DNA of 64,000 nt from Dugong dugon (lineage: Eukaryota; Chordata; Mammalia; Sirenia; Dugongidae), in the NCBI GenBank assembly GCA_030035585.1, contig CM057469.1:114182650-114246649 (forward strand). Reading direction: 5' to 3'. The translations under genes and the position numbers were made by a program. The notes under the pieces were generated by a model. That model saw only the letters and a program-made list of their open reading frames with translations. It searched no databases and was not told the origin of the DNA. Below are positions 1 through 64,000 of this stretch, piece after piece. Numbering within the stretch: the first letter of the stretch is position 1; every line of letters starts with the position of its first letter.

Positions 1-134
1 AAGATTGAAGTTGTCAAGGATTTTGCTTTGCTTGGATCCAGAATCAACGCCCGTGGAAGCAGCAGTCAAGAAATTAAACGACACATTGCATTGGGCAAAT
101 GTGCTGCAAGAGAGCTTTTTAAAGTGTTAAAAAA
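1..134 (+). mobile_element. RTE-class LINE, 3' half, upstream piece of a split copy
   Basis: This stretch matches the RTE copy at about 48550-48675 in this window, including the 'attgaagttgtcaagga' and 'cagcagtcaagaaat' blocks, so it is the C-terminal coding part of an RTE (Bov-B-like) LINE. The element enters from outside the window and is interrupted at 134 by an L1 3' end. The same RTE resumes at 637. No intact reading frame remains. RTE LINEs normally encode an apurinic endonuclease plus reverse transcriptase; only the distal part of that ORF is represented here. Confidence 0.85.
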
Positions 135-636
135 AACACCAGACTGAGTCCAGCACAACTAAATGGTTCTGGGCTACCACCACCGACCACTCTGACAGGG
201 ATCTAAATAGAGGTTCCCAGACAGAACTGGAGAAAAGTAGAATAAAATCCTAACTAAAAAAAAAAAAATAGACCAGGCTTACTGGTCTGACAGAGACTGG
301 AGAAACTGCTAGAGTATGGCCCCTGGACTCCCTTTTAATTCAGTACTGGATTACTCCTGAGGTTCACGTTTTAGCCAAAGATTAGACAGGCCCATAAAAC
401 AAAATGAGACTAAATGGGCACTTCAGACCAGGGGCAAGGATGAGAAAGCAGGAGGGGACAGGAAATCTGGTCATAAATATGGAACCCAAGGTCAAGAAGG
501 GGTGGGTGTTGACATGTCATAGGAGTGGCAACCAATGTCACAAAACAATATGTGTATTAATTGTTTAGTGATAAACTAATTTACTCTGTAAATCCTCATC
601 TAAAATACATTAAAAAAAAAAAACTTAATGGAAAGA
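135..636 (+). mobile_element. 5'-truncated L1 3'UTR fragment inserted in the RTE
   Basis: The segment aligns by eye with the 3'UTR of the full-length L1 at about 11870-12345 (shared blocks 'ctgagtccag', 'gactggagaaac', 'gtatggcccc', 'gataaact'). It ends in an A-rich tail at 611-623. It is flanked by 'aaagtgttaaaaaa' (121-134) and 'aaagtggtaaaaaa' (637-650), a 14-bp TSD with one mismatch, placed exactly where the RTE reading is interrupted. It therefore inserted after the RTE. About 13 extra bases lie between the A-run and the downstream TSD copy. It carries no coding sequence. Confidence 0.88.
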
Positions 637-1135
637 AAAGTGGTAAAAAACAAAGACATCTCTTTGAAGACTCAGGTGTGTCTGACCTAAGCCAAGTTGT
701 TTGCAATTGCCTCATATGCATGTGAAAGTTAGACAATAAATAAAGAAGACAGAAGAAAAATTGATGCCTTTGAACTATGGCGTTGGTGAAGAATATTGAA
801 TATACCATGGACTGCCAGAAGAACTGAGCTAATCAGTCTTGGAAGAAGTACAGTCAGAATGTTCCTTAGAAGCAAGGATGGCAAGACTTCATCTCACATA
901 CTTTGGACATGTCATCAGGAGGGATCAGTTCCTGGAGAAGGACATCATGCTTGGTAAAACAGAGGGTCAGTGAAAAAAGAGAAGACTGTCAATGAGATAG
1001 ATTGATACAAGGTCTGCTATAGTGGACTCAAGTATAGCAGTGATTTCGAGGATGGCGCAGGACCGGGCAGTGTTTCATTCTGCTGTACATAGGGTTATGA
1101 GTTGGAATCAACTAGACGGCACCTGACAACAATAT
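637..1135 (+). mobile_element. RTE-class LINE 3' end, downstream piece of the split copy
   Basis: This continues the RTE sequence begun at position 1, after the nested L1. It contains the conserved 3' blocks 'gaatattgaatataccatgg', 'gacatcatgcttggtaaa' and 'ggatggcgcaggaccgggca', and the terminal 'gacggcacctgacaacaat' of the family. It matches 48680-49150 and, reversed, 17691-18100. Small indels and stops break the distal RT reading frame. Confidence 0.88.
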
Positions 1136-1458
1136 CGTGTATATATGTATTTATCGATACCATAAACATTTTTTCCCCTTATCTCTTGATGGTAGACTTA
1201 TGGGAACTTTTATTGTTATAAACGTTTAATACATTTTCTTTTTCAGATGACATGTAGTATGTGGATAGCAAAATCATTCAATCAACAGATAGTGATTGAG
1301 TTTTAGAAAACAAAAAAAGAAGAATGATCTTGAATAATGATTTTCAACCCATATCAAGAGCCATAACTAATATGTTTATCAACTATAGGTATCTTTGTTT
1401 CTCTGTTAAAATAAAAATTAGAATTCGCCTAGTTATTAAAGAGATTAAGAATGCATGC
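1136..1458. other. Unrecognised AT-rich sequence
   Basis: I see no gene or named repeat between the RTE 3' end and the solo LTR. Its last five bases, 'catgc' at 1454-1458, are one copy of the LTR target-site duplication. Confidence 0.5.
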
Positions 1459-1988
1459 TGTCTTAGATATCTACTGCTGCTCTAACAGAAATGCCACAAG
1501 TGGATGGCTTTAGCAAAGAGAAATTTATTTCCTCACAGTACAGTAGGCTAAATGTCCAAATTCAGGGCGTTAGCTCCAGGCGACGGCTTTCTCTCTCTGT
1601 TGGCTCTGGAGGAAGAGCAATCTTCCCCTGGACTAGGAGATTCTCTGTGCACAAACCTCAGGTCCAAAGGATGCGCCATGCTCGCAGTACTGCTTTCTTG
1701 GTGGTATGAGCCCTGCCCCTCCCTATCCCTCTATACACTTCTCTTTTTTTTTTTTATATCATGAAAGAAACTGCCTCAAGACAAAATCCAATCCCGTAGA
1801 TTGAGTCCTGCCTCATCAACACAACTCCCGCCCATCCCCTCTCATTAACATCATAGAGGCAGGATTTACAACACAGAGGAAAATCACATCAGATGACAAA
1901 ATGGTGGACAATCACAAAATACCAGGAATCATGGCCCAGCCAAACTGATACACACATTTTTTTGTGGGATGCAATTCAATCCATGACA
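1459..1988 (-). mobile_element. Solo LTR, ERVL-MaLR (MLT1-like), minus strand
   Basis: Read on the minus strand it begins TGTCATGGATTGAATT and ends CTAAGACA, the termini of the MLT1-like LTRs that also occur at 28907, 33371 and 40414. It is bounded by perfect 5-bp direct repeats 'catgc' at 1454-1458 and 1989-1993, the TSD size expected for ERVL/MaLR integrase. No internal retroviral region adjoins it, so it is a solo LTR left by LTR-LTR recombination. Short ORFs inside are on the opposite strand and not meaningful. Confidence 0.88.
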
Positions 1989-1993
1989 CATGC

Positions 1994-4456
1994 TTTGGTA
2001 AAACACGTTCTGATAGATTAAATAATTTAGTATTAGAAAAACGATGACAGTAAGCGATACCAGAAAGGAGAAGGGTTAATAAATAGTAACCTCCTTGTGT
2101 TTGACAAGATATTAGAGTAACAAAAGCAGATATAAAGCTTGAAGACAGTCTTATATATGTCTTCAGAACCTAACTACATGGAATGTACCTTTTGAGTGGG
2201 CAGGTGAGTGAACATTAATGGATACCACTAAGACATTTTTCTTGCCCTACTTGTAACAAGACTCAAGTGTGACCTGGATGGCTCCCTGGTGCTTAGATTT
2301 ATACTCTTCTCAGAGACATTGGATATTGTATTTCACTACAAAGAGCTAAAAATATTGCAAGCATTATTTATAAATCTTTTTGAAAAATGCATTTTCTTAG
2401 CAGCAACTATGGCAACAGGGAACTCGAAATGACACTGGAAAAGAATTGAGCTCAGCTGCAATGGGTAATGCACACAGGATTTATATTTTACCACTGTCTA
2501 TATTTTGAAACCAGAGAAACCAAAATAAACATTCAATATATACAATCACTTTCTGTATCTAATGCATGTGTTCCATTTAAGTAACATTTAAATGTTATGA
2601 TATAAAGTACATTTACTTAATCATCATGAAAAATTTATAAACATAAAGCAAGTAGAGGTGAATGAAAATCATTGTATTTCTAGGGTACAGCCAAATTTAC
2701 ATACTTGCAATAATACTAGCATTTCTAGCCATAGGGCTCATATTACTGCCATTTTTTATAAATTCCATAAACTATTTCTGGAAATGAGGATATGAGCATT
2801 CTTTTTAAGTGTTTAATTTGTAGCAAATATGATAGTTTTTCCTCTTCTACATATTACTTTAAGAACACACCTGCAGTAGCCATTTCTAGTGTATTAGGCA
2901 CAAAATTGGTTTATTTCTTACCAGTCATTTGTCCATTTTCTTAATAAGAAAAATTTCTGCTAGCTATAATCTTTCTTACTAAAATACATATATGTACGTA
3001 TATTTTTTTTTCTTAAAATTAAAAGCTGATGCAAGTTACAGAATTAATCATCAATTCTTATTTGGATTAGTACTTTTAGACTGTTGTTAGCAAGTCCAGG
3101 CAAATTCCTTCTCCAAGAATAATACTGAAATGTGTTGCAATCATGAAAATTGGTATATACCATTACATGGCTTGACCATCATTTAATTATTTAATATAGT
3201 TTGTTGGAAGTCTTTGTTTCTGATTTTTCCCAAGATTTTCATGGTTTTACACATTCTGTAGCAAATACCCTTGTAGTTAAATCTTGATGCACATGCTTGT
3301 TTATAAGGATTTATTGCTAGATATACAGATATTAGGTCAAAGATTATAGGCATTTTCAAGATTTTAATGCCTATTGAAAAAAATTCCCATCTGAAAATAT
3401 GTAGAAATTTGCAAATATGATACAGGATTTTTTCCCAATACTAAATATTAGACTTTTTACAAAAAGATTTATATGTTTCCGTTTGATAGGTAAATAAAAT
3501 TGTATATTATTATTTCAACTTGTATTTTTTAAATACTAATAGCATTCAATGTTTTTATATAACTTTTTTTTTCTTTTTTGGGGGTTACATGTTCACTTTT
3601 TGTGCCTATTTATTTAGTAAAAATATTACTTCCCTTGTAATAACATATGTTGCAACATTTTTCTGGATCTGTGGTATGCCTTTTCATTTTATCTACGGTG
3701 TGTTGTTCCTGGACACAATTTTTAAAAGTTATGTACTAAAATAAAACAGACAAACAAAAAAACAAAATGCTTACTCCGTTTGGTTTTATGGCTAATTAAT
3801 ATAAAAATACCCAAAATTCTTTTCAACCAATAAAGAATGTGTAATTTGATTTTGTCTCTTGTAACAGTATCAACATCGTTGTTTTCATATCAGGGACATC
3901 GCTGATCTCAAGCACTTTGCTTCAGAGGCCTCCTAGAGGGAGCTGAGTCACCCCGTCACAGTTCCCATCATACTTAACTGTTTCCTGGACGTTGATTTTC
4001 ACAAGTAAATGTAAAAAGACACTCAAGGTGGGGTTGGCCACACTCTTTTTGGCTCAGAATGAAACTTGACTTTGGTAGAGGAATGCCTGTTGACTTTTCT
4101 AGTTCTGAGTCAGAAGGCAGTGACCGGCCAAGGCCAAGCCTCTGAGCCCCCCATTCTGTTTCTGTTCATAAGGTGATGCTTGGGCTCAGCACTGGAGACA
4201 GGGTTTCCTGACTTGGAAAACTTACCACAGACCCATTAGCTATTCTGGCATTAGTAAATCTCGCTGTCCACACCACCTTCCTCATATTTCTTTTCTATCT
4301 GTAGGAAGATTTTCTTCAAGAATTTTAAATGCTACCAGAGAACTACATAAATTCCCTCTCTCCCTTTTACTAAAAAAAAAAAAAAAAAGTTTAATTTTTT
4401 ATATGGATTTTATATTATTATTAAAATAACAAACAGTTTGACTTATTTAGATGGAC
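1994..4456. other. Long AT-rich stretch without recognised gene
   Basis: About 2.5 kb with poly-A and poly-T runs and no recognisable coding frame. One 74-codon open frame at 3520-3744 lies in T-rich sequence and looks like chance. The part at about 3895-4260 is visibly more GC-rich than its surroundings and non-repetitive; it is listed separately. Confidence 0.5.
3895..4260. other. GC-richer non-repetitive island (possible conserved noncoding element)
   Basis: This block is noticeably less AT-rich than its flanks and matches no repeat family I recognise. It has no long ORF in either strand and no clear splice-bounded exon. It could be a conserved noncoding element or simply old unique sequence. 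Confidence 0.25.
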
Positions 4457-4471
4457 AAAATGTTTGCTAAA

Positions 4472-6020
4472 GGACACACTTCCGGCAAAATGGCGCTCTA
4501 GGCAGAAACGCCACACTGTCACTCCACAGCAAAGATCTGAAAAACTAAGCCGAACAGAGAAAACAACAATCCTGAAACCCTAAAACATCAAATAAAGAGA
4601 TAAAGAACTCAGCCAAGCACCAAATGGAGTGAGAAAACTGACAGAGAATGGACAGCAAGGAGAGATTCATGCAGAGGTCCCCTATCAGCTAACGCAGTGT
4701 GGATCCTCCATCTTGGACTCTTATCAGAGACCAGCAAACAGGGGGTATGAGAAAGCAGCTTCACGGAGCTTCCAGTGGGAAACAAAACAACCAGCTATTT
4801 GTGACATATGCTTTCCTACCCCCCACCCTTATTCACCCCCGCTCGGCCCCCTCTGCGTCCCGCGGCCACAATCTCTTGTCTGGGAAGCACCAACTGCTTG
4901 TATTCCACCCACCCGAACGGGCTGGCTCTCTGAGTGTCATTTGTTGGCTGCTTGTGTTGCTTTATTCCACTTCTTTGGATTTCTTCCTTACCTCTTACCA
5001 CCTCCCCCTCCTTTCGCTCAAATACCTGGCTCCGTGTGCCATCTTTGCTTCTTCCTGAGGGGCTGTGGAGCTCCGTTCGAGTGTGGAACTGCTTCCCAGT
5101 CTGGGTTGCTGTGCTGGTGGGATCCTGGGACTTTTGTTCCTTTGTTTGTTTTGAGTTGTTTGTTTGTTTTCTTTTCCTTTTCTTGAGTTGGGAGCCCGTT
5201 CTGGCCAGGTGGTGCTGCGTGGCTTGAAACCGACCCCCTCAGCATGCACAGAAGTGCAGAGGGATCCCTGAGGGCATTTCTTCCTTCATGGTTTTTTTTT
5301 TTTTCCCTTTCTTTTCAGTTTTTTTGGGAGCTTTCCTTGTTCTTCTTCTTTTTTTAAATTTGTTTTGTTTTGTTTGCCCTCTTTTTCCCTTTTTGTCTTT
5401 CTTAATTACTCAGTTACTTGTCTCTCTATTTCTTCCTTCTCTTTCTGTTCCCTGAATACCTGGTTTTGTATACCTCTACGCCTTCTAGCGAGGCTGTACT
5501 GCAACACCTGAGAACAACTTCCCCAGACTTCGTAGCCGCACCACTGGGATCTCTGGGAACTTTGCTGTTCTTTAACGTTTCCAACTTTTATTTATCCATT
5601 CTTTTCTTTTCTTTTTTTTCTTCCTCTTCCCCTTTTTGTTTTTCTCCATTTTTACTAGTCTCTCATCTCTCCACTCCAATGGCAAGCTCCCCTAGCATTC
5701 TTTTTTGTTTGTTTGTATGTTTTTGGCTCCTGTTCCTCTCTCCTCTCTCCCATATCCATCTTAGCTCCACACATCACAATCTCCCCTCTACATCCTGCCT
5801 ACCTGCATCATGCGCTTAACATCACACCACCAAGCAGCACAGGCACAGCCTACTGGAACCTGCCCTGCACTGATTACTGACCCGCCCTGGTGGCAGTAGT
5901 AAGTGTCACAAACAACCCGTACCAGTAACTCTTCTTTAGCTAGACCTCACCTGCCATACCGTATCTGAGTGACTGACCCTGCCAATTGGAGAAGGAGGTG
6001 AAAGGTATTGTGCCCACAGA
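4472..6020 (+). promoter_or_regulatory. L1 5'UTR (ancestral internal promoter region)
   Basis: About 1.5 kb between the L1 5' end and the first ORF1-like sequence. It is pyrimidine-rich in its second half (about 5290-5770) and GC-richer near 4800-5100. L1 5'UTRs carry the internal RNA polymerase II promoter. No specific promoter element was identified here, and the long open frames (for example 4629-5186) have no similarity to L1 proteins. Confidence 0.6.
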
Positions 6021-7180
6021 TGAGAAAACAACAAAGAACACACAGCCCGCCTGCTTAGACATAGACAAATTTTTTTTAAAAAAGGGATGAAACAAACAAA
6101 TCCACAATCAATAAATGAGAAAAATAACTACTGAATGCCCCGAAGACAGCAGACAATATCAAAACTTTTAAAAAACAGGAGAGGATGGTTCCAGTAGGCA
6201 TCCAAAATAAAACAACAGATGACTTTCCAGTGGAATAAAAGGCATTAGAACTACCTGATAGGGAATTCAAATCTCTAATACTCAGAATTCTCCAAGAGCT
6301 GAGGCAAAAAGCTGACAAAAATGAGGAAAAAAACAGACAAATTCATGGAAAATACAGACAAAAAAATGTAATAATTCAGGAAAATAATGCAGGAACAAAA
6401 TGCCAAAATAAATTCACAACTAGAAATTATACAAAGACAACTATTAGAAATCCAAAAGATAAACAACAAGATTTCAGAAATGGACGATGTCATAGAAGGA
6501 CAGAGAAGCAGATTTGAAATGGTGGAAGACGGGATCAGTTGAATAGAAGACAAACACTTGGATACGACTCTGTTTCAGGAAAACTCAGAAAAAAGAACAA
6601 AGAAAAATGATGAGACCCTGAGAGTTATGAGGGATGAAATCAAAAGCAAAAATTTGTGAGTGATAGGAGTTTCAGAACAGGGGGAGAAAACATAAAACAC
6701 AGACAGGATCATTGAGGAACTGCTGACAGAAAACTTCCCCAATATAATGAAAGACGAAAAGCTGGTCACCCAAGAAGCTTGAAGAACCCCATATAGGAAC
6801 CCCAAAAGAAAATCACCAAGGCATATCGTAATCACACTCACCAAAACCAAAGACAAACAAAGAATCCTGAGAGTGGCTCATGAAAAACAAGAAGTCACAT
6901 ACAAGGAGAAACAATAAGACTAAGCTCACATTATTCAGCAGAAACCATACAGGCAAGAAGGCAATGGGATGACATATATAAAACCTTGAAAGAAGAAAAT
7001 TGTCAGCCAAGAATAATATATCCTGGAAAACTCTCTTTCAAATATGATGGTGAAATTAGGTCATTTCCAGATAAACAGAAATTAAGGGAATATGTAAAAG
7101 TCAAACCAAACTTACGAGAATTATTAAAGGGAGTTCTTCAATCTGAGAACAAACAACTTCAGCTCACAGGCAGAATCTAG
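6021..7180 (+). pseudogene. L1 ORF1 (RNA-binding chaperone) pseudogene
   Basis: The translated remains follow the family layout. An early helical, Lys/Glu-rich part lies at about 6250-6600. The RRM part contains IIEELLTENFPN (about 6709-6745) and PRHIVITLTK (about 6816-6845). The C-terminal domain spans 6986-7177 and includes 'ILYPGKLSF'-like and 'FPDKQKLREY' signatures. ORF1p normally forms coiled-coil trimers that coat L1 RNA. The frame opened by the ATG at 6021 hits a stop within 13 codons, and further stops and shifts occur through the RRM, so no product is expected. Confidence 0.8.
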
Positions 7181-7623
7181 GATGCAGGATCGTACCAGCC
7201 AGATACCAACCTAGAAAATGAACTCTCAGGGACTATACAAAAGCAAAAGAAATACAACAGGGACTCAGAGCAGTTAATCAATAAATGACAACAACATCAA
7301 AACAATAAAAGAGGGAATAAACAGCATAGGTACAGAACCTTCTAATGGACAGGAAGGTAAGGCACTACCAAGTAATGGTAGACTGCTTCAAACTTAGAAA
7401 GATAAGGGTAAAATTCACGGTAACCAGAAAGAAAGTTAACAAACATACTCATAAAAATAAAGGGGAAAAACATAAAGCCTCAGCAAAAACAAAAGAAATG
7501 AAAAAAAAAATCCAAAAACAAAAGTAACTCAGCACAAGAGAGTACGAAGAACAAAGAAAACGTCAGCACCACAAAAAAAAAGCACTAGAAAATGACAGCA
7601 ACAAACTCACATCTATTAATAAT

Positions 7624-10600
7624 TAACATTGAATGTAAATGGATTCAATGCACCTATAAAGATACGGAGAGTGACAGAATGGGTAAGAAAACAGGATCCA
7701 TCAATATGCTGTTTACAAGAGACACACCTTAGAAACAAAGATGTAAATTTATTAAAATTCAAAGGCTGGAAAAAAGTATATCAAGCTAACAACTACCAAA
7801 AAAGAGCAGGAGTGGCAATTCTAATCTCAGATAAAATGGACTTTAAAACAAAATCCACCATAAAAGACAAAGAAGGACACTATATAATGATTAAGGGGAC
7901 GATCCATCACGAAGACATAACCATAATAAACATCTATGCACCCAATGACAGGGATCCAAAATACATAAAAAAAACTCAGCACTGAAAAGAGAAATTGACA
8001 GTTCCACAATAATAGTAGGAGACTTCACCACACCACTCTCAGTAAAGGACAGAACAACTAAGAAGAAACTCAGCAAAGATACAGAAGACCTAAAGGGCAC
8101 AATCAGCCAACTTGACCTCATAGACATATATAGAACACTCCATCCAACCGCTGCAAAGTACACATTCTTTTCCAGTGCACATGGAACATTCTCCAGAACA
8201 GACCACATCTTAGGTGATAGAGTAATCATCAACAAGATCAAAAATGTTGAGATAATTCAAAGTATCTTCTCTGATCACAATGCCATCAAGGTAGAAATTA
8301 ACAACAGAAAGAGCAAGGAATAAAAATCAATTACATGGAAACTGAATAATACCCTACTTACTCATCACTGGGTAATAGAAGAAATCAGAGATGGAATCAA
8401 AAAATTCCCAGAATCAAATGAGAATGAAAACCCATCATACCAAAACCTTTGGGACACAGCAGAGGCAGTCCGCAGAGGACAATTTATAGCAATAGATGCA
8501 CACATCAAAAAAGAAGAAAGGGACAAATGAAAACATTAACTACAGAACTCAATCAAACAGAAAAAGAACAGCAAAAAAAGCCCATGGCCATGGGAAGAAA
8601 GGAAATAGCAAAGATCAGAGCAGAAATAAATGAAATAGAGAACAGAAAAACAACAGAAAGAATCAACAAAACCAAAAGCTGGTTCTTTGAAAGAATCAAT
8701 CAAATTGACAAACCACTGGCCAGACTGACAAAAGAAAAACAGGAGAGGACACAAATAACCCAAATAAGAAATGAAACGGTGGATATTAGAATAGACCCAA
8801 CTGAAATAAAAAAGGTTTATAACAGAATATTGTGAAAAACTACACTCCAACAAATTTGAAAACCTAGCGGAAATGGATAAAATTCTAGAAATACACTACC
8901 TACGCAAGCTACAACAAAGTGATGTTGAAAATCTGAATAGACCCATAACAAGAGAAGAGATTGAAAAGGTAATAAAAAAAAGTCCCAACCAAAAAAAGCC
9001 CTGGCCCAGATGGCTTCACTGGACAATTCTACAAAACATTTACAGAAGAGATTGTACCAGTACTACTCAAGCTATTTCAGAGCATAGAAGAGGAAGCAAC
9101 ACTTCCAAATTCATTCTGTGAAGCCAGCATAACGCTGATACCAAAACTAGTCAAAGACATCACAAAAAAAGAAAATTACAGACCAATATCTCTCATGAAT
9201 ATAGATGCAAAAATTCTGAACAAAATTCTAGCCAATGGAATTCAGCATCATATCAAAAAAAATAATACACCACAACCAAGTAGGATTCATACCAGGTATG
9301 CAAGGATGGTTCAACATTAGAAAATCCATCAACGTAATCCACCACATAAATAAAAGGAAAGAAAAGAATCACATGATCATCTCAACTGACACAGAAAAAG
9401 CATTTGACAAAGTCCAATACCCATTCCTGATAAAAACTCTCAATAAAATAGGTATAAAAGGAAAATTTCTCAACATAATAAAGGGCATCTATGCAAAACC
9501 AATGGCCAACATCATTCTTAATGGAGAGAGGCTGAAAACATTCCCCCTGAAAACAGGGACAAGACAAGGATGCCCTTTATCACCAATCCTATTTAACATT
9601 GTGCTGGAAGTTCTAGCTAGAGCAATAAGGCAAGAAGAAGAAATAAAGGGCATCCAAATTGATAATGAAAATGTTAAACTGTCCCTGTTTGTGGATGATA
9701 TGATACTATACGTAGAAAACCTTAAAGATTCCATGAGAAATCTACTGGAACTAATAGAAAGATTCAACAGAGTAGCAGGATAGAAGATAAACATACAAAA
9801 ATCAGTTGGATTCTTATACACCAATAAGGAGAATTATGAAAAGGGAATCAGAAAAACAATACCATTTATAATAGCCCATAAAAAATAAAATACTTAGGAA
9901 TAAATCTAACTAGGGCTGTAAAAGACCTATACAAAGAAAACTACAAAACACTACTGCAAGAAACGCAAAGGGATCTACATAAATGGAAAACATACCATGC
10001 TCATGGATAGGCAGACTTAACATGTGAAAATGACAATTTTACCCAAAGCAATTTACAAATACAACACAATCCTGATCCAAATACCAACAACATTCTTCAA
10101 AGAGATGGAAAAACTAATCATTAACTTTCTATGGAAAGGGAAGAAGCCCCAAATAAGTAAAGCACTACTGAAGAAGAAGAATAAAGTAGGAGGACTCACA
10201 CTACCTTACTTCAGAACCTACTATACAGCTACAGTAGTCAAAACAGCCTGGTACTGGTACAACGACAGATACGTTGACCAATGGAACAGAATTGAGAGCC
10301 CAGATGTAAATCCATCCACCTATGGTCACCTGATCTTCGACAAGGGCCCAAAGTCCATCAAACGGGGAAAAGACAGTCTTTTTAACAAATGGTGCTGGCA
10401 AAACTGGATATCCATCTGCAAAAAAATGAAACAGGACCCATACCTCACACTGTATACAAAAACTACTTCAAAATGGATCAAAGACCTGAATATAAAGCCT
10501 AAAACTAGAAAGTTCATAGAAGAAAAAATAGGACAAACACTACAGGCCTTAATACACTGCATTAACAGGATACAAACCATAACCATCAACGCACAAACCC

Positions 10601-11410
10601 CAAAAGATAAGCTAGATAACTGGGATCTTCAAAACATCAAACACCTATGCTCTTCAAAAGACTTCACCAAAAGAGTAAAAAGAGAACCTTCAGACTGGGA
10701 AAAAATTTTTGGACAGTACCAGTCAGACAAAGGTCTAATCTCCATAATCTACAAGAAAATCCAACACCTCTACAACAAAAAGACAAATAAGCCTATTAAA
10801 AAATGGGCAAAGGAAATGAACAGACACTTCACCAAAGAAGACATTCAAATGGCCAACAGACACATGAGGAAATGCTCATGATCACTAGCCATTAGAGAAA
10901 TGCAAATTAAAACCACAATGAGATACCCTCTTACCCTGGCATTACTGGCACGAATCAAAAACACTGGAAATAACAAATGTTGGAGCGGCTGCGGGGAGAT
11001 GGGAACTCTTACGCATTGCTGGTGGGAATGCAAAATGATACAACTATTTTGGAAAATGATATGGTGCTTACTCAGAAAGCTAGAAATAGACATACCATTC
11101 GATCCAGCAATCCCACTCCTAGGAATATATCCTAGAGAAATAAGAGCCATCACTGGAATAGACATATGCACACCTATGTTCATGGCAGCATTGTTCACAA
11201 TAGCAAAACAATGGAAATAACCTAGATGCCCATCAACAGATGAATGGATAAACAAACTATGGTACATACACAATGGGGTACTATGCAACGAGAAAGAACA
11301 ATGATGAATCTGTGAAGCATCTCATAACGTGGATGAAACTGGAGGACATTATGCTGAGTGAAATAAGTCGATCAGAAAAGGAGAAATACTGTATGAGACC
11401 TCTATTGTAA
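7624..11410 (+). pseudogene. L1 ORF2 (endonuclease / reverse transcriptase) pseudogene
   Basis: The endonuclease domain starts with LNVNGFNAP and keeps QETHLR, NIYAPND, and (after a frameshift near 7975) VGDFTTPLS and SDHNAIKVE. The RT domain (about 9150-9780) keeps [23 protein letters not shown] and the catalytic box at 9688-9699, read as F-V-D-D rather than the more usual F-A-D-D. The C-terminal region (10024-10881) is open for 285 codons. The Cys-rich motif [18 protein letters not shown] (10978-11031) fits CX3CX7HX4C. Several frameshifts (near 7975, 8525-8830, 9000-9235, 9783-10020, 10881) and a premature TAA at 11218-11220 inactivate it. The original stop is probably the TAA at 11408-11410. 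Confidence 0.88.
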
Positions 11411-12577
11411 AAACCCATGAAAAAGTTCACACAGAAAGTGTAACAATCTTTGTTGGTTACCAGGGATGGGAGGGGTGGGGGAGAAATACTAGATAGGCAA
11501 TAGATAAGTGGTATCTTCGGTGAAGGGTGAGACAGTACACAATACAGGGGAAACCAGCACAACTTGTACAAGGAAAGGTCATAGAAGCTCCACAGACACA
11601 TCCAAACTCCCTGAGGGAGTGAATTGCTGGGTGGAGGGTTGTTGGGACCATGGTTTTGGGGAACATCTAGCTCAATTGGCATAATACAGTTTACAAAGAC
11701 CATGTTCTACATTCTACCTTGGTGAGTAGTGTCTGGGGTCTTAAAAGCTTGTAAGCAGCTATCTAAAATACTCCACTGGTCTCATCCCTTCGGGAGCAAG
11801 GGAGAATGAAGAGAACAGTATACAAGGAAAATATTAGTCTGAAGGACTAATGGACCACAGCTACCAAGGCCTTCACCGGACTGAGTCCAGTACAGCTAGA
11901 TGGTGCCCGGCTACCACCACTGACTGCTCTGATGAGGATCACAATAGAGGGCTCTGAACAGAGCTGGAGAAGGATGTAGAGCATAATTCTAACTCACAAA
12001 AAAAAGACCAGATTTACTTGCCTGACAGAGACTGGAGAAACCCCGAGAGTATGGCCCCCAGACACCCTTTTAGCTCAGTGGTGAAGTCATTTCTGAGGTT
12101 CACCATTCAGCTGGTGAGTGGACAGCCCCATAAAATCAAATGGGACAAATGAGGTATAGCAGTCCAGGGACAAGGGCCAGAAGGTAGAAGGGGACAAGGA
12201 AGCTCGTGATAGGGAACGCAAGGTTGAGTAAAGATAGTGTTGATGTGTTGTGAGGTTGTTAACCATTGTCATAGGGCATCATGTGTACTAACTGTTAAAT
12301 GATAAACTATTTTGTTCTTTAAGCCTTCATCTAATGTGAGAAGAGCAGCTCAATTGGAAGAGCGTAGACAATGTCACTGAACCGTGCATGTAGAAATTTT
12401 TGAAATGGTGTATCTTTGTCTATGTATATTTTCACCAAAAAAAAAAAAGGTTGAGAAGGGAGAGGGTTGACATGTTGTGGGGTTGTTAACCAATGTCATA
12501 AAACAATATGTGTACTACTGTTTCATGAGAAACTATTTGTTCTGTAAGCCTTCACCTGAAGTAGAATTAAAAAAGAA
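11411..12577 (+). mobile_element. L1 3'UTR with duplicated 3' terminal module
   Basis: This is the 3'UTR of the full-length L1. Its terminal module ('ttgttaacca...gtca', '...gtgtacta', 'aaact.ttttgttctttaagcc') occurs at about 12222-12340 and again at about 12449-12560. A different 3'-end sequence containing 'tatattttcaccaa' and an A-run (12437-12448) separates them. The outer A-rich end at 12562-12577 abuts the downstream TSD copy. Either the tail was duplicated or a second, short L1 end landed in the first tail. Confidence 0.75.
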
Positions 12578-12592
12578 AAAATGGTTGCTAAA

Positions 12593-13904
12593 ATTTTATG
12601 AGACCGATTATTTATTTATCTTATGGTGATCATTCTATGGTGAACCACATTTTATTATGCACCTGATGAGTCTGATGCATATTAAATTAGTAGTATTAAA
12701 TTAAAAGCAAAGGTTAGGGGAAAGAATAAACAAGAGAGAGACTTCAGGAGGTTGATACTTAGCACCGCTTCTCACACCTGGGCTATTATAGTGATGTCTT
12801 CTTCATTTCTATGCCTTGGGACTCAGTGGTTAACTAAACTGGGATTATTATTCTTTGGTCTGTTTTATACCAGGTGGGTCCTCTCTTACTAAGCCTGGCT
12901 ATGGTTTTCCCATGAGTCTCTAAAATACTGTCCCTGAAGGCAATCATATCAGGGACTCTGAGATTTTTACCTTTATAAGAGAGTCAAGAGAGCAGAACAC
13001 TAAAATAAATTAATAATAATAACATAATGAAATAAATTTTTCACGTCAGTGTTCCTCTCTCTTTTAGTTCATCTATTGTAGGTTCTCAAAATTATCAAAA
13101 TTGGTGGTCCCTTGAGATTTTAGTGTTACTTTAGGGCTGATGTATGATCACTTGGCATGCTTAGTCAGCTAATGAAGAGCGTGGGCTGTTTTTTTTTTTG
13201 GTTATTCATCATTCCCAAAAGTATTTGATATGGTTTAAGTTTCTGATTATACAGAGTGCTCTTGTGAATTAAGTATGATGGGTTAGCATGTGATCTGTAA
13301 GGAACTGAGAAAGAGGAGAGTTAATTGTCTTTCAAAAATACAACAACAAGAAACAAGTAGATTAATCAGTCATTGGGTGTAATATCATTTAGCATTCTGT
13401 GTGGATCTCTTATCAGTGAAGAGGATCTAATGAAGCTATAAAAGTGGTTAGCAAAATTATTTTGTATGAGAAGCACTAGAAAAACTTTTTAACTCAACTC
13501 CAAGATCTCACACCAGACTTACTAAATCATTATTTTTAAGTATGGGACTCATACATGGATGATTTGTGAAAACTCTACAGGCAATTTTTATGCAGTCAGA
13601 GTTGAGAACCACTATGTTATTTGATAAACCAAAGTCATGAACTAGCAAAGCAACTGGACATTCCTCTCCCAAATTTTACCTCATGAAATTTGCAATTGAC
13701 TAATCAATCTTGCATTCATCAGAAACTGTTCTGTTGTTATGATTAGAGAGGAAAAATAACTTGAATAAAAACCAAGCCATACTTGTATTAATGTTCAGAT
13801 AAAAACTGGAATTTCGTTGGTAACGTAAGTTATTATCTTTCCTTACTACTTATTTTTACTCTAATCCAACAGTGATAAATATGTATAATTGATTATGGTC
13901 TATT
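12593..13904. other. Mostly unrecognised sequence with a decayed hAT-type MITE
   Basis: No gene is visible. The tail of the part at about 13490-13620 ends in 'agttgagaaccacta', resembling the 'ttgagaaccactg' terminus of MER20/MER5-type hAT-Charlie nonautonomous elements. The rest matches nothing I recognise. Confidence 0.4.
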
Positions 13905-13994
13905 GGAAGCATCTAACACGGTTTGAGGCAGTTTTACTCTGTCATATAGGATTGCCATGAGTCAGAATCGACTCAGTGGCACACAACAGCAATG
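13905..13994 (+). mobile_element. AfroSINE/RTE-type 3' tail fragment
   Basis: It contains 'gttttactctgtcatata', 'gccatgagtcagaatcgact' and a terminal 'cacacaacagcaa', the 3' half of the AfroSINE/RTE tail. The tRNA-derived head is absent, so it is a 5'-truncated copy. Confidence 0.75.
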
Positions 13995-14976
13995 TGGTTT
14001 CTGATACGTATAAAATGTGATGTATAAAAATGTTTGTTTTTCCTTTTATAGAAATAGAAATTTCCAATCTGACCAAAATATAAATTAAGAGTATAAATAT
14101 AGGTATAATAATTTAACTTTTAATATGATACTGTATATCATTGCTTGCAACAATAGAGGTTAGCTTTGTTGAGAAGGAAGAGAAATGCACAAAGGTTTTT
14201 CCTACTTGTCATGATATATTTACAGAGAAATTACAATCATTCTTATTTACATTTTCTTCATTACCACATTATGAGTGGTGAAGGATAATTAATTTCAACT
14301 TTGAAACAATTCACAGATCAGTGAACCCAGCTAATAGGCTCTTCAAAATTTAATCTCATGACTCTGAAAATTGAGAGATTGTCTCCCTTCTGAATGGCAG
14401 CAGACTGTTTGCTCTGTATCTCCAATTATTTCTAAAATCAAACGCTGGAAAAATAAAAGCCTGTCTGTGTAAAACCACTATATTACTCATTGTAAGACAC
14501 ACTGAAACTCTAAAAGGTGGGCAAGAAATCTAGAGGAGTTTATCCATTACACTGTATTGAAAGGAAACACTTTTAACCTTTCAAAGAAAACATTCTGACC
14601 GATATATGGAAACATAATAACACATTGTCACCAAATTAGAGGACATGTTGTGAAAGAACGATGATTTTTAAGTTTATTTGAAGTCCACGTAGTTTAACAG
14701 AGTATATAAACGAGATGTCTTCTAGAAAACATGGGCTTCTTTTCTATCTAACTTGCAGAAATAATTATTCACAAGTAATTTTCTTTAATCAGGGCAGTTT
14801 TCTTAGCTAGAAGACTCAACACTAATCTTTTGGTGATACTAGTTATGTGAAACATAGAAACATTTTAAACTTGGATACTTTTAATACAAGACACAGAAGA
14901 CAGAATAGTTAAGAGTTATAAAACTGTAGTGTTACAAATTAGGATTGTGGCCTAATTCTACCAAAGATTAAAAATA
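13995..14976. other. AT-rich sequence, nothing recognised
   Basis: About 1 kb with no open frame of note and no named repeat that I can see. Confidence 0.45.
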
Positions 14977-15163
14977 TCAGTTGATTTCAAGTCATCTCCA
15001 ACTCATAGTGACCCTGTCAATCTCAGAGTAGAACTGTGCTCCATAGGGTTTTCAGAAGTACACTGTCAGGGCGTTTTTTGAGGCACCTCTGAGTGCACTG
15101 GATCCTCCAGCAGTTAAGTTAGCAGCTGACTGAGTTAACCTGTTGCACCACGCAGGGACTCAG
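14977..15163 (-). mobile_element. AfroSINE, long type, minus strand
   Basis: The plus strand shows the tail complement first ('ccaactcatagtgaccctgt', 'ctccatagggttttc'). It then shows the reverse of the tRNA-like head ('agcagctgactgagttaacc', 'ttgcaccacgcagggact'). The middle resembles the longer AfroSINE variant also seen at 51062-51270. Confidence 0.82.
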
Positions 15164-17387
15164 TTTGATTAAAATAGCACTTTGTATTATGTGGGATCCT
15201 GTGCTTTCCATTCCTTCATATGTAAAGGTAGCAATACGTTTCAATGAAAGGAAAGATGTAAATCAAAATGAAAATCTGCCTGTAAAAAATAAAAAAGCAG
15301 TTTAAACAACTGTAAATAGATGGACTTTTGATTGTTTTGTTTGTTCCCAGGGGTATTTCCTGTTTGTTTTTAACAGGGTGCAAAACATACCTTGTTTCTT
15401 TTAAAGCTACTTAGACTTTACAGTTTGTCTAGGGCTGATAGCACAAATATAAAACTCTCACAGAAGATACACTTTATATATTTTTAGTCTACTCTGAAAT
15501 AGATGCTCTGTGAAATTTTTAAGATTGCTTTTCTGTTAAACTGTACATATTTAAGTGATTTGTAAGAAAATGAATATCTTTTATGCTCCTAAATTTTATA
15601 TGTATTGAATATTGAGAATTTATAATTTTGAATATGCATAATAAAATGAGCCTGAAAAATGAAAATTTTACCTTATTGATTATAACATAAATTATTACTG
15701 AAAAGATTTCCAGTAGACACTGCTAACATAAACTATGTGCAGAAAATATATTAAAAAACCAACAAGAATGACATTTCATAAGGTTTTATCCTGGAATAGT
15801 GTTTGTCCCGAGGAAGTTTGTTTGTAATCTTTATGTCACATAGGCTATATATTAAGCAATAATTACTACTAACAAAATGTAATATTGCACAAATTACCAG
15901 AGCCATCTTTTTTATTAACACAACTTAATAAAAAACAAGAAAGCTATTGGTAAAACTATTACATTACTATTCCTCTGAGATTTGAACTACAATTGCAGTC
16001 ACTTTTACTGTGCTGCATGAGAGACAGGAGGAATGTGGGAGGCAGCTGGCAATCCACTCACGTATTTATATTTCCCCCTGCGTTTGAATTGTTAAGAGTT
16101 TTTGCTAATAGAACTGGAAATGAATAGTAGCCTATTCCCTTCGTATTAAACTCAGTGATTCTTGGTCTATAGCGCAGATTTCAAACACAGGATAGAGATG
16201 GCATATTGTGTGTCTGTGACCTCTTGTCACAACCTAACAGTAACGTGGAGAAACTAAGGAATTGCAAGACATACAGAAAAGTTAAGATGTTGCCTAGCAA
16301 CGTTTCAAAATATGAAAACCACAGAAGATTCACCAGGAATGAAAGGAAGTGAAATCACTTAAAAACTATTTTAGATATAGTTTCTCAGTTTCTAAGTCAT
16401 CTAGGTAGAAAGAGAGAGCTAAGCAGAAATGGACTCATTTTCCATGCATCTGAGAAGCAATAGAGGGATAGATAGAAATAAAGACAGGCTTTTCCAGTCA
16501 TCACCACAAATTCACAGCAGGGTAGTAAAATTGCCATAAAAAAAAAAAATCAAAAATGGGTTCCAAATTTAACAGTAGTAAAATATAAATCTAATATGAA
16601 AATAAAGAATTGAGTCACAATATTATTAAGTCTGGATTCAAAGTGGCATTCATTAAATCATTTCTAGTTCTTTTTATTTCATGAAATACTAGATATATAA
16701 ATTTACTTCTTAATTTATATTACAGTTTTAAGTTATATTAAATATATAGTATATATTTATTTTTATAATCACTGAACCTCATAATTCAGATGGTTTTCTT
16801 GCAAATGTCTCTCGAAAGCAGTAAGTGTGGGACATAAGACTTCCTCTAAAGGATCTGTGATACAATCAAAGCAAACAAACAAAATCATGGGGTTTGACGT
16901 TAGAATATACCTGTCAATGATGTTATCTGTCAATTGGTGTTATTAAACTAGATTTGACTGAAGCCACCAGAAATTTCATCCTAAAGAACTGTTGTAATTT
17001 ACATTTTCAAAAAGACAAATGTTTCTGTCCCCCTCTTTAGATGAGGAAGAATGAAAAGTGATGAATTAGAACAAGTGCCACCACTGTGAATTGTTGGCTC
17101 AGACTTTATCACACACAGCTCGGTCTTCTGAAGTCCACACCACTCTATCCACAGCAGATCTTACAACAGGGCTAGTCAAGTGAGGAACATGCATCAGAGA
17201 TGTGTTGAATGAGAGAACACAGATCTCATGAGGAGAAGTGAATGTCAAATGCCTGAATCGAGAAGTAAGAGGTGTAGAGTTGAGCAGCAAATGGTCCTTC
17301 ATCTAGGCCACTTTAATGAAACTACTTTTATCCATAACATGAACAAGGGTGAATGGGAAAAAAAAAAAAAACCCCAAAAAAACGGCC
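15164..17387. other. Unrecognised AT-rich sequence containing an X-box-like palindrome
   Basis: About 2.2 kb without coding frames or clear repeats. The part at 15990-16330 is less AT-rich and includes a 13-bp inverted repeat described separately. A 67-codon minus-strand frame at 17099-17302 has no recognisable similarity. Confidence 0.45.
16289..16301. promoter_or_regulatory. RFX X-box-like palindrome
   Basis: The sequence GTTGCCTAGCAAC has perfect 5-bp inverted arms (GTTGC/GCAAC) and fits the RFX-family X-box consensus, an RYYNYY half-site and an RRNRAC half-site. RFX factors bind such sites in ciliary and other promoters and enhancers. No gene start lies nearby in this window. Whether it is used is unknown. 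Confidence 0.4.
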
Positions 17388-17402
17388 TAACGATGTACTG
17401 GA

Positions 17403-17530
17403 AACCCTGGTGGTGTAGTGGTTAAGAGCTATGGCTGCTAATCTACCAGGCGCTCCTTGGAAACCCTATGGGGCAGTTCTACTTTGTCATATAGTGTTGA
17501 GTCGAAATCGACTCAACAGCAATGAGTTTT
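17403..17530 (+). mobile_element. AfroSINE, plus strand
   Basis: It has the head 'ccctggtggtgtagtggtta', the body 'ccttggaaaccctatggggc' and the tail 'cgactcaacagcaatgagtt'. The flanks 'taacgatgtactgga' (17388-17402) and 'taatgatgtactaga' (17531-17545) form a TSD with two mismatches. The body is short and lacks part of the middle. Confidence 0.88.
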
Positions 17531-17690
17531 TAATGATGTACTAGAATTATGTACTTCAGACTTAGAAGTCTTAGAGGTCAGACTGAGAAACTAGAGTGGG
17601 ATAGATTTTGCCTCTCTGGTTTTTATAATGACTGTGTGAGTTTGTGTATACTAATTCTGCAACAAAAAATAATTGTGTTAATACAAACAT

Positions 17691-19054
17691 GTTGTTGTTG
17701 TTAGGCACCATTGAGTCAGTTCCAATCCATAGCGACCCTATGTACAACAGAACCAAACACTGCCCTATCCTGCGCCATCCTCACAATCATTGTTATGCTT
17801 GAGTCCATTGTTTCAGCCACTGTATCAATCCATCTTGTCGAGGGTCCTCTTTTTTGCTAACCCTCTACTTTATCAAGCATGATGTCCTTCTCCAGGGACT
17901 CATCCTTCCTGATAATATGTGCAAAGTATGTGAGATGTAGTCTCGCCATCCTTGTTTCTAAGGAGCATTCTGGTTGTACTTTTTCCAACACAGATTTGTT
18001 TGTTCTTTTGGCAGTTCATAGTACATTCAGTATTTATTCACCAACACCACAATTCAAAAACGTCAATTTCTTCTTTGGTCTTCCTTATTCGTTGTCTAAC
18101 TTTCGCATGCACATGAGGCGATTGAAAACACCATGGCTTGAGTTAGGTGCACCTAACTTCAAGGTGACATCTTTGCTTTTCAACATTTTAAAGATGTCTT
18201 TTGCAGCAGATTTGCCCAATGCAATCACCTTTTGATTTCTTGACTGCTGCCTCCATGGATGTTGATTGTGGGTCCAAATAAAATGAAATCCTTGACAGCT
18301 TCAACCTTTTCTCCTTATATCATGATGTTGCTGACTGGTCTGGTTGTGAGGATTTTTGTTTTCTTTATGTTGTGTAATCCATACTGAAGGCTTTGGTCTT
18401 TGATCTTCATCAGTAAGTGCTTCAAGTCCTCTTCACTTTCAACAATCAAGGTTGTATCATCTCCATAACACAGGTTGTTAATGCATCTTCCTCCAATCTT
18501 GATGCTCCATTCTTCTTCAAAAGTTCATCTTCTCAGATTTTTGCTCAGCATACAGATTGAATAGGTATGGTGAAAGGATACAACCCTGACACAAACCCTT
18601 TCTGACTTGAAAACACTCAGTATCCCCTTGTTTCATTTGAATGACTGCCTCTTGATCTGTGTACAGATTCCTCATGAGCACAATTAAGGGTTCTGGAATT
18701 CCTACGCTTTGCAATGTTATCCAGAATTTGTTAGGATCCACTCAACTGAATGCTTTTGCATAGTCAACAAAACACAGGCAAACATCTTTCTGGTATTCTC
18801 TACTTTCAGCCAGGATCCGCTGACATCAGCAATGATATCCCTGGTTCGAAGTCCTCTTCTGAATCCAGCTTGAATTGCTGGCAGTTCACTGTCGATACAC
18901 TGCTGCAGCTGCTTTTGAATGATCTTCAGCAATATTTTCTTGCCTGTGATATTAATAACATTGTTTGATTATTCTGCATTCAGCTGGATCACCTTTCTTG
19001 GGAATAGGCACAAATATGGATCTCTTCCAGATGGTTGGCCAGGTAGCTGTCTTC
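17691..19054 (-). pseudogene. RTE reverse transcriptase, C-terminal half (broken)
   Basis: On the minus strand an open piece at 18517-18741 reads RKGLCQGCILSPYLFNLYAE, a reverse-transcriptase finger/palm signature (Q-G-x-x-L-S-P). The piece upstream (18717-18932) keeps AIQAGFRRGLRTRDI. Frameshifts separate them and the YADD region is degraded. The start of the protein is on the other strand because of the 5' inversion, so no contiguous ORF exists. Confidence 0.8.
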
Positions 19055-20831
19055 AGCAGGGCCACTCATAGTGGACAGGTTTCAGCTGAGATTCCAGACT
19101 AAGACAGAATAGGAAGAAGGACCCGGCAGTCAACTTCTGAAAAGAATTAGCCAATGAGAATCTTATGAATAGCAGAGGAACATTGTCTGATATAGTGCTA
19201 GGAGATGAGCCCCCCAGGTTGGAAGGTACTCAAAAGACAACTGGGGAGGAGCTGCCTCTTCAAAGCAGAGTTGACCTTAATGATGTGGTTGGAGTCAAGC
19301 TTTCGAGACCTTCACTTGCTGATGTGGCATGACTCAAAATGAGAAGAAACAGCTGCAAACATCCATTAATAATTGGAACCTGGAATGTACAAAGTATGAA
19401 CCTAGGAAAATTGGAAATCATCAAAAATGAAATAGAACATATAAACATAAATATCCTAGGCATTAGTGAGCTGAAATGGACTGATATCGGCCATCTTGAA
19501 TAGGACAATCATATCGTCTACTATGTCAGGAATGACAACTTGAAGAGGAATGGCATTGCATTTATCATCAAAAAGAACATTTCAAGATCTATCCTGAAGT
19601 AAAACGCTGTCAGTGATAGGATAATATCCACACACCTACAAGGAAGACCAGTTAATAAGACTCTTATTTCGATTTACACACCAAGCACTAAGGCCAAAGA
19701 TGAAAAAATTGAAGATTTTTACCAACTTCTGCAGTCTGAAATTGATCAAACATGCCGTAAGGATTCATTGATAATTACTAGTGATTGGAATATGAAATTT
19801 GAAAATGAAGAAGAAGAATGGGTATTTGGAAAATATGGCCTTGGTGATAGAAACGATGCTGGAGATCGCATGATAGAATTTTGCAAGACCAACGACTTCT
19901 TCACTGCAAATACCTTTTTTCACAAGCATAAGTGGCGAGGATACACGTGGACCTCACCAGATGGAATACATAGGAATCAAATCCACTATATCTGTGGAAA
20001 GAGATGACGGAAAACTCAGTATCATCAGTCAGAACAAGGCCAGGGGCTGACTGCATAAGAGACCATCAATTGCTCATATGCAAGTTCAAGTTGAAATTGA
20101 AAAAAAATTAGAACATGTTCACGAGAGCCAAAGTATGAATTTGAGTATATCCCACCTGAATGTAGAGACCATCTCAAGAACGGATTTGATGTGTTGAACA
20201 CTAACGACCGAAGACCAGACTAGTTGTGGAATGACATCAAGGACATCATACAGGAAGAAAGCAAGAGGTCATTAAAAAGACAAGAAAGAAAGAAAAGACG
20301 AAAATGGATGTCAAAGGAGACTCTGAAACTTACTCCTGAACTTTGAGTAGCTAAAGCAAAAGGAAAAACGATGAAGTAAAAGAACTGAACAGAAGATTTC
20401 AAAGGGCAGCTTGAGAAGACAAAGTAAAGTATTATAATGACGTGTGCAAAGAGCTGGAGATAGGAAACCAAAAGGCAAGAATACGCTCAGGATTTCTCAA
20501 GCTGAAAGAACTGAAGAAAAAACTCATGCCTCGAGTTGCACTACGGAAGGGTTCTACAGGGAAAATACTAAACACCACGGAAGCATCAGTAGAAGGTGGA
20601 AGGAATACACAGAGTCACTATACCAAAAAGAATTGCTCGACATTCAGCCATTTCAGGAGGTAGCATATGATCAGGAACCGATGGTACTGAAGGAAGAAGT
20701 CCAAGCTGCACTGAAGGCATTGGTGAAAACCAAGGCTCCCAGAACTGATGGAATAGCAATTGAGATGTTTCAACAAATGGCCGCAGCACTGAAAGTGCTC
20801 ACTCGTCTATGCCAAGAAATTTGGAAGACAG
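19055..20831 (+). pseudogene. RTE 5'UTR and apurinic endonuclease half (broken)
   Basis: This is the inverted 5' portion of the element. The non-LTR retrotransposon AP-endonuclease domain runs from about 19330. A stretch at 19768-20007 keeps ITSDWNMKF (the family's G/S-D-W/F-N active-site context) and TWTSPDGIHRNQIHYI (S-P-D/R-x-x-D/H region). Stops at about 19502, 19600, 20005 and 20220 break it. It ends abruptly at the twin-priming breakpoint before the RT core. Confidence 0.8.
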
Positions 20832-20842
20832 AAAATATAAAC

Positions 20843-21240
20843 ATAACTACCACTTATTGACAACTAGTTACGTAAAAATAACTACCACTTATTGACATGG
20901 TGGCCGCAACAATAGGCTCAAGCATAACAATGATTGTGAGGATGGCGCAGGACCAGGTAGTGTTTTGTTCTGTTGTGCATAACGTCGTTATCAGTTGGAA
21001 TTGACTCCAGGGCACCTAATAGCAAAAACAACAGTATGTGATCGGGCATTATGCTCAGTCTTTCCCTAGATTATCTCATTTACTCTTTATGATAACTTGT
21101 GAAATTTGTATTTTGATATCTATTTTACATATACATAAACTGAGGGTCAGAGTGATGAATTATCTTACCCGAGATTATACAGTTATTTTATAGTGAGACC
21201 AGGATACAAATGAATGCTTCTCTGACTCCACAGCTCCATA
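20843..21240 (-). mobile_element. MIR SINE (minus strand), split by an RTE 3' fragment
   Basis: 'ctaccacttattgaca' at 20847-20862 and, beyond the inserted RTE piece, 'tatgtgatcgggcattatg...' (21034) with 'ttatctcatttactctttatg' and 'cataaactgagggtcaga' match the 3' to 5' order of the ancient mammalian MIR on the minus strand. The MIR is older than both neighbouring RTE insertions. Confidence 0.75.
20898..21033 (+). mobile_element. Short RTE LINE 3' end inside the MIR
   Basis: It contains 'gcaacaataggctcaagcat', 'ggatggcgcaggaccaggta' and the terminal 'ggcacctaatagca', the last ~135 nt of the RTE. Immediately before it (20878-20897) lies an exact 20-bp copy of MIR sequence also present at 20843-20862, so its 5' junction is unusual. 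Confidence 0.82.
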
Positions 21241-21612
21241 AAACAACATAGCATACTTAATTTTTTTAAAACAGTGCCTTATATTTCTCTCTAAGATACA
21301 CAACGAATTATGCAGAGTCTAATTTAAACATTCCATTCATTCATTGTGCATTATTTTTCACACAAGAAATTGTCTCATGTATATGTAGGAAATGAGAGAA
21401 CACTTTTAATGCACAATTATCGGTCTGAGAAGGTTGGACGATTTAAGCTAAGGTTGAAAACATAAGCATATAACTCTATTACTTGCCATTATTTTATTAT
21501 TATTTTTTTTAAACTAAAAACTACTTAATTCAACACCAATATCCCAACAACTATCTGGTTTTCTTTGTTGACTTATGCATGACTTAGGCTATTTTGTTTA
21601 CTCCTTTGTCAA

Positions 21613-21615
<3 letters not shown>
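21241..21615. other. AT-rich sequence, nothing recognised
   Basis: No ORF or repeat identified between the MIR and the TA microsatellite. Confidence 0.45.

Positions 21616-21677
<62 letters not shown>
21616..21677. repeat. (TA)n microsatellite
   Basis: About 31 uninterrupted TA dinucleotides. An AfroSINE begins directly at its right edge, and TA-rich sequence resumes after that SINE (about 21833-21848), so the SINE probably inserted into the repeat. Confidence 0.97.
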
Positions 21678-21681
<4 letters not shown>

Positions 21682-21830
21682 CCTGCTGCTGTCGAATCTA
21701 TTCTGACTCATAGCGACCCCATAGGACAGAGTGGAACTACCCCAGAGAGTTTCCAAGGAGTTGATGGTGGATTCAAACTGCCAATCTTTTGGCTAGCATC
21801 CTACCTCTTAACCCCTGCACCACCAGGGCT
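21678..21830 (-). mobile_element. AfroSINE, minus strand, within TA repeat
   Basis: The reverse complement of the AfroSINE: 'ctgactcatagcgacccc' (tail), 'gatggtggattcaaactgcc', and 'aacccctgcaccaccagggc' (head). TA-rich sequence lies on both sides. Confidence 0.9.
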
Positions 21831-21832
21831 TT

Positions 21833-22700
21833 TATACATATATATATCTGTTACAAGTATAAATCCTGTATGGTACATAAAAATTGAATGGCAAACTGTT
21901 TAAAAATTGTTAAGAACATGTTATAAAAGTGTGCTTGAATTAATTTAACTTTTCAAAATTTCCCAATCTGATCTCACACCATTTTTCTAAATTCACACAT
22001 TTTGTTGCAAAATTTCAATACAGATAGTAGCTAAAAAAATTGATTGTAAAACAAAAATTTTGTAGTAAACTTTGTTTTCAACCTAGCTCTCCATTTATTA
22101 AAACTAGTGCCTTAGGATAATTCCAAGTTTTTATATACACATGTTGAATGAAGTGCTCTAGGCACTAGCAATTTCAGGTATTTGATATTCAGCAGACATG
22201 CTCCTAAAAGTCAATGCATGCTTTAAAATTTTCACTGCATATCCATGTGTTACTGCTGAGCTCTTAAAATCATTGCTTTGTTATGCTACCATAAGTTGGC
22301 AAGATGACTTTTGCACATAATACCTTAAATTTTGAAGTAAAAAAGGTAGAAGTTGTGCTTTCTAAAAATTATGCGAAGTGTTATGCTTAAATAGTATAGC
22401 TAGAATTATCTATTTTATGTTTTCAAAATAAATAATAAATCTGTACATCTTAAGCTTTTAAAATATATTTATAAAATCGTTATTACTGCTCAATATAGAT
22501 TATTTTAAAGGTATGGCTAAGCCAAAATATTTGTATCTGCATATATGTTTATGTATTTGTTAGCATCATTTTTGAAATGCATATTTTACTTAAATTTAAC
22601 CATGTGTTATGACCACGTCTATCTACATCTACTTCTTAGTTATTATTATTTATTGTAGGTATGTATGTACCATAATTTTTTTATCCAGTTCCAAATAGTT
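21833..22700. other. AT-rich sequence, nothing recognised
   Basis: No gene or clear repeat. Many AT-rich tracts and no ORF of note. Confidence 0.45.
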
Positions 22701-22704
22701 GGAT

Positions 22705-23020
22705 ATATATCGGTCAGTGGTAGAATTCTTGCGTTCCATGCGGGAGACTCTTTAAATTTCTGGCAATGCACCTCATGTGCAGCCACCACCCGCCCGTCAG
22801 TGGAGGCTTGAGGGTTGCTATGATGCAGAACAGGTCAGCGGAGCTTCAAGATTGAGACAGAGTAGGATAAAAGGCCTGGCGATTTACTTCAGAAAATCAG
22901 CCAATGAAAACCCTTTGAATCAAAATGGAACATTGCCCAGTTTGAAACCAGTCACAGGAATGGCGTAGGATGGGGCAGCGTTTCATTCAGTTTCGCATGG
23001 GGTCACCAGGAGTCGGTAAC
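22705..23020 (+). mobile_element. tRNA-Gly-headed composite SINE with RTE-derived body
   Basis: The head matches tRNA-Gly: 'cggtcagtggtagaattctt' holds the A box, and 'ttccatgcgggaga' and 'tggcaatgcacc' are the anticodon arm and acceptor end. The B box is mutated. The rest ('gcggagcttcaagattgaga', 'ggcctggcgatttacttcag', 'ggcgtaggatggggcagcg') mirrors the RTE 5'UTR followed by the RTE 3' end. So a tRNA promoter is joined to a deleted RTE. It ends at a CA microsatellite. A second copy is at 34773-35105. Confidence 0.8.
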
Positions 23021-23023
23021 TCC

Positions 23024-23060
23024 ACGCACACACACACACACGTATACACACATATATAAT
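23024..23060. repeat. (CA)n-rich microsatellite
   Basis: A run of CA dinucleotides broken by 'cgtata', directly at the 3' end of the tRNA-Gly SINE and probably grown from its tail. Confidence 0.9.
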
Positions 23061-24311
23061 TAGGTCCCTTTTTTTTTTTTTTTTGGGTATTGTCATCATA
23101 TCTGTCATTTTCTGATTATTTATGTAAGATAAATTCTTTTAAGTGGAATTACCAAGTCAAAAGGTATGAGTCTTTTAAAAGGGTTTTTCATGTGCATTGC
23201 CTTTGTGCTTCATTAACTAACAACAGAAATCAAATTCGTTGCCCTTCATTGCATAATGCAGTCTCAACCGGTTCTCCAACAACAGGCTAAAGGGGCAATA
23301 GCTCCCATGGGGTGGGATGGTACCTCCTTGTACTAGCTCTACTGTAATTTACAATGGCTTTTAGATACATTGTTGATTGGCCTTCTGTTGCAGAACCTTA
23401 AGCTTGATAGTTTTCATTAAGCCACACCTGAGACATCGGGAGCAGATATATCCCCAAATGCTATGCAAATATGATACCGCTAGTATTCAAATGGTTAATC
23501 ATTCTTTTGCAGCTGATAAATCCTTAATCGCGTTCCTCCTCTCATCCCCAAAGCAGTTAACCTGTGGCCAATTAGTGGTAAATTCAATACAATTTTCTGT
23601 GATGCTGATACCTATCCAAGTTGGGGATATGAAAAACAACTATATTTGGAGAAGAGTTCAATACATGTGACACTGATTTTCAATTTATTTTTCCTCAATC
23701 AAACTATAAAGTATTGAAATAGAAGAAATAAAACAAAAACGAAATGCCAAGCAAGAACTGCAGTTGATGAGATGAAATTCCTATTGTTCTTTTAATCATT
23801 TTACAAGTAAAATTAAACAGTACTTGATATTGCCTATGCTTTTCTAAAGTAGTAGCTTTATTCTGCTGTTACATATTTTTACAGTTTACTTTGGGTATTA
23901 AAATTCTATAGATTAAAATATAAATGGGTTAGAGACCATCGTGAAATTTTCTCCCATATATGCAATACTAGTCACTGTTTGCTTTTTAGTCGTGCTTCTT
24001 CATTATTATACTTATCTATCCAATATTCTAAATTTCAGGGCTTCATATATTCCTTAACAAACGTGAGATAGATCTTTTCTGTTTTTGACAGGCAGTGTTT
24101 ATGACTGTTTTTAAAATGTAGTTATTCAATGTGTATACACACATCACATTAATGTGTGTATGTATATATTCATGTATTTAACATTTTGACATTTGATTTG
24201 CTTCTGTATAGAGAGAAGGGTTAAAAAGAAAACAATTATAATGAAATATTGTGTGTGAAATGAGATGCTTAACATATTATTAACTAACAAAGTGCAATTC
24301 AAACACAGGTT
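23061..24311. other. Unrecognised sequence
   Basis: A 97-codon frame at 23377-23670 and a 66-codon frame at 23090-23290 show no recognisable domain and no splice context, and are likely chance. No repeat identified. Confidence 0.4.
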
Positions 24312-24326
24312 AAAAAGATACAAATA

Positions 24327-25057
24327 CAGGGTAGGGGTCTGGGGACCATGCTTTCAGAGGACATCTAGGTCAATTGGCATAACAAAGTTTCTTAAGAAAA
24401 TGTTCTGCATCCTACTTTGGTGAGTGGCATCTGGGGTCTTAAAAGCTTGCAAGCAGCCATCTAAGATGCATCAATTGGTCCCAACCACCTGGAGTAAAGG
24501 AGAGTGAAGAACACCAAAGACACAAGGAAAGTATTAGCCCAAGAGACAGAAAGGACCACATAAACCAGAGACTTCATCAGCCTGAGACCAGAAGAACTAG
24601 ATGGTGCCCGGCTACCACCAATGACTGCCCTGACAAGGAACACAACAGGGAATCCCTGATGGAGCAGGAGTAAGGTGGGGTACAGAACTCAAATTCTAGT
24701 GAGAAGACCAGACTTAATGGTCTGACTGAGACTGGAGGAACCCTGGAAAGCACGGCCCCTGGATTCTCTATCAGCCCAGAACTAAAACAATTTCCGAGGC
24801 CAACTCTTCAGACACGGATTGGACTGGACTGTGGGACATAAAGTGATACTCGTGAGGAGTGTGCCTCTTAGCTCAAGTAGATACAAGAGACTAAATGGGC
24901 AGCTTCTGTCTGGAGGTGAGATGGGAGGGCAGAGACAGTTAGGAGCTGGTTGAATGAACATGGGGAATTGGGGGTGGAAAGGAGGAGTGTGCTGTCACAG
25001 TATGGGGAGAGCAATTAGAGTCACATCACAATGTATGTATAAATTTTTGTATGGGAA
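24327..25057 (+). mobile_element. 5'-truncated L1 3'UTR with TSD
   Basis: It has L1 3'UTR blocks shared with 11640-12100 ('tctggggtcttaaaagcttg', 'atggtgcccggctaccacca', 'gactgagactgga'), but diverges after 24800, so it is a different L1 subfamily from the full-length copy. It ends in an A-run. Flanks 'aaaaagatacaaata' (24312-24326) and 'aaaaaaatacaaata' (25058-25072) are a TSD with one mismatch. Confidence 0.87.
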
Positions 25058-25072
25058 AAAAAAATACAAATA

Positions 25073-25545
25073 GTAAACAATACTAAATGAAAGCTGAAAG
25101 ACACCAGTACTTCTCTTTCCATTTTTAGTTCCAGTCCCCAGAAATAACCATTTGAAAACTTTTTATTTTGATTATTTTGTTGTTTACTGCTATCATTCTA
25201 AAAAAAACAGACTTATACATGGACTCCTTGTTTTTCAGCTTCACACAGCATCATCTGAATATTCCCTTTTAATATGAGGAATTTAATTCTTGTTTCTTTA
25301 CTACACCCTTTCTTCTTATGAGTTTTATAAATAGGTATTTCTTTGTTAATTTTTATCATTTTAAATAACATAGTTAAACCTCTATTTATTCTTCCATCTT
25401 TGTGAGTCATGATCTCTTACTCTACACAAGGTAAGTTTTCTGCCCATCTTACTTCCCTCATCCCCACTTCCTGACATCTATCACCATAGCAATACATGTG
25501 CATTGACAACATTTCAAAAAGATAAACTTGTTCTTTTTTCAAACT
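25073..25545. other. Unrecognised AT-rich sequence
   Basis: No gene or repeat recognised. A 65-codon minus-strand frame at 25213-25410 has no familiar motif. Confidence 0.4.
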
Positions 25546-26490
25546 TTTTTTTTTTTTTTTTGGTAGCAGTCACTATCAAATTATGATTCATTGAGGCACT
25601 TTGGGGTGTGTTAAGCACACCCTAAATCTCTATAGATGCATTGACTGTGACTCAAAAAAATACTAACCATGAACTCAAAGGCACAAAATAATCTAATTTC
25701 AAGCCTAGACTCTCTTGGCATAGATAATACAAATTGTAAAACCACCAAACAAAAATACAAATAAATAAGAGAAAACCGAGCCCCAGCAGTTTTATCTATA
25801 ACATATGCAAGAAAAAGAATAATATGAGTTAGAAAAGAAAGAATAAAAATAAAAAGGCTTATGGTGATTCTTTGTCCATCATTTCTAATGTAGAGAGGCA
25901 AAAGACAGGGTACAGTCTAAATAGTTTGCTTTTAAATGACATTAGATTAGCAACGTATACTGAAAAATAAAATGGGCAGGTCTTCCCAGAAGAGCAGAGA
26001 GACAAATGTCTGACTTTTTCTTTACCTTCTTCAGGACTTCAGAAATATTAAAACAAGAGAAATAAGCTTCACCAACTTTCCAAGCTATGTAACAGAACCA
26101 TCGAATGCTGAAACATTTTGAAAAATGTCTACAAAATAAGGTATAGGTATGGTCACAATAAAACAGCTTATGAAAGGCTGTCTTGTCATTATTCCCTCTG
26201 ATAAAATGGTACACAATTGAGACTACTTAGTGGAAGAGATTCCAAGCCCACAGAGGCGCTCTGCTTTAGAAGGGGAAGGTCTGAAAATTTGGTTGGCTGG
26301 AATAGTTGCTATTTGGTAGGGAGCTATCTCCCAGGATACTGATCACTATGGTGAGCAGAATGCCTACAGTGGAATCCTTCACAGGATAGGAGCTTTCATA
26401 AAAACCAAAGGCTGATAGCACACCCAATATTCCAAGGGAGTAGAAAGCTGAAGTAGATCCTGCCATAACCCATATCATGGAAGTTTATGC
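25546..26490 (-). pseudogene. Possible retrocopy of an unidentified transcript, minus strand
   Basis: A 16-base T-run on the plus strand (25546-25561) would be the poly-A tail of a minus-strand retrocopy. Upstream on that strand are two open stretches in the same frame, 26478-26266 (70 codons) and 26214-25942 (90 codons), with one stop region between them. The first has a hydrophobic segment (residues about 11-47) interrupted by a short polar loop, as in a small membrane protein. I do not recognise the protein and found no convincing TSD. Chance open frames in unique sequence remain a fair alternative. Confidence 0.25.
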
Positions 26491-26534
26491 AGCTATTAAA
26501 ATAATACTGTAGCTCTGGTATCAACAATTTTGAC

Positions 26535-26700
26535 CCACTATTTTTGTAAATGAAGTTTTATTGGCACATAGTCAGTCTTATTTTTGTACATATTGTCTAT
26601 GGCTGCTTTTTGCTAAAATGACACAGTTGAGTCATAGTGACAGAGACTACAGGCCTGCAAAGACTAAAATATTTGTCATCTTGCCATTTACAGATGAGAA
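26535..26700 (-). mobile_element. hAT-type MITE (minus), same family as 54188-54418
   Basis: 'gaagttttattggcacatag', 'tattgtctatggctgctttt', 'cctgcaaagactaaaatat' and 'tttacagatgagaaag' match a common mammalian nonautonomous DNA element. Its plus sense reads 'ctgtaaagggccaga...caataaaactt'. I do not assign a family name. It is ancient and diverged. Confidence 0.65.
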
Positions 26701-26739
26701 AGGTGAGAAAGATGTGGATTTATTGACACAGATACATTT

Positions 26740-27999
26740 TCGTAAGATAGTGCTATGTATGCTAACTCGTATTTTTGTAACTAAAAGAGTTTATACGGGT
26801 GTATGTCTATGTGTGTGTCTTTACATGTTGATTCGAAGCATACACACCATAATGTTAGCAATGGCCATCTCTATTGAGGTTATTAACAATTTTGCCATTA
26901 TTATTTATATTTTAAATTGGCCTATACAGAAAATATAATACATAACAAATAAAAGATGTTCTAAAATAGAAAAATGAGCAAAATCACTGAGGCAGATTTT
27001 ATCATTGGTTATACAACCATTGGTTTTAACAGGTGAATTTTCAGAAAAGGAAAATGGGCCCTTCTTGCGTTTCAGTGGAGTGGAGATTGCCAGGCTCAGG
27101 GACTATGTGGGCCTCATTCCAGTGCAGGGCAAGCTAGAAATTATTTCAAGGTTCTACGAGTTTGATAGTAGTTGTCTGGAAGGAGGACAACTGCTCATTG
27201 TCAACTGTGGTTTCACAAGCATGGAGAGACTGTTATTTTCATCTGTGCTCCTTCAATCGAACACAGAACATCTGTCACAAAACTATTGTCTGAAGTGGCA
27301 GCAAAGGCTTTTCTAGATCTAAGAGTCCAGCAGCAGCTACAGAAGAAAAGATCAGACAATTACCTGCCAATATGTCAATACTTGTACCAGACCGCGATTA
27401 ATATATTTTTTAATAACAGTGAGATTGCAGCATTGGGAAGAATAATTATGGCAATATACTGTGTAGCAATATGTATGTGCATATGGGTATATGTATATGT
27501 GTATGTGTATATATGTGTGAACACATTATATGTGCATGTGTTTATTCTGATACATGTATATCACAAATATAATACATATATATATATATATTCAAATGGT
27601 TTGTCTGTGTTTAGTCCATCATTTGACATAAAATAGATCCTTAATCTTAAAGTGGGGATGGGAAGATATATTTGAAAATAGTTAAATCTCTCTTGGAATT
27701 CATGTGTTTTCATCTTCAGTGTAAACTTAAGCCTTGAACTGCAAAGTTAGCTTTTCATTGGCTTGTACAGGTTTGCAAATATTGCTACAGAATATTCCCA
27801 AATCATTTGAAGGTACAGCGTTTTATTGGGGAAAAAAATCAGTTAAGCCAGTTTAAAACATCTGTAAAACATTTCCCTAGATCAATATATTAAGGCACAA
27901 AGCAGAAATTCAATAAATATAACAAGTCTGGGCCTTTTGTTTATGTTCTTCTGTCTATGTCATTTTTGTGTTTATTAAGACTGCCTCATTTTCTGCTGG
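26740..27999. other. Unrecognised sequence with overlapping open frames at 27005-27636
   Basis: Two overlapping plus-strand frames (27005-27316, 103 codons; 27172-27636, 154 codons) cover a somewhat GC-richer block at 27040-27350. Neither translation shows a domain I recognise, and the second runs into a TG/TA microsatellite (about 27465-27590). I treat them as non-coding unless conservation says otherwise. Confidence 0.35.
27465..27595. repeat. TG/TA-rich low-complexity tract
   Basis: Imperfect alternating 'tatatgtgtatgtgtatata' type sequence ending in a (TA)n run at about 27577-27591. Confidence 0.8.
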
Positions 28000-28009
28000 C
28001 TTCAAAGTG

Positions 28010-28790
28010 GAATATAGTTGAGATCTGGGACATAGGACTTATTTAATCTCAGATATCTAAGTGGTGAGTGTTGATGTGCAAGCAAAGGGATTGTCAAGGT
28101 GCTGTGCCATAGGTCGCCTTTGTGTGGCTTTTCTAGCCAAGGTCTTGTAACTCCTACCCAAGTGATTAGACAGGGCTGTGCAGATAAGGTAATTGTAGCC
28201 CAGCAAGGGGGTTGGTCAGCTTTGCCATCCCTCTGGGCTTGAAATAAGCCATCCCAGAGGCAGGAAAGAGAAGATAAGACTACCACCAAGGAAGAACAGC
28301 CAGGAGCCAACACGTCTTTTGGATCCTGGATCCCTGTGCTGAGAAGCTCCTGGACTCAGGAGACAGAGAGTGAGCTGTAACCATGAAGATGGCAAGAAGT
28401 GGTGCCAGAGACCTGGCAGAAGAGATCTGGCAGCAGGAGTTTGCATAGTGGGCTTCCTGGCCTACGGAGAGAGAAAGTTGAGTGCCTTTGGGCAGAGGCT
28501 GAGGGCCAAGGCAGGGAAGAATCTGTCCTGATGGATGAACTGTATCCTGAATGTTCCTGAGCTTGAACTGTAACATGTTATTTCCCTAATAAACCCCGTA
28601 ATCATGACTATGGTTTGTGAGTTCTGTGTGGCCACTGCAATGAATAATTGAACCCAGTAGAGAAGTAGAGAGCACCGTGGGAAGGACGGTTGGTGTCAGA
28701 ATTAGTAAAGACGGCAGAGAGAGGAGGCATATCTGATCTACGCCTCATAAGAATCAGTCTTGGGCTGTAGATCTTGGTTCTTCTTTCCCC
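28010..28790 (+). mobile_element. LTR-like element, unidentified ERV family
   Basis: The block is GC-richer than its flanks. It has 'ggcttgaaataagcc' near its middle and a polyadenylation signal 'ccctaataaacccc' at about 28584-28597. A 'ggtttgtgagttctgtgtgg' region follows, the usual U3-R-U5 order of an LTR. I could not place exact TG/CA ends or a TSD. It differs from the MLT1-like LTRs elsewhere in the window. Confidence 0.5.
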
Positions 28791-28839
28791 TTTTGAAGTT
28801 AGAGGAGGTCAGACACTGCCCCCATGCCATTTTTACACA

Positions 28840-28906
28840 AGGTTAAGAGAATAATCTCTGGTGTCAGAATACTTGGGATTGAATCCCGGCTTGGCTGCTT
28901 ACTGGC
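28840..28906 (+). mobile_element. MIR SINE, 5' piece, interrupted by an LTR
   Basis: 'ggtgtcagaatacttgggat' and 'gaatcccggcttggctgctt' match the MIR head and core in plus sense. The MIR resumes at 29431 after the inserted solo LTR, with 'ctggc' duplicated on both sides. Confidence 0.75.
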
Positions 28907-29430
28907 TGTCATGGATTGAATTGTGTCCCCCAAAAATACGTGTATAGATTTGAATAGGCCATGATTCCCAGTATTGTGTGACTGTCCACCATTTGGTCAT
29001 CTAATGTGATTTTCCTATGTGTTGTAAATCCTACCTCTATGAAGTTAATGAATTAGGATAGGTGGCAGTTATGTTAATGAGGCAGTACTCAATCTGCAAG
29101 ATTGGATTGTATCTTGAGCTGGTCTTTTTTGATATGTAAAAGAGAAAAGTGAGCAGAGAGACAGGAGGACCTCATACCACCAAGAAAGCAGCACCGGGAG
29201 CAGAGTGTGTCCTTTGGACCCCAGGTTCCTGCACAGAAAAGCTCCTAGTCAGGGGAAGATTGATGATAAGGACCTTCCTCCAGAGCCAACCGAGAGAGAA
29301 AGTCTTCCTCTGGGGCTGACGCCTTGAATTTGGACTTCAAGCCTACCTGACTGTGAGAAAATAAATTTATCTTTGTTAAAGCCATCCACTTATGGTATTC
29401 CTGTTATAGCAGCACTAGATAACTAAGACA
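28907..29430 (+). mobile_element. Solo LTR, ERVL-MaLR (MLT1-like), plus strand
   Basis: It begins TGTCATGGATTGAATTG and ends ACTAGATAACTAAGACA. A polyadenylation signal 'gagaaaataaatttat' sits about 70 bp before the end. Perfect 5-bp TSDs 'ctggc' occur at 28902-28906 and 29431-29435. It landed inside a MIR. With no internal region it is a solo LTR. Confidence 0.9.
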
Positions 29431-29595
29431 CTGGCTTCGGGGAATCAGGCAAGTTTCATGTCCTAAATTCATTCATGTTTAAAGTGCAGGTGATGACACT
29501 ATTTTCTGTCTTCTTCGTAAGGTTGTGTTGAGAATTAAATGGGTCAACATTTGTAAAGTGTTTAACACAGTAGATGGCATATATCAAATACTGTA
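29431..29595 (+). mobile_element. MIR SINE, 3' piece
   Basis: It continues the MIR split by the LTR: 'gttgtgttgagaattaaatg' and 'tttaacacagtagatggcat' match the MIR 3' part. An AfroSINE inserted just downstream. Confidence 0.75.
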
Positions 29596-29607
29596 TGTAT
29601 TGGTTAA

Positions 29608-29818
29608 GGAGTCCTGGAAGTGCAATGGTTAAGCACTGAGGTGCTAAATTAAAGGTTGCCAGTTTGAACTCACCTGGCAGCTCCAAGGGAGAAAGACCTG
29701 GCGATCTGCTTTCACAAAGATTACAGCCTAGAAAACCCTATGCGGTAGTTCTACTCTGTCACATGGGATTGCTATGAGTCAAAATCTACTAGACAGCACC
29801 TAGCAACAACAACAGCAA
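29608..29818 (+). mobile_element. AfroSINE, long type, plus strand
   Basis: It carries the extended body ('gggagaaagacctggcgatc', 'cacaaagattacagcc') found in the longer subfamily, ending 'acagcacctagcaacaac'. TSD 'tgtattggttaa' (29596-29607) / 'tgcattggttaa' (29819-29830), 11 of 12 identical. Confidence 0.9.
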
Positions 29819-29830
29819 TGCATTGGTTAA

Positions 29831-32389
29831 ATACATATAGGCTGCCCATAATGGGCTACTGAAGTAAGTTCATTAGGAGGAGTGAACATCACTGAAGAAG
29901 CCATAGATGAGCTGGGTTGTATGCTCAAGTCGTGGGTCAGACAAAGAAAAACGCAAAAAAAAAAAAAAGAGAGAGAGAGAAGACCGTTGAAAATTGCAAC
30001 TTTGTTAGAAAATGAGCTTGGACTAAAAATTGGAAATGAGTCTGACAAAATACTACATAGTCAGGAGAAATGTAAATAAATTTTGTTTTACTTTTACCCT
30101 TGCCTGAATTCTAAACGGATATGAGGCGATACACACAGGTGAGGTAGGTATCTGATTTTTTTCTCTTGATTATTTCACTCGTAACTAGCTTGCACAGTTT
30201 ACTTTGCCTTTTTGTTCATTCCCCAATGTCAGTCTTGTTAAGTTCCCCTAACCACCACCCACCTCTGGACACACTCTGGACTGACACCCAAGATAAAGAA
30301 ACACATGGCTCTTATTTTCTTCTTCTTTCAAATCTATTTCACTCCATATATATCCTCGCCATTAATGTCAGTTTCTCTCATTTATTTCTCAACAGTACAC
30401 TCTGTTTTACAAAAGCATGCACTTCTCAGGGTTAAGGAGGTGTTGCTTAAATCTTCCTGATGATGTATGATTGACTTGTTTATTCATGTTTTATTTCAAC
30501 AGTCTCTGGACTGTGGTTGTTTGTATTAGTATAAGTTGTTGCTATTGAGTCCTATTCAGTTACATCAAAACAGTATGAATGATATGTAAATGCAATTTTA
30601 TTTTTATAACATTAACAGATATTTTTAGGTCACTGAGTACAGCCTCAATTATCCACCATTAAATCTCAACTTAAAAATCTAAAATTTGAAGATGAAAATA
30701 TCTCTTAATTTATATTTTTATATGTTAATATATAAATATCCTTTCTTTTTTTCACTTTGGCTTATAAAACCTATGCTTCAATTATTTCAGTTCTACACAA
30801 TTACTTATGTAATTCTTAAAAAAACATATTCATTTCCATTTTTGAATTGTGACTTCAATGTTGTTCTTCTGGAAATCTTATCTAAATAAGTGGAAATTCA
30901 GCATCCCATAAGCCTTGATCTCTAAAAAAACAAATAAATAAATGAAAAGGAAAAAAAAAATTAAGCAAACAAACATAAACTCAGAATAACTCTAGAACCA
31001 GAATAGAAATTTTGCATGGCCGTTCTGGACTCATAAAATCATAAGGGATGAGAATATTGGGTAGATGCTGAAATCACTCCAATATGGTCAGGGAAGTGTT
31101 AGTATAAACACCTTTACTTTGATGAGAGTTCTGGAATGGAAGCAGAGAGCTCTTGAGAAAGAGAGAATGTTACGTAGTAAGAGTGAGAGTAAAATAAATT
31201 TGTAAACAACAACAGAGTAGGCATTATCACTTTAGATTGTCTCAGATTTCCCTCCATCAGTAGAAATATGTAGCCCATAGAGGTAGATTCTGAGACTGAT
31301 TAAATTGGAACCCATATAAATGACAGAACAATCTTCTGGGAACTGTTGCTATGATATGCCTCTCAATCTTTTTCCTTCAGCCTGATATCCATGAATGTCC
31401 TTTCTGATACTTTTTTGCCCATATTCTCTTCCATATTCATTGAAGACCTAGCATATGAGCTCCCTCTTGTTGGTCCATTGCTATCATGATCCTCTGTGTG
31501 ATATTCTTGCCCCCAGTCTTCCCACCTCCACTTTGGTTCATCCCACATACTATTGACAGAGTGTTCTTCTTGAACCATATCTCTGAATAATATCAATACC
31601 TTTCCATTAAATAAAAAAAAAAAATTCTAACCTGAATGATTCTCTAAAGACTACTGAGTATCATCCAAATTCCCTAGTGAACCACATTCCATATATTTTA
31701 ATGCATTATCACCTTCCCCTTTGGAAAAAAAAAAATTTTTTTTTATTTACAAAAATCTTTGGAAAAATGACAAAAGATTACAGGGCAGTGTGGATTGCTA
31801 TCCTCCATTTTGTACTAAATTTCCCTTGCTATCTCTAAATTGTTTTCAGTTTGACTTGTAATAACCTCTTTGGCTAAAGAGACAATTTTCTTAGGATGTC
31901 AGTAAATCTAAATTATGACTGTAAGGATCAAATTTTCACGTATGTTTTAAATCAAGCTTATTTATAATATTCAAAGCATCTAGGTATGTATCTATTTGGT
32001 TTTCCTGAATGTTCAGACACTGAAAAAGTTGTAAAAGAATGTATCTGTAATTATAACCATCCTTGTACTCTAGGGACTTTTTTATTATTTTTTGCAGTGC
32101 TATACTGTTCAGTGAAAAAGATTCCTCAATCAAAACTTTTAAAAATTACTATAATCTAATATTGTAAATATAATTAATGCCCAAATATTGATTAACAAAA
32201 ATAAGAAAATAAAAACCATCTTATCAAATCTTGTTTTATAGACTTTTATACATATAAAATGTATATACCTGCACCAACTTTCTAAGGATAGGATTATACC
32301 ATACTTACGACTTTTCAAACTGCTTTTTTCTCTTAACGTTATAAAAGACATTTTTTTAAAATAAAAGCTATTCTGCAAGATCATTTATT
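29831..32389. other. Long AT-rich stretch without recognised gene
   Basis: About 2.5 kb with several chance open frames (29882-30079, 30166-30435, 31363-31596 minus, 31936-32384 minus). None shows a recognisable domain. No clear repeat was assigned. Confidence 0.45.
29955..29981. repeat. (A)n(GA)n tract
   Basis: Poly-A followed by GA dinucleotides in otherwise unrecognised sequence. Confidence 0.9.
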
Positions 32390-32522
32390 TCTGTGATATT
32401 AGGGAAGTAACTTACTATCTTTCTGATTCAATTTTCATATCTGAAAGACAGAGATGATAATAGTATCTTCCTCTTTTGGCTTTTGAGAAGATTGAATGGA
32501 AGATATCTAGAATATATAGTAC
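32390..32522 (+). mobile_element. MIR SINE fragment, plus strand
   Basis: 'agtaacttactatctttctg', 'tttcatatctgaaagacaga' and 'gagaagattgaatgga' follow the MIR core in plus sense. Its 3' side is interrupted by an AfroSINE. Confidence 0.65.
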
Positions 32523-32535
32523 ACATGATTTAATA

Positions 32536-32739
32536 TAACATCCCAAGGTGACACAAATGGTTTGTGCTCCACTGCTAATCTAAAGGTTGACTGATCAAAC
32601 CTACTCAGCAGCTCCACGGAAGAAAGGTCTGGAGAACTGCTTCTGTAAAGATTATAGCTGAGAAAACCCTTACAGTTCTGTTCTGTAATTCATGGATAGC
32701 CATGAGTCAGAACCAACTTGACAGCAACTAACAACAGCA
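32536..32739 (+). mobile_element. AfroSINE, long type, plus strand
   Basis: It is an older, diverged copy with 'cagctccacggaagaaaggt', 'tgtaaagattatagc' and 'aaccaacttgacagcaacta'. The flanks 'acatgatttaata' (32523-32535 and 32740-32752) are a perfect 13-bp TSD. Confidence 0.88.
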
Positions 32740-32752
32740 ACATGATTTAATA

Positions 32753-33189
32753 CATCGTTATTATTATTATGCAAAATGGAATCCTTTATCTGGAAAAGTA
32801 TATGGTAAGTTCATGTTTTTATTATTAAGTTGAAAACAAGCTACATGAAATAGTAAGGGCTTGCTTAAATTATAAAACATTAATAAAATAAAGTGTGAAA
32901 TAGAAATTTAGAATGATATTGTAGAAGAGTTATTTACAAAGATTGATGGGTAAAATGCATTGTTATTTAGAAAAAATAGTAACAGATATGCATACCTGTT
33001 TAATAACATAAAACAGTTAGTGTAAAGAAATAAAGCTTTTTTTTGGCACTCAATATTTTCTAATCTTTGTATGACAATTGTAGATTCCTGGTGCTGTAAA
33101 ATTTTACTAAATTATAAAGCAAAACATAATTTGCAATGATTGTTACTAAAAGAGAGTTAATCTCTTCGAGTATCAAAGTTTATTACAAG
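32753..33189. other. AT-rich sequence, nothing recognised
   Basis: No gene or repeat identified. Confidence 0.45.
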
Positions 33190-33370
33190 GCACAGTGGTG
33201 TCTGCTTTTACCGCCGTTTCTTAAATTTTGGGCAAGTTACAGCTAAACCTCAATTTCTCATTTGTAAGTGGGAAATGACAGCACCTCCCAAGTAAGGTTG
33301 TTGTCAAGTTCAAAGGAGATAATATATGTAAAGGGCTTTCCAGAACCATGCATAGGAAGTGCTCTGTAAA
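33190..33370 (+). mobile_element. MIR SINE, plus strand, interrupted by LTR
   Basis: 'gggcaagttacagctaaacc', 'aatttctcatttgtaagtgg' and 'aggaagtgctctgtaaa' are MIR core and 3' sequence. The MaLR LTR at 33371 cuts its 3' end. Confidence 0.8.
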
Positions 33371-33783
33371 TGTTATGGATTGAATCGTGTCCCCTACAAA
33401 TATGTATTGTAAATTTTAACCTCTGTACCTGTGGTTATAATCCCATTTGGGAATGGGTTTTCTTGCTTATGGTAATGAGACAGTATTAATAATAGTTAAA
33501 CTCTTTTGAGATATAAACCAAGCAGATTAGGTACAGAGAAGCAAGCAGAGAAGGGGAAAGATTGATACCATACCACATGAAGATCACCAAGGAGCCAAGA
33601 AACAGAAGCTGAACAGAGACAAGGACCTTCCCCCAGAGTCAACAGAAAGAGAAAGGCTCCCCCTAGAGCCGGCGCCCTGAATTCGGACTTCTAGCCTCCT
33701 AAACTGTGAGAAAATAAATTTCTGCTTATTAAAGCCACCCACTTGTGGTATTTCTGTTATAGCAGCACTAGATAACTAAGATA
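33371..33783 (+). mobile_element. Solo LTR, ERVL-MaLR (MLT1-like), short form
   Basis: It begins TGTTATGGATTGAATCGTG and ends CTAGATAACTAAGATA. Perfect 5-bp TSD 'gtaaa' at 33366-33370 and 33784-33788. At 413 bp it is about 110 bp shorter than the copies at 1459 and 28907, with the difference in the first half, so it is a deleted or distinct subfamily LTR. Confidence 0.9.
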
Positions 33784-33879
33784 GTAAAGATTAGAAATAA
33801 AAGGATAGTCTGAGTTATAAAAGGGAAATTACAAAAAGAATCTATCAATTAAATTTAAAATGATATGTATTTTTAAAAA

Positions 33880-34345
33880 TGCAAGTTGAAACAATGAAAT
33901 ATTATTTTCCTGCAATTAAAATGGCATACATTTTTAAAATGTCACCACAGAGTTGGCAAGAATTTAGCAAAACAAATACTCTCAAACACCAATGGCAGAA
34001 GTATAAACTGCTATTATTTTTCTGAGGGACAATTTAATAATACTTATTAAAAATATTCAAATTGTACCTACTTAGCAATTCTACGCTTAGGGTTAAGAAA
34101 TAGTTCAACTTTGGTAAATATTAATTAGCACTGCTATTCATATCAATTTTGTTTCTAATGAGGAAGAATTGAAACTGACCTAAGAAACAAAGTCATGGGA
34201 GATAAATGAACATTTGTACAACTATATAAGGAAATATACTACATAAACTTTTGGAAACACATTTCAGAATATTTCAGTTTGAGAAAAATTTCATGATAAA
34301 ACGTGACTTGAAAACAAGCAAAACAAACGTATGTCATAAGCTGCA
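33880..34345 (+). mobile_element. Ancient L1 3' fragment, plus strand
   Basis: A decayed L1 ORF2 3' end: 'gagttggcaagaatttagca', 'ggcagaagtataaactgcta' and 'tgaggaagaattgaaact' correspond to the distal L1 ORF2/3'UTR of old mammalian subfamilies. No frame remains. Confidence 0.6.
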
Positions 34346-34772
34346 CACTCTATATCAAGAGAACTAGTTAGCACTCTAAAAAATTACACTGTGATTATTA
34401 TCTTTGCAGTTTTCTGCCATTTCATAACTAATCTCAAAGAAAATGAAATTATCAAAGTTATTCGCTTTCGTATTTATTCTCTAGTTAAAGAGCAAGACTT
34501 TAAGTCACTATCATTTCTAATAGGAATTAAAATAAGTATTTGTAGATTAGTTGCTGTCTTCTATTTCAGCACTCCTTACTGATTCCTTTAGCTTTTCTGA
34601 CTTTATTATTGTTGGAACTTTGATTAACTACTTTACATAGACCTATAGTAAATGTTGTTGTTTTCCAATTCCTGTAAAATTTCTTACTGTATTTGTAAGA
34701 TTAGCCCATGCCATAAATAAACCCCTTTTACCTGTGTATCTTCTTTGTCGAATTGTCTGCTGGTATTCCCAA
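34346..34772. other. AT-rich sequence, nothing recognised
   Basis: A 63-codon plus-strand frame at 34391-34582 has no familiar motif. Otherwise nothing is seen. Confidence 0.45.
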
Positions 34773-35105
34773 AATTGTTGTCAGCTGCTTTGGAGTCAGC
34801 CCCGACTCAGGGTGACTCTGTGTACAACCGAAAGAAATGCTGCCCAGTCCTACTTCATCTCCCTTATCAGTTGGAGATCAGAGCCTTGTGATCCATTGGT
34901 GTTTCTTTGTCTGACTTTCAGAAATAGATTGCTCGACCTTTCTTCCTAGTCTGGAAGCTCCGCTGAAACTCGTTCAGCATTACAGCAACACGCAAGCCTC
35001 CACTGATGGACAGGTGGTGACGGCACTTGAGATACCCTGGCTGGGAATCAAACCCAGGTCTCCCACATGGAAGGCGGGAGTTCTACCACTGAACCACCAT
35101 TCCCC
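34773..35105 (-). mobile_element. tRNA-Gly-headed composite SINE with RTE body, minus strand
   Basis: The best preserved copy of this composite. On the minus strand the tRNA-Gly-like head comes first: A box TGGTTCAGTGG (35096-35086) and B box GGTTTGATTCC (35054-35044), both near consensus, with TCC at the anticodon position. Then follow RTE 5'UTR-like sequence (including 'agtggaggcttgcgtgttgc' and 'agcggagcttccagacta') and the RTE 3' tail ('gagtcggggctgactc'). The flanks 'attcccaaaatt' and 'ttcccccaaatt' may be a loose TSD. Confidence 0.85.
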
Positions 35106-37322
35106 CAAATTAGATGATGCTATTTTATGTTGTTCCCACAGGATAAGGAAACTATCGGTCAACATAAACAGCCAGTACATAGGTGGTATGGGGGCTAGTG
35201 GGAGGCGGGGAAGCAATCTGTTCTGACCCTTTCTAAAAAGAAATTCAGGTTATTTGTTTTATTTCTGTTCCTCACATAGCTAAAACTTAAAACCACTGGC
35301 TGTGTATTGCCTGTGGGGGCGGGGGAGCCTCACGTCTAAAACTATCAAGATAACATAGACTTAAGTTTGGTGACAATGTTAATAGACTCGTATAGAGCGT
35401 TTTATTTCCTCAGTAGATATAATAACTATTGCGTTGTTTTCCTGTTTTACCCCTCATGGGTTTTTCTTTTTTTTTTTTTTTTTAATTCCTAATACTTAAA
35501 TGTTTAAAACTTATTTAAAACATGTTTATATGGTAAATCAGTCAGCAAAAATGGCACGTTTTTAAATTGTTATCTCTGACACACATGAGAAGCACAGAAA
35601 GCTCAAACTAAATATTTCTTGATTTAAAAGCACCATCAGAAAGCAAACTCAGATGAAAAACTTACACAGAAATGCTGCAGATCGCGTTATTCTTTGGCTG
35701 AAAGTTAAAATGACACCTGGAATATATAACTACCTTTCCCAAGAGACAGAGCCCTAATCTAATAATCTCCTTTCTTAATATCATTGTGGCTTGACATAGG
35801 ATAGTTTATCTAATTTGGGTAGAGGAAAAAGCAGTAACAATTCATTTGAGTGGCAGGTATGCTGTGTTCTTTGCATATTTTAGTTATTATTATAATTTTT
35901 GAATGGGTAATTCCTTAAAGGATGCTAACGATCTTTTCACATTTGAAACTAGAGTAATATAAAGATTCATAAGCATTAACACTTGAAGGCTGAGGTAAAT
36001 CTGACTGACTTCTGCAAAATTCTGAATGTTACGGATTATTTGAATATCTATCTGCTCTTTTTTAAAAAAGCTTTTTATTTTGAAAAATATTTAGAGTTAT
36101 GGAAAAGTTGTAAAACTCATCTGCCGCTAAATTCCAGCCAACCATCCCCGTTTCCCTGTTCACCCTGAGGTGGGCCCTGGTGGGGAGGCGAGGAAAATAG
36201 TTCAGAGATCATGGTGAAATCTTGAATGGTTTTCAAACTTGTCCTTATATTCCCTCGCCCTATATCCTGTAGAAATCAGGTCCATAGAGATTTGGGGTTT
36301 TAGGAGAGTAAACATACCAGATTTTCTGGTGTACAGGCTTTAGAATGGTCCTCGAGTGTGACAGTGAACTGTAGAAGTGTGGCACCTTCAGCCCAATTCA
36401 CTATAAGCACAACAGCCTTTTGGTTATTCAGGACAAGATTTCCAGTTCAACACCTACATTTTCGAATAACTATAATATATAGATGTTGGGTACACTGAAT
36501 ATCAAGGATTTGTTGTCTATGGATGATATGCTATTCCTCCCCAAAGGCAAAAATTCAAGTATGCTTTTAAATCGCAGATTGAGAATCGAGGCATATGTAC
36601 TCTGTTGATTTTTATGAAAGACATAATGCTGCATTCTCTCTAGCATTGTCCACTTAGTAGACAAATTTGTTTTCCACTAAATTTCAATAAAGAGTAAAGA
36701 GGAAAAAGTAATAATATAATCCCCCAGCTGCTAGAAGCTTCAGGATCCTCTTTCACCTTGTATCCTCCTGGCTTTGCTACTTTCTGCCCTTGCCCAGAAA
36801 CATGTGTCCTTGGGCCTCTATTCTCCCTTTTCCATAGTAACATTAGATCTGCTAAATTCCTTCACAGCCAAGTCAAACGTGAGAGATAAAATTGTGATTG
36901 GATGCAGGTTTAAGGACATTTTAACAAGAGATCAAAGGGTCAAAACAATAATAATAAAGGTAGTTGTGGATTCCCATGTTTCAGCTGGCAAAGGGAAAGT
37001 TCTAGGATAGTCTCGCCAACACCCTTCATTTCCCATGGTGTAGGCCCCTCCAGTAGCTATTGGTCATGGGAGAAGAATGAGACTTTTCGAGGACATTATC
37101 TTGACTTTGAATCCTCACATTGTGATGACCTCAGATGTGATCTACACAGTTCTTCCAGGCTGACAAAATGAAATTAATGTTAGTTTCCTCTCTGACTCTT
37201 TAAAAACCATATTTGAAATTAATATTATTAATATGGTGCCTAATGATATTTACATATTTATTTTAAACCAATTTCTATCTAAAAATTATTTAAAGTGGCT
37301 GGCCAGAAGAGCCTAACACAAT
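35106..37322. other. Long stretch without recognised gene
   Basis: It has a T-run at 35464-35484 and several short open frames (35983-36168, 36470-36843 minus, 36774-37010) with no identifiable domain. No repeat was assigned with confidence. Confidence 0.4.
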
Positions 37323-37332
37323 TAAATAGATA

Positions 37333-37486
37333 TACCCATTGCCATCAAGTCGATTCCAACTCATAGTGACCCTAAAGGACAGAAGAAAGCTGTCCCATAG
37401 AGTTTCCAAAAGTGCCTGGTGGATTCGAACCGCTGACCCTTTGGCTAGCAGACGTAGGTCTTAACCACTATATCATCAGGGTTTCC
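37333..37486 (-). mobile_element. AfroSINE, minus strand
   Basis: 'ccattgccatcaagtcgatt', 'tggtggattcgaaccgctga' and 'tcttaaccactatatcatca' are the complement of tail, B-box region and head. TSD 'taaatagata' (37323-37332) / 'taagtagata' (37487-37496), 9 of 10 identical. Confidence 0.9.
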
Positions 37487-37774
37487 TAAGTAGATACAAG
37501 AGAAATGAAAACCAAAGCCAAAGAAAGAGATCAAATAAAATGTGCTAAGAGCAAAGGTTAATTTATAAATGTTGTGATTAGTGACCAGAAATCTATCTTT
37601 CATGGTAATTTTACCTATATGATTAATATAATTTAAAAGAAAAATTAATACTTAAAATTATTATTCACACAAAGAAAATATGGTACCAAACCAGCAAGAG
37701 TTAAAGCAATACACCTAAATTTATCTGTAATGAGTATTGTACAGGCAGTGAAATTACCCCAACCATATAACCAT

Positions 37775-37930
37775 TGGGGACCCCTGGTGGTGCAGTGGTT
37801 ACAAGCTGGGTCTGCTAACCAAAAATTCAGAAGTTCAAATCCACCAGCTGCTCCCTGGAAACCTTATGGGGCAGTTCTACTCTATCCTGTAGGGTGGATA
37901 TGAGTCAGAATAGACTCGACGCCAAAGGGT
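37775..37930 (+). mobile_element. AfroSINE, plus strand
   Basis: Complete head to tail: 'ccctggtggtgcagtggtta', 'agttcaaatccaccagctgc', 'aaaccttatggggcagttct' and 'agaatagactcgacgccaaa'. The flanks 'atataaccat' (37765-37774) and 'atataaacat' (37931-37940) form a probable TSD. Confidence 0.9.
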
Positions 37931-37940
37931 ATATAAACAT

Positions 37941-40362
37941 ACAGCATAAAAGTAAATTATTGGAGTGTGATACTTACATCAACTTCAACTTCCTTGATAC
38001 TTCAGCTCTCCCATTATTTGACAGCTACCTGATAGGTATATCAGAAAAGCTCTACTGAGTTTTGTAAGTACACATCTTAACAATAAATATAACAAATACA
38101 GACTTTGCTTCATGTTATAACAAAATATTACCTTTTTCTCATTTCTGGTTATTTGTATTAAAAAAAAATTTTAAAAAACTTGCGGAAAGGATATTCAAGT
38201 AATCTCACTAACTTTATTCCTAAAAGCACCATCTGCTGGTTACTAGAAGCGGATGCATTTCAATCTGTCTGTCTTCCAACCCTTTGATAAAAGAAAATGA
38301 AAACCTTTCTTTTTTGCATGCCTGCACAGGTTCCCCTCTGCATACTGACGTTACAAGCCTGGAGAAGCAGGAGGTGGATTTTATTGGTAAAATGTTTTAG
38401 TCTACGTGTGTGTGTGTGCAGTGGAATCAATTTTTCAGCTTGCCTTTTACTGGAAACCTTAGGTATATAAATGAGAGTATTTTCTGATCTAAATCAGCTT
38501 TATATAACCAGAAGGCAATTGTTAGTTCAGTGAGCGCAGGGCCTCCTCTATAGGGGATATTATTACCAAAGCTAAGCTGAAGTGTTTTAATTAGCCCATG
38601 TTGTAACCTGATTCTAGCACACAGTAGCTTCTAAATAAGTGTGGAGTGCGTGAAAAAAGAAAGGATAAATGAATGCTATGGCTTGATGTGAGATAAGGCA
38701 AAACTGGGAGATAAACACCCTCATATTTAATATTCATTAGATAGATATTTTTAACTATGCCAAAATTTGATGTGTGAATTTAACATTAGCAAGGAAAAGA
38801 ACGATGTCTTTTTCTTTTTAAGGGAAGATTGTCATGCAAAGAACAAATGTAGACTTCTTTTTTTTTTGAGATTTAAAAAATGTGGCAAAGCATTAATTCA
38901 GGGAGGCGTGAAAGAATTTCAGTATGAGCATTTGACCTAATGGATTATAAACATAGAACAAAAAACTCCTCTATTGCTACACAACTTTGCTATCAATTCG
39001 ATAGAACTCATTTGCTACATTCTCTCGAGGATATTGAAAGAAATTATTTTAAATTGAAATTTTTAAGATACAAAATTCTGAGCTGTAGGAGGGTTAAAGT
39101 TCTTTTTTTAATTAATTGATTTTTCCTTTTATAGATTGAGAAATTGATTTTTCAGGCGTAATCAAGGTAAAGTCAAGTCACCCATGTAGAAATGGTAGAG
39201 TTAATATTTAAATCAGTCCATTTGTTTCCAAAGGCATTGCTTTGCAACTGCATGAAGAAGCCTTTCAATTATACCAGTACATTTTTCTGAGGGGGTCAAT
39301 AAATACAACTTCCCCTATATATGAGTAACATCCTTAAAGCTCCACCTTGATGCTACTTTACCAGATCATGAAGAAACTTCATGATCTAAATATACCACTT
39401 TAAGTAAAATAAATTGGCATTAAGAGCATTTACCCTGCATCCAGATCCTCTAATCACTTTGAGAATAAATTCTCTGTGTTTCAAGAAGTGATTCTATATC
39501 ACAGCAGAACTAAAAGTGATTCTGCGTTCATTAAATGCTAGGACAAATTGACAATTCATTCAACAGATGTTTTCCCAAGTGTTGGAATGTTCTTTAATCC
39601 AATGGGGGAGAAAATGCATTCATACAAATTCTATAGGCAATGATGAAAAACAGTGTTTGGTGTCAGGGGAAAACTTCATCTGCCATGAACACTTACCTGG
39701 TTCTAGGGTAAACATAACCTTCACAGATCTCAATATCAGTATGAGATTGTTATCAAACAAATATCAAACATCTTTAAAAAAATGAAGTGTCTAGAGTCTA
39801 TAGTTTAAAAATCCATCTGAGTTTGATATACATGTGCTAGAGAAGGTCCAAGACTGACAGTTAAAACTGCATAATCTCTCTCTTTCTCTCCCTCTGATGT
39901 TTTGTTGCATATAACCAGTTGTGCAAAATAGAAATGCCATCACTCAATATCTGTTACATAGATATATGTATTAATAACAAAAACCCTGTAATAGTAGTAA
40001 CTTTTATTGAAGATACCTTTGTTGTCCATCCAACATCCATTGTCTCTTGATAGCATTTAGCAGTCCTTTGGAGGCACCATCCTTTCTCCAAAAGGTTTGG
40101 ATGTCATTGGCTTCTGCGGAGTGCTCTGATTATCACACATCAGTCTCCATGCCTCCATTCCTCTTGCCTCAATGAGCACTAACCCAGACCTTTGCAATTT
40201 TCTCATGACAATCTCCTGTCCATTGTTATTGCTTCGTGATCAAATTTATTCCAAGCAGAGTAAATTCTAGAACTTCTATCCCCAGAATTTTTTCAGTGGT
40301 TGGAAGAAAAATATTGTTCCTCTGAACCAGAAATAAAGAGCAGCACGCTTACTGTTGGCAAT
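37941..40362. other. Long stretch without recognised gene; contains a CTCF-like site
   Basis: About 2.4 kb of mostly unrecognised sequence. The open frame at 39567-39785 (72 codons) shows no known motif. The CTCF-like match near 38225 is listed separately. Confidence 0.4.
38225..38242 (-). promoter_or_regulatory. CTCF-like motif
   Basis: 'agcaccatctgctggtta' fits the reverse complement of the CTCF core (RSYGCCMYCTRSTGGYHR) except for A in place of the G at the fourth position. CTCF binds such sites to insulate or anchor chromatin loops. It lies in non-repeat sequence. Motif matches of this quality also occur by chance. Confidence 0.35.
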
Positions 40363-40413
40363 TGACCCAAGCCATGGTGTTTTCAATTGCCTCTTATGCA
40401 TGCAAAAGCCGGG
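40363..40413 (+). mobile_element. Small RTE LINE fragment beside an LTR
   Basis: 'acccaagccatggtgttttc' and 'gcctcttatgcatgcaaaag' match the RTE coding region at about 48718-48760. The RTE does not clearly resume after the LTR that follows, so this may be a remnant left by a deletion. Confidence 0.6.
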
Positions 40414-40895
40414 TGTTATGGATTGAATTGTGTCCCCCCAAAATGTGTTTCAACTTGGCTAGGCCGTGATTCCCAGTATTGTGTGATTGTCCACCATTTT
40501 GTCATTTAACGTGATTTTCTTATGTGTTGTAAATCTTACCTCTATGAGGTTAATGAGGCAGGATTCAGTCTACAAGATTAGGTTGTATCTTGAGTCAATC
40601 TCTTTTGAGGTATAAAAGAGAAACAAGAGACAAGGGGACCTCATACCATCAAGAAAGTAGTGCAAGGAGTAGAGCGTGCCATTTGAACCTGAGGTCTCTG
40701 TGCTGAGATGCTTCTCGATCGGAGAAAATTGATGACAAGGACCTTCCTCGAGAGCCAACAGAGAGAAAGACTTCCCCTGGAGCTGGTGCACTGAGTTTAG
40801 ACTCTAGCCTACTAGACTGTGAGAGAATAAACTTCTGTTTGTTAAAGCCATCCACTGGTGGTATTTCTGTTATAGCAGCACTAGATAACTATGAC
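40414..40895 (+). mobile_element. Solo LTR, ERVL-MaLR (MLT1-like), plus strand
   Basis: It begins TGTTATGGATTGAATTGTG and ends CTAGATAACTATGAC. The polyadenylation signal 'gagagaataaacttc' lies near the 3' end. It is about 482 bp. Unlike the other three copies in this window, no 5-bp TSD is apparent (left 'ccggg', right differs). That suggests mutation, or recombination or deletion at the right edge. Confidence 0.88.
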
Positions 40896-41159
40896 GGCAA
40901 CCATCTCGAGCTCATGATGGGAGTTAGTCTTTGAATAAAGTTTTTACTGTGGAAGAAGACAAAGTTGTGGGGGAAAAAGAAACAATGTTCCTGGAGAACA
41001 TCGTTGAGGGTCTAAGCTTTGTCTGGTGTCCACTGTACCTTTGGACTTTCCAGTTGCATGACCCAATCATTTCCCTTCATTGTTTACAGCAGTTTAATTT
41101 AGATTGTTTGCTTCTCGAAAGTGAATACATACTCAACAATGGCAACAATAGTAGTTATT

Positions 41160-41370
41160 ACTATTTTAGTACTTCTCACATTAAGATATTGTGTTAAATA
41201 CTGCTCTGGAAAGGAGATGCTTTTATTACCTCCATTTCATAGATGAGGAAACAGATTTCGAGAGATTAAATGACTAGCTCAAGATGACGCATCTAATATC
41301 AGAGCTGTCAGTCAAACTACATCTTTCTGATTATGAAGCCCACACTCTTAAATGTTAACACTATATTGCC
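41160..41370 (-). mobile_element. MIR SINE, minus strand
   Basis: 'tttattacctccatttcata', 'gatgaggaaacagatttcga' and 'attatgaagcccacactctt' are MIR in reverse sense. Confidence 0.82.
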
Positions 41371-41519
41371 TACTCCTTACTTAATGCCTATCTTGTTATC
41401 CAATAGTTCACATTTATGACAATGGTAAAAAATCTACTATCCAGCTATTTTGCACATCAGTGACGTGTATCTGGCAGTGACAAATGCCCAGGCATGCGGC
41501 AAGAGTAACGCCAGCTGTG

Positions 41520-41735
41520 ATGGTTAAGGTTATGTGTCAGCTTGGCTGGGCCATGATTCTAAGTGATTTGGCAGTTATACAATGATGTAATTTGACAGTT
41601 ATGTAATGATGTAGTCATCCTCCATTTTGTGATCTGATATGATCATCCTCCATTTTCTCATAATGCCTATTTTTGCATAATGACCTGGTCTTTAGAATTT
41701 AACCATGTCTATAAGTGAGGAGTGGATGTACTGTC
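41520..41735 (+). mobile_element. ERVL LTR-like fragment (MLT2-like start)
   Basis: It opens with 'gtgatggttaaggttatgtg' and 'cagcttggctgggccatgat', like the 5' end of ERVL-type LTRs. An internal near-duplication follows: 'ggcagttatacaatgatgta' and 'gacagttatgtaatgatgta', then 'cctccattttgtgatctgat' and 'cctccattttctcata'. The 3' end is not recognised. Confidence 0.45.
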
Positions 41736-41739
41736 TCTT

Positions 41740-41990
41740 TCCTGGGTGTGCTGGAACAGAGCATGGTTGTTGGGAGCAAACACCCTGGACTTAATTACTG
41801 TCTTTGCCATTATTAGCTGTGTGTCCTTGGACAAGTTACCTAACCTCATTAGGTCACGATTTCTTCAACCATAAATTTGTGAAAATAATATTTTCTAACT
41901 TATATACTTATTAAAGGAGTTAATACGTATAATTTGTTTATAACAGTACCTATATAGTATTCGTTTCTCAATAAATATTAGCTCCTATAT
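41740..41990 (+). mobile_element. MIR SINE, plus strand
   Basis: A long match in plus sense: 'attagctgtgtgtccttgga', 'caagttacctaacctcatta', 'aaggagttaatacgtataat' and 'ctcaataaatattagctcc'. Confidence 0.87.
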
Positions 41991-42209
41991 CATTTCTAGG
42001 TTTGCATTTTTAGTTTTCATGGAAAAGGTTTCAGATTAAGTTACCTAACCAACAGAATACAGATTGTTTAGGCACATCACTGCAGCCTGTAAACAGGCTT
42101 AAATAAATCTCGGCTGGAAACACGAGGGTTTCACAGAGCTCAGATAAGGATGGTTGCAATATTTCTGGTTTTCTCCCCTTATCCCACATGCTTTTGACTG
42201 TATTGATTT

Positions 42210-43560
42210 TTTTCTTAACAAATATTTATTGAGAACTTAGCTCGTGTTAAGGTGTTCTGGAGAAGGGGGGTAGAGTAGCAAACATAGAGCAGACAAGGCT
42301 TTACCTTCATGGCATTTAACAGTCTTATGGGCAGTGGAGGGAGATGGACATTTAAGTAGGTAAGTTCACAAAAAAAGAAAGAAAATTCTGACAAAAATGC
42401 TATAAAGTGAAATGTAAGGTATTGTGAGAGCAGATAAACAGAGGCTCTAACCTAGACTAGGCAGCCAGGAGAAAGTCCCCTGAAGATGAGATTTTTAATC
42501 TATATTCAACTTCATCTTGGGAAGAGTGTCTAGGCAAGAGACAACAGCATGCACAGCAGCCCTGAATCAGGAAGCAGCTTCATGATTCCAGGGGACTCTA
42601 ACACTCCACTGTACCTAGAGTACAGCAAGGTAGAGAAATGCCTGGGGCTAGTAACACAATCCAGCTCATACTTCATTTTGTAAGCTATTTATAGATTGCA
42701 GGATCCATCCCAAGGGTCTTAAGCAAAGCAGTGATTTGGTTTCTTTTTTCTTTTTTTTTTAAAGAAGTCACTGACTATGGAGAATAGATTGGAGAGGCAT
42801 AAAAGTGGATTTAGAGAGAACAATTAGGAGAATATATTAGCTGTCCTGAAAAGAAAAAACAACTGCCTTGAACAGGGTGATAGTGTGATAGAGGAAAGTA
42901 GTTGAATCAATAATTATCCTAGAATTTGAATTAAGACTTGATAATGAACTAGATACAATTGGTAGAGTAGATGCTGTGGTGCCTCACCCAAATCTCCTCT
43001 GCAGGACCAGCTGCTGTGAATGTTGGCTGCTGGGCTCACAGATGAACCCCTCTCCTGAGAAATGCCCTCCAGTAATGGGAGGTGCTTCCTAGAAGTTACA
43101 AACCACAGCTCATTCCTCCTACCTATCCCTAAACCAAGGACAGACCATCTCTGAAGGACTGGCCCCCTTGACATGGAATGTCTATGTACTGAATCCCTAT
43201 CTCAAGCTCTGCTTCTTGGGAACTTGAACTTGAAGAGTTGCCAAAGAACAAGAAATTTCCAAGAGATTCTCAGGTATCTGTCTAAACTATCTTTTACTTT
43301 CACGGGAGGTAGAGCTGGATATAGAGGAAGTGAGTTTAGTTTGGGACCTGTTGGGTTTGAGATCCATGTGAATCATCCAAAGAGAGATGATGAGTTGGTC
43401 CTTAGCTGTATATGGCTTTGGATGTTGGGAAAGAATGGAAATAAAATTAGATTGTATAGATGTCATAAAAAATGGGAGAGAGAAGAGCACAAGAAAAGTA
43501 TCAAGCTTCCCTCAAAGAGTTAAAATAACTGGTGTGACATTTACTGACAGAGTTCTTTCT
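42210..43560 (+). mobile_element. Ancient mammalian interspersed repeat (unnamed here), interrupted
   Basis: Successive blocks follow a widespread mammalian repeat in order: 'aatatttattgagaactta', 'ataaagtgaaatgtaaggta', 'gcagccctgaatcaggaagc', 'gggtcttaagcaaagcagtg', 'gagaatagattggagaggca', then after about 43280 'ggatatagaggaagtgagtt' and 'ttgagatccatgtgaatcat'. A piece at about 42960-43270 does not fit and may be a later insertion. I cannot assign the family name. The 116-codon frame at 43173-43523 lies within it and is not a gene. Confidence 0.5.
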
Positions 43561-45189
43561 ACCTCCTCTCCTTGTCTCTTTCCACATTGAAGACTGAGGA
43601 TTTGCCTTTTTTGGTTTGTTTTGGTGAGAAGACACTTTCTGAAATGATACCAACTACTTGAGCACCTTTCAGTTCTTCGTCCTATGCACTGGTAAAAATT
43701 GTGTGGAAACTCTTTTTTCTTAGGCAGCATGTCAACTTTGTCTGGGGTTGACTCCAGTAATAGAAACATTATGGTTCATGTGTAAACAACTCATAGCTTA
43801 CCCCTTTATAGATCATTCCTTTCCCCATCCCTACTTGAATAAGATCTATAGAATCTAAATTTATTCCCAGTCTAAGGATGGAAAGATAATGCATTGTGTC
43901 TTGCTGGACTACTGTCCCTTTCTCTGTTGTCATTTTGCCACAGAAATTTCATTCTTATTTCAGGCATCTTTGAGATTATCATTTGACAAAAACATTTTTG
44001 GCTGATTCTGCTTATGAGCTTTTATGTCCCTCTCAAGACTGTTTATTTTCTGAATCTAAAAAATTTCCTAAAAATGGTCCTGAGCTGTCTCTACTGAAGG
44101 ATATGATTTAGGCAAAAGAAAGTCTTATCTTTTTTTTTTTAAATCTGCAGTTCTCTCTTCTAACGTGGATACAATAAAGGAGCAGGGGAAGGGTTTTCTT
44201 CCCACAGTTGTAGCAACCTCGCCAGCTTTAGATGTGAGTGCTGCCAGAGAGTTCACGGATATTTCCATAGAGAACCTGGAAACTTACTGTTTGGGCTGAC
44301 ATTTTTACCACCATGTAGTATAAAAGGACATTTTCAGTGACAGAGGGACAGATGTCAAGTTTCTTGTCTCCCCTCCTTCCTCCCTTCTTTCCTTTCTTCC
44401 TTCTCACTAGTTTCTTTCTTTCTTTCATTAAAATGTTTTAGAATATTTTAAGGCCACAGTTTGAGGATGTAAGGATTGGAGCTTTACAATGACAGTTCCT
44501 AAAACTCTGACTTCTCAAATATATTATACATTCATGAGCAAAATGTGAAGCCCTGGGGGCGAATGCAGTGTTCTATGATATATGGTTTACAAGTGCTGTC
44601 GTGGGGAGAAGTTACACAGGATTCTTCACATAACTTGGCAGGTGATTTATTCCTAGTTGGGGATTTGAGGCTGTTCTATAGGCACATAAGTTGAAATAAG
44701 CTGACAAATGGCTTCTACATTTCAATCCTGATATCTCAAAAGGTGCTGCACATACTCTAGGTACAGAATTCTTGGAGCAGAAATCATTTGAGAGAGAAGT
44801 GCAATAGTGACAGACCCAGTGGACCAAAAACTACTTGGGAACCTTGGCTTGGTCCCTTAATTGTTTCTGAACCAAATTTTCTTACCTGGAATGTTTGGGG
44901 ATTAGCATTCCAGGATTGCATGTACCCCAGATGAGATGACCACTAAATGTCAAGATCAACAGATACCCTCTGCTAAGTTTAGAGCACTTAAGACAGCATG
45001 TCCCAGATGGGACTAACCCTATAGACAAACAGGCACCCACTCATCACAGGACCATCTGTGGTGCTCCAGTGACTGGTTACAGTGCACTCAGCTATGAATA
45101 ACTTCCCACAATTCAACTCAAGCAACCAGAAAATTGCTCACTTAAAATTATACCTTTATTTTGTGCCCTCTGACATTCTAACCAAACAT
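43561..45189. other. Unrecognised sequence with a pyrimidine-rich tract
   Basis: No gene seen. A CT-rich low-complexity tract lies at 44361-44426. Short open frames on both strands lack recognisable domains. Confidence 0.4.
44361..44426. repeat. CT-rich low-complexity tract
   Basis: About 65 bases of nearly pure pyrimidine with cct/ttcc units, broken by 'cactag'. Confidence 0.85.
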
Positions 45190-45745
45190 AGATTTTTTTT
45201 TGTTTATTCCAGAGATATTTGGTGAGTGCCTAATAGTTGCCAGATTTTTTTCTAGGTGAGGAGCGCTGGCATGAACACAATGGAAACAAAATCTTATCCG
45301 TAGGGAGTTTACAGTCTAGACGGTGTGACCAGCAATTTTAAAAAAAAGTTACAGAGATAAAATTTATAGAGTGTTTGAAAGTGCTAAATGCTAAGACAAA
45401 ATAATAATAATAAAATAAAGCAAGAGAGGGTCCCTGCACTGTATTTACTCTGAGGCTGTAAAGAAACACAGTGGTTTCTGCCTCAAGGTTCTCAGGTAGT
45501 TGGACGTATCAGGCATGCCAGCAGGAAACATAGTGTAGGGAGCCCTAAGTACTAAGACAAAAACGTGCACAGGGATACGTGGGAAGGAAATGGAGGCAAC
45601 ACCCTTTGACAGGAATGTGTATGAAAGTGGACAAGATGAAGAAAAATGTCATAGAAGAGGGGGTATTTGCTTTGAGTCTAAAGGAATGTATAGAATTTTT
45701 CCACATGGCCCGACTAGTCAGGGTAAAGGTGTTAGGGTTGGTTGA
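45190..45745 (+). mobile_element. Ancient mammalian interspersed repeat, second copy
   Basis: 'agatatttggtgagtgccta', 'gggagtttacagtctagacg' and 'agtgctaaatgctaagacaa' correspond to the first part of the repeat at 42210. The distal part (about 45640-45745) is more diverged. Confidence 0.45.
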
Positions 45746-45849
45746 CAGGATATTGAACTAGAAGTTGTGGATTTATTGAGGCAAGGAAGAGGGATAATGG
45801 ATCGTTTTCCTTTTTTTTTTTTTTTTCTTTTAGACTCATCTATGTTGTC

Positions 45850-45960
45850 AACAGGAGCCCTGGTGGTGCAGTGGTTAAGAGAGAACCCAACTGCTAATGA
45901 ATCTATCAGCTGCTCCTTGGAACCCTATAAGGCAGTTCTACTCTATCCTATAGGGTTTCT
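45850..45960 (+). mobile_element. AfroSINE head/body fused to the RTE 5' end
   Basis: It has the A-box region and body 'tcctatagggttt' of a short-type AfroSINE, lacking the usual 'actcgacggcaa' tail. The missing tail and the shared TSD with the RTE 3' end argue that it belongs to the same inserted unit. The alternative is an AfroSINE truncated by a later RTE insertion. Confidence 0.75.
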
Positions 45961-46314
45961 CCCCCACTGGTCTGTCAGTTCGTTGTACTAGAGGGGCTTG
46001 CATGTTGCTGTGATTCTGGACGCTATGCCACTGGTATTCAAATACCAGCTGGGTCACCCACCGTGGACAGGTTACAGCTGAGCTTCCAGACTAAGACACA
46101 ATAGGAAGAAGGACCTGGCAGTCTCCTTCTGAAAAAAATTAGCCAGTGAACAATTTATGAATAGCAGCAGAACATTTTCTGATATAGTGCTGGAAGATGA
46201 GCCCCTCAGTTCGGAAGGCACTCAAGATATGACTGGGGAAGAGCTGCCTCCTCAAAGTAGAGTCTAGCTTAATGATGTGGATGGAGTCAAGCTTTCTGAC
46301 CTTCAATTGCTGAT

Positions 46315-48707
46315 GTGGCATCACTTAAAATGAGAAGAAACAGCTGCAAACATTCATTAATAATCAGAACATGGAATATACAAAGTAAGAATCTAGGAAA
46401 ATTAGAAATCTTCAAAAATGAAATGGAACACATAAACATGGACATCCTAGGCATTAGTGAGCTACAATGGACTGGTATTGGCCATTCTGAATCAAAAAAT
46501 TATATGGCATACATGGCCAGGAATGGCAAATTGAAGAAGAAGGGTGTTGCATTCATCATTAAAATGAACATTTTAAGATCTATCCTGAAGCACAATGTTG
46601 TCAGTGATAGGATAATATCCATATGCCTACAAGAAAGACCAGTTAATACTACTATTATTCAAATTTAATGCACCAACCACTAAGGCCAAAGATGAAGAGA
46701 CTGAAGATTTTTGCCAACTTCTGCAGTCTGAAATTGATGAAACATGCAATCAAGATGCATTGATAATTACCAGTGATTGGAATGCTAAAGTTTGAAACAA
46801 AGAAGGATCAGTAGTTGGGAAATATGGCCCTGGTGCTAGAAATGATGCCGGGGATCACATGACAGAATTTTGCAAGATTACTTCTTCATTGCAAATACAT
46901 CTTTTCAACAAGATAAACAGAGACTATTCATGTGGACCTAGCCTGATGGAATACATAGGAATCAAATTGACTACATCTGTGGAAAGAGACAATGGAAAAG
47001 CTCAATATTATCAGTCCAAACAAGGCCAGGGGCCTACTGCAGAATAGACCATCAACTGCTCATATGTAAGTTCAAGTTGAAGCTGAGTAAAATTAGAATA
47101 AGGCCACCAGAGCCAAACTACCTTCTTGAGTGTATCCCACCTGAATGTAGAGACCATCTCAAGACTAGATTTGACACATTTGAACACTAATGACCAAAAA
47201 CCAGATGAGTTATGGAATGACATCAAGGACATCATACATGAAGAAAGCAAGAGTTTGCTAAAAAGACAGGAGAGAAAGAAAAGACCAAAATGGATGTCAG
47301 AAGAGACTCTGAAATTTGCTCTTGAACATCGAGTAGCTAAAGAGAATGGAAAAAATGACAAAGTAAAAGAGTTGAACAGAAGATTTCAAAGGGCGCCTTG
47401 AGTAGACAAAGTAAAGTATTATAATGATATGAGCAAAGACCAGGAGTTAGAAAAGCAAAAAGGAAGAACATGTTTGTTACTTCTTAAGCTGAAAGAACTG
47501 AAGAAAAAACTCAAGCCTTGAGTTGCAGTATGGAAGGATTCTACGGGAAAAATATTAAACAACACAAGAAGCATCAAAAGAAGATGGAAGGAATACAGAG
47601 TCACCATACCAAAAGGAATTGGTCAATGTTAAATCATTTCAAGAGGTAACATATGATGAATAACTGATGGTACTGAAGGAAGAAGTCCAAGCTGCAGTGA
47701 AGACACTGGCAAAAAACAAGACTGTTGACGGAATACCAATTGAGACGTTTCAACAAACGATGCAACTCTGGAGGTGGTCACTCTTCTATGCCAAGAAATT
47801 TGGAAGACAGTTACCTGGCCAACTGACTGGAAGAGATCCATAATTGTGCCTATTCCATAGAAAGGTAATCTAACAGAATGCAGAAATTATTGAACAATAT
47901 CATTAATATAACAGGCAAGTAAAATTTTGCTGAAGATCACTGAAAAGCAGTTGCAGTAATACATTGACAGTGAACTGCCAGGAATTCAAGCTGGACTCAG
48001 AAGAGGATGTGGAACAAAGGTTATCATTGCTGATGTCAGACGGATCCTGGTTGAAACCAGAGAATACCAGAAAGATGTTTCCCTGTGTTTTATTGACTCT
48101 TCAAAGGCATTCGACTGTGTGAATCATAACAAATTATGGATGACATTGCGAAGAACGGGAATTCTAGAACTCATAATTGTGCTCATGTGGAAGTTGTACA
48201 TAGACCAAGAGATGTTGTTCGAACAGAACAAGGAGATACTGCATGGTTTAAAGTCAGGAAAGGTTTGTGTCAAGGTTGTATCTTTCACTATACTTATTCA
48301 ATCTGTATGCTGAGCAAATAATCCAGTAAGATGGACTATATGAAGAAGAATGGGGCATCAGGATTGGTGGAAGACTCATTAACAACCTGTGTTATGCAGA
48401 TGACACAACCTTGCTTGTTGAAAATGAAGAGGACTTGAAGCACCTACTGATGAAGATCAAGGACTACAGCCTTCAGTATGGATTACATCTCAACATAAAA
48501 CAAATTCTTCACAACTGGATCAATAAGCAACATCATGATAAATGGAGAAAGATTGAAATTGTCAAGGATTTAATTTTACTTGGATCCATAATCAATGTCC
48601 ATGGAAACAGCAGTCAAAAAAATCAAATGATGCATTGCACCGGGAAAATCTGTTGCAAAAGACCTCTTGAAAGTGTTAAAAAGCAAAGATGTCACTTTAA
48701 GGACTAA
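46315..48707 (+). pseudogene. RTE endonuclease / reverse transcriptase pseudogene
   Basis: The endonuclease part (46315-46668) reads IIRTWNIQSKNLGKLEIF, ILGISELQWTG and IISICLQERPVN, with the family's N and E active-site context. It then breaks: stop near 46666, TGA near 46794, stop at 47045. The RT part is in pieces. FIDSSKAFDCVNHNKLWM is at about 48092-48145, and an intact YADD catalytic box at 48393-48404 lies just before LLVENEEDLKHLLMKIKDYS. Multiple frameshifts (including about 47400-47640 and 48300) make it non-functional. RTE proteins normally nick DNA and reverse-transcribe their own RNA and that of AfroSINEs sharing the tail. Confidence 0.85.
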
Positions 48708-49184
48708 GGTGGGCCTGACCCAAGCCATGGTGTTTTCAGTCACCTCGTATGCATGAGAAAGCTGGACAATGAATAAGGAAGACTGAAGGAGAATTGACGC
48801 CTTTGAATTACGGTGTTGGAGAAGAATATTGAATATACCATGGACTGCCAAAAGAATGAACAAATAAGTCTTGGAGGAAGTACAGCCAGAATGCTCCTTA
48901 GAAGTAAGGATGATGAGACTTCGTCTTGCATGGTTTGGACATGTTGTCAGGAGGGATCAGTCCCTGGAGAAGGACATCATGCTTGGTAAAGCAAAAGGTC
49001 TTGATAAAGGCTGGAAGACCCTCAACAAGATGGATTTACACAGCAGCTGCCACAATGGTCTCAGGCATAACAATGATTATGAGAATGGCACAGGACCATG
49101 CAGTGTTTCCTTCTGTTGTATGTAGGATTGTTATGAGTAGGAACTGTCTCCATAGCAATGGGTTTGGTTTGGGTATGTTGTCTA

Positions 49185-49399
49185 TAGGAGCCCTGGTGGC
49201 ACAGTGGTTAAAGCATCTGGCTGCTAACTCAAAGGTACATGGTTCAAAACCACCATCCACTCTGCAGGAGAAAAATGTGGTAGTCTGCATCTGTAAAGAT
49301 TTACAGCTTTGGAAACCCTATCAGTGCAGTTCTGTTCTGTCCTATAGAGTCGCTATAGTTGGTATTGACTCAATGGCAGTGCATTTGTTTGTTTTTTGG
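49185..49399 (+). mobile_element. AfroSINE, long type, at the same target site
   Basis: The head 'ggagccctggtggcacagtg', the long-type insert 'aggagaaaaatgtggtagtc' and the tail 'ttgactcaatggcagtgc' are present. The flanks 'tatgttgtcta' (49174-49184) and 'tatgacgtcta' (49400-49410) are an 11-bp TSD with two mismatches. Its left TSD copy is also the right TSD copy of the SINE-RTE unit. Confidence 0.9.
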
Positions 49400-49410
49400 T
49401 ATGACGTCTA

Positions 49411-49866
49411 CAAAAACCTGTTCTAAACTTTCCATTACTAAAACAATGTATTTGGGAAAATAAAATACAGCATTCACATGTATTTTATCCTCCTCACTGG
49501 TGGAATGAATTTCCAGGGCCTAGCATTTTATAATGCTTTTATGGTATAGGAAAATGACATGATTAAATTATCAAAATATTAAAATTATACTTTATCCATT
49601 ACAGAAATAAAGCAGTAGTAACTCAATTCATAATTTCCTTATGTATTCTTATTCATTAAGAATTTGTATTTATAAGTGACAATAATCTACTTTTTAAAAA
49701 ATGACATAATTTGAAAGACAAAAAGTGGAACTCATGGATGGAAAGATGCAAAGAAAATGTAAATTTAGGGATCTATTTCAGGACTCAAAATTTTTCTTCT
49801 TATTATTTTTTCTCTATGGTTTTTTTCCAATTCTCTTTCCTCTCCATTCTGGGATTAAAAAAAAAA
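49411..49866. other. AT-rich sequence, nothing recognised
   Basis: No gene or repeat identified. It ends in an A-rich run that begins the next SINE's target site. Confidence 0.45.
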
Positions 49867-49874
49867 ACAAAAAC

Positions 49875-50007
49875 CTGTTGCCATCAAGCGACCCTATCGG
49901 ACAGAGGAGAACTGCCCCATAGTTTCCAAGGAGCGCCTGGTGGATTTGAACTGCCATCCTTTTGGTTAGCAGCCGTAGCTCTTAACCACCAGGCCACAAG
50001 GGTTTCC
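49875..50007 (-). mobile_element. AfroSINE, minus strand (first of a tandem pair)
   Basis: 'ctgttgccatcaagcgaccc', 'gcgcctggtggatttgaact' and 'tagctcttaaccaccaggcc' are present. TSD 'acaaaaac' at 49867-49874 and 50008-50015. A short deletion removes part of the tail ('gattccgactcatag'). Confidence 0.88.
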
Positions 50008-50016
50008 ACAAAAACA

Positions 50017-50171
50017 CATTGCTGTTCAGTCGATTCTGACTCATAGTGACCCTATAGGACAGAGTAGAACTGCCCCATAGGGTTTCTAAAACCGAGGAGC
50101 AGCTGGTGGATTTGAACTGCTGACCTTTTGGTTAATAGCCAGATTCTTAACCACTGTGCCACCAGGGCTCC
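50017..50171 (-). mobile_element. AfroSINE, minus strand (second of a tandem pair)
   Basis: 'ctgttcagtcgattctgact', 'gcagctggtggatttgaact' and 'ttaaccactgtgccaccagg' are present. It sits about 10 bp from the previous copy in the same orientation, but its sequence differs enough to be a separate insertion rather than a duplication. Confidence 0.9.
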
Positions 50172-50673
50172 ATTAATCTCTCTTACTTGAGATGTGTTAT
50201 TCTCTTCATGTTACAGGTTTAGTAATCTCAGAGGAAGGGAAGAAATGAATCTGCCAGGATTTATATATTAATCCCAAGGAGGATTCATTGACCCTGTTTG
50301 GTTTACCTACATACCCTTCATTTAGCCAAGAGTTATTACTAGGGCAATGAGACGGGCTGTAGCTCATGTACTCTAAGGTTTGGAGAAAGAAAGACAATGT
50401 TGAAAGGCGGGAAGGAAATGATTAAAATGCAGGTACACATAGGTGACCCAGTCAAATATTCCTTGTAAACATACTAAGGAACAATCTCCAGGCAAGCAGT
50501 GTATAGCAGTTGCTAGCAAGAAAGTCCTTACCTAGTGAATGGTCTAAGCTTGTTTATGGTAAACAAGCCTGGAATGTGTGGATTTATAGATATGGCTCCC
50601 TAGATTATAGATTATGAAACCATCTAGGTGAAAAATGAAGAAGTCTCATGAAAAACTTCACCCCTCCTACATG
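50172..50673. other. Unrecognised sequence between SINEs
   Basis: No gene seen. A 63-codon minus-strand frame at 50206-50397 has no familiar motif. Confidence 0.45.
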
Positions 50674-50845
50674 ATTGCTCTGGTGGTATAGCGGTTAAGT
50701 GTTTAGCTGCGAACCAAAAGGATGACAGTTCAAATCCACTAGTTGCTCCTTGGGAACTCTATGGGGCAGTTCTACCCTGTCCTATAGGGTCACTATGAAT
50801 CAGAATTAACTCGAGGACAACAGGGTTTTTGTGTTTTGTTTTTGC
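50674..50845 (+). mobile_element. AfroSINE, plus strand
   Basis: 'tctggtggtatagcggttaa', 'cagttcaaatccactagttg', 'tctatggggcagttctaccc' and 'attaactcgaggacaacagg' are present, ending in a T/G-rich tail. Confidence 0.88.
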
Positions 50846-51061
50846 TTTTTAATGTGATTTCTCACCATGATTTGGAATTTCTAAGTCAATCAGGTTTTGG
50901 AGCAGATCCTAATGTCTTGATATGGCAAGCAGGGATCTGTAAACTGTGCTTGCAGTCTCAGATCTCCTTCCGCTTTGATTAGACCTCACAGTTACTGGTA
51001 TTGTCAGAAATTTTAGACCTCTAATTTTTGCCGGTATAATTTGACCATCCAACTGATGTTA

Positions 51062-51270
51062 CCTGTTCCACCTGCTACAGAGCTGATTCTGACTCATGGC
51101 AATCCCATATGTGTCAGGATAGAACTGTGCTCCATAGGGGTTTTGATTACTGAATTTTTGGAAGTCGATCACCAGGCCTTTCTTCTGAGGTTCCTCTAGG
51201 TGAACATGAACCTGCAAACTTTCTGTTAGCAGTCCAGGGCATTAACCTTTTGCATCAGCTAGGTACTAGC
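51062..51270 (-). mobile_element. AfroSINE, long variant, minus strand
   Basis: 'agctgattctgactcatggc', 'agaactgtgctccatagggg', 'aagtcgatcaccaggccttt', 'gttcctctaggtgaacatga' and 'attaaccttttgcatcagct' are present. It is the same variant as at 14977 and differs from the common short type in its middle. Confidence 0.82.
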
Positions 51271-51892
51271 AGTGTGTATAGTACTGATGTAAGAATTAGT
51301 CATTTTAGGATTTCTTTCTTAGCCAAAACAAATACCAAATTCTACCTAACTTCTATCTGTAAATAGACATCTTTGTTATTCATATTTGTCCTTAGAAATC
51401 AACCACAGTTGTTCACGTTATAGCTCCAAATATCATATTTTCCTTGGTAATAACACTAAAATGCCCTTTATTCCCAAATTCATTACACATTTTTAATGCT
51501 TACTTGGGTTTCTATTCATTTGCATAATGTAATAGATAATAGCGATATTGCAGTACATCTCACACACTCTACAATTGTACAACCTATACTTTACAATTAT
51601 AGAGTTTTCATTATTGACAATTTTATTCACATTTTAATCTTCAGAAGCCTTAACTTTGGTTCATACAATACACTTACTTTCTTCCTTTTTAGATTTATCT
51701 TTATTCTCCATAGTTTCTGTCCCTCCTTCTCATTGTATGAGGTGAACTGTATTTTAGTCAAGGACAGGATGACAGTCTCTTTTCAGTTTCTTTCCCTGCA
51801 TTACACATGCTAAGTCTTTTAGCTTTAAGAACTTAAATTGTTTGCCTCATCTTCAAAACAGAAATAATAACCTTCTTGCGTGTGTGACTAGT
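51271..51892. other. AT-rich sequence, nothing recognised
   Basis: The 105-codon frame at 51496-51813 has no identifiable domain and sits in T-rich sequence. Confidence 0.4.
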
Positions 51893-51960
51893 AATGAAAT
51901 TTAACCACCAACCTTTCTGTTAGTATCCGAGCACTTAGCCATTTGGACCACCCGGGGACA
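51893..51960 (-). mobile_element. AfroSINE head fragment, minus strand
   Basis: 'taaccaccaacctttctgtt' and 'gagcacttagccatttggac' followed by 'caccc(g)ggga' match the tRNA-like head of the long variant in reverse. The tail is missing. Confidence 0.6.
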
Positions 51961-52149
51961 CACTTTCTCTTTGTCTATGTATATTTTATAAACAGATATA
52001 TAGATCGCCAGTACAGTGTCTGGCATTTAATAGACATTTAATAAGTGTTCGTTTCTAATTCTAATACTCTCCCTTTTGTTTTATACAATCTCAGTTCTTT
52101 CTTTAGTTTATTTCGTTTATTTTTCCATCTTAGTGGCTCTAAGTTCTTA

Positions 52150-52302
52150 AACCTATTGCCATCAAGTTGATTCCAACTCATAGCAAACCTATAGGACAGA
52201 GAAGAACTGCCCCTTACAGTTTCCAAAGAGCAGCTGGTGGATTTGAACTATCTACCTTTTGGTTAGCAGTCAAGCTTTTAACCACCGTGCCACCAGGGCT
52301 CC
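52150..52302 (-). mobile_element. AfroSINE, minus strand
   Basis: 'attgccatcaagttgattcc', 'cagctggtggatttgaacta' and 'taaccaccgtgccaccaggg' are present. TSD 'aagttctta' at 52141-52149 and 52303-52311. Confidence 0.92.
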
Positions 52303-52361
52303 AAGTTCTTAGAGACACTGGTAATAAGTCATATTTTGCTAATAACCAAACAGGCAAACAA

Positions 52362-52500
52362 AAAACACCAAACCCAGTGCCACTGAGTCAATTTCAACTC
52401 AGCAACCTTATAGGACAGAGTAGACCTGCCCCATAGGAAACCGTAGGGTTTCCAAGGCTGTAAATCTTAACGGAAGCCAGCTGCCCCATCTTTCGCCTGT
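52362..52500 (-). mobile_element. AfroSINE, long type, truncated, minus strand
   Basis: 'ccactgagtcaatttcaact', 'aggacagagtagacctgccc', 'tccaaggctgtaaatcttaa' and 'aagccagctgccccatcttt' cover the tail and middle of the long type. The tRNA head is missing, so it is 5'-truncated. Confidence 0.82.
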
Positions 52501-52604
52501 ATTTTTCTAACAGCTTGTATTGATTTGGAGATTGTATGATTTTCTGCTTTGTTATTGAATCTACCAATTGGGTAGATTAAAGTTAGGACTTCAGTGTATT
52601 TTTC

Positions 52605-53385
52605 CAGGTTCAATCTGCTTAAAATCTTTGCTCAAAACCTCTAAATTGCTTCCCACTTCAGAGTAAAAGCCATTACCTTACAATGGCTACAAAAGGCACT
52701 GAACAATCTGGTTTGAACAATTGGTTTGCTAATCCTCTGACTTCTACTCCACTACTCTGCCCCTCGTTTAGCCAGCTTAGTCAGGCTGGGCTCCTTGTTA
52801 TTCTTTGAATATACAGGCTGCTCCTACCTCAGGACTTTTGCAGTGGCTCATCCCTTTGACTTTAATGTGCATATTTTACGTTTCCCCACGGCTACACACT
52901 GGTTTTCTTCTTCGTCTTGGCTTAAATTACCACTGCTAAGGGTGGCCAATCTTCATCTCCCTATTTAAAACTGTGGAGCCCTGGTTGCAAAGTGGTTAAG
53001 AGCTCAGGCTGTTAACCAAAAGGTCTGCATTTCCAATCCACCAACCGCTCCTTGGAAACCCTATGGGGCAGTTCTACTCTGTCTATAGGGTCACTATGAG
53101 TTGGAACTGACTCAACAGCACCTAACAACAATATCAGCATTTAAAGCTGCACCTTGCCCCAGCATCTCCACTTCCCTTTACCTCTTGTAATTTAGTCCTG
53201 TGTCCAACACAAATCATTTACTTGTTATATTCATCGCTTCAGAAAAATGCATGATTTATTTATTGCTTCTGGAATTTTAGCTTCATGAGTGCAGGGTTTA
53301 TGTCTATTTTGAACACTGATAAATCCCTGGTGTCTGCAACATAGCAGGAGCTCAGCAATCATGTTTGAATGAATGAATAAATGAA
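52605..53385 (+). mobile_element. L2 LINE 3' end, interrupted by an AfroSINE
   Basis: 'attgcttcccacttcagagt', 'acaaaaggcactgaacaatc', 'acctcaggacttttgcagtg', 'tcttggcttaaattaccact' and, after the SINE, 'ttttagcttcatgagtgcag' and 'tgtttgaatgaatgaataaa' follow the ancient L2 3' end in plus sense. Confidence 0.85.
52974..53138 (+). mobile_element. AfroSINE inserted in L2
   Basis: Head 'tggagccctggttgcaaagt' to tail 'actcaacagcacctaacaac'. TSD 'atttaaaactg' (52963-52973) / 'atttaaagctg' (53139-53149). It is complete and younger than the L2. Confidence 0.92.
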
Positions 53386-53749
53386 ACAGAAATTAGGCTT
53401 ATTCTCCGAATTTTCATAATACAGCTTTTGCTTCCAAAGCAGCTTTGGGGTTGTTATATATTTCCTAGCTAGTGTTTGATAAAGTTTGGATTGTTCTAGG
53501 TATGTACTCAAATAGCTCTGAAGCCTTGCTTTCAAAAGATATTTCAGTGGAAATTCCTTCTTCCCCATCTCATATATTCTCAGCGCATATTAAATAATTG
53601 AGTTATTTTTCTTTCATTTCTAACATACCTAAACACACTGTCATCTATTGTCTAATCATTTTCCATTTTTACTGAAGAGGAATCTATTAGGTATTTAATA
53701 ATTTTGAAAAAATAATGTATAAAAGTATATTTTACTGGAGACAATGTAG
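53386..53749. other. AT-rich sequence, nothing recognised
   Basis: No gene or repeat identified. Confidence 0.45.
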
Positions 53750-53955
53750 TTTAATACTATAAAGAGCATGAACTTTGGGATCTGGTAGGCCTAGGTGTTT
53801 GCATAAATTCTGCCATTTACTGTTTATTTGACCTTAAGTGCTCTAAACTTTAGTTTTCTCATCTGTAATTTGGATGAAATAGTGCTTCCCTAGTGTGATT
53901 TTGTGAGGCTGAGTAAGGCACTGCTATAAAGCACTCAGTGTGGGCTCCCTGTGTG
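53750..53955 (+). mobile_element. MIR SINE, plus strand
   Basis: 'taaagagcatgaactttggg', 'aaattctgccatttactgtt' and 'cttaagtgctctaaacttta', then 'ttttctcatctgtaatttgg', lie in MIR order. Confidence 0.82.
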
Positions 53956-54187
53956 GTGTGCTCAGAACATTTCACTGCCATGTAAAGGCATTTGCTGAGC
54001 TAGCACTGGGATCAGGAAGTAGTAAACAGGTCCTTATCCTCCCTTGGCACTGAATTTGGCATCTCTAATTCGGTCAGGACTTTTTCGGATACAAGTCATT
54101 TTGGAGCTTTGGCAAAGTAGCTTTTGCTTGTTTGTGTTTTATCAGGCTTAATAGTGTTTGCACCTGACAAGTTATGGTCCAGTGCAA

Positions 54188-54418
54188 GAGCCAGCAGACC
54201 TTTTCTGTAAAGACCAGATGATTAATATTGTAGGTTTTTGGGGCCAGCCAGTCTCTTTCACAACTACTCATCTTTGCTCCTGTAACACAATAGCAACCTC
54301 AGACAATACGTAAGTGAGTGGGGGTGGCTGAGTTCCAATAAAATTTTGTTTACAAAAGCAGGCAGTGGGCTGGATTTGATCTGCAGACCATACTTTGCTA
54401 GTCCCTGATCTAGTGGCT
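54188..54418 (+). mobile_element. hAT-type MITE, plus strand
   Basis: 'gccagcagaccttttctgta', 'aagaccagatgattaatatt', 'caatacgtaagtgagtggg', 'ttccaataaaattttgttta' and 'ggctggatttgatctgcaga' follow the same nonautonomous DNA element as at 26535. It is nearly full length, with imperfect terminal inverted sequence ('agccagcagacc' / 'tttgctagtccctg'). Confidence 0.7.
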
Positions 54419-55422
54419 TTACTGTTCCTTCTCTGAAATGGTTTCTCCAAAACTCAAAAAAAAAAAAGGGACACTCCCTCATCATGCCCTATGAGTGCCG
54501 TGCACCTTCAACTGTTAGCTCATAAATGATACTTTTATCAAAAATATAAACATCTTCCTGTAATTCCTTTAAGATAGGTTTCAATATTCTCAAGACTTAT
54601 AATTATTCCTACAAAAAGTTTAAAATATTATTTCCTGTCATCATCTTTCCTAAAATGTAATAATTTTAGGTTATGTTAGTTTTTCTGTCTGTTGTCACTG
54701 AATGTGACTGATTTTTGTACAGTGTCACAGTCAAGGATTTCTTATGATAAGGCCCTGCTTGCAAAAGCAACAAAGCCTAGTACATCTGCTTTCTTTGCTG
54801 GTTTTAAAACTATTTGACAAAACTAAATAGATAAATAGATATTTTACTTTTACGTCTTGGTCAATGAAGAATGCCCTATATCCATGTGGTCATAATTTTC
54901 ATTCCCAATTATTTGAACCTGCTCTAATTTTTCGGAGTCACTCATCTTCTTAACAGAAAGATATAGAAGGCTTCTGTGACAGCAAGGACGTTTAGGGTAT
55001 CCATTTCATATTCCTTTTAAAAGGTAGTCCCTTAATGAGTGGCTTAACAAATAACCAATAGGACATAGCCTTGAAATGGCCGTATGAAATAATTTGGCAT
55101 GTCAAAATTTTATAATGCCGTCAAGTTAAAGAGCCCAATCATTCACGTGTGCAAAGAGACATTATGTGAGCACCACCACTATTTCAAGACTTTAGAGAGT
55201 TCTGTGTACAGGCCTGGGTGACCTAGAGGTTTCTGTCAGGCACTGCTTGCCTTACTGTTGTTCTCTGCCTTATCTCTTATTCTTCTAGAAAATTAGCCTG
55301 TTTCCCTCTCTGAGACCCACACTCTTAGTAAAGTTGAAGAGATTTAAAATAACAAAAATGATTATTAACATAGCATTGACAATTTAGAAAGCCATAGCTT
55401 GTTCCATACCTAATTCACTTAT
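54419..55422. other. AT-rich sequence, nothing recognised
   Basis: No gene or clear repeat. Confidence 0.45.
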
Positions 55423-55560
55423 TGGTGGTGGTGGTGGTTGCCATGGAGTCAATTCTGGCCCATGGTGACCTCATGTGTGCAAAGTAGAAGTGCATTCCAT
55501 AGGGTTTTTGAGGCTGTAAGCTTTCAGATGCAGATCACCAGGCCTTACTTCTAAACTACC
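55423..55560 (-). mobile_element. AfroSINE, minus strand, 5'-truncated, beside L2
   Basis: It starts at a (GGT)n run, then 'ccatggagtcaattctggcc', 'gtgcattccatagggttttt' and 'gatgcagatcaccaggcctt'. The tRNA head is missing and L2 sequence follows directly. Confidence 0.75.
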
Positions 55561-55895
55561 TCACCTCCAGTGCCAACTTCTCAGAAAAGATTTCCCCAAG
55601 AACCCTGTGTAAAATATCCTCCCCTGCCTGCTTTCACTCTCCATTCCTTTTTTCCACTTTATATTTAGGAAGCATTTTTCACTACTCAATTGTATGTTAT
55701 ATGTATATAGTGTATATATGTGTGTGTGTGTGTGTATGTATATATATATATATATAGTTGTTGTTTACAATCTGTCTGCCCTGTGTAATTTCACAAGCAC
55801 AGCATAACCAGAAAAAAAAAAGGTTTTTCTAGTGCTTAAAATAGTTCCAGGCATATAGCAGGTGTTCAGTAATATCTTCTAAATGAATAACTAAG
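55561..55895 (+). mobile_element. L2 LINE 3' end with internal microsatellite
   Basis: 'caacttctcagaaaagattt', 'cactctccattccttttttc', 'gtttacaatctgtctgccct' and 'catatagcaggtgttcagta' then 'aatgaataa' match the L2 3' end. A TG/TA repeat (about 55690-55757) has expanded inside. Confidence 0.78.
55690..55757. repeat. (TG)n(TA)n microsatellite
   Basis: A compound dinucleotide repeat within the L2 3' end. Confidence 0.92.
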
Positions 55896-55924
55896 TGAAT
55901 CTTGTCATTTGGCAAAGCACGTAT

Positions 55925-56060
55925 TAGGGCCCTAAATTAGAGAAGAGGAAAATGAGGCTCTTGAAGTATAAGTGAAGTAGTCAAGACCATATAGCTAATT
56001 ACTATGGTTTCCAGACTGTTAGTCCTTAAAGCTTTTCACTCTATGACACTATCTCCCCAC
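55925..56060 (-). mobile_element. MIR SINE, minus strand
   Basis: 'aggaaaatgaggctcttgaa', 'gaccatatagctaattacta' and 'gcttttcactctatgacact' are MIR in reverse sense. Confidence 0.72.
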
Positions 56061-56579
56061 CTTAATGTAAGATGAGTCAGAGGTAGATGTCTGGAGACTG
56101 AATGGAAATTATAAGAGCAGAGCCATCTCTCCTCTCTCAGAGGCCGGGAAATTTGTCACAAATGGAGGAAAAAAGTAGGCTTACTCTCCCAAGCAGAGTA
56201 AAGAGTATCACGGGAAGCTGTGTACTCTTAATCCTCACACACAACTTTATCCTTTCTAAAACATGTTGCTTCATTTCCTAACTACAGTCATGAATGTTGA
56301 TAACTGACCAAAAAAAAAAAAAAAGGTCAAACACTTAAAGGTATTAAGCTATGAAAAAATTTACAGGAATTTGAACGAATGTTAGTACAAACTAGATCCC
56401 ATAAGAAATGTGTTGCACCACATTCTGATAATTTTTAAGAACTGATATCATATTACCAATCCTCCAATGGAAAGATTTCATGAAGTAAATATTATTCTTG
56501 TTAGGTCATTTAGTTTGCCTTTTTTTTCGGTTTCACTAAAAACATATTTTAAACATAATATACACCCTCAGCCATACAT
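56061..56579. other. Unrecognised sequence
   Basis: Nothing coding is visible. It includes an A-run at about 56310-56324. Confidence 0.45.
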
Positions 56580-56832
56580 TGTTAAGGGTGGCAGCATAGT
56601 GTAGTGATTGAGAAAATGACTTTGGAGTAAGAAGGACCTATAGGTCAACAATTAATGAGTTCCCAGACTTTGAGGGAGCAACTTAACCATTCTGAGTTGA
56701 TATCTTCAGTTATAGGGTTAGAATAATGCCGGGATCTACCTATAAGACTACTGTGAAGATTACGTGGATCAATTTGCCTAATGAGTTTAGTACATTACCT
56801 GCCACACTGTAAGTCCGTACTAAACGTTACCT
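56580..56832 (+). mobile_element. MIR SINE, plus strand, with tRNA-like head
   Basis: 'gcagcatagtgtagtgattg' (tRNA-like head), 'gactttggagtaagaaggac', 'gagggagcaacttaaccatt' and 'cacactgtaagtccgtacta' cover nearly a complete MIR. Confidence 0.82.
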
Positions 56833-57619
56833 ATTCACATGCAAGCCATCAAATATATACTTAAATGCTGACAGAACAGTAAACTGACCACAGTGAAGAT
56901 CTATAAGGGTTTCCGATCTTTTAAACACTTTTATTGCCACATTCAGAGAATGAAGAGTGTTTATAGTCGAGGAAGAATTGGTAGGGTTGGAAATATGCGT
57001 CAGGAATTCAAATGAATATATAAATGAAAGAATGTATAGTGTCACTACATTTGTGTTCTCTAGATTTATCATTTATTGAGAATCAGAAATGATTTTAATT
57101 TGGCCTCCGTAAGTCATTATTTCAATATTCGTTTCAGGCATTTGACACTACAAGTTGCTTAATAGAATAAAAATATGGACCTTGCTCAGGGAGCATGATC
57201 TACATTTCAAAGCAAAAGAAGACTAAAAAAAAAAAAAAAAAAAGGTAGTTGGCGAGAGTATAGACAGGAAATTTAACAGCATATATCACACAACCTCATA
57301 AAACACCTCTGACTCAGAACATTCAAGCAGTGTAAAACCCTGATATAAAGCACTTTGCAGTTTCAATTCCAGATGTTCTGCCAGTGAAATGAAATCCTTC
57401 ATGGGCAGGGTGACATATAGTGCGTGTCTCTCACTATTCTATGGCATATCTTGAATATAAGTGTTCATTTAATAAAAAATACTTCTTGAATATCTAACGT
57501 GAGTCAGGTACTTTGCTAGCCACAAAGGCAGGCATAAAAACTAGGGCCTAGTCCTTAATGTCTAGTTGAACAGATGCAGGAGGAGAATGTTTTTCCCTAT
57601 CCCTACTGAATTCCTCTTC
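56833..57619. other. Unrecognised AT-rich sequence
   Basis: It has an A-run at 57223-57243. An 81-codon minus-strand frame at 56827-57072 shows no known motif. Confidence 0.4.
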
Positions 57620-58262
57620 ATATGCTAGAAATCTATGACCATGTTCCCCTATGTTTCTTTTACTGTTCCAGTTTCATGTATGAAACATGTTCTCTTTTCC
57701 CTCTGGGCCTTTGCTCGTGTTTCCCTTCTGCCTAAGAGACTGTGTTCTGTCCTCACTGACTGTGTTTTCCTGGTGGACCCTGCTTAGCCTTGTATTTTCA
57801 GCTTAGATATCACTCTCATGTAAACCGTTCCTTTACCTGTCCTAGGTCATTTCAGGGACTATTGTCGCACAGAACAATCCAGGTTCCCTCTAGAACAATG
57901 TTTATCACAATTATCTTGAAAATAACATGGTAACTTGTATTTTTTCCCTACTAGTTTATATACTATATGAGGACAAGAAGGAGCTCTGGTGGCACAACGT
58001 TTAAAGCACTTGGCTGCTAACTGAAAGTTCAGTGGTTTGAACCCACCAGCTACTCTATAGCAGAAAGATGTGGCAGTCTGCTTCTGTAAAGATTTACAGC
58101 CTTGGAAACACTCTGGGGCAGTTCTACTCTGTCCTATAGGGTCACTATGAGTTGGAATCAACTCAATGGAAATGTATTTTTTTTTTTTTTTTAATGAGGA
58201 CAAGAACCATGTATGAAGGATCCAGAACAAGAGAGCTCACTCAATAAATATCTGTTGAATAA
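57620..58262 (+). mobile_element. L2 LINE 3' end, interrupted by an AfroSINE
   Basis: 'tctgggcctttgctcgtgtt', 'cagcttagatatcactctca', 'atgtttatcacaattatctt' and, after the SINE, 'ctcaataaatatctgttgaa' match the L2 3' end in plus sense. Confidence 0.85.
57980..58193 (+). mobile_element. AfroSINE, long type, inserted in L2
   Basis: 'gagctctggtggcacaacgt', 'atagcagaaagatgtggcag', 'tctgtaaagatttacagcct' and 'gaatcaactcaatggaaatg' are present, then a T-run. The flanks 'atgaggacaagaa' (57967-57979 and 58194-58206) are a perfect 13-bp TSD. Confidence 0.95.
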
Positions 58263-58842
58263 CGAAAAAATGAATGCCACTTTCCAATTTGGGTTAAATA
58301 CTGAGAGGCGTCTAAGATAATTTATTTTGGGGGAAGGCTAAGGAATCTCTGTTGAGTTGTGACTTTCTTATGTATCCTTCAGGCATGGGCAGTAGTTTAC
58401 CAGGCAGGATAAAGGAGTGTGTTTATAGGTACAAAGAAAGCATTCATAAAGACAAAAGTTGTGACCAAGTTTGAGTTGGAAAAGTTTCTTGTAGAGAATA
58501 ATAGTTTATGAGAGAAAGATCATAAAAGGCTTATGGATCACACAAAGGTATTAGAATTCAGATGAATGAAGCATCATTGTATCACAGAAGTTCTAGGTGA
58601 GTTGATAGATGTTTCAGAAAGAAAACAAAATGAAAGTTAAGTAAATTTTGGACACGTTTCATTACCACAGCATTTCTCAGCGTCTTTTGCTACACCAGTT
58701 TTACCGTGAAGTGATAGTATATATGAAGCGTCTTTTTTTTCTCCAAATGTATGTATTCCTGGAGCACTCTTTCCCTTCTCACGGAGCGTTGTGAAGGATT
58801 GGTGCACACAGACAGGTGTTGGGAGTCAATGGAATAGTGCAG
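58263..58842. other. Unrecognised sequence
   Basis: No gene or repeat identified. Confidence 0.45.
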
Positions 58843-59055
58843 AGGTAATCAACAAGGGTCAATTTATACCCAGGGGACATTTGACTTTGTCTGGAGACAT
58901 TTTGAATTGTCCCAACAGTGGGGGTTGGAGCTACTGGTATCCAGAGGGTAGAGGCCAGGGATGTTACTAAACATAGTAAAATACACATGACATTGCCCGA
59001 GACAAAGAACGATCTAGCCCAAGATAATCAATAGTGCCAAAGGTGAAAAACCCTG
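58843..59055 (+). mobile_element. MER5A-like hAT-Charlie MITE, plus strand
   Basis: 'caggggacatttgactttgt', 'ctggagacattttgaattgt', 'gctactggtatccagagggt', 'ggccagggatgttactaaac' and 'tagtgccaaaggtgaaaaac' then 'cctgg' match the MER5A type from memory. Confidence 0.78.
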
Positions 59056-59061
59056 GAGAAG

Positions 59062-59182
59062 TGAAAGAGCAACAGCTGTGGATTCAGACAGGAATTGGTG
59101 GCCTCATTTTGCTGCTTAGCAACTGCAGGATCTTAAAAAAAAATTATTTGATCTGTGTAGGTGTCAGACTCCTAAATGAAAA
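59062..59182 (+). mobile_element. MIR SINE, plus strand, interrupted
   Basis: 'gctgtggattcagacaggaa' and 'ctgcttagcaactgcaggat' follow the MIR head and core. The 3' end may be the piece at about 59670-59765 ('agtcacttaataaatgaaat') beyond two inserted elements. Confidence 0.6.
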
Positions 59183-59183
59183 T

Positions 59184-59490
59184 ATAGTTGGTCCTCTGTA
59201 TTTCCAGGGTCTACATCCACAGATTCAACCAACCGCAGATTGAAAATATGTGAAGGGGGAGAAAAAACAGGCTTCTTATCTTGTCATTCCCTACACAATA
59301 GAGTATGACAACTATTTACATAGTATTTACATTGCATTAGATATTACAAGTAATCTAGAGATGATTTAAAGTATTCGGGAGTTTGTGTGTAGGTTATATA
59401 CAAATACTACGCCATTTTATATAAGGAACTTGAGCATCCTTGGATTTTGGTATCTACCAGGGTCTTGGAACCAATCCCCCGTGGATACTT
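59184..59490 (+). mobile_element. Tigger/MER2-type DNA transposon relic
   Basis: 'agttggtcctctgtatttcc', 'ggtctacatccacagattca', 'accaaccgcagattgaaaat' and the 3' mirror 'cttgagcatccttggatttt', 'tctaccagggtcttggaacc' then 'aatcccccgtggatac' are the MER2 terminal sequences with an internally deleted body. The element is inserted after 'ta', as Tigger elements do. Confidence 0.8.
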
Positions 59491-59499
59491 AATTTGGAG

Positions 59500-59654
59500 C
59501 CCTGGTGGCGCAGTGATTAAAGAGTTCAGCTGCTAACCAAAAGGTCAGCAGTTCAAATCTACCAGCCGCTCTTTGGAAACTGTATGGGGCAGTTCTACTC
59601 TGTACTATACGGTCACTATAAGTCAGAAGCAACTTGATGGCAATGAATTGGGTT
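59500..59654 (+). mobile_element. AfroSINE, plus strand
   Basis: A complete copy: 'ccctggtggcgcagtgatta', 'cagttcaaatctaccagccg', 'ctgtatggggcagttctact' and 'agcaacttgatggcaatgaa'. The flanks 'atacttaatttggag' (59485-59499 and 59655-59669) are a perfect 15-bp TSD, so it is one of the younger copies in the window. Confidence 0.95.
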
Positions 59655-59765
59655 ATACTTAATTTGGAGGGTAATGGTTATCTTAGGGAACATAATGTAT
59701 ATTCTAGTGAAATATCAGCCACCGAATAGTCACTTAATAAATGAAATCTGTAGTATTTAGGTGGT

Positions 59766-60409
59766 GGCTGTTTTGTTTTGATCTATCTTTTGCTTCTCTC
59801 CCAACCCTATTCTCTCACCTTTTAGTAGCAGACTTAACTCCGTAGACATACCAGTGGGATGGGCTTCAGGGTGGTTTAAATTTAGGAACCTAGGCCAGTA
59901 ACCAGAGTTAGAATCCTAAGAATGGGCAGATGACCCAAAATGGGCCATTAGTGACTTTCCCAAGGATTTCAAACTTGATAGAAAAGAACACTCATTGCTC
60001 TCTGTTCAAGAAACTATGACAAAGTTTTACTGGAGATGCCTGAAGCTCTTTTAGAGTAAGAGAGTTTAAAGCTGGAATGAAGAGGAAAGTAAATGCAAGA
60101 GACAGTAGATAAACTGAATTTAACTCCCATAAACCAACTTCTCCCCTATCATTTAGAGTTAGCAACGGCCAATAAATTCTCCATTTTTCTTTAGTTAGCT
60201 CACTTACAGCAAAAGTCCTGACAAATATAGATATAATTATTATTTATTCTGTATAAAGTAGAATGTCATATTTCAAAGACTATATACCTGAAAGTGTTTA
60301 AAAACATGTTAAAAGTTATTTGTTAGAGAGATTATGAATATTTTTTATTTTATTATTTTCATGTCACCAATTATCTTTGAGGAACCTACAATTTGAAATA
60401 AACAAATAA
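59766..60409. other. Unrecognised AT-rich sequence
   Basis: No gene or repeat assigned. Confidence 0.45.
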
Positions 60410-62086
60410 ATATAGAGCAAATTATAGACCAAATCTCATTAATGAACAATTCAAAGATTATATAAAAATAATACCAAATAAATTATATTGATGTAAAAAA
60501 TATGTCTAAGTAGTACTCATTACATAATGAAGGAGTTGATAAATAAATAAATATATAAATGTTTACATATATAAATCTATCAACACAATCATACATCCAC
60601 AATTTAGTGAGAAATTAAATGAGAAGGCATTTGATAAAGTGCAGTGGCCATATATAATAAAACTCTAAATAAAAATGGAAGAACACTAAAATTGACAGCA
60701 AATATAAGTGTCAAACTACTAAAAGCATTTCCAGTAATATCAAGAGTTGGACAGGGATACCCGCTAGCTCCATTCTTTAAATCCACATTGTTTTGCATGA
60801 TCTAGTGATTACAATGAGAAAATGAAATAACAGAAAAGTAAAGATAATACCCTGTTTTTTGTGATAATATTAGAGACTAGGGAAAAGTCATAAAAATTCA
60901 TTGAAAACTTTCAGATGTTGTCTGCATACAAGGTAAATACCTTCAAAAATATTACCTAACCTCTTTTCTATTCCAGCAATAATTACCTAAAAAAACAGAT
61001 GGACATTTTTTAAAAAAAAAAAAAACTCCCATTCAAAGCTACAACAAAACCTATACAATGCTTACGAATGACATTCATAAAAAATGTTCCAGAAGAAACT
61101 GTGAAGAAAGCTCTGACATCTTTTTGAGGACATAAATACAATTTAAACGAATAGAAAGTGATAATATGCTCTTGAACAGGAGGCTTATATCTTCAAAACT
61201 GACTTCAAATTTAAAATAATTATGAAGGCAGCTGGTTGTGAATTGTTTTTCTTTCTTTTTCTTTGGGTGGGTGTGGGGGGAGGAGAATGCAGATGACCTT
61301 ACAGTTTGTAAGAAAGAATAATTACATAAGAAAACCAAAGATATATTTGCTAAAAAAACAAATGAAAGAAGGGAATAATTTACCAGATATTAGAAAACTC
61401 ATACATTTACTTCAGTTAAATCTATTTGGAAGTTGGGGGAAAAAAAAAGAATAAACTATCAGTGGACTAAAAAAATAGAAAATTAAGAAAAAACCCAATG
61501 TCTATAAAAACATAAGTTATGAAAATTGCATTATTCCAATTCAGTGGGTGAAGAATGGATTATAAATTACTTAATAGCTGTTGTGGATAAAACCAGCTAG
61601 CTATCTAGGAGAGAATAAAACTGTATCTTCTGTCTTAAATGATATAGAATAATAAAGTCCAATTAGACCTCTGGAACTAGGTCCAGGAATCTTTAATGAT
61701 GAGAAATTTAACTTCAAAAACTTGAACTTTTTCTCTTAGAAGACTTTCGAACAAATAGCTTGAAAATGTAGAGGTGTGAGAAAAATGAATTTGGAAGAAT
61801 TTCGGAAAAAATAATAAATTCAGAAAAAAATAAATATTTGCATGTTTCAAAAATATATTCAAGCATTTTTCTGAATTATATGTATAATCAAGTTGTAAGG
61901 GAAATCTTTCTAACCAAAATTTGAAACACAAAAAGCCACAAAAGAAAATGGAGACTCGGTTGAGTACACAAAAATTTAAAGTGGATTGTAGAGACACCAT
62001 AAACAAATTAAAGAGCAAATAACAGATTTGGAAGCAACTTATTTCCATCAGCAAACAGATAATACCTCGAAAAATAAACCACCACT
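60410..62086 (+). mobile_element. Decayed ancient L1 ORF2 region
   Basis: Residual ORF2 reverse-transcriptase sequence: 'attatagaccaaatctcatt' (the YRPISL motif region), an [20 protein letters not shown] stretch at about 60618-60665, and an RVGQGYPLAPF-like stretch at about 60743-60775. Stops and shifts are frequent. It is much more diverged than the L1 at 4472. Confidence 0.8.
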
Positions 62087-62405
62087 CATCTCTCAGTTTA
62101 TTGTGGTATTGTGGTAGCTTGTGTGTTGCTATGATGTTGGAAGCCATATCACCGGTATTTCAAATATCATCATGATCACCCATGGTGGATAGGTTTCAGC
62201 AGAGCTTCCAGAGTAAGACAGACTAGAAAGAAAAGCCTGGTGATCTACTTCCAGAGCCAATAAAAACCGATGGATAACAAATCGACAACAAGGGTCTCAA
62301 ACATACCAATAATTATGAAGGTGGCACAAGAACAGGCAACTGTTTCTTCTGTAATACAAAATGTTTCCATGAGTCAGAGGCAAATTGATGGCAATTAACA
62401 ACAAC
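62087..62405 (+). mobile_element. RTE-derived nonautonomous SINE (no tRNA head)
   Basis: It consists of the RTE 5' end ('gcttgtgtgttgctatgatg', 'ttggaagccatatcaccggt', 'atggtggataggtttcagca') joined directly to the RTE 3' end ('gaaggtggcacaagaacagg', 'ttgatggcaattaacaacaa'), about 320 bp. It is an internally deleted RTE, and interrupts the ancient L1. Confidence 0.82.
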
Positions 62406-63010
62406 AAATAAAAATAAAGAAGTCATGTAAACTGACTTGAACAGGACCAACTACCTAACAGGAAAAGAATAGAAGATATGAATCAATAATTAACAGAAGA
62501 ACAAACTTAAATGCCCAAATACCATATGAAAAGGGGTTCCAACTCAAGAATACAATTCATCTTAAATAAATGTCCACATTAATGTAACAGCAAAATATCA
62601 GTTTAAACCTATCACTGAAACAAATCTGAAAAGCAAACAAAGAAAATCTTTAACAGTTGAAAGTATAAACTGATACAGTCCATTGGAAATCAATTGGGAA
62701 AAATTTCTAAAACTCACAAATACATATATTTCTGACAAGTAATTCCTAATTCCAGGTATTGTATTTTACAGAAATAACACCAAATACATTTAAAAAGGTA
62801 AGTACAATGTTATTTATTGTAGTATTCATTACAGTATAATGGTAAAAGACTGAAATAAAATTGAATTTCCATAAGTAATAGGATGATTAGCAACCTTATG
62901 ATACATCTATACCATGGAATACAAAGCAATACAAATAAACAGAAACACTTCCATGAGACATATATGAATGATCAAAGCAAAATGTACAAAAGACTATAAT
63001 TTGTGAAAGA
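62406..63010 (+). mobile_element. Decayed ancient L1 3' end
   Basis: It continues the old L1 after the inserted SINE. 'aatgtccacattaatg', 'atgatacatctataccatgg' and 'aatacaaagcaatacaaata' resemble the distal L1 ORF2 end ('...ATACAATGGAATACTA'). No open frame is left. Confidence 0.7.
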
Positions 63011-63305
63011 ATGACAAAGTCCTATGTATGTACTCCTATGTGTGTGACTGTGTACACATACACACACTTTTATATGATTGTACAAGCACGGAGAAAAATA
63101 TAGAGGGGTCATATCAAGTCATTTACCCAGATAACTTGGTGATTGCTGTGTGCAATAAGGAGGCAGGAACCAAGCAAAATAAGCATCAAAATGAAGACTA
63201 CGCTACCACAAAACAACAAGAATATATATATAAGAGGATAGAATTTCTGTACGAGTGTATATAACATAGCTTTAAATCCAAATAACAGTTACTATAAAAC
63301 ACATT

Positions 63306-63456
63306 GGACCCTGGTGGTGCAGTTAAGAGCTCGGCTGCTAACCAAAAGTTTGGCCGTTGGAATGTACCAGCCGCTCCTTGGAAACCCTATGGGGCAGTTC
63401 TACTCTGTCCTATAGGGTCACTATGTTGAAATCAACTGGACAGCAACGGGTAATGG
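63306..63456 (+). mobile_element. AfroSINE, plus strand
   Basis: 'accctggtggtgcagttaag' (head with a 5-bp gap), 'ccagccgctccttggaaacc', 'ctatggggcagttctactct' and 'aactggacagcaacgggtaa' are present. TSD 'taaaacacatt' (63295-63305) / 'taaaatacatt' (63457-63467), 10 of 11 identical. Confidence 0.93.
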
Positions 63457-63467
63457 TAAAATACATT

Positions 63468-64000
63468 TAGAAGTGGTTGATGATATTTCTGATCTCCTTT
63501 TCTCTGAGTATCCTCCTTGTTTCATTTTGTACAACTTTATTAATAAAGTCATCTTCACTGTGTGTTTGAAATATGTGGCTGTGTACATTAAAATGAAAAA
63601 TGAAAGATCGAAGTACACAAGCATGTCATAATTCCTAGCCTATCATATGAACGCCAATCGATAATGAGGGAAGATTCTATTATTACAGGACAACTTTTCA
63701 TTCTCCGTTCTTCATTCATGAGAAGCTGTCCACTCTCTTCATGATGCTGAGCCTGATCTTCGTTTTACGGAGTAACAGTTTAAACCTGTTTGTTTAGTTC
63801 TCCTTATAAATGTTTGAATATTAATTAGATTTTAAGAATGAAGTCATATTACTGATTTGAGGTGCAACTCACAAGATGACCAAAGGAAATTTTGTTAGTT
63901 TCCAACATTTGATTGCAATGGAGGATGAATTCAGACTCTCCCTCCATGACCTAACTCCCTGATGAGAGATTACTCTGGAAATTATTAAGTGATCTACATC
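63468..64000. other. Unrecognised sequence to window end
   Basis: No gene or repeat identified. A short minus-strand frame at 63421-63624 is probably chance. Confidence 0.45.

Follow-up and report, generated by a model that had tools for sequence, protein, structure and literature searches.

Is a LINE that begins with a SINE head and ends with a SINE tail a single retrotransposed unit, or the outcome of several insertions stacked upon each other? This question is raised by a locus in the dugong genome at which a near full-length RTE element lies between the two ends of an AfroSINE, and which the initial annotation had interpreted as one retrotransposed SINE–RTE unit. Analysis of the window (the whole 64,000-nt stretch of Dugong dugon DNA under study) and of related loci in the same genome indicates that the RTE very probably inserted into the tail of an already resident AfroSINE, so that the locus consists of ordinary layered insertions and not of one fused unit. 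A literature search covering titles and abstract openings returned no report of this locus or of an RTE with an AfroSINE head.

The names AfroSINE and RTE1_LA, the latter denoting the partner LINE in elephant, are reportedly linked to the work of Gilbert et al. 2008 and are backed by Table 1 of PMC3747384. They are applied here to the dugong elements, whose membership was assigned by homology in this genome and not against a published Repbase or Dfam consensus. The elephant pair, a tRNA-derived SINE with an RTE-type 3′ end and its RTE partner, has the same arrangement as our locus; the latter differs in being assigned by homology within a single genome.

Structure of the SINE–RTE locus

The left part of the locus (45854-45960; this and all other features of the locus lie on the plus strand) is the 5′ part of a short-subtype AfroSINE and comprises the head, the body, and the first 11 nt of the tail block, as defined by a profile match and by the rejoining described below. 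A short-AfroSINE model built from the window's own copies was matched in nhmmer by 45854-45959 (45856-45959 over model positions 1-119 of 153) and also by the right end of the RTE (49100-49164, positions 92-152). The alignment revealed a further 17-nt loss in the left AfroSINE, which takes away box B. The box B pattern of the Pol III promoter is absent from 45854-45960 and was found in the second SINE of the locus at 49241. The left AfroSINE is a decayed copy, missing the intact box B expected of an active one. ARAGORN called no tRNA anywhere in the window.

Directly adjoining the SINE end at 45960 is an RTE-clade LINE (45961-49157) whose reading frame is broken and which has a tail block of its own. 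The LINE starts at 45961 with CCCCCACTGGTCTGTCAG. This is the intact family 5′ end: most of 39 other RTE copies whose 5′ regions were fetched from the same genome begin with CCCCCAC..GTCTGTCAG, with unrelated flanks, and a sense SINE against the RTE 5′ end was seen at 0 of these 39 loci. Identity to full-length copies in the genome is 80-84% over long stretches. Three of six frame pieces match Exo_endo_phos or RVT_1 (E values of 0.0034, 2.5e-4, and 4.1e-5), but all of these matches are too weak to reach Pfam's cut-offs. The initial annotation had recognized both elements; the SINE head and body, which it had placed at 45850-45955, and the RTE 5′ end, which it had placed at 45971, are moved to the coordinates given here.

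Non-CpG divergence was 8/88 (0.091) for the left SINE, relative to a consensus of 27 short SINEs, and 103/1341 (0.077) for the RTE, calculated over five pieces. These values are alike, so that age neither supports nor excludes nesting; a single unit would show such near equality as well. A greater age of the SINE was considered as evidence for nesting and rejected, as it came from a poorer alignment and the 27-copy consensus gave equal divergence.

The 3′ end of the RTE

The RTE is closed at 49158-49173 by the SINE-type end GGGTTTGGTTT and not by the CAAC-type 3′ end of its family, for which GGCACCTAACAAC is typical in this genome. The resident AfroSINE contributes the segment 49158-49173, ATGGGTTTGGTTTGGG, as its 3′ tail, an end that is atypical of RTEs. 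The tail block was compared with 56 rows of SINEs and 78 of other RTEs. It follows the RTE pattern to about 49144, with RTE-like bases at positions 49139 and 49144, and the SINE pattern from 49158 on. The C at 49144 is shared by 64 of 78 RTE rows and 3 of 54 SINE rows, and the A at 49158 by 0 of 78 and 41 of 56, respectively; RTE sequence passes into SINE sequence in the stretch between them (49145-49157). The RTE kept its own tail block and then runs into the SINE end, and its 3′ end is read as a fused tail.

The AfroSINE-style tail, already pointed out in the initial annotation, was found in 0 of 69 other RTE tails, 39 of them from a genome-wide tail query and 30 from the set of loci fetched for their 5′ ends, and it is likewise absent from the four other RTE ends in the window, which are all of the CAAC type. 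Both a permissive pattern and inspection by eye assigned the 39 tails of the tail query to the CAAC type, and GGCA stopped the query match in all 39 scored copies other than our own, which are the same loci. The 5′-end set provided 31 tail rows among its 39 loci, reduced to 30 by leaving out L010, which is not a real tail; the 8 loci that gave no row are L011, lost through the position filter, and others that have no 3′ end in reach. A SINE-type tail as a general trait of an RTE subfamily was ruled out by the count of 0/69. A minority of AfroSINEs carry a CAAC tail (2/16, plus more among extra tails examined), so that both tail types occur among the SINEs.

AfroSINE shares its 3′ end with the RTE LINE. 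When 45854-45960 was rejoined with 49133-49173, the two pieces formed one AfroSINE match over model positions 1-152 of 153, gapless at the join, with a score of 98.8 bits compared to 66.3 and 29.3 for the separate pieces. The rejoined sequence unites a tRNA-like head, a body, and an RTE-like tail block in one unit of ~150 nt. The head and the tail of a SINE are thereby shown to flank the RTE: the host continues on the far side of its guest, as in a nested insertion, and it does so at parallel loci as well. That the left SINE ends inside the shared block would by itself be a coincidence of about one in four by our estimate, which weakens the argument for nesting.

Target sites and the second AfroSINE

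Three copies of a 13-bp target site of the resident AfroSINE are present: a left copy, TATGTTGTCAACA (45841-45853), which abuts the SINE start, a middle copy, TATGTTGTCTATA (49174-49186), and a right copy, TATGACGTCTACA (49400-49412). The left copy matches the middle one at 11/13 and the right one at 10/13 positions, and the third pair matches at 10/13. Only 3 of the 63,988 13-mers of the window match the left copy at 11 or more positions, the left and middle copies included. The initial annotation had listed copies starting at 45841, 49174, and 49400; all three stand, with a site longer than it had given.

Abutting the middle copy is a second AfroSINE (49187-49399), which belongs to the long subtype (164.3 bits to the long model). 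Its independent insertion at the same target site, as had been proposed from the outset, is supported; tandem duplication of one SINE by unequal crossing-over was ruled out because the two SINEs differ in subtype. The same order of target, RTE, target, SINE, and target recurs at two of the four loci with a SINE directly after the RTE tail: L009 carries three copies of AGTGTATATCA, and L017 carries three of AAGAACCCTC. At L035, a clean third target copy is absent, and L067 is seen without its left side. For 66 RTE tails, 300 nt or more of downstream sequence could be inspected: a sense SINE begins in the first 50 nt after four of these tails and in the next 250 nt after one, and four antisense SINEs lie within the 300 nt. 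Tandem SINEs that share target-site duplications (TSDs) at a reused site, in the order target, element, target, element, target, are known; our locus, with three copies of one target, resembles them with no difference seen.

T-runs precede all three target-site copies, and a TTTT lies ~10 nt upstream of the left one, as in the Tn-TA signature (PMC13295347). According to that source, Bov-B and Sauria SINE insertions favor a T-run ~10 nt before a TA step, and the TSDs of Sauria SINEs with T-rich tails begin with T, as does the outer target site at our locus. The T-runs before the three copies suggest that the tail of the first SINE may have recreated the target: placed before TATG, this T-rich tail would restore the Tn-TA pattern that RTE-clade endonucleases are reported to prefer (PMC13295347).

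SINE–RTE junctions elsewhere in the genome

At least 12 other loci in the host genome join a SINE to an RTE 5′ end, and all 12 were fetched. A first junction query (best 40 of 3086 candidates) returned, besides our locus, 39 matches to the RTE side only, from query position 36-52 on, and suggested that the junction was unique; this was refuted by later queries. A shorter balanced query (best 40 of 2275) yielded L048, L048 as query (best 40 of 4738) yielded L088-L092, and a query with the SINE cut 15 nt earlier (best 40 of 4685) yielded L095-L100. L093, where the RTE stands alone, and L094, where a complete SINE is located next to the RTE, were left out of the 12. The counts are lower bounds and, as the queries were aimed at the tail region, uninformative on preference.

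The missing remainder of the SINE is found beyond the RTE in 10 of the 12 loci, which means that those RTEs sit inside SINEs. In nine of them (L088, L089, L090, L091, L092, L095, L097, L098, and L099), it follows the RTE's own CAAC tail, which is the unfused state of RTE tail and SINE remainder. The remainder scored 42.1 bits at L095, 16.5 at L099, and 14.5 at L098, its addition raised the long-model score at L088-L092 by 3.4 to 13.0 bits, and the short stretch at L097 was judged by eye. In most of the nine loci, a repeat of ~9-13 bp of SINE sequence flanks the RTE on both sides. The repeats at L088-L092, picked by eye, match at 11/11, 11/13, 11/12, 11/13, and 9/13 positions, L095 repeats CTCTGTCCTGT exactly on both sides, and no clear flanking repeat was seen at L098. 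Internal deletions are present in the RTEs of L091 and L095, and the first 18 nt are missing from the RTE at L097. At L099, the junction lies nearly at the site of our locus, with the tails unfused. Since host SINEs of both subtypes and differing junction points are represented, these loci reflect independent RTE insertions into SINEs.

The five RTEs at L088-L092 entered essentially one SINE site, between T and ATGAGTCGGAA, with variants at L088 and L090. Since the query that retrieved them was itself designed around this junction, and since an RTE is also found in the body of a sense SINE (L072, one case in 67 other RTE tails), the shared site demonstrates no hot spot. Another of the 67, the second tail of L033, is located in an antisense SINE.

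At L096 (671-1266 of the reverse complement of the fetched stretch), a 3′-truncated RTE (query positions 1-569) without TSD or tail lies between two SINE parts that meet at CGCT and ATGAG with no duplication, the remainder scoring 11.7 bits. This is possibly an internally primed insertion. The other two of the 12 loci are L100 and L048, the latter of which has lost its 3′ part. L048 (486-982 of the reverse complement) contains a SINE, RTE query positions 1-303, and ~50 nt of other sequence, enclosed by two exact copies of ATTTACAGTTT, an 11-nt repeat. The ~50 nt may resemble L1 ORF2. L048 may be a patchwork or mixed insertion that originated by template switching.

Origin of the locus and alternative explanations

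The features described above can be accommodated in four steps. A short AfroSINE would have inserted, duplicating the 13-bp site, and a full-length RTE would then have entered its RTE-like tail block in sense orientation. The RTE probably entered between CCT and ATAGGGTCGCT with an 11-bp duplication, the nick position being an inference. The candidate inner TSD is ATAGGGTTTCT (45950-45960), 11 nt following a T-A step. Its start after T and its length resemble the 11-13 nt repeats at the nested RTEs of L088, L089, L091, and L092; the left ATAGGGTTTCT is present, and a right copy is indistinguishable from the RTE's own homologous block. At this stage, the RTE tail block with its CAAC and the SINE's copy of the block would have formed direct repeats of ~36 nt, and a deletion between them is the likely event that fused the two tails. 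Separately, the long-subtype AfroSINE would have inserted at the same target site. Nested retrotransposon insertions are known from studies of transposition in transposition (TinT; PMC3014933), in which the host is likewise split, with its two parts and its own TSD on the outside; our locus differs in that guest and host share a 3′ tail block and the two block copies appear fused.

A competing single-event scenario is template switching, in which reverse transcription would have passed from the tail of an AfroSINE RNA to an RTE RNA within the shared block, run to the RTE 5′ end, and then switched to the SINE head. Such a history would account for the TSD around the whole as well as for the SINE-type tail, the equal divergences, and the fact that the RTE 5′ end is intact, and L048, as a possible mixed insertion, would be in line with it. 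Chimeric LINE-1 insertions with other RNAs exist (PMC13174262), and they resemble our locus in having a non-LINE piece 5′ of the LINE, in the same orientation, with a TSD around the whole. At our locus, however, the non-LINE piece resumes past the 3′ end of the LINE, in the manner of a split element, and two switches would have had to land such that head and tail make up one complete SINE. Moreover, nested insertion at the DNA level is the reading for 10 of the other 12 two-sided loci, so the SINE–RTE junction calls for no special event. We therefore regard template switching as very unlikely, and the single retrotransposed unit of the initial annotation is not upheld. A variant of nesting, in which the SINE end exposed at a nick annealed to the RTE RNA at its homologous block, would do without a deletion, since a CAAC tail would never have been made. 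It fits the absence of CAAC at our locus, and L096 provides the same left boundary, CGCT next to ATGAG, with no duplication and an RTE joined internally (query position 569) to the SINE remainder. Sequence past the nick should be SINE-derived in this case, yet it is RTE-like at 49139 and 49144, and we consider this variant unlikely.

The initial annotation had further raised the prospect of a LINE with an external Pol III-type head. A related reading is a mobile RTE family co-transcribed from a SINE-derived promoter. The position of the head directly at the RTE 5′ end and the at least 12 other SINE–RTE contacts would be in line with such a family. It is already contradicted, and extremely improbable, because SINE subtypes and junction points differ among the loci, 10 of 12 have the rest of the SINE on the far side of the RTE, and none of the 39 other RTE 5′ ends fetched is abutted by a sense SINE. 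The head also lacks box B, and runs of at least four T occur nine times on the sense strand of 45854-49173, the first of them at 46175; such runs are expected to stop Pol III. The notion of a LINE headed by a Pol III SINE can be set aside as a false lead.

With nested insertion and tail collapse as the preferred reading, the locus illustrates how an insertion between tail-sharing elements can come to look like a chimera after collapse of the repeated tails. A more speculative extension, which we hold to be unlikely, is that the LINE-derived tail of AfroSINE serves its own LINE as a preferred landing pad, and that at our locus and L096 nicked SINE DNA may have primed RTE RNA through homology or microhomology. 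If true, the borrowed tail of a SINE would shape where its LINE inserts.

Other RTE- and SINE-derived repeats

Several further repeats in the window and in the fetched loci combine RTE and SINE features. On the minus strand, 17690-20831 is an RTE whose 5′ part is inverted, with query positions 76-1840 in plus and 1833-3183 in minus orientation from 19054. It has ATGTTTATATT and ATGTTTGTATT on its two sides, and the arrangement resembles the product of twin priming by an RTE-clade LINE. A short internally deleted RTE at 62079-62417, in which the 5′ end is joined to the 3′ tail, has its own AAAAATAAA duplication and resembles the RTE1-N1_LA type listed in PMC3747384. The minus-strand repeat at 34783-35105 has a tRNA-like head, which scores 46.9 bits with Rfam tRNA and was not called by ARAGORN. 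Short stretches from the RTE 5′ region come next, and then a 3′ tail of the RTE type; similar copies are present at L041 and L017, and the repeat appears to be a SINE with an RTE-derived middle body. In many of the copies at L009-L047, the RTE at ~130-200 nt in matches positions 78-135 of the long AfroSINE model, which suggests that the middle body of the long subtype came from the RTE 5′ end. Finally, two antisense short AfroSINEs are arranged head to tail and almost without a gap at 49871-50171 (minus strand), possibly another case of a tail reused as target.
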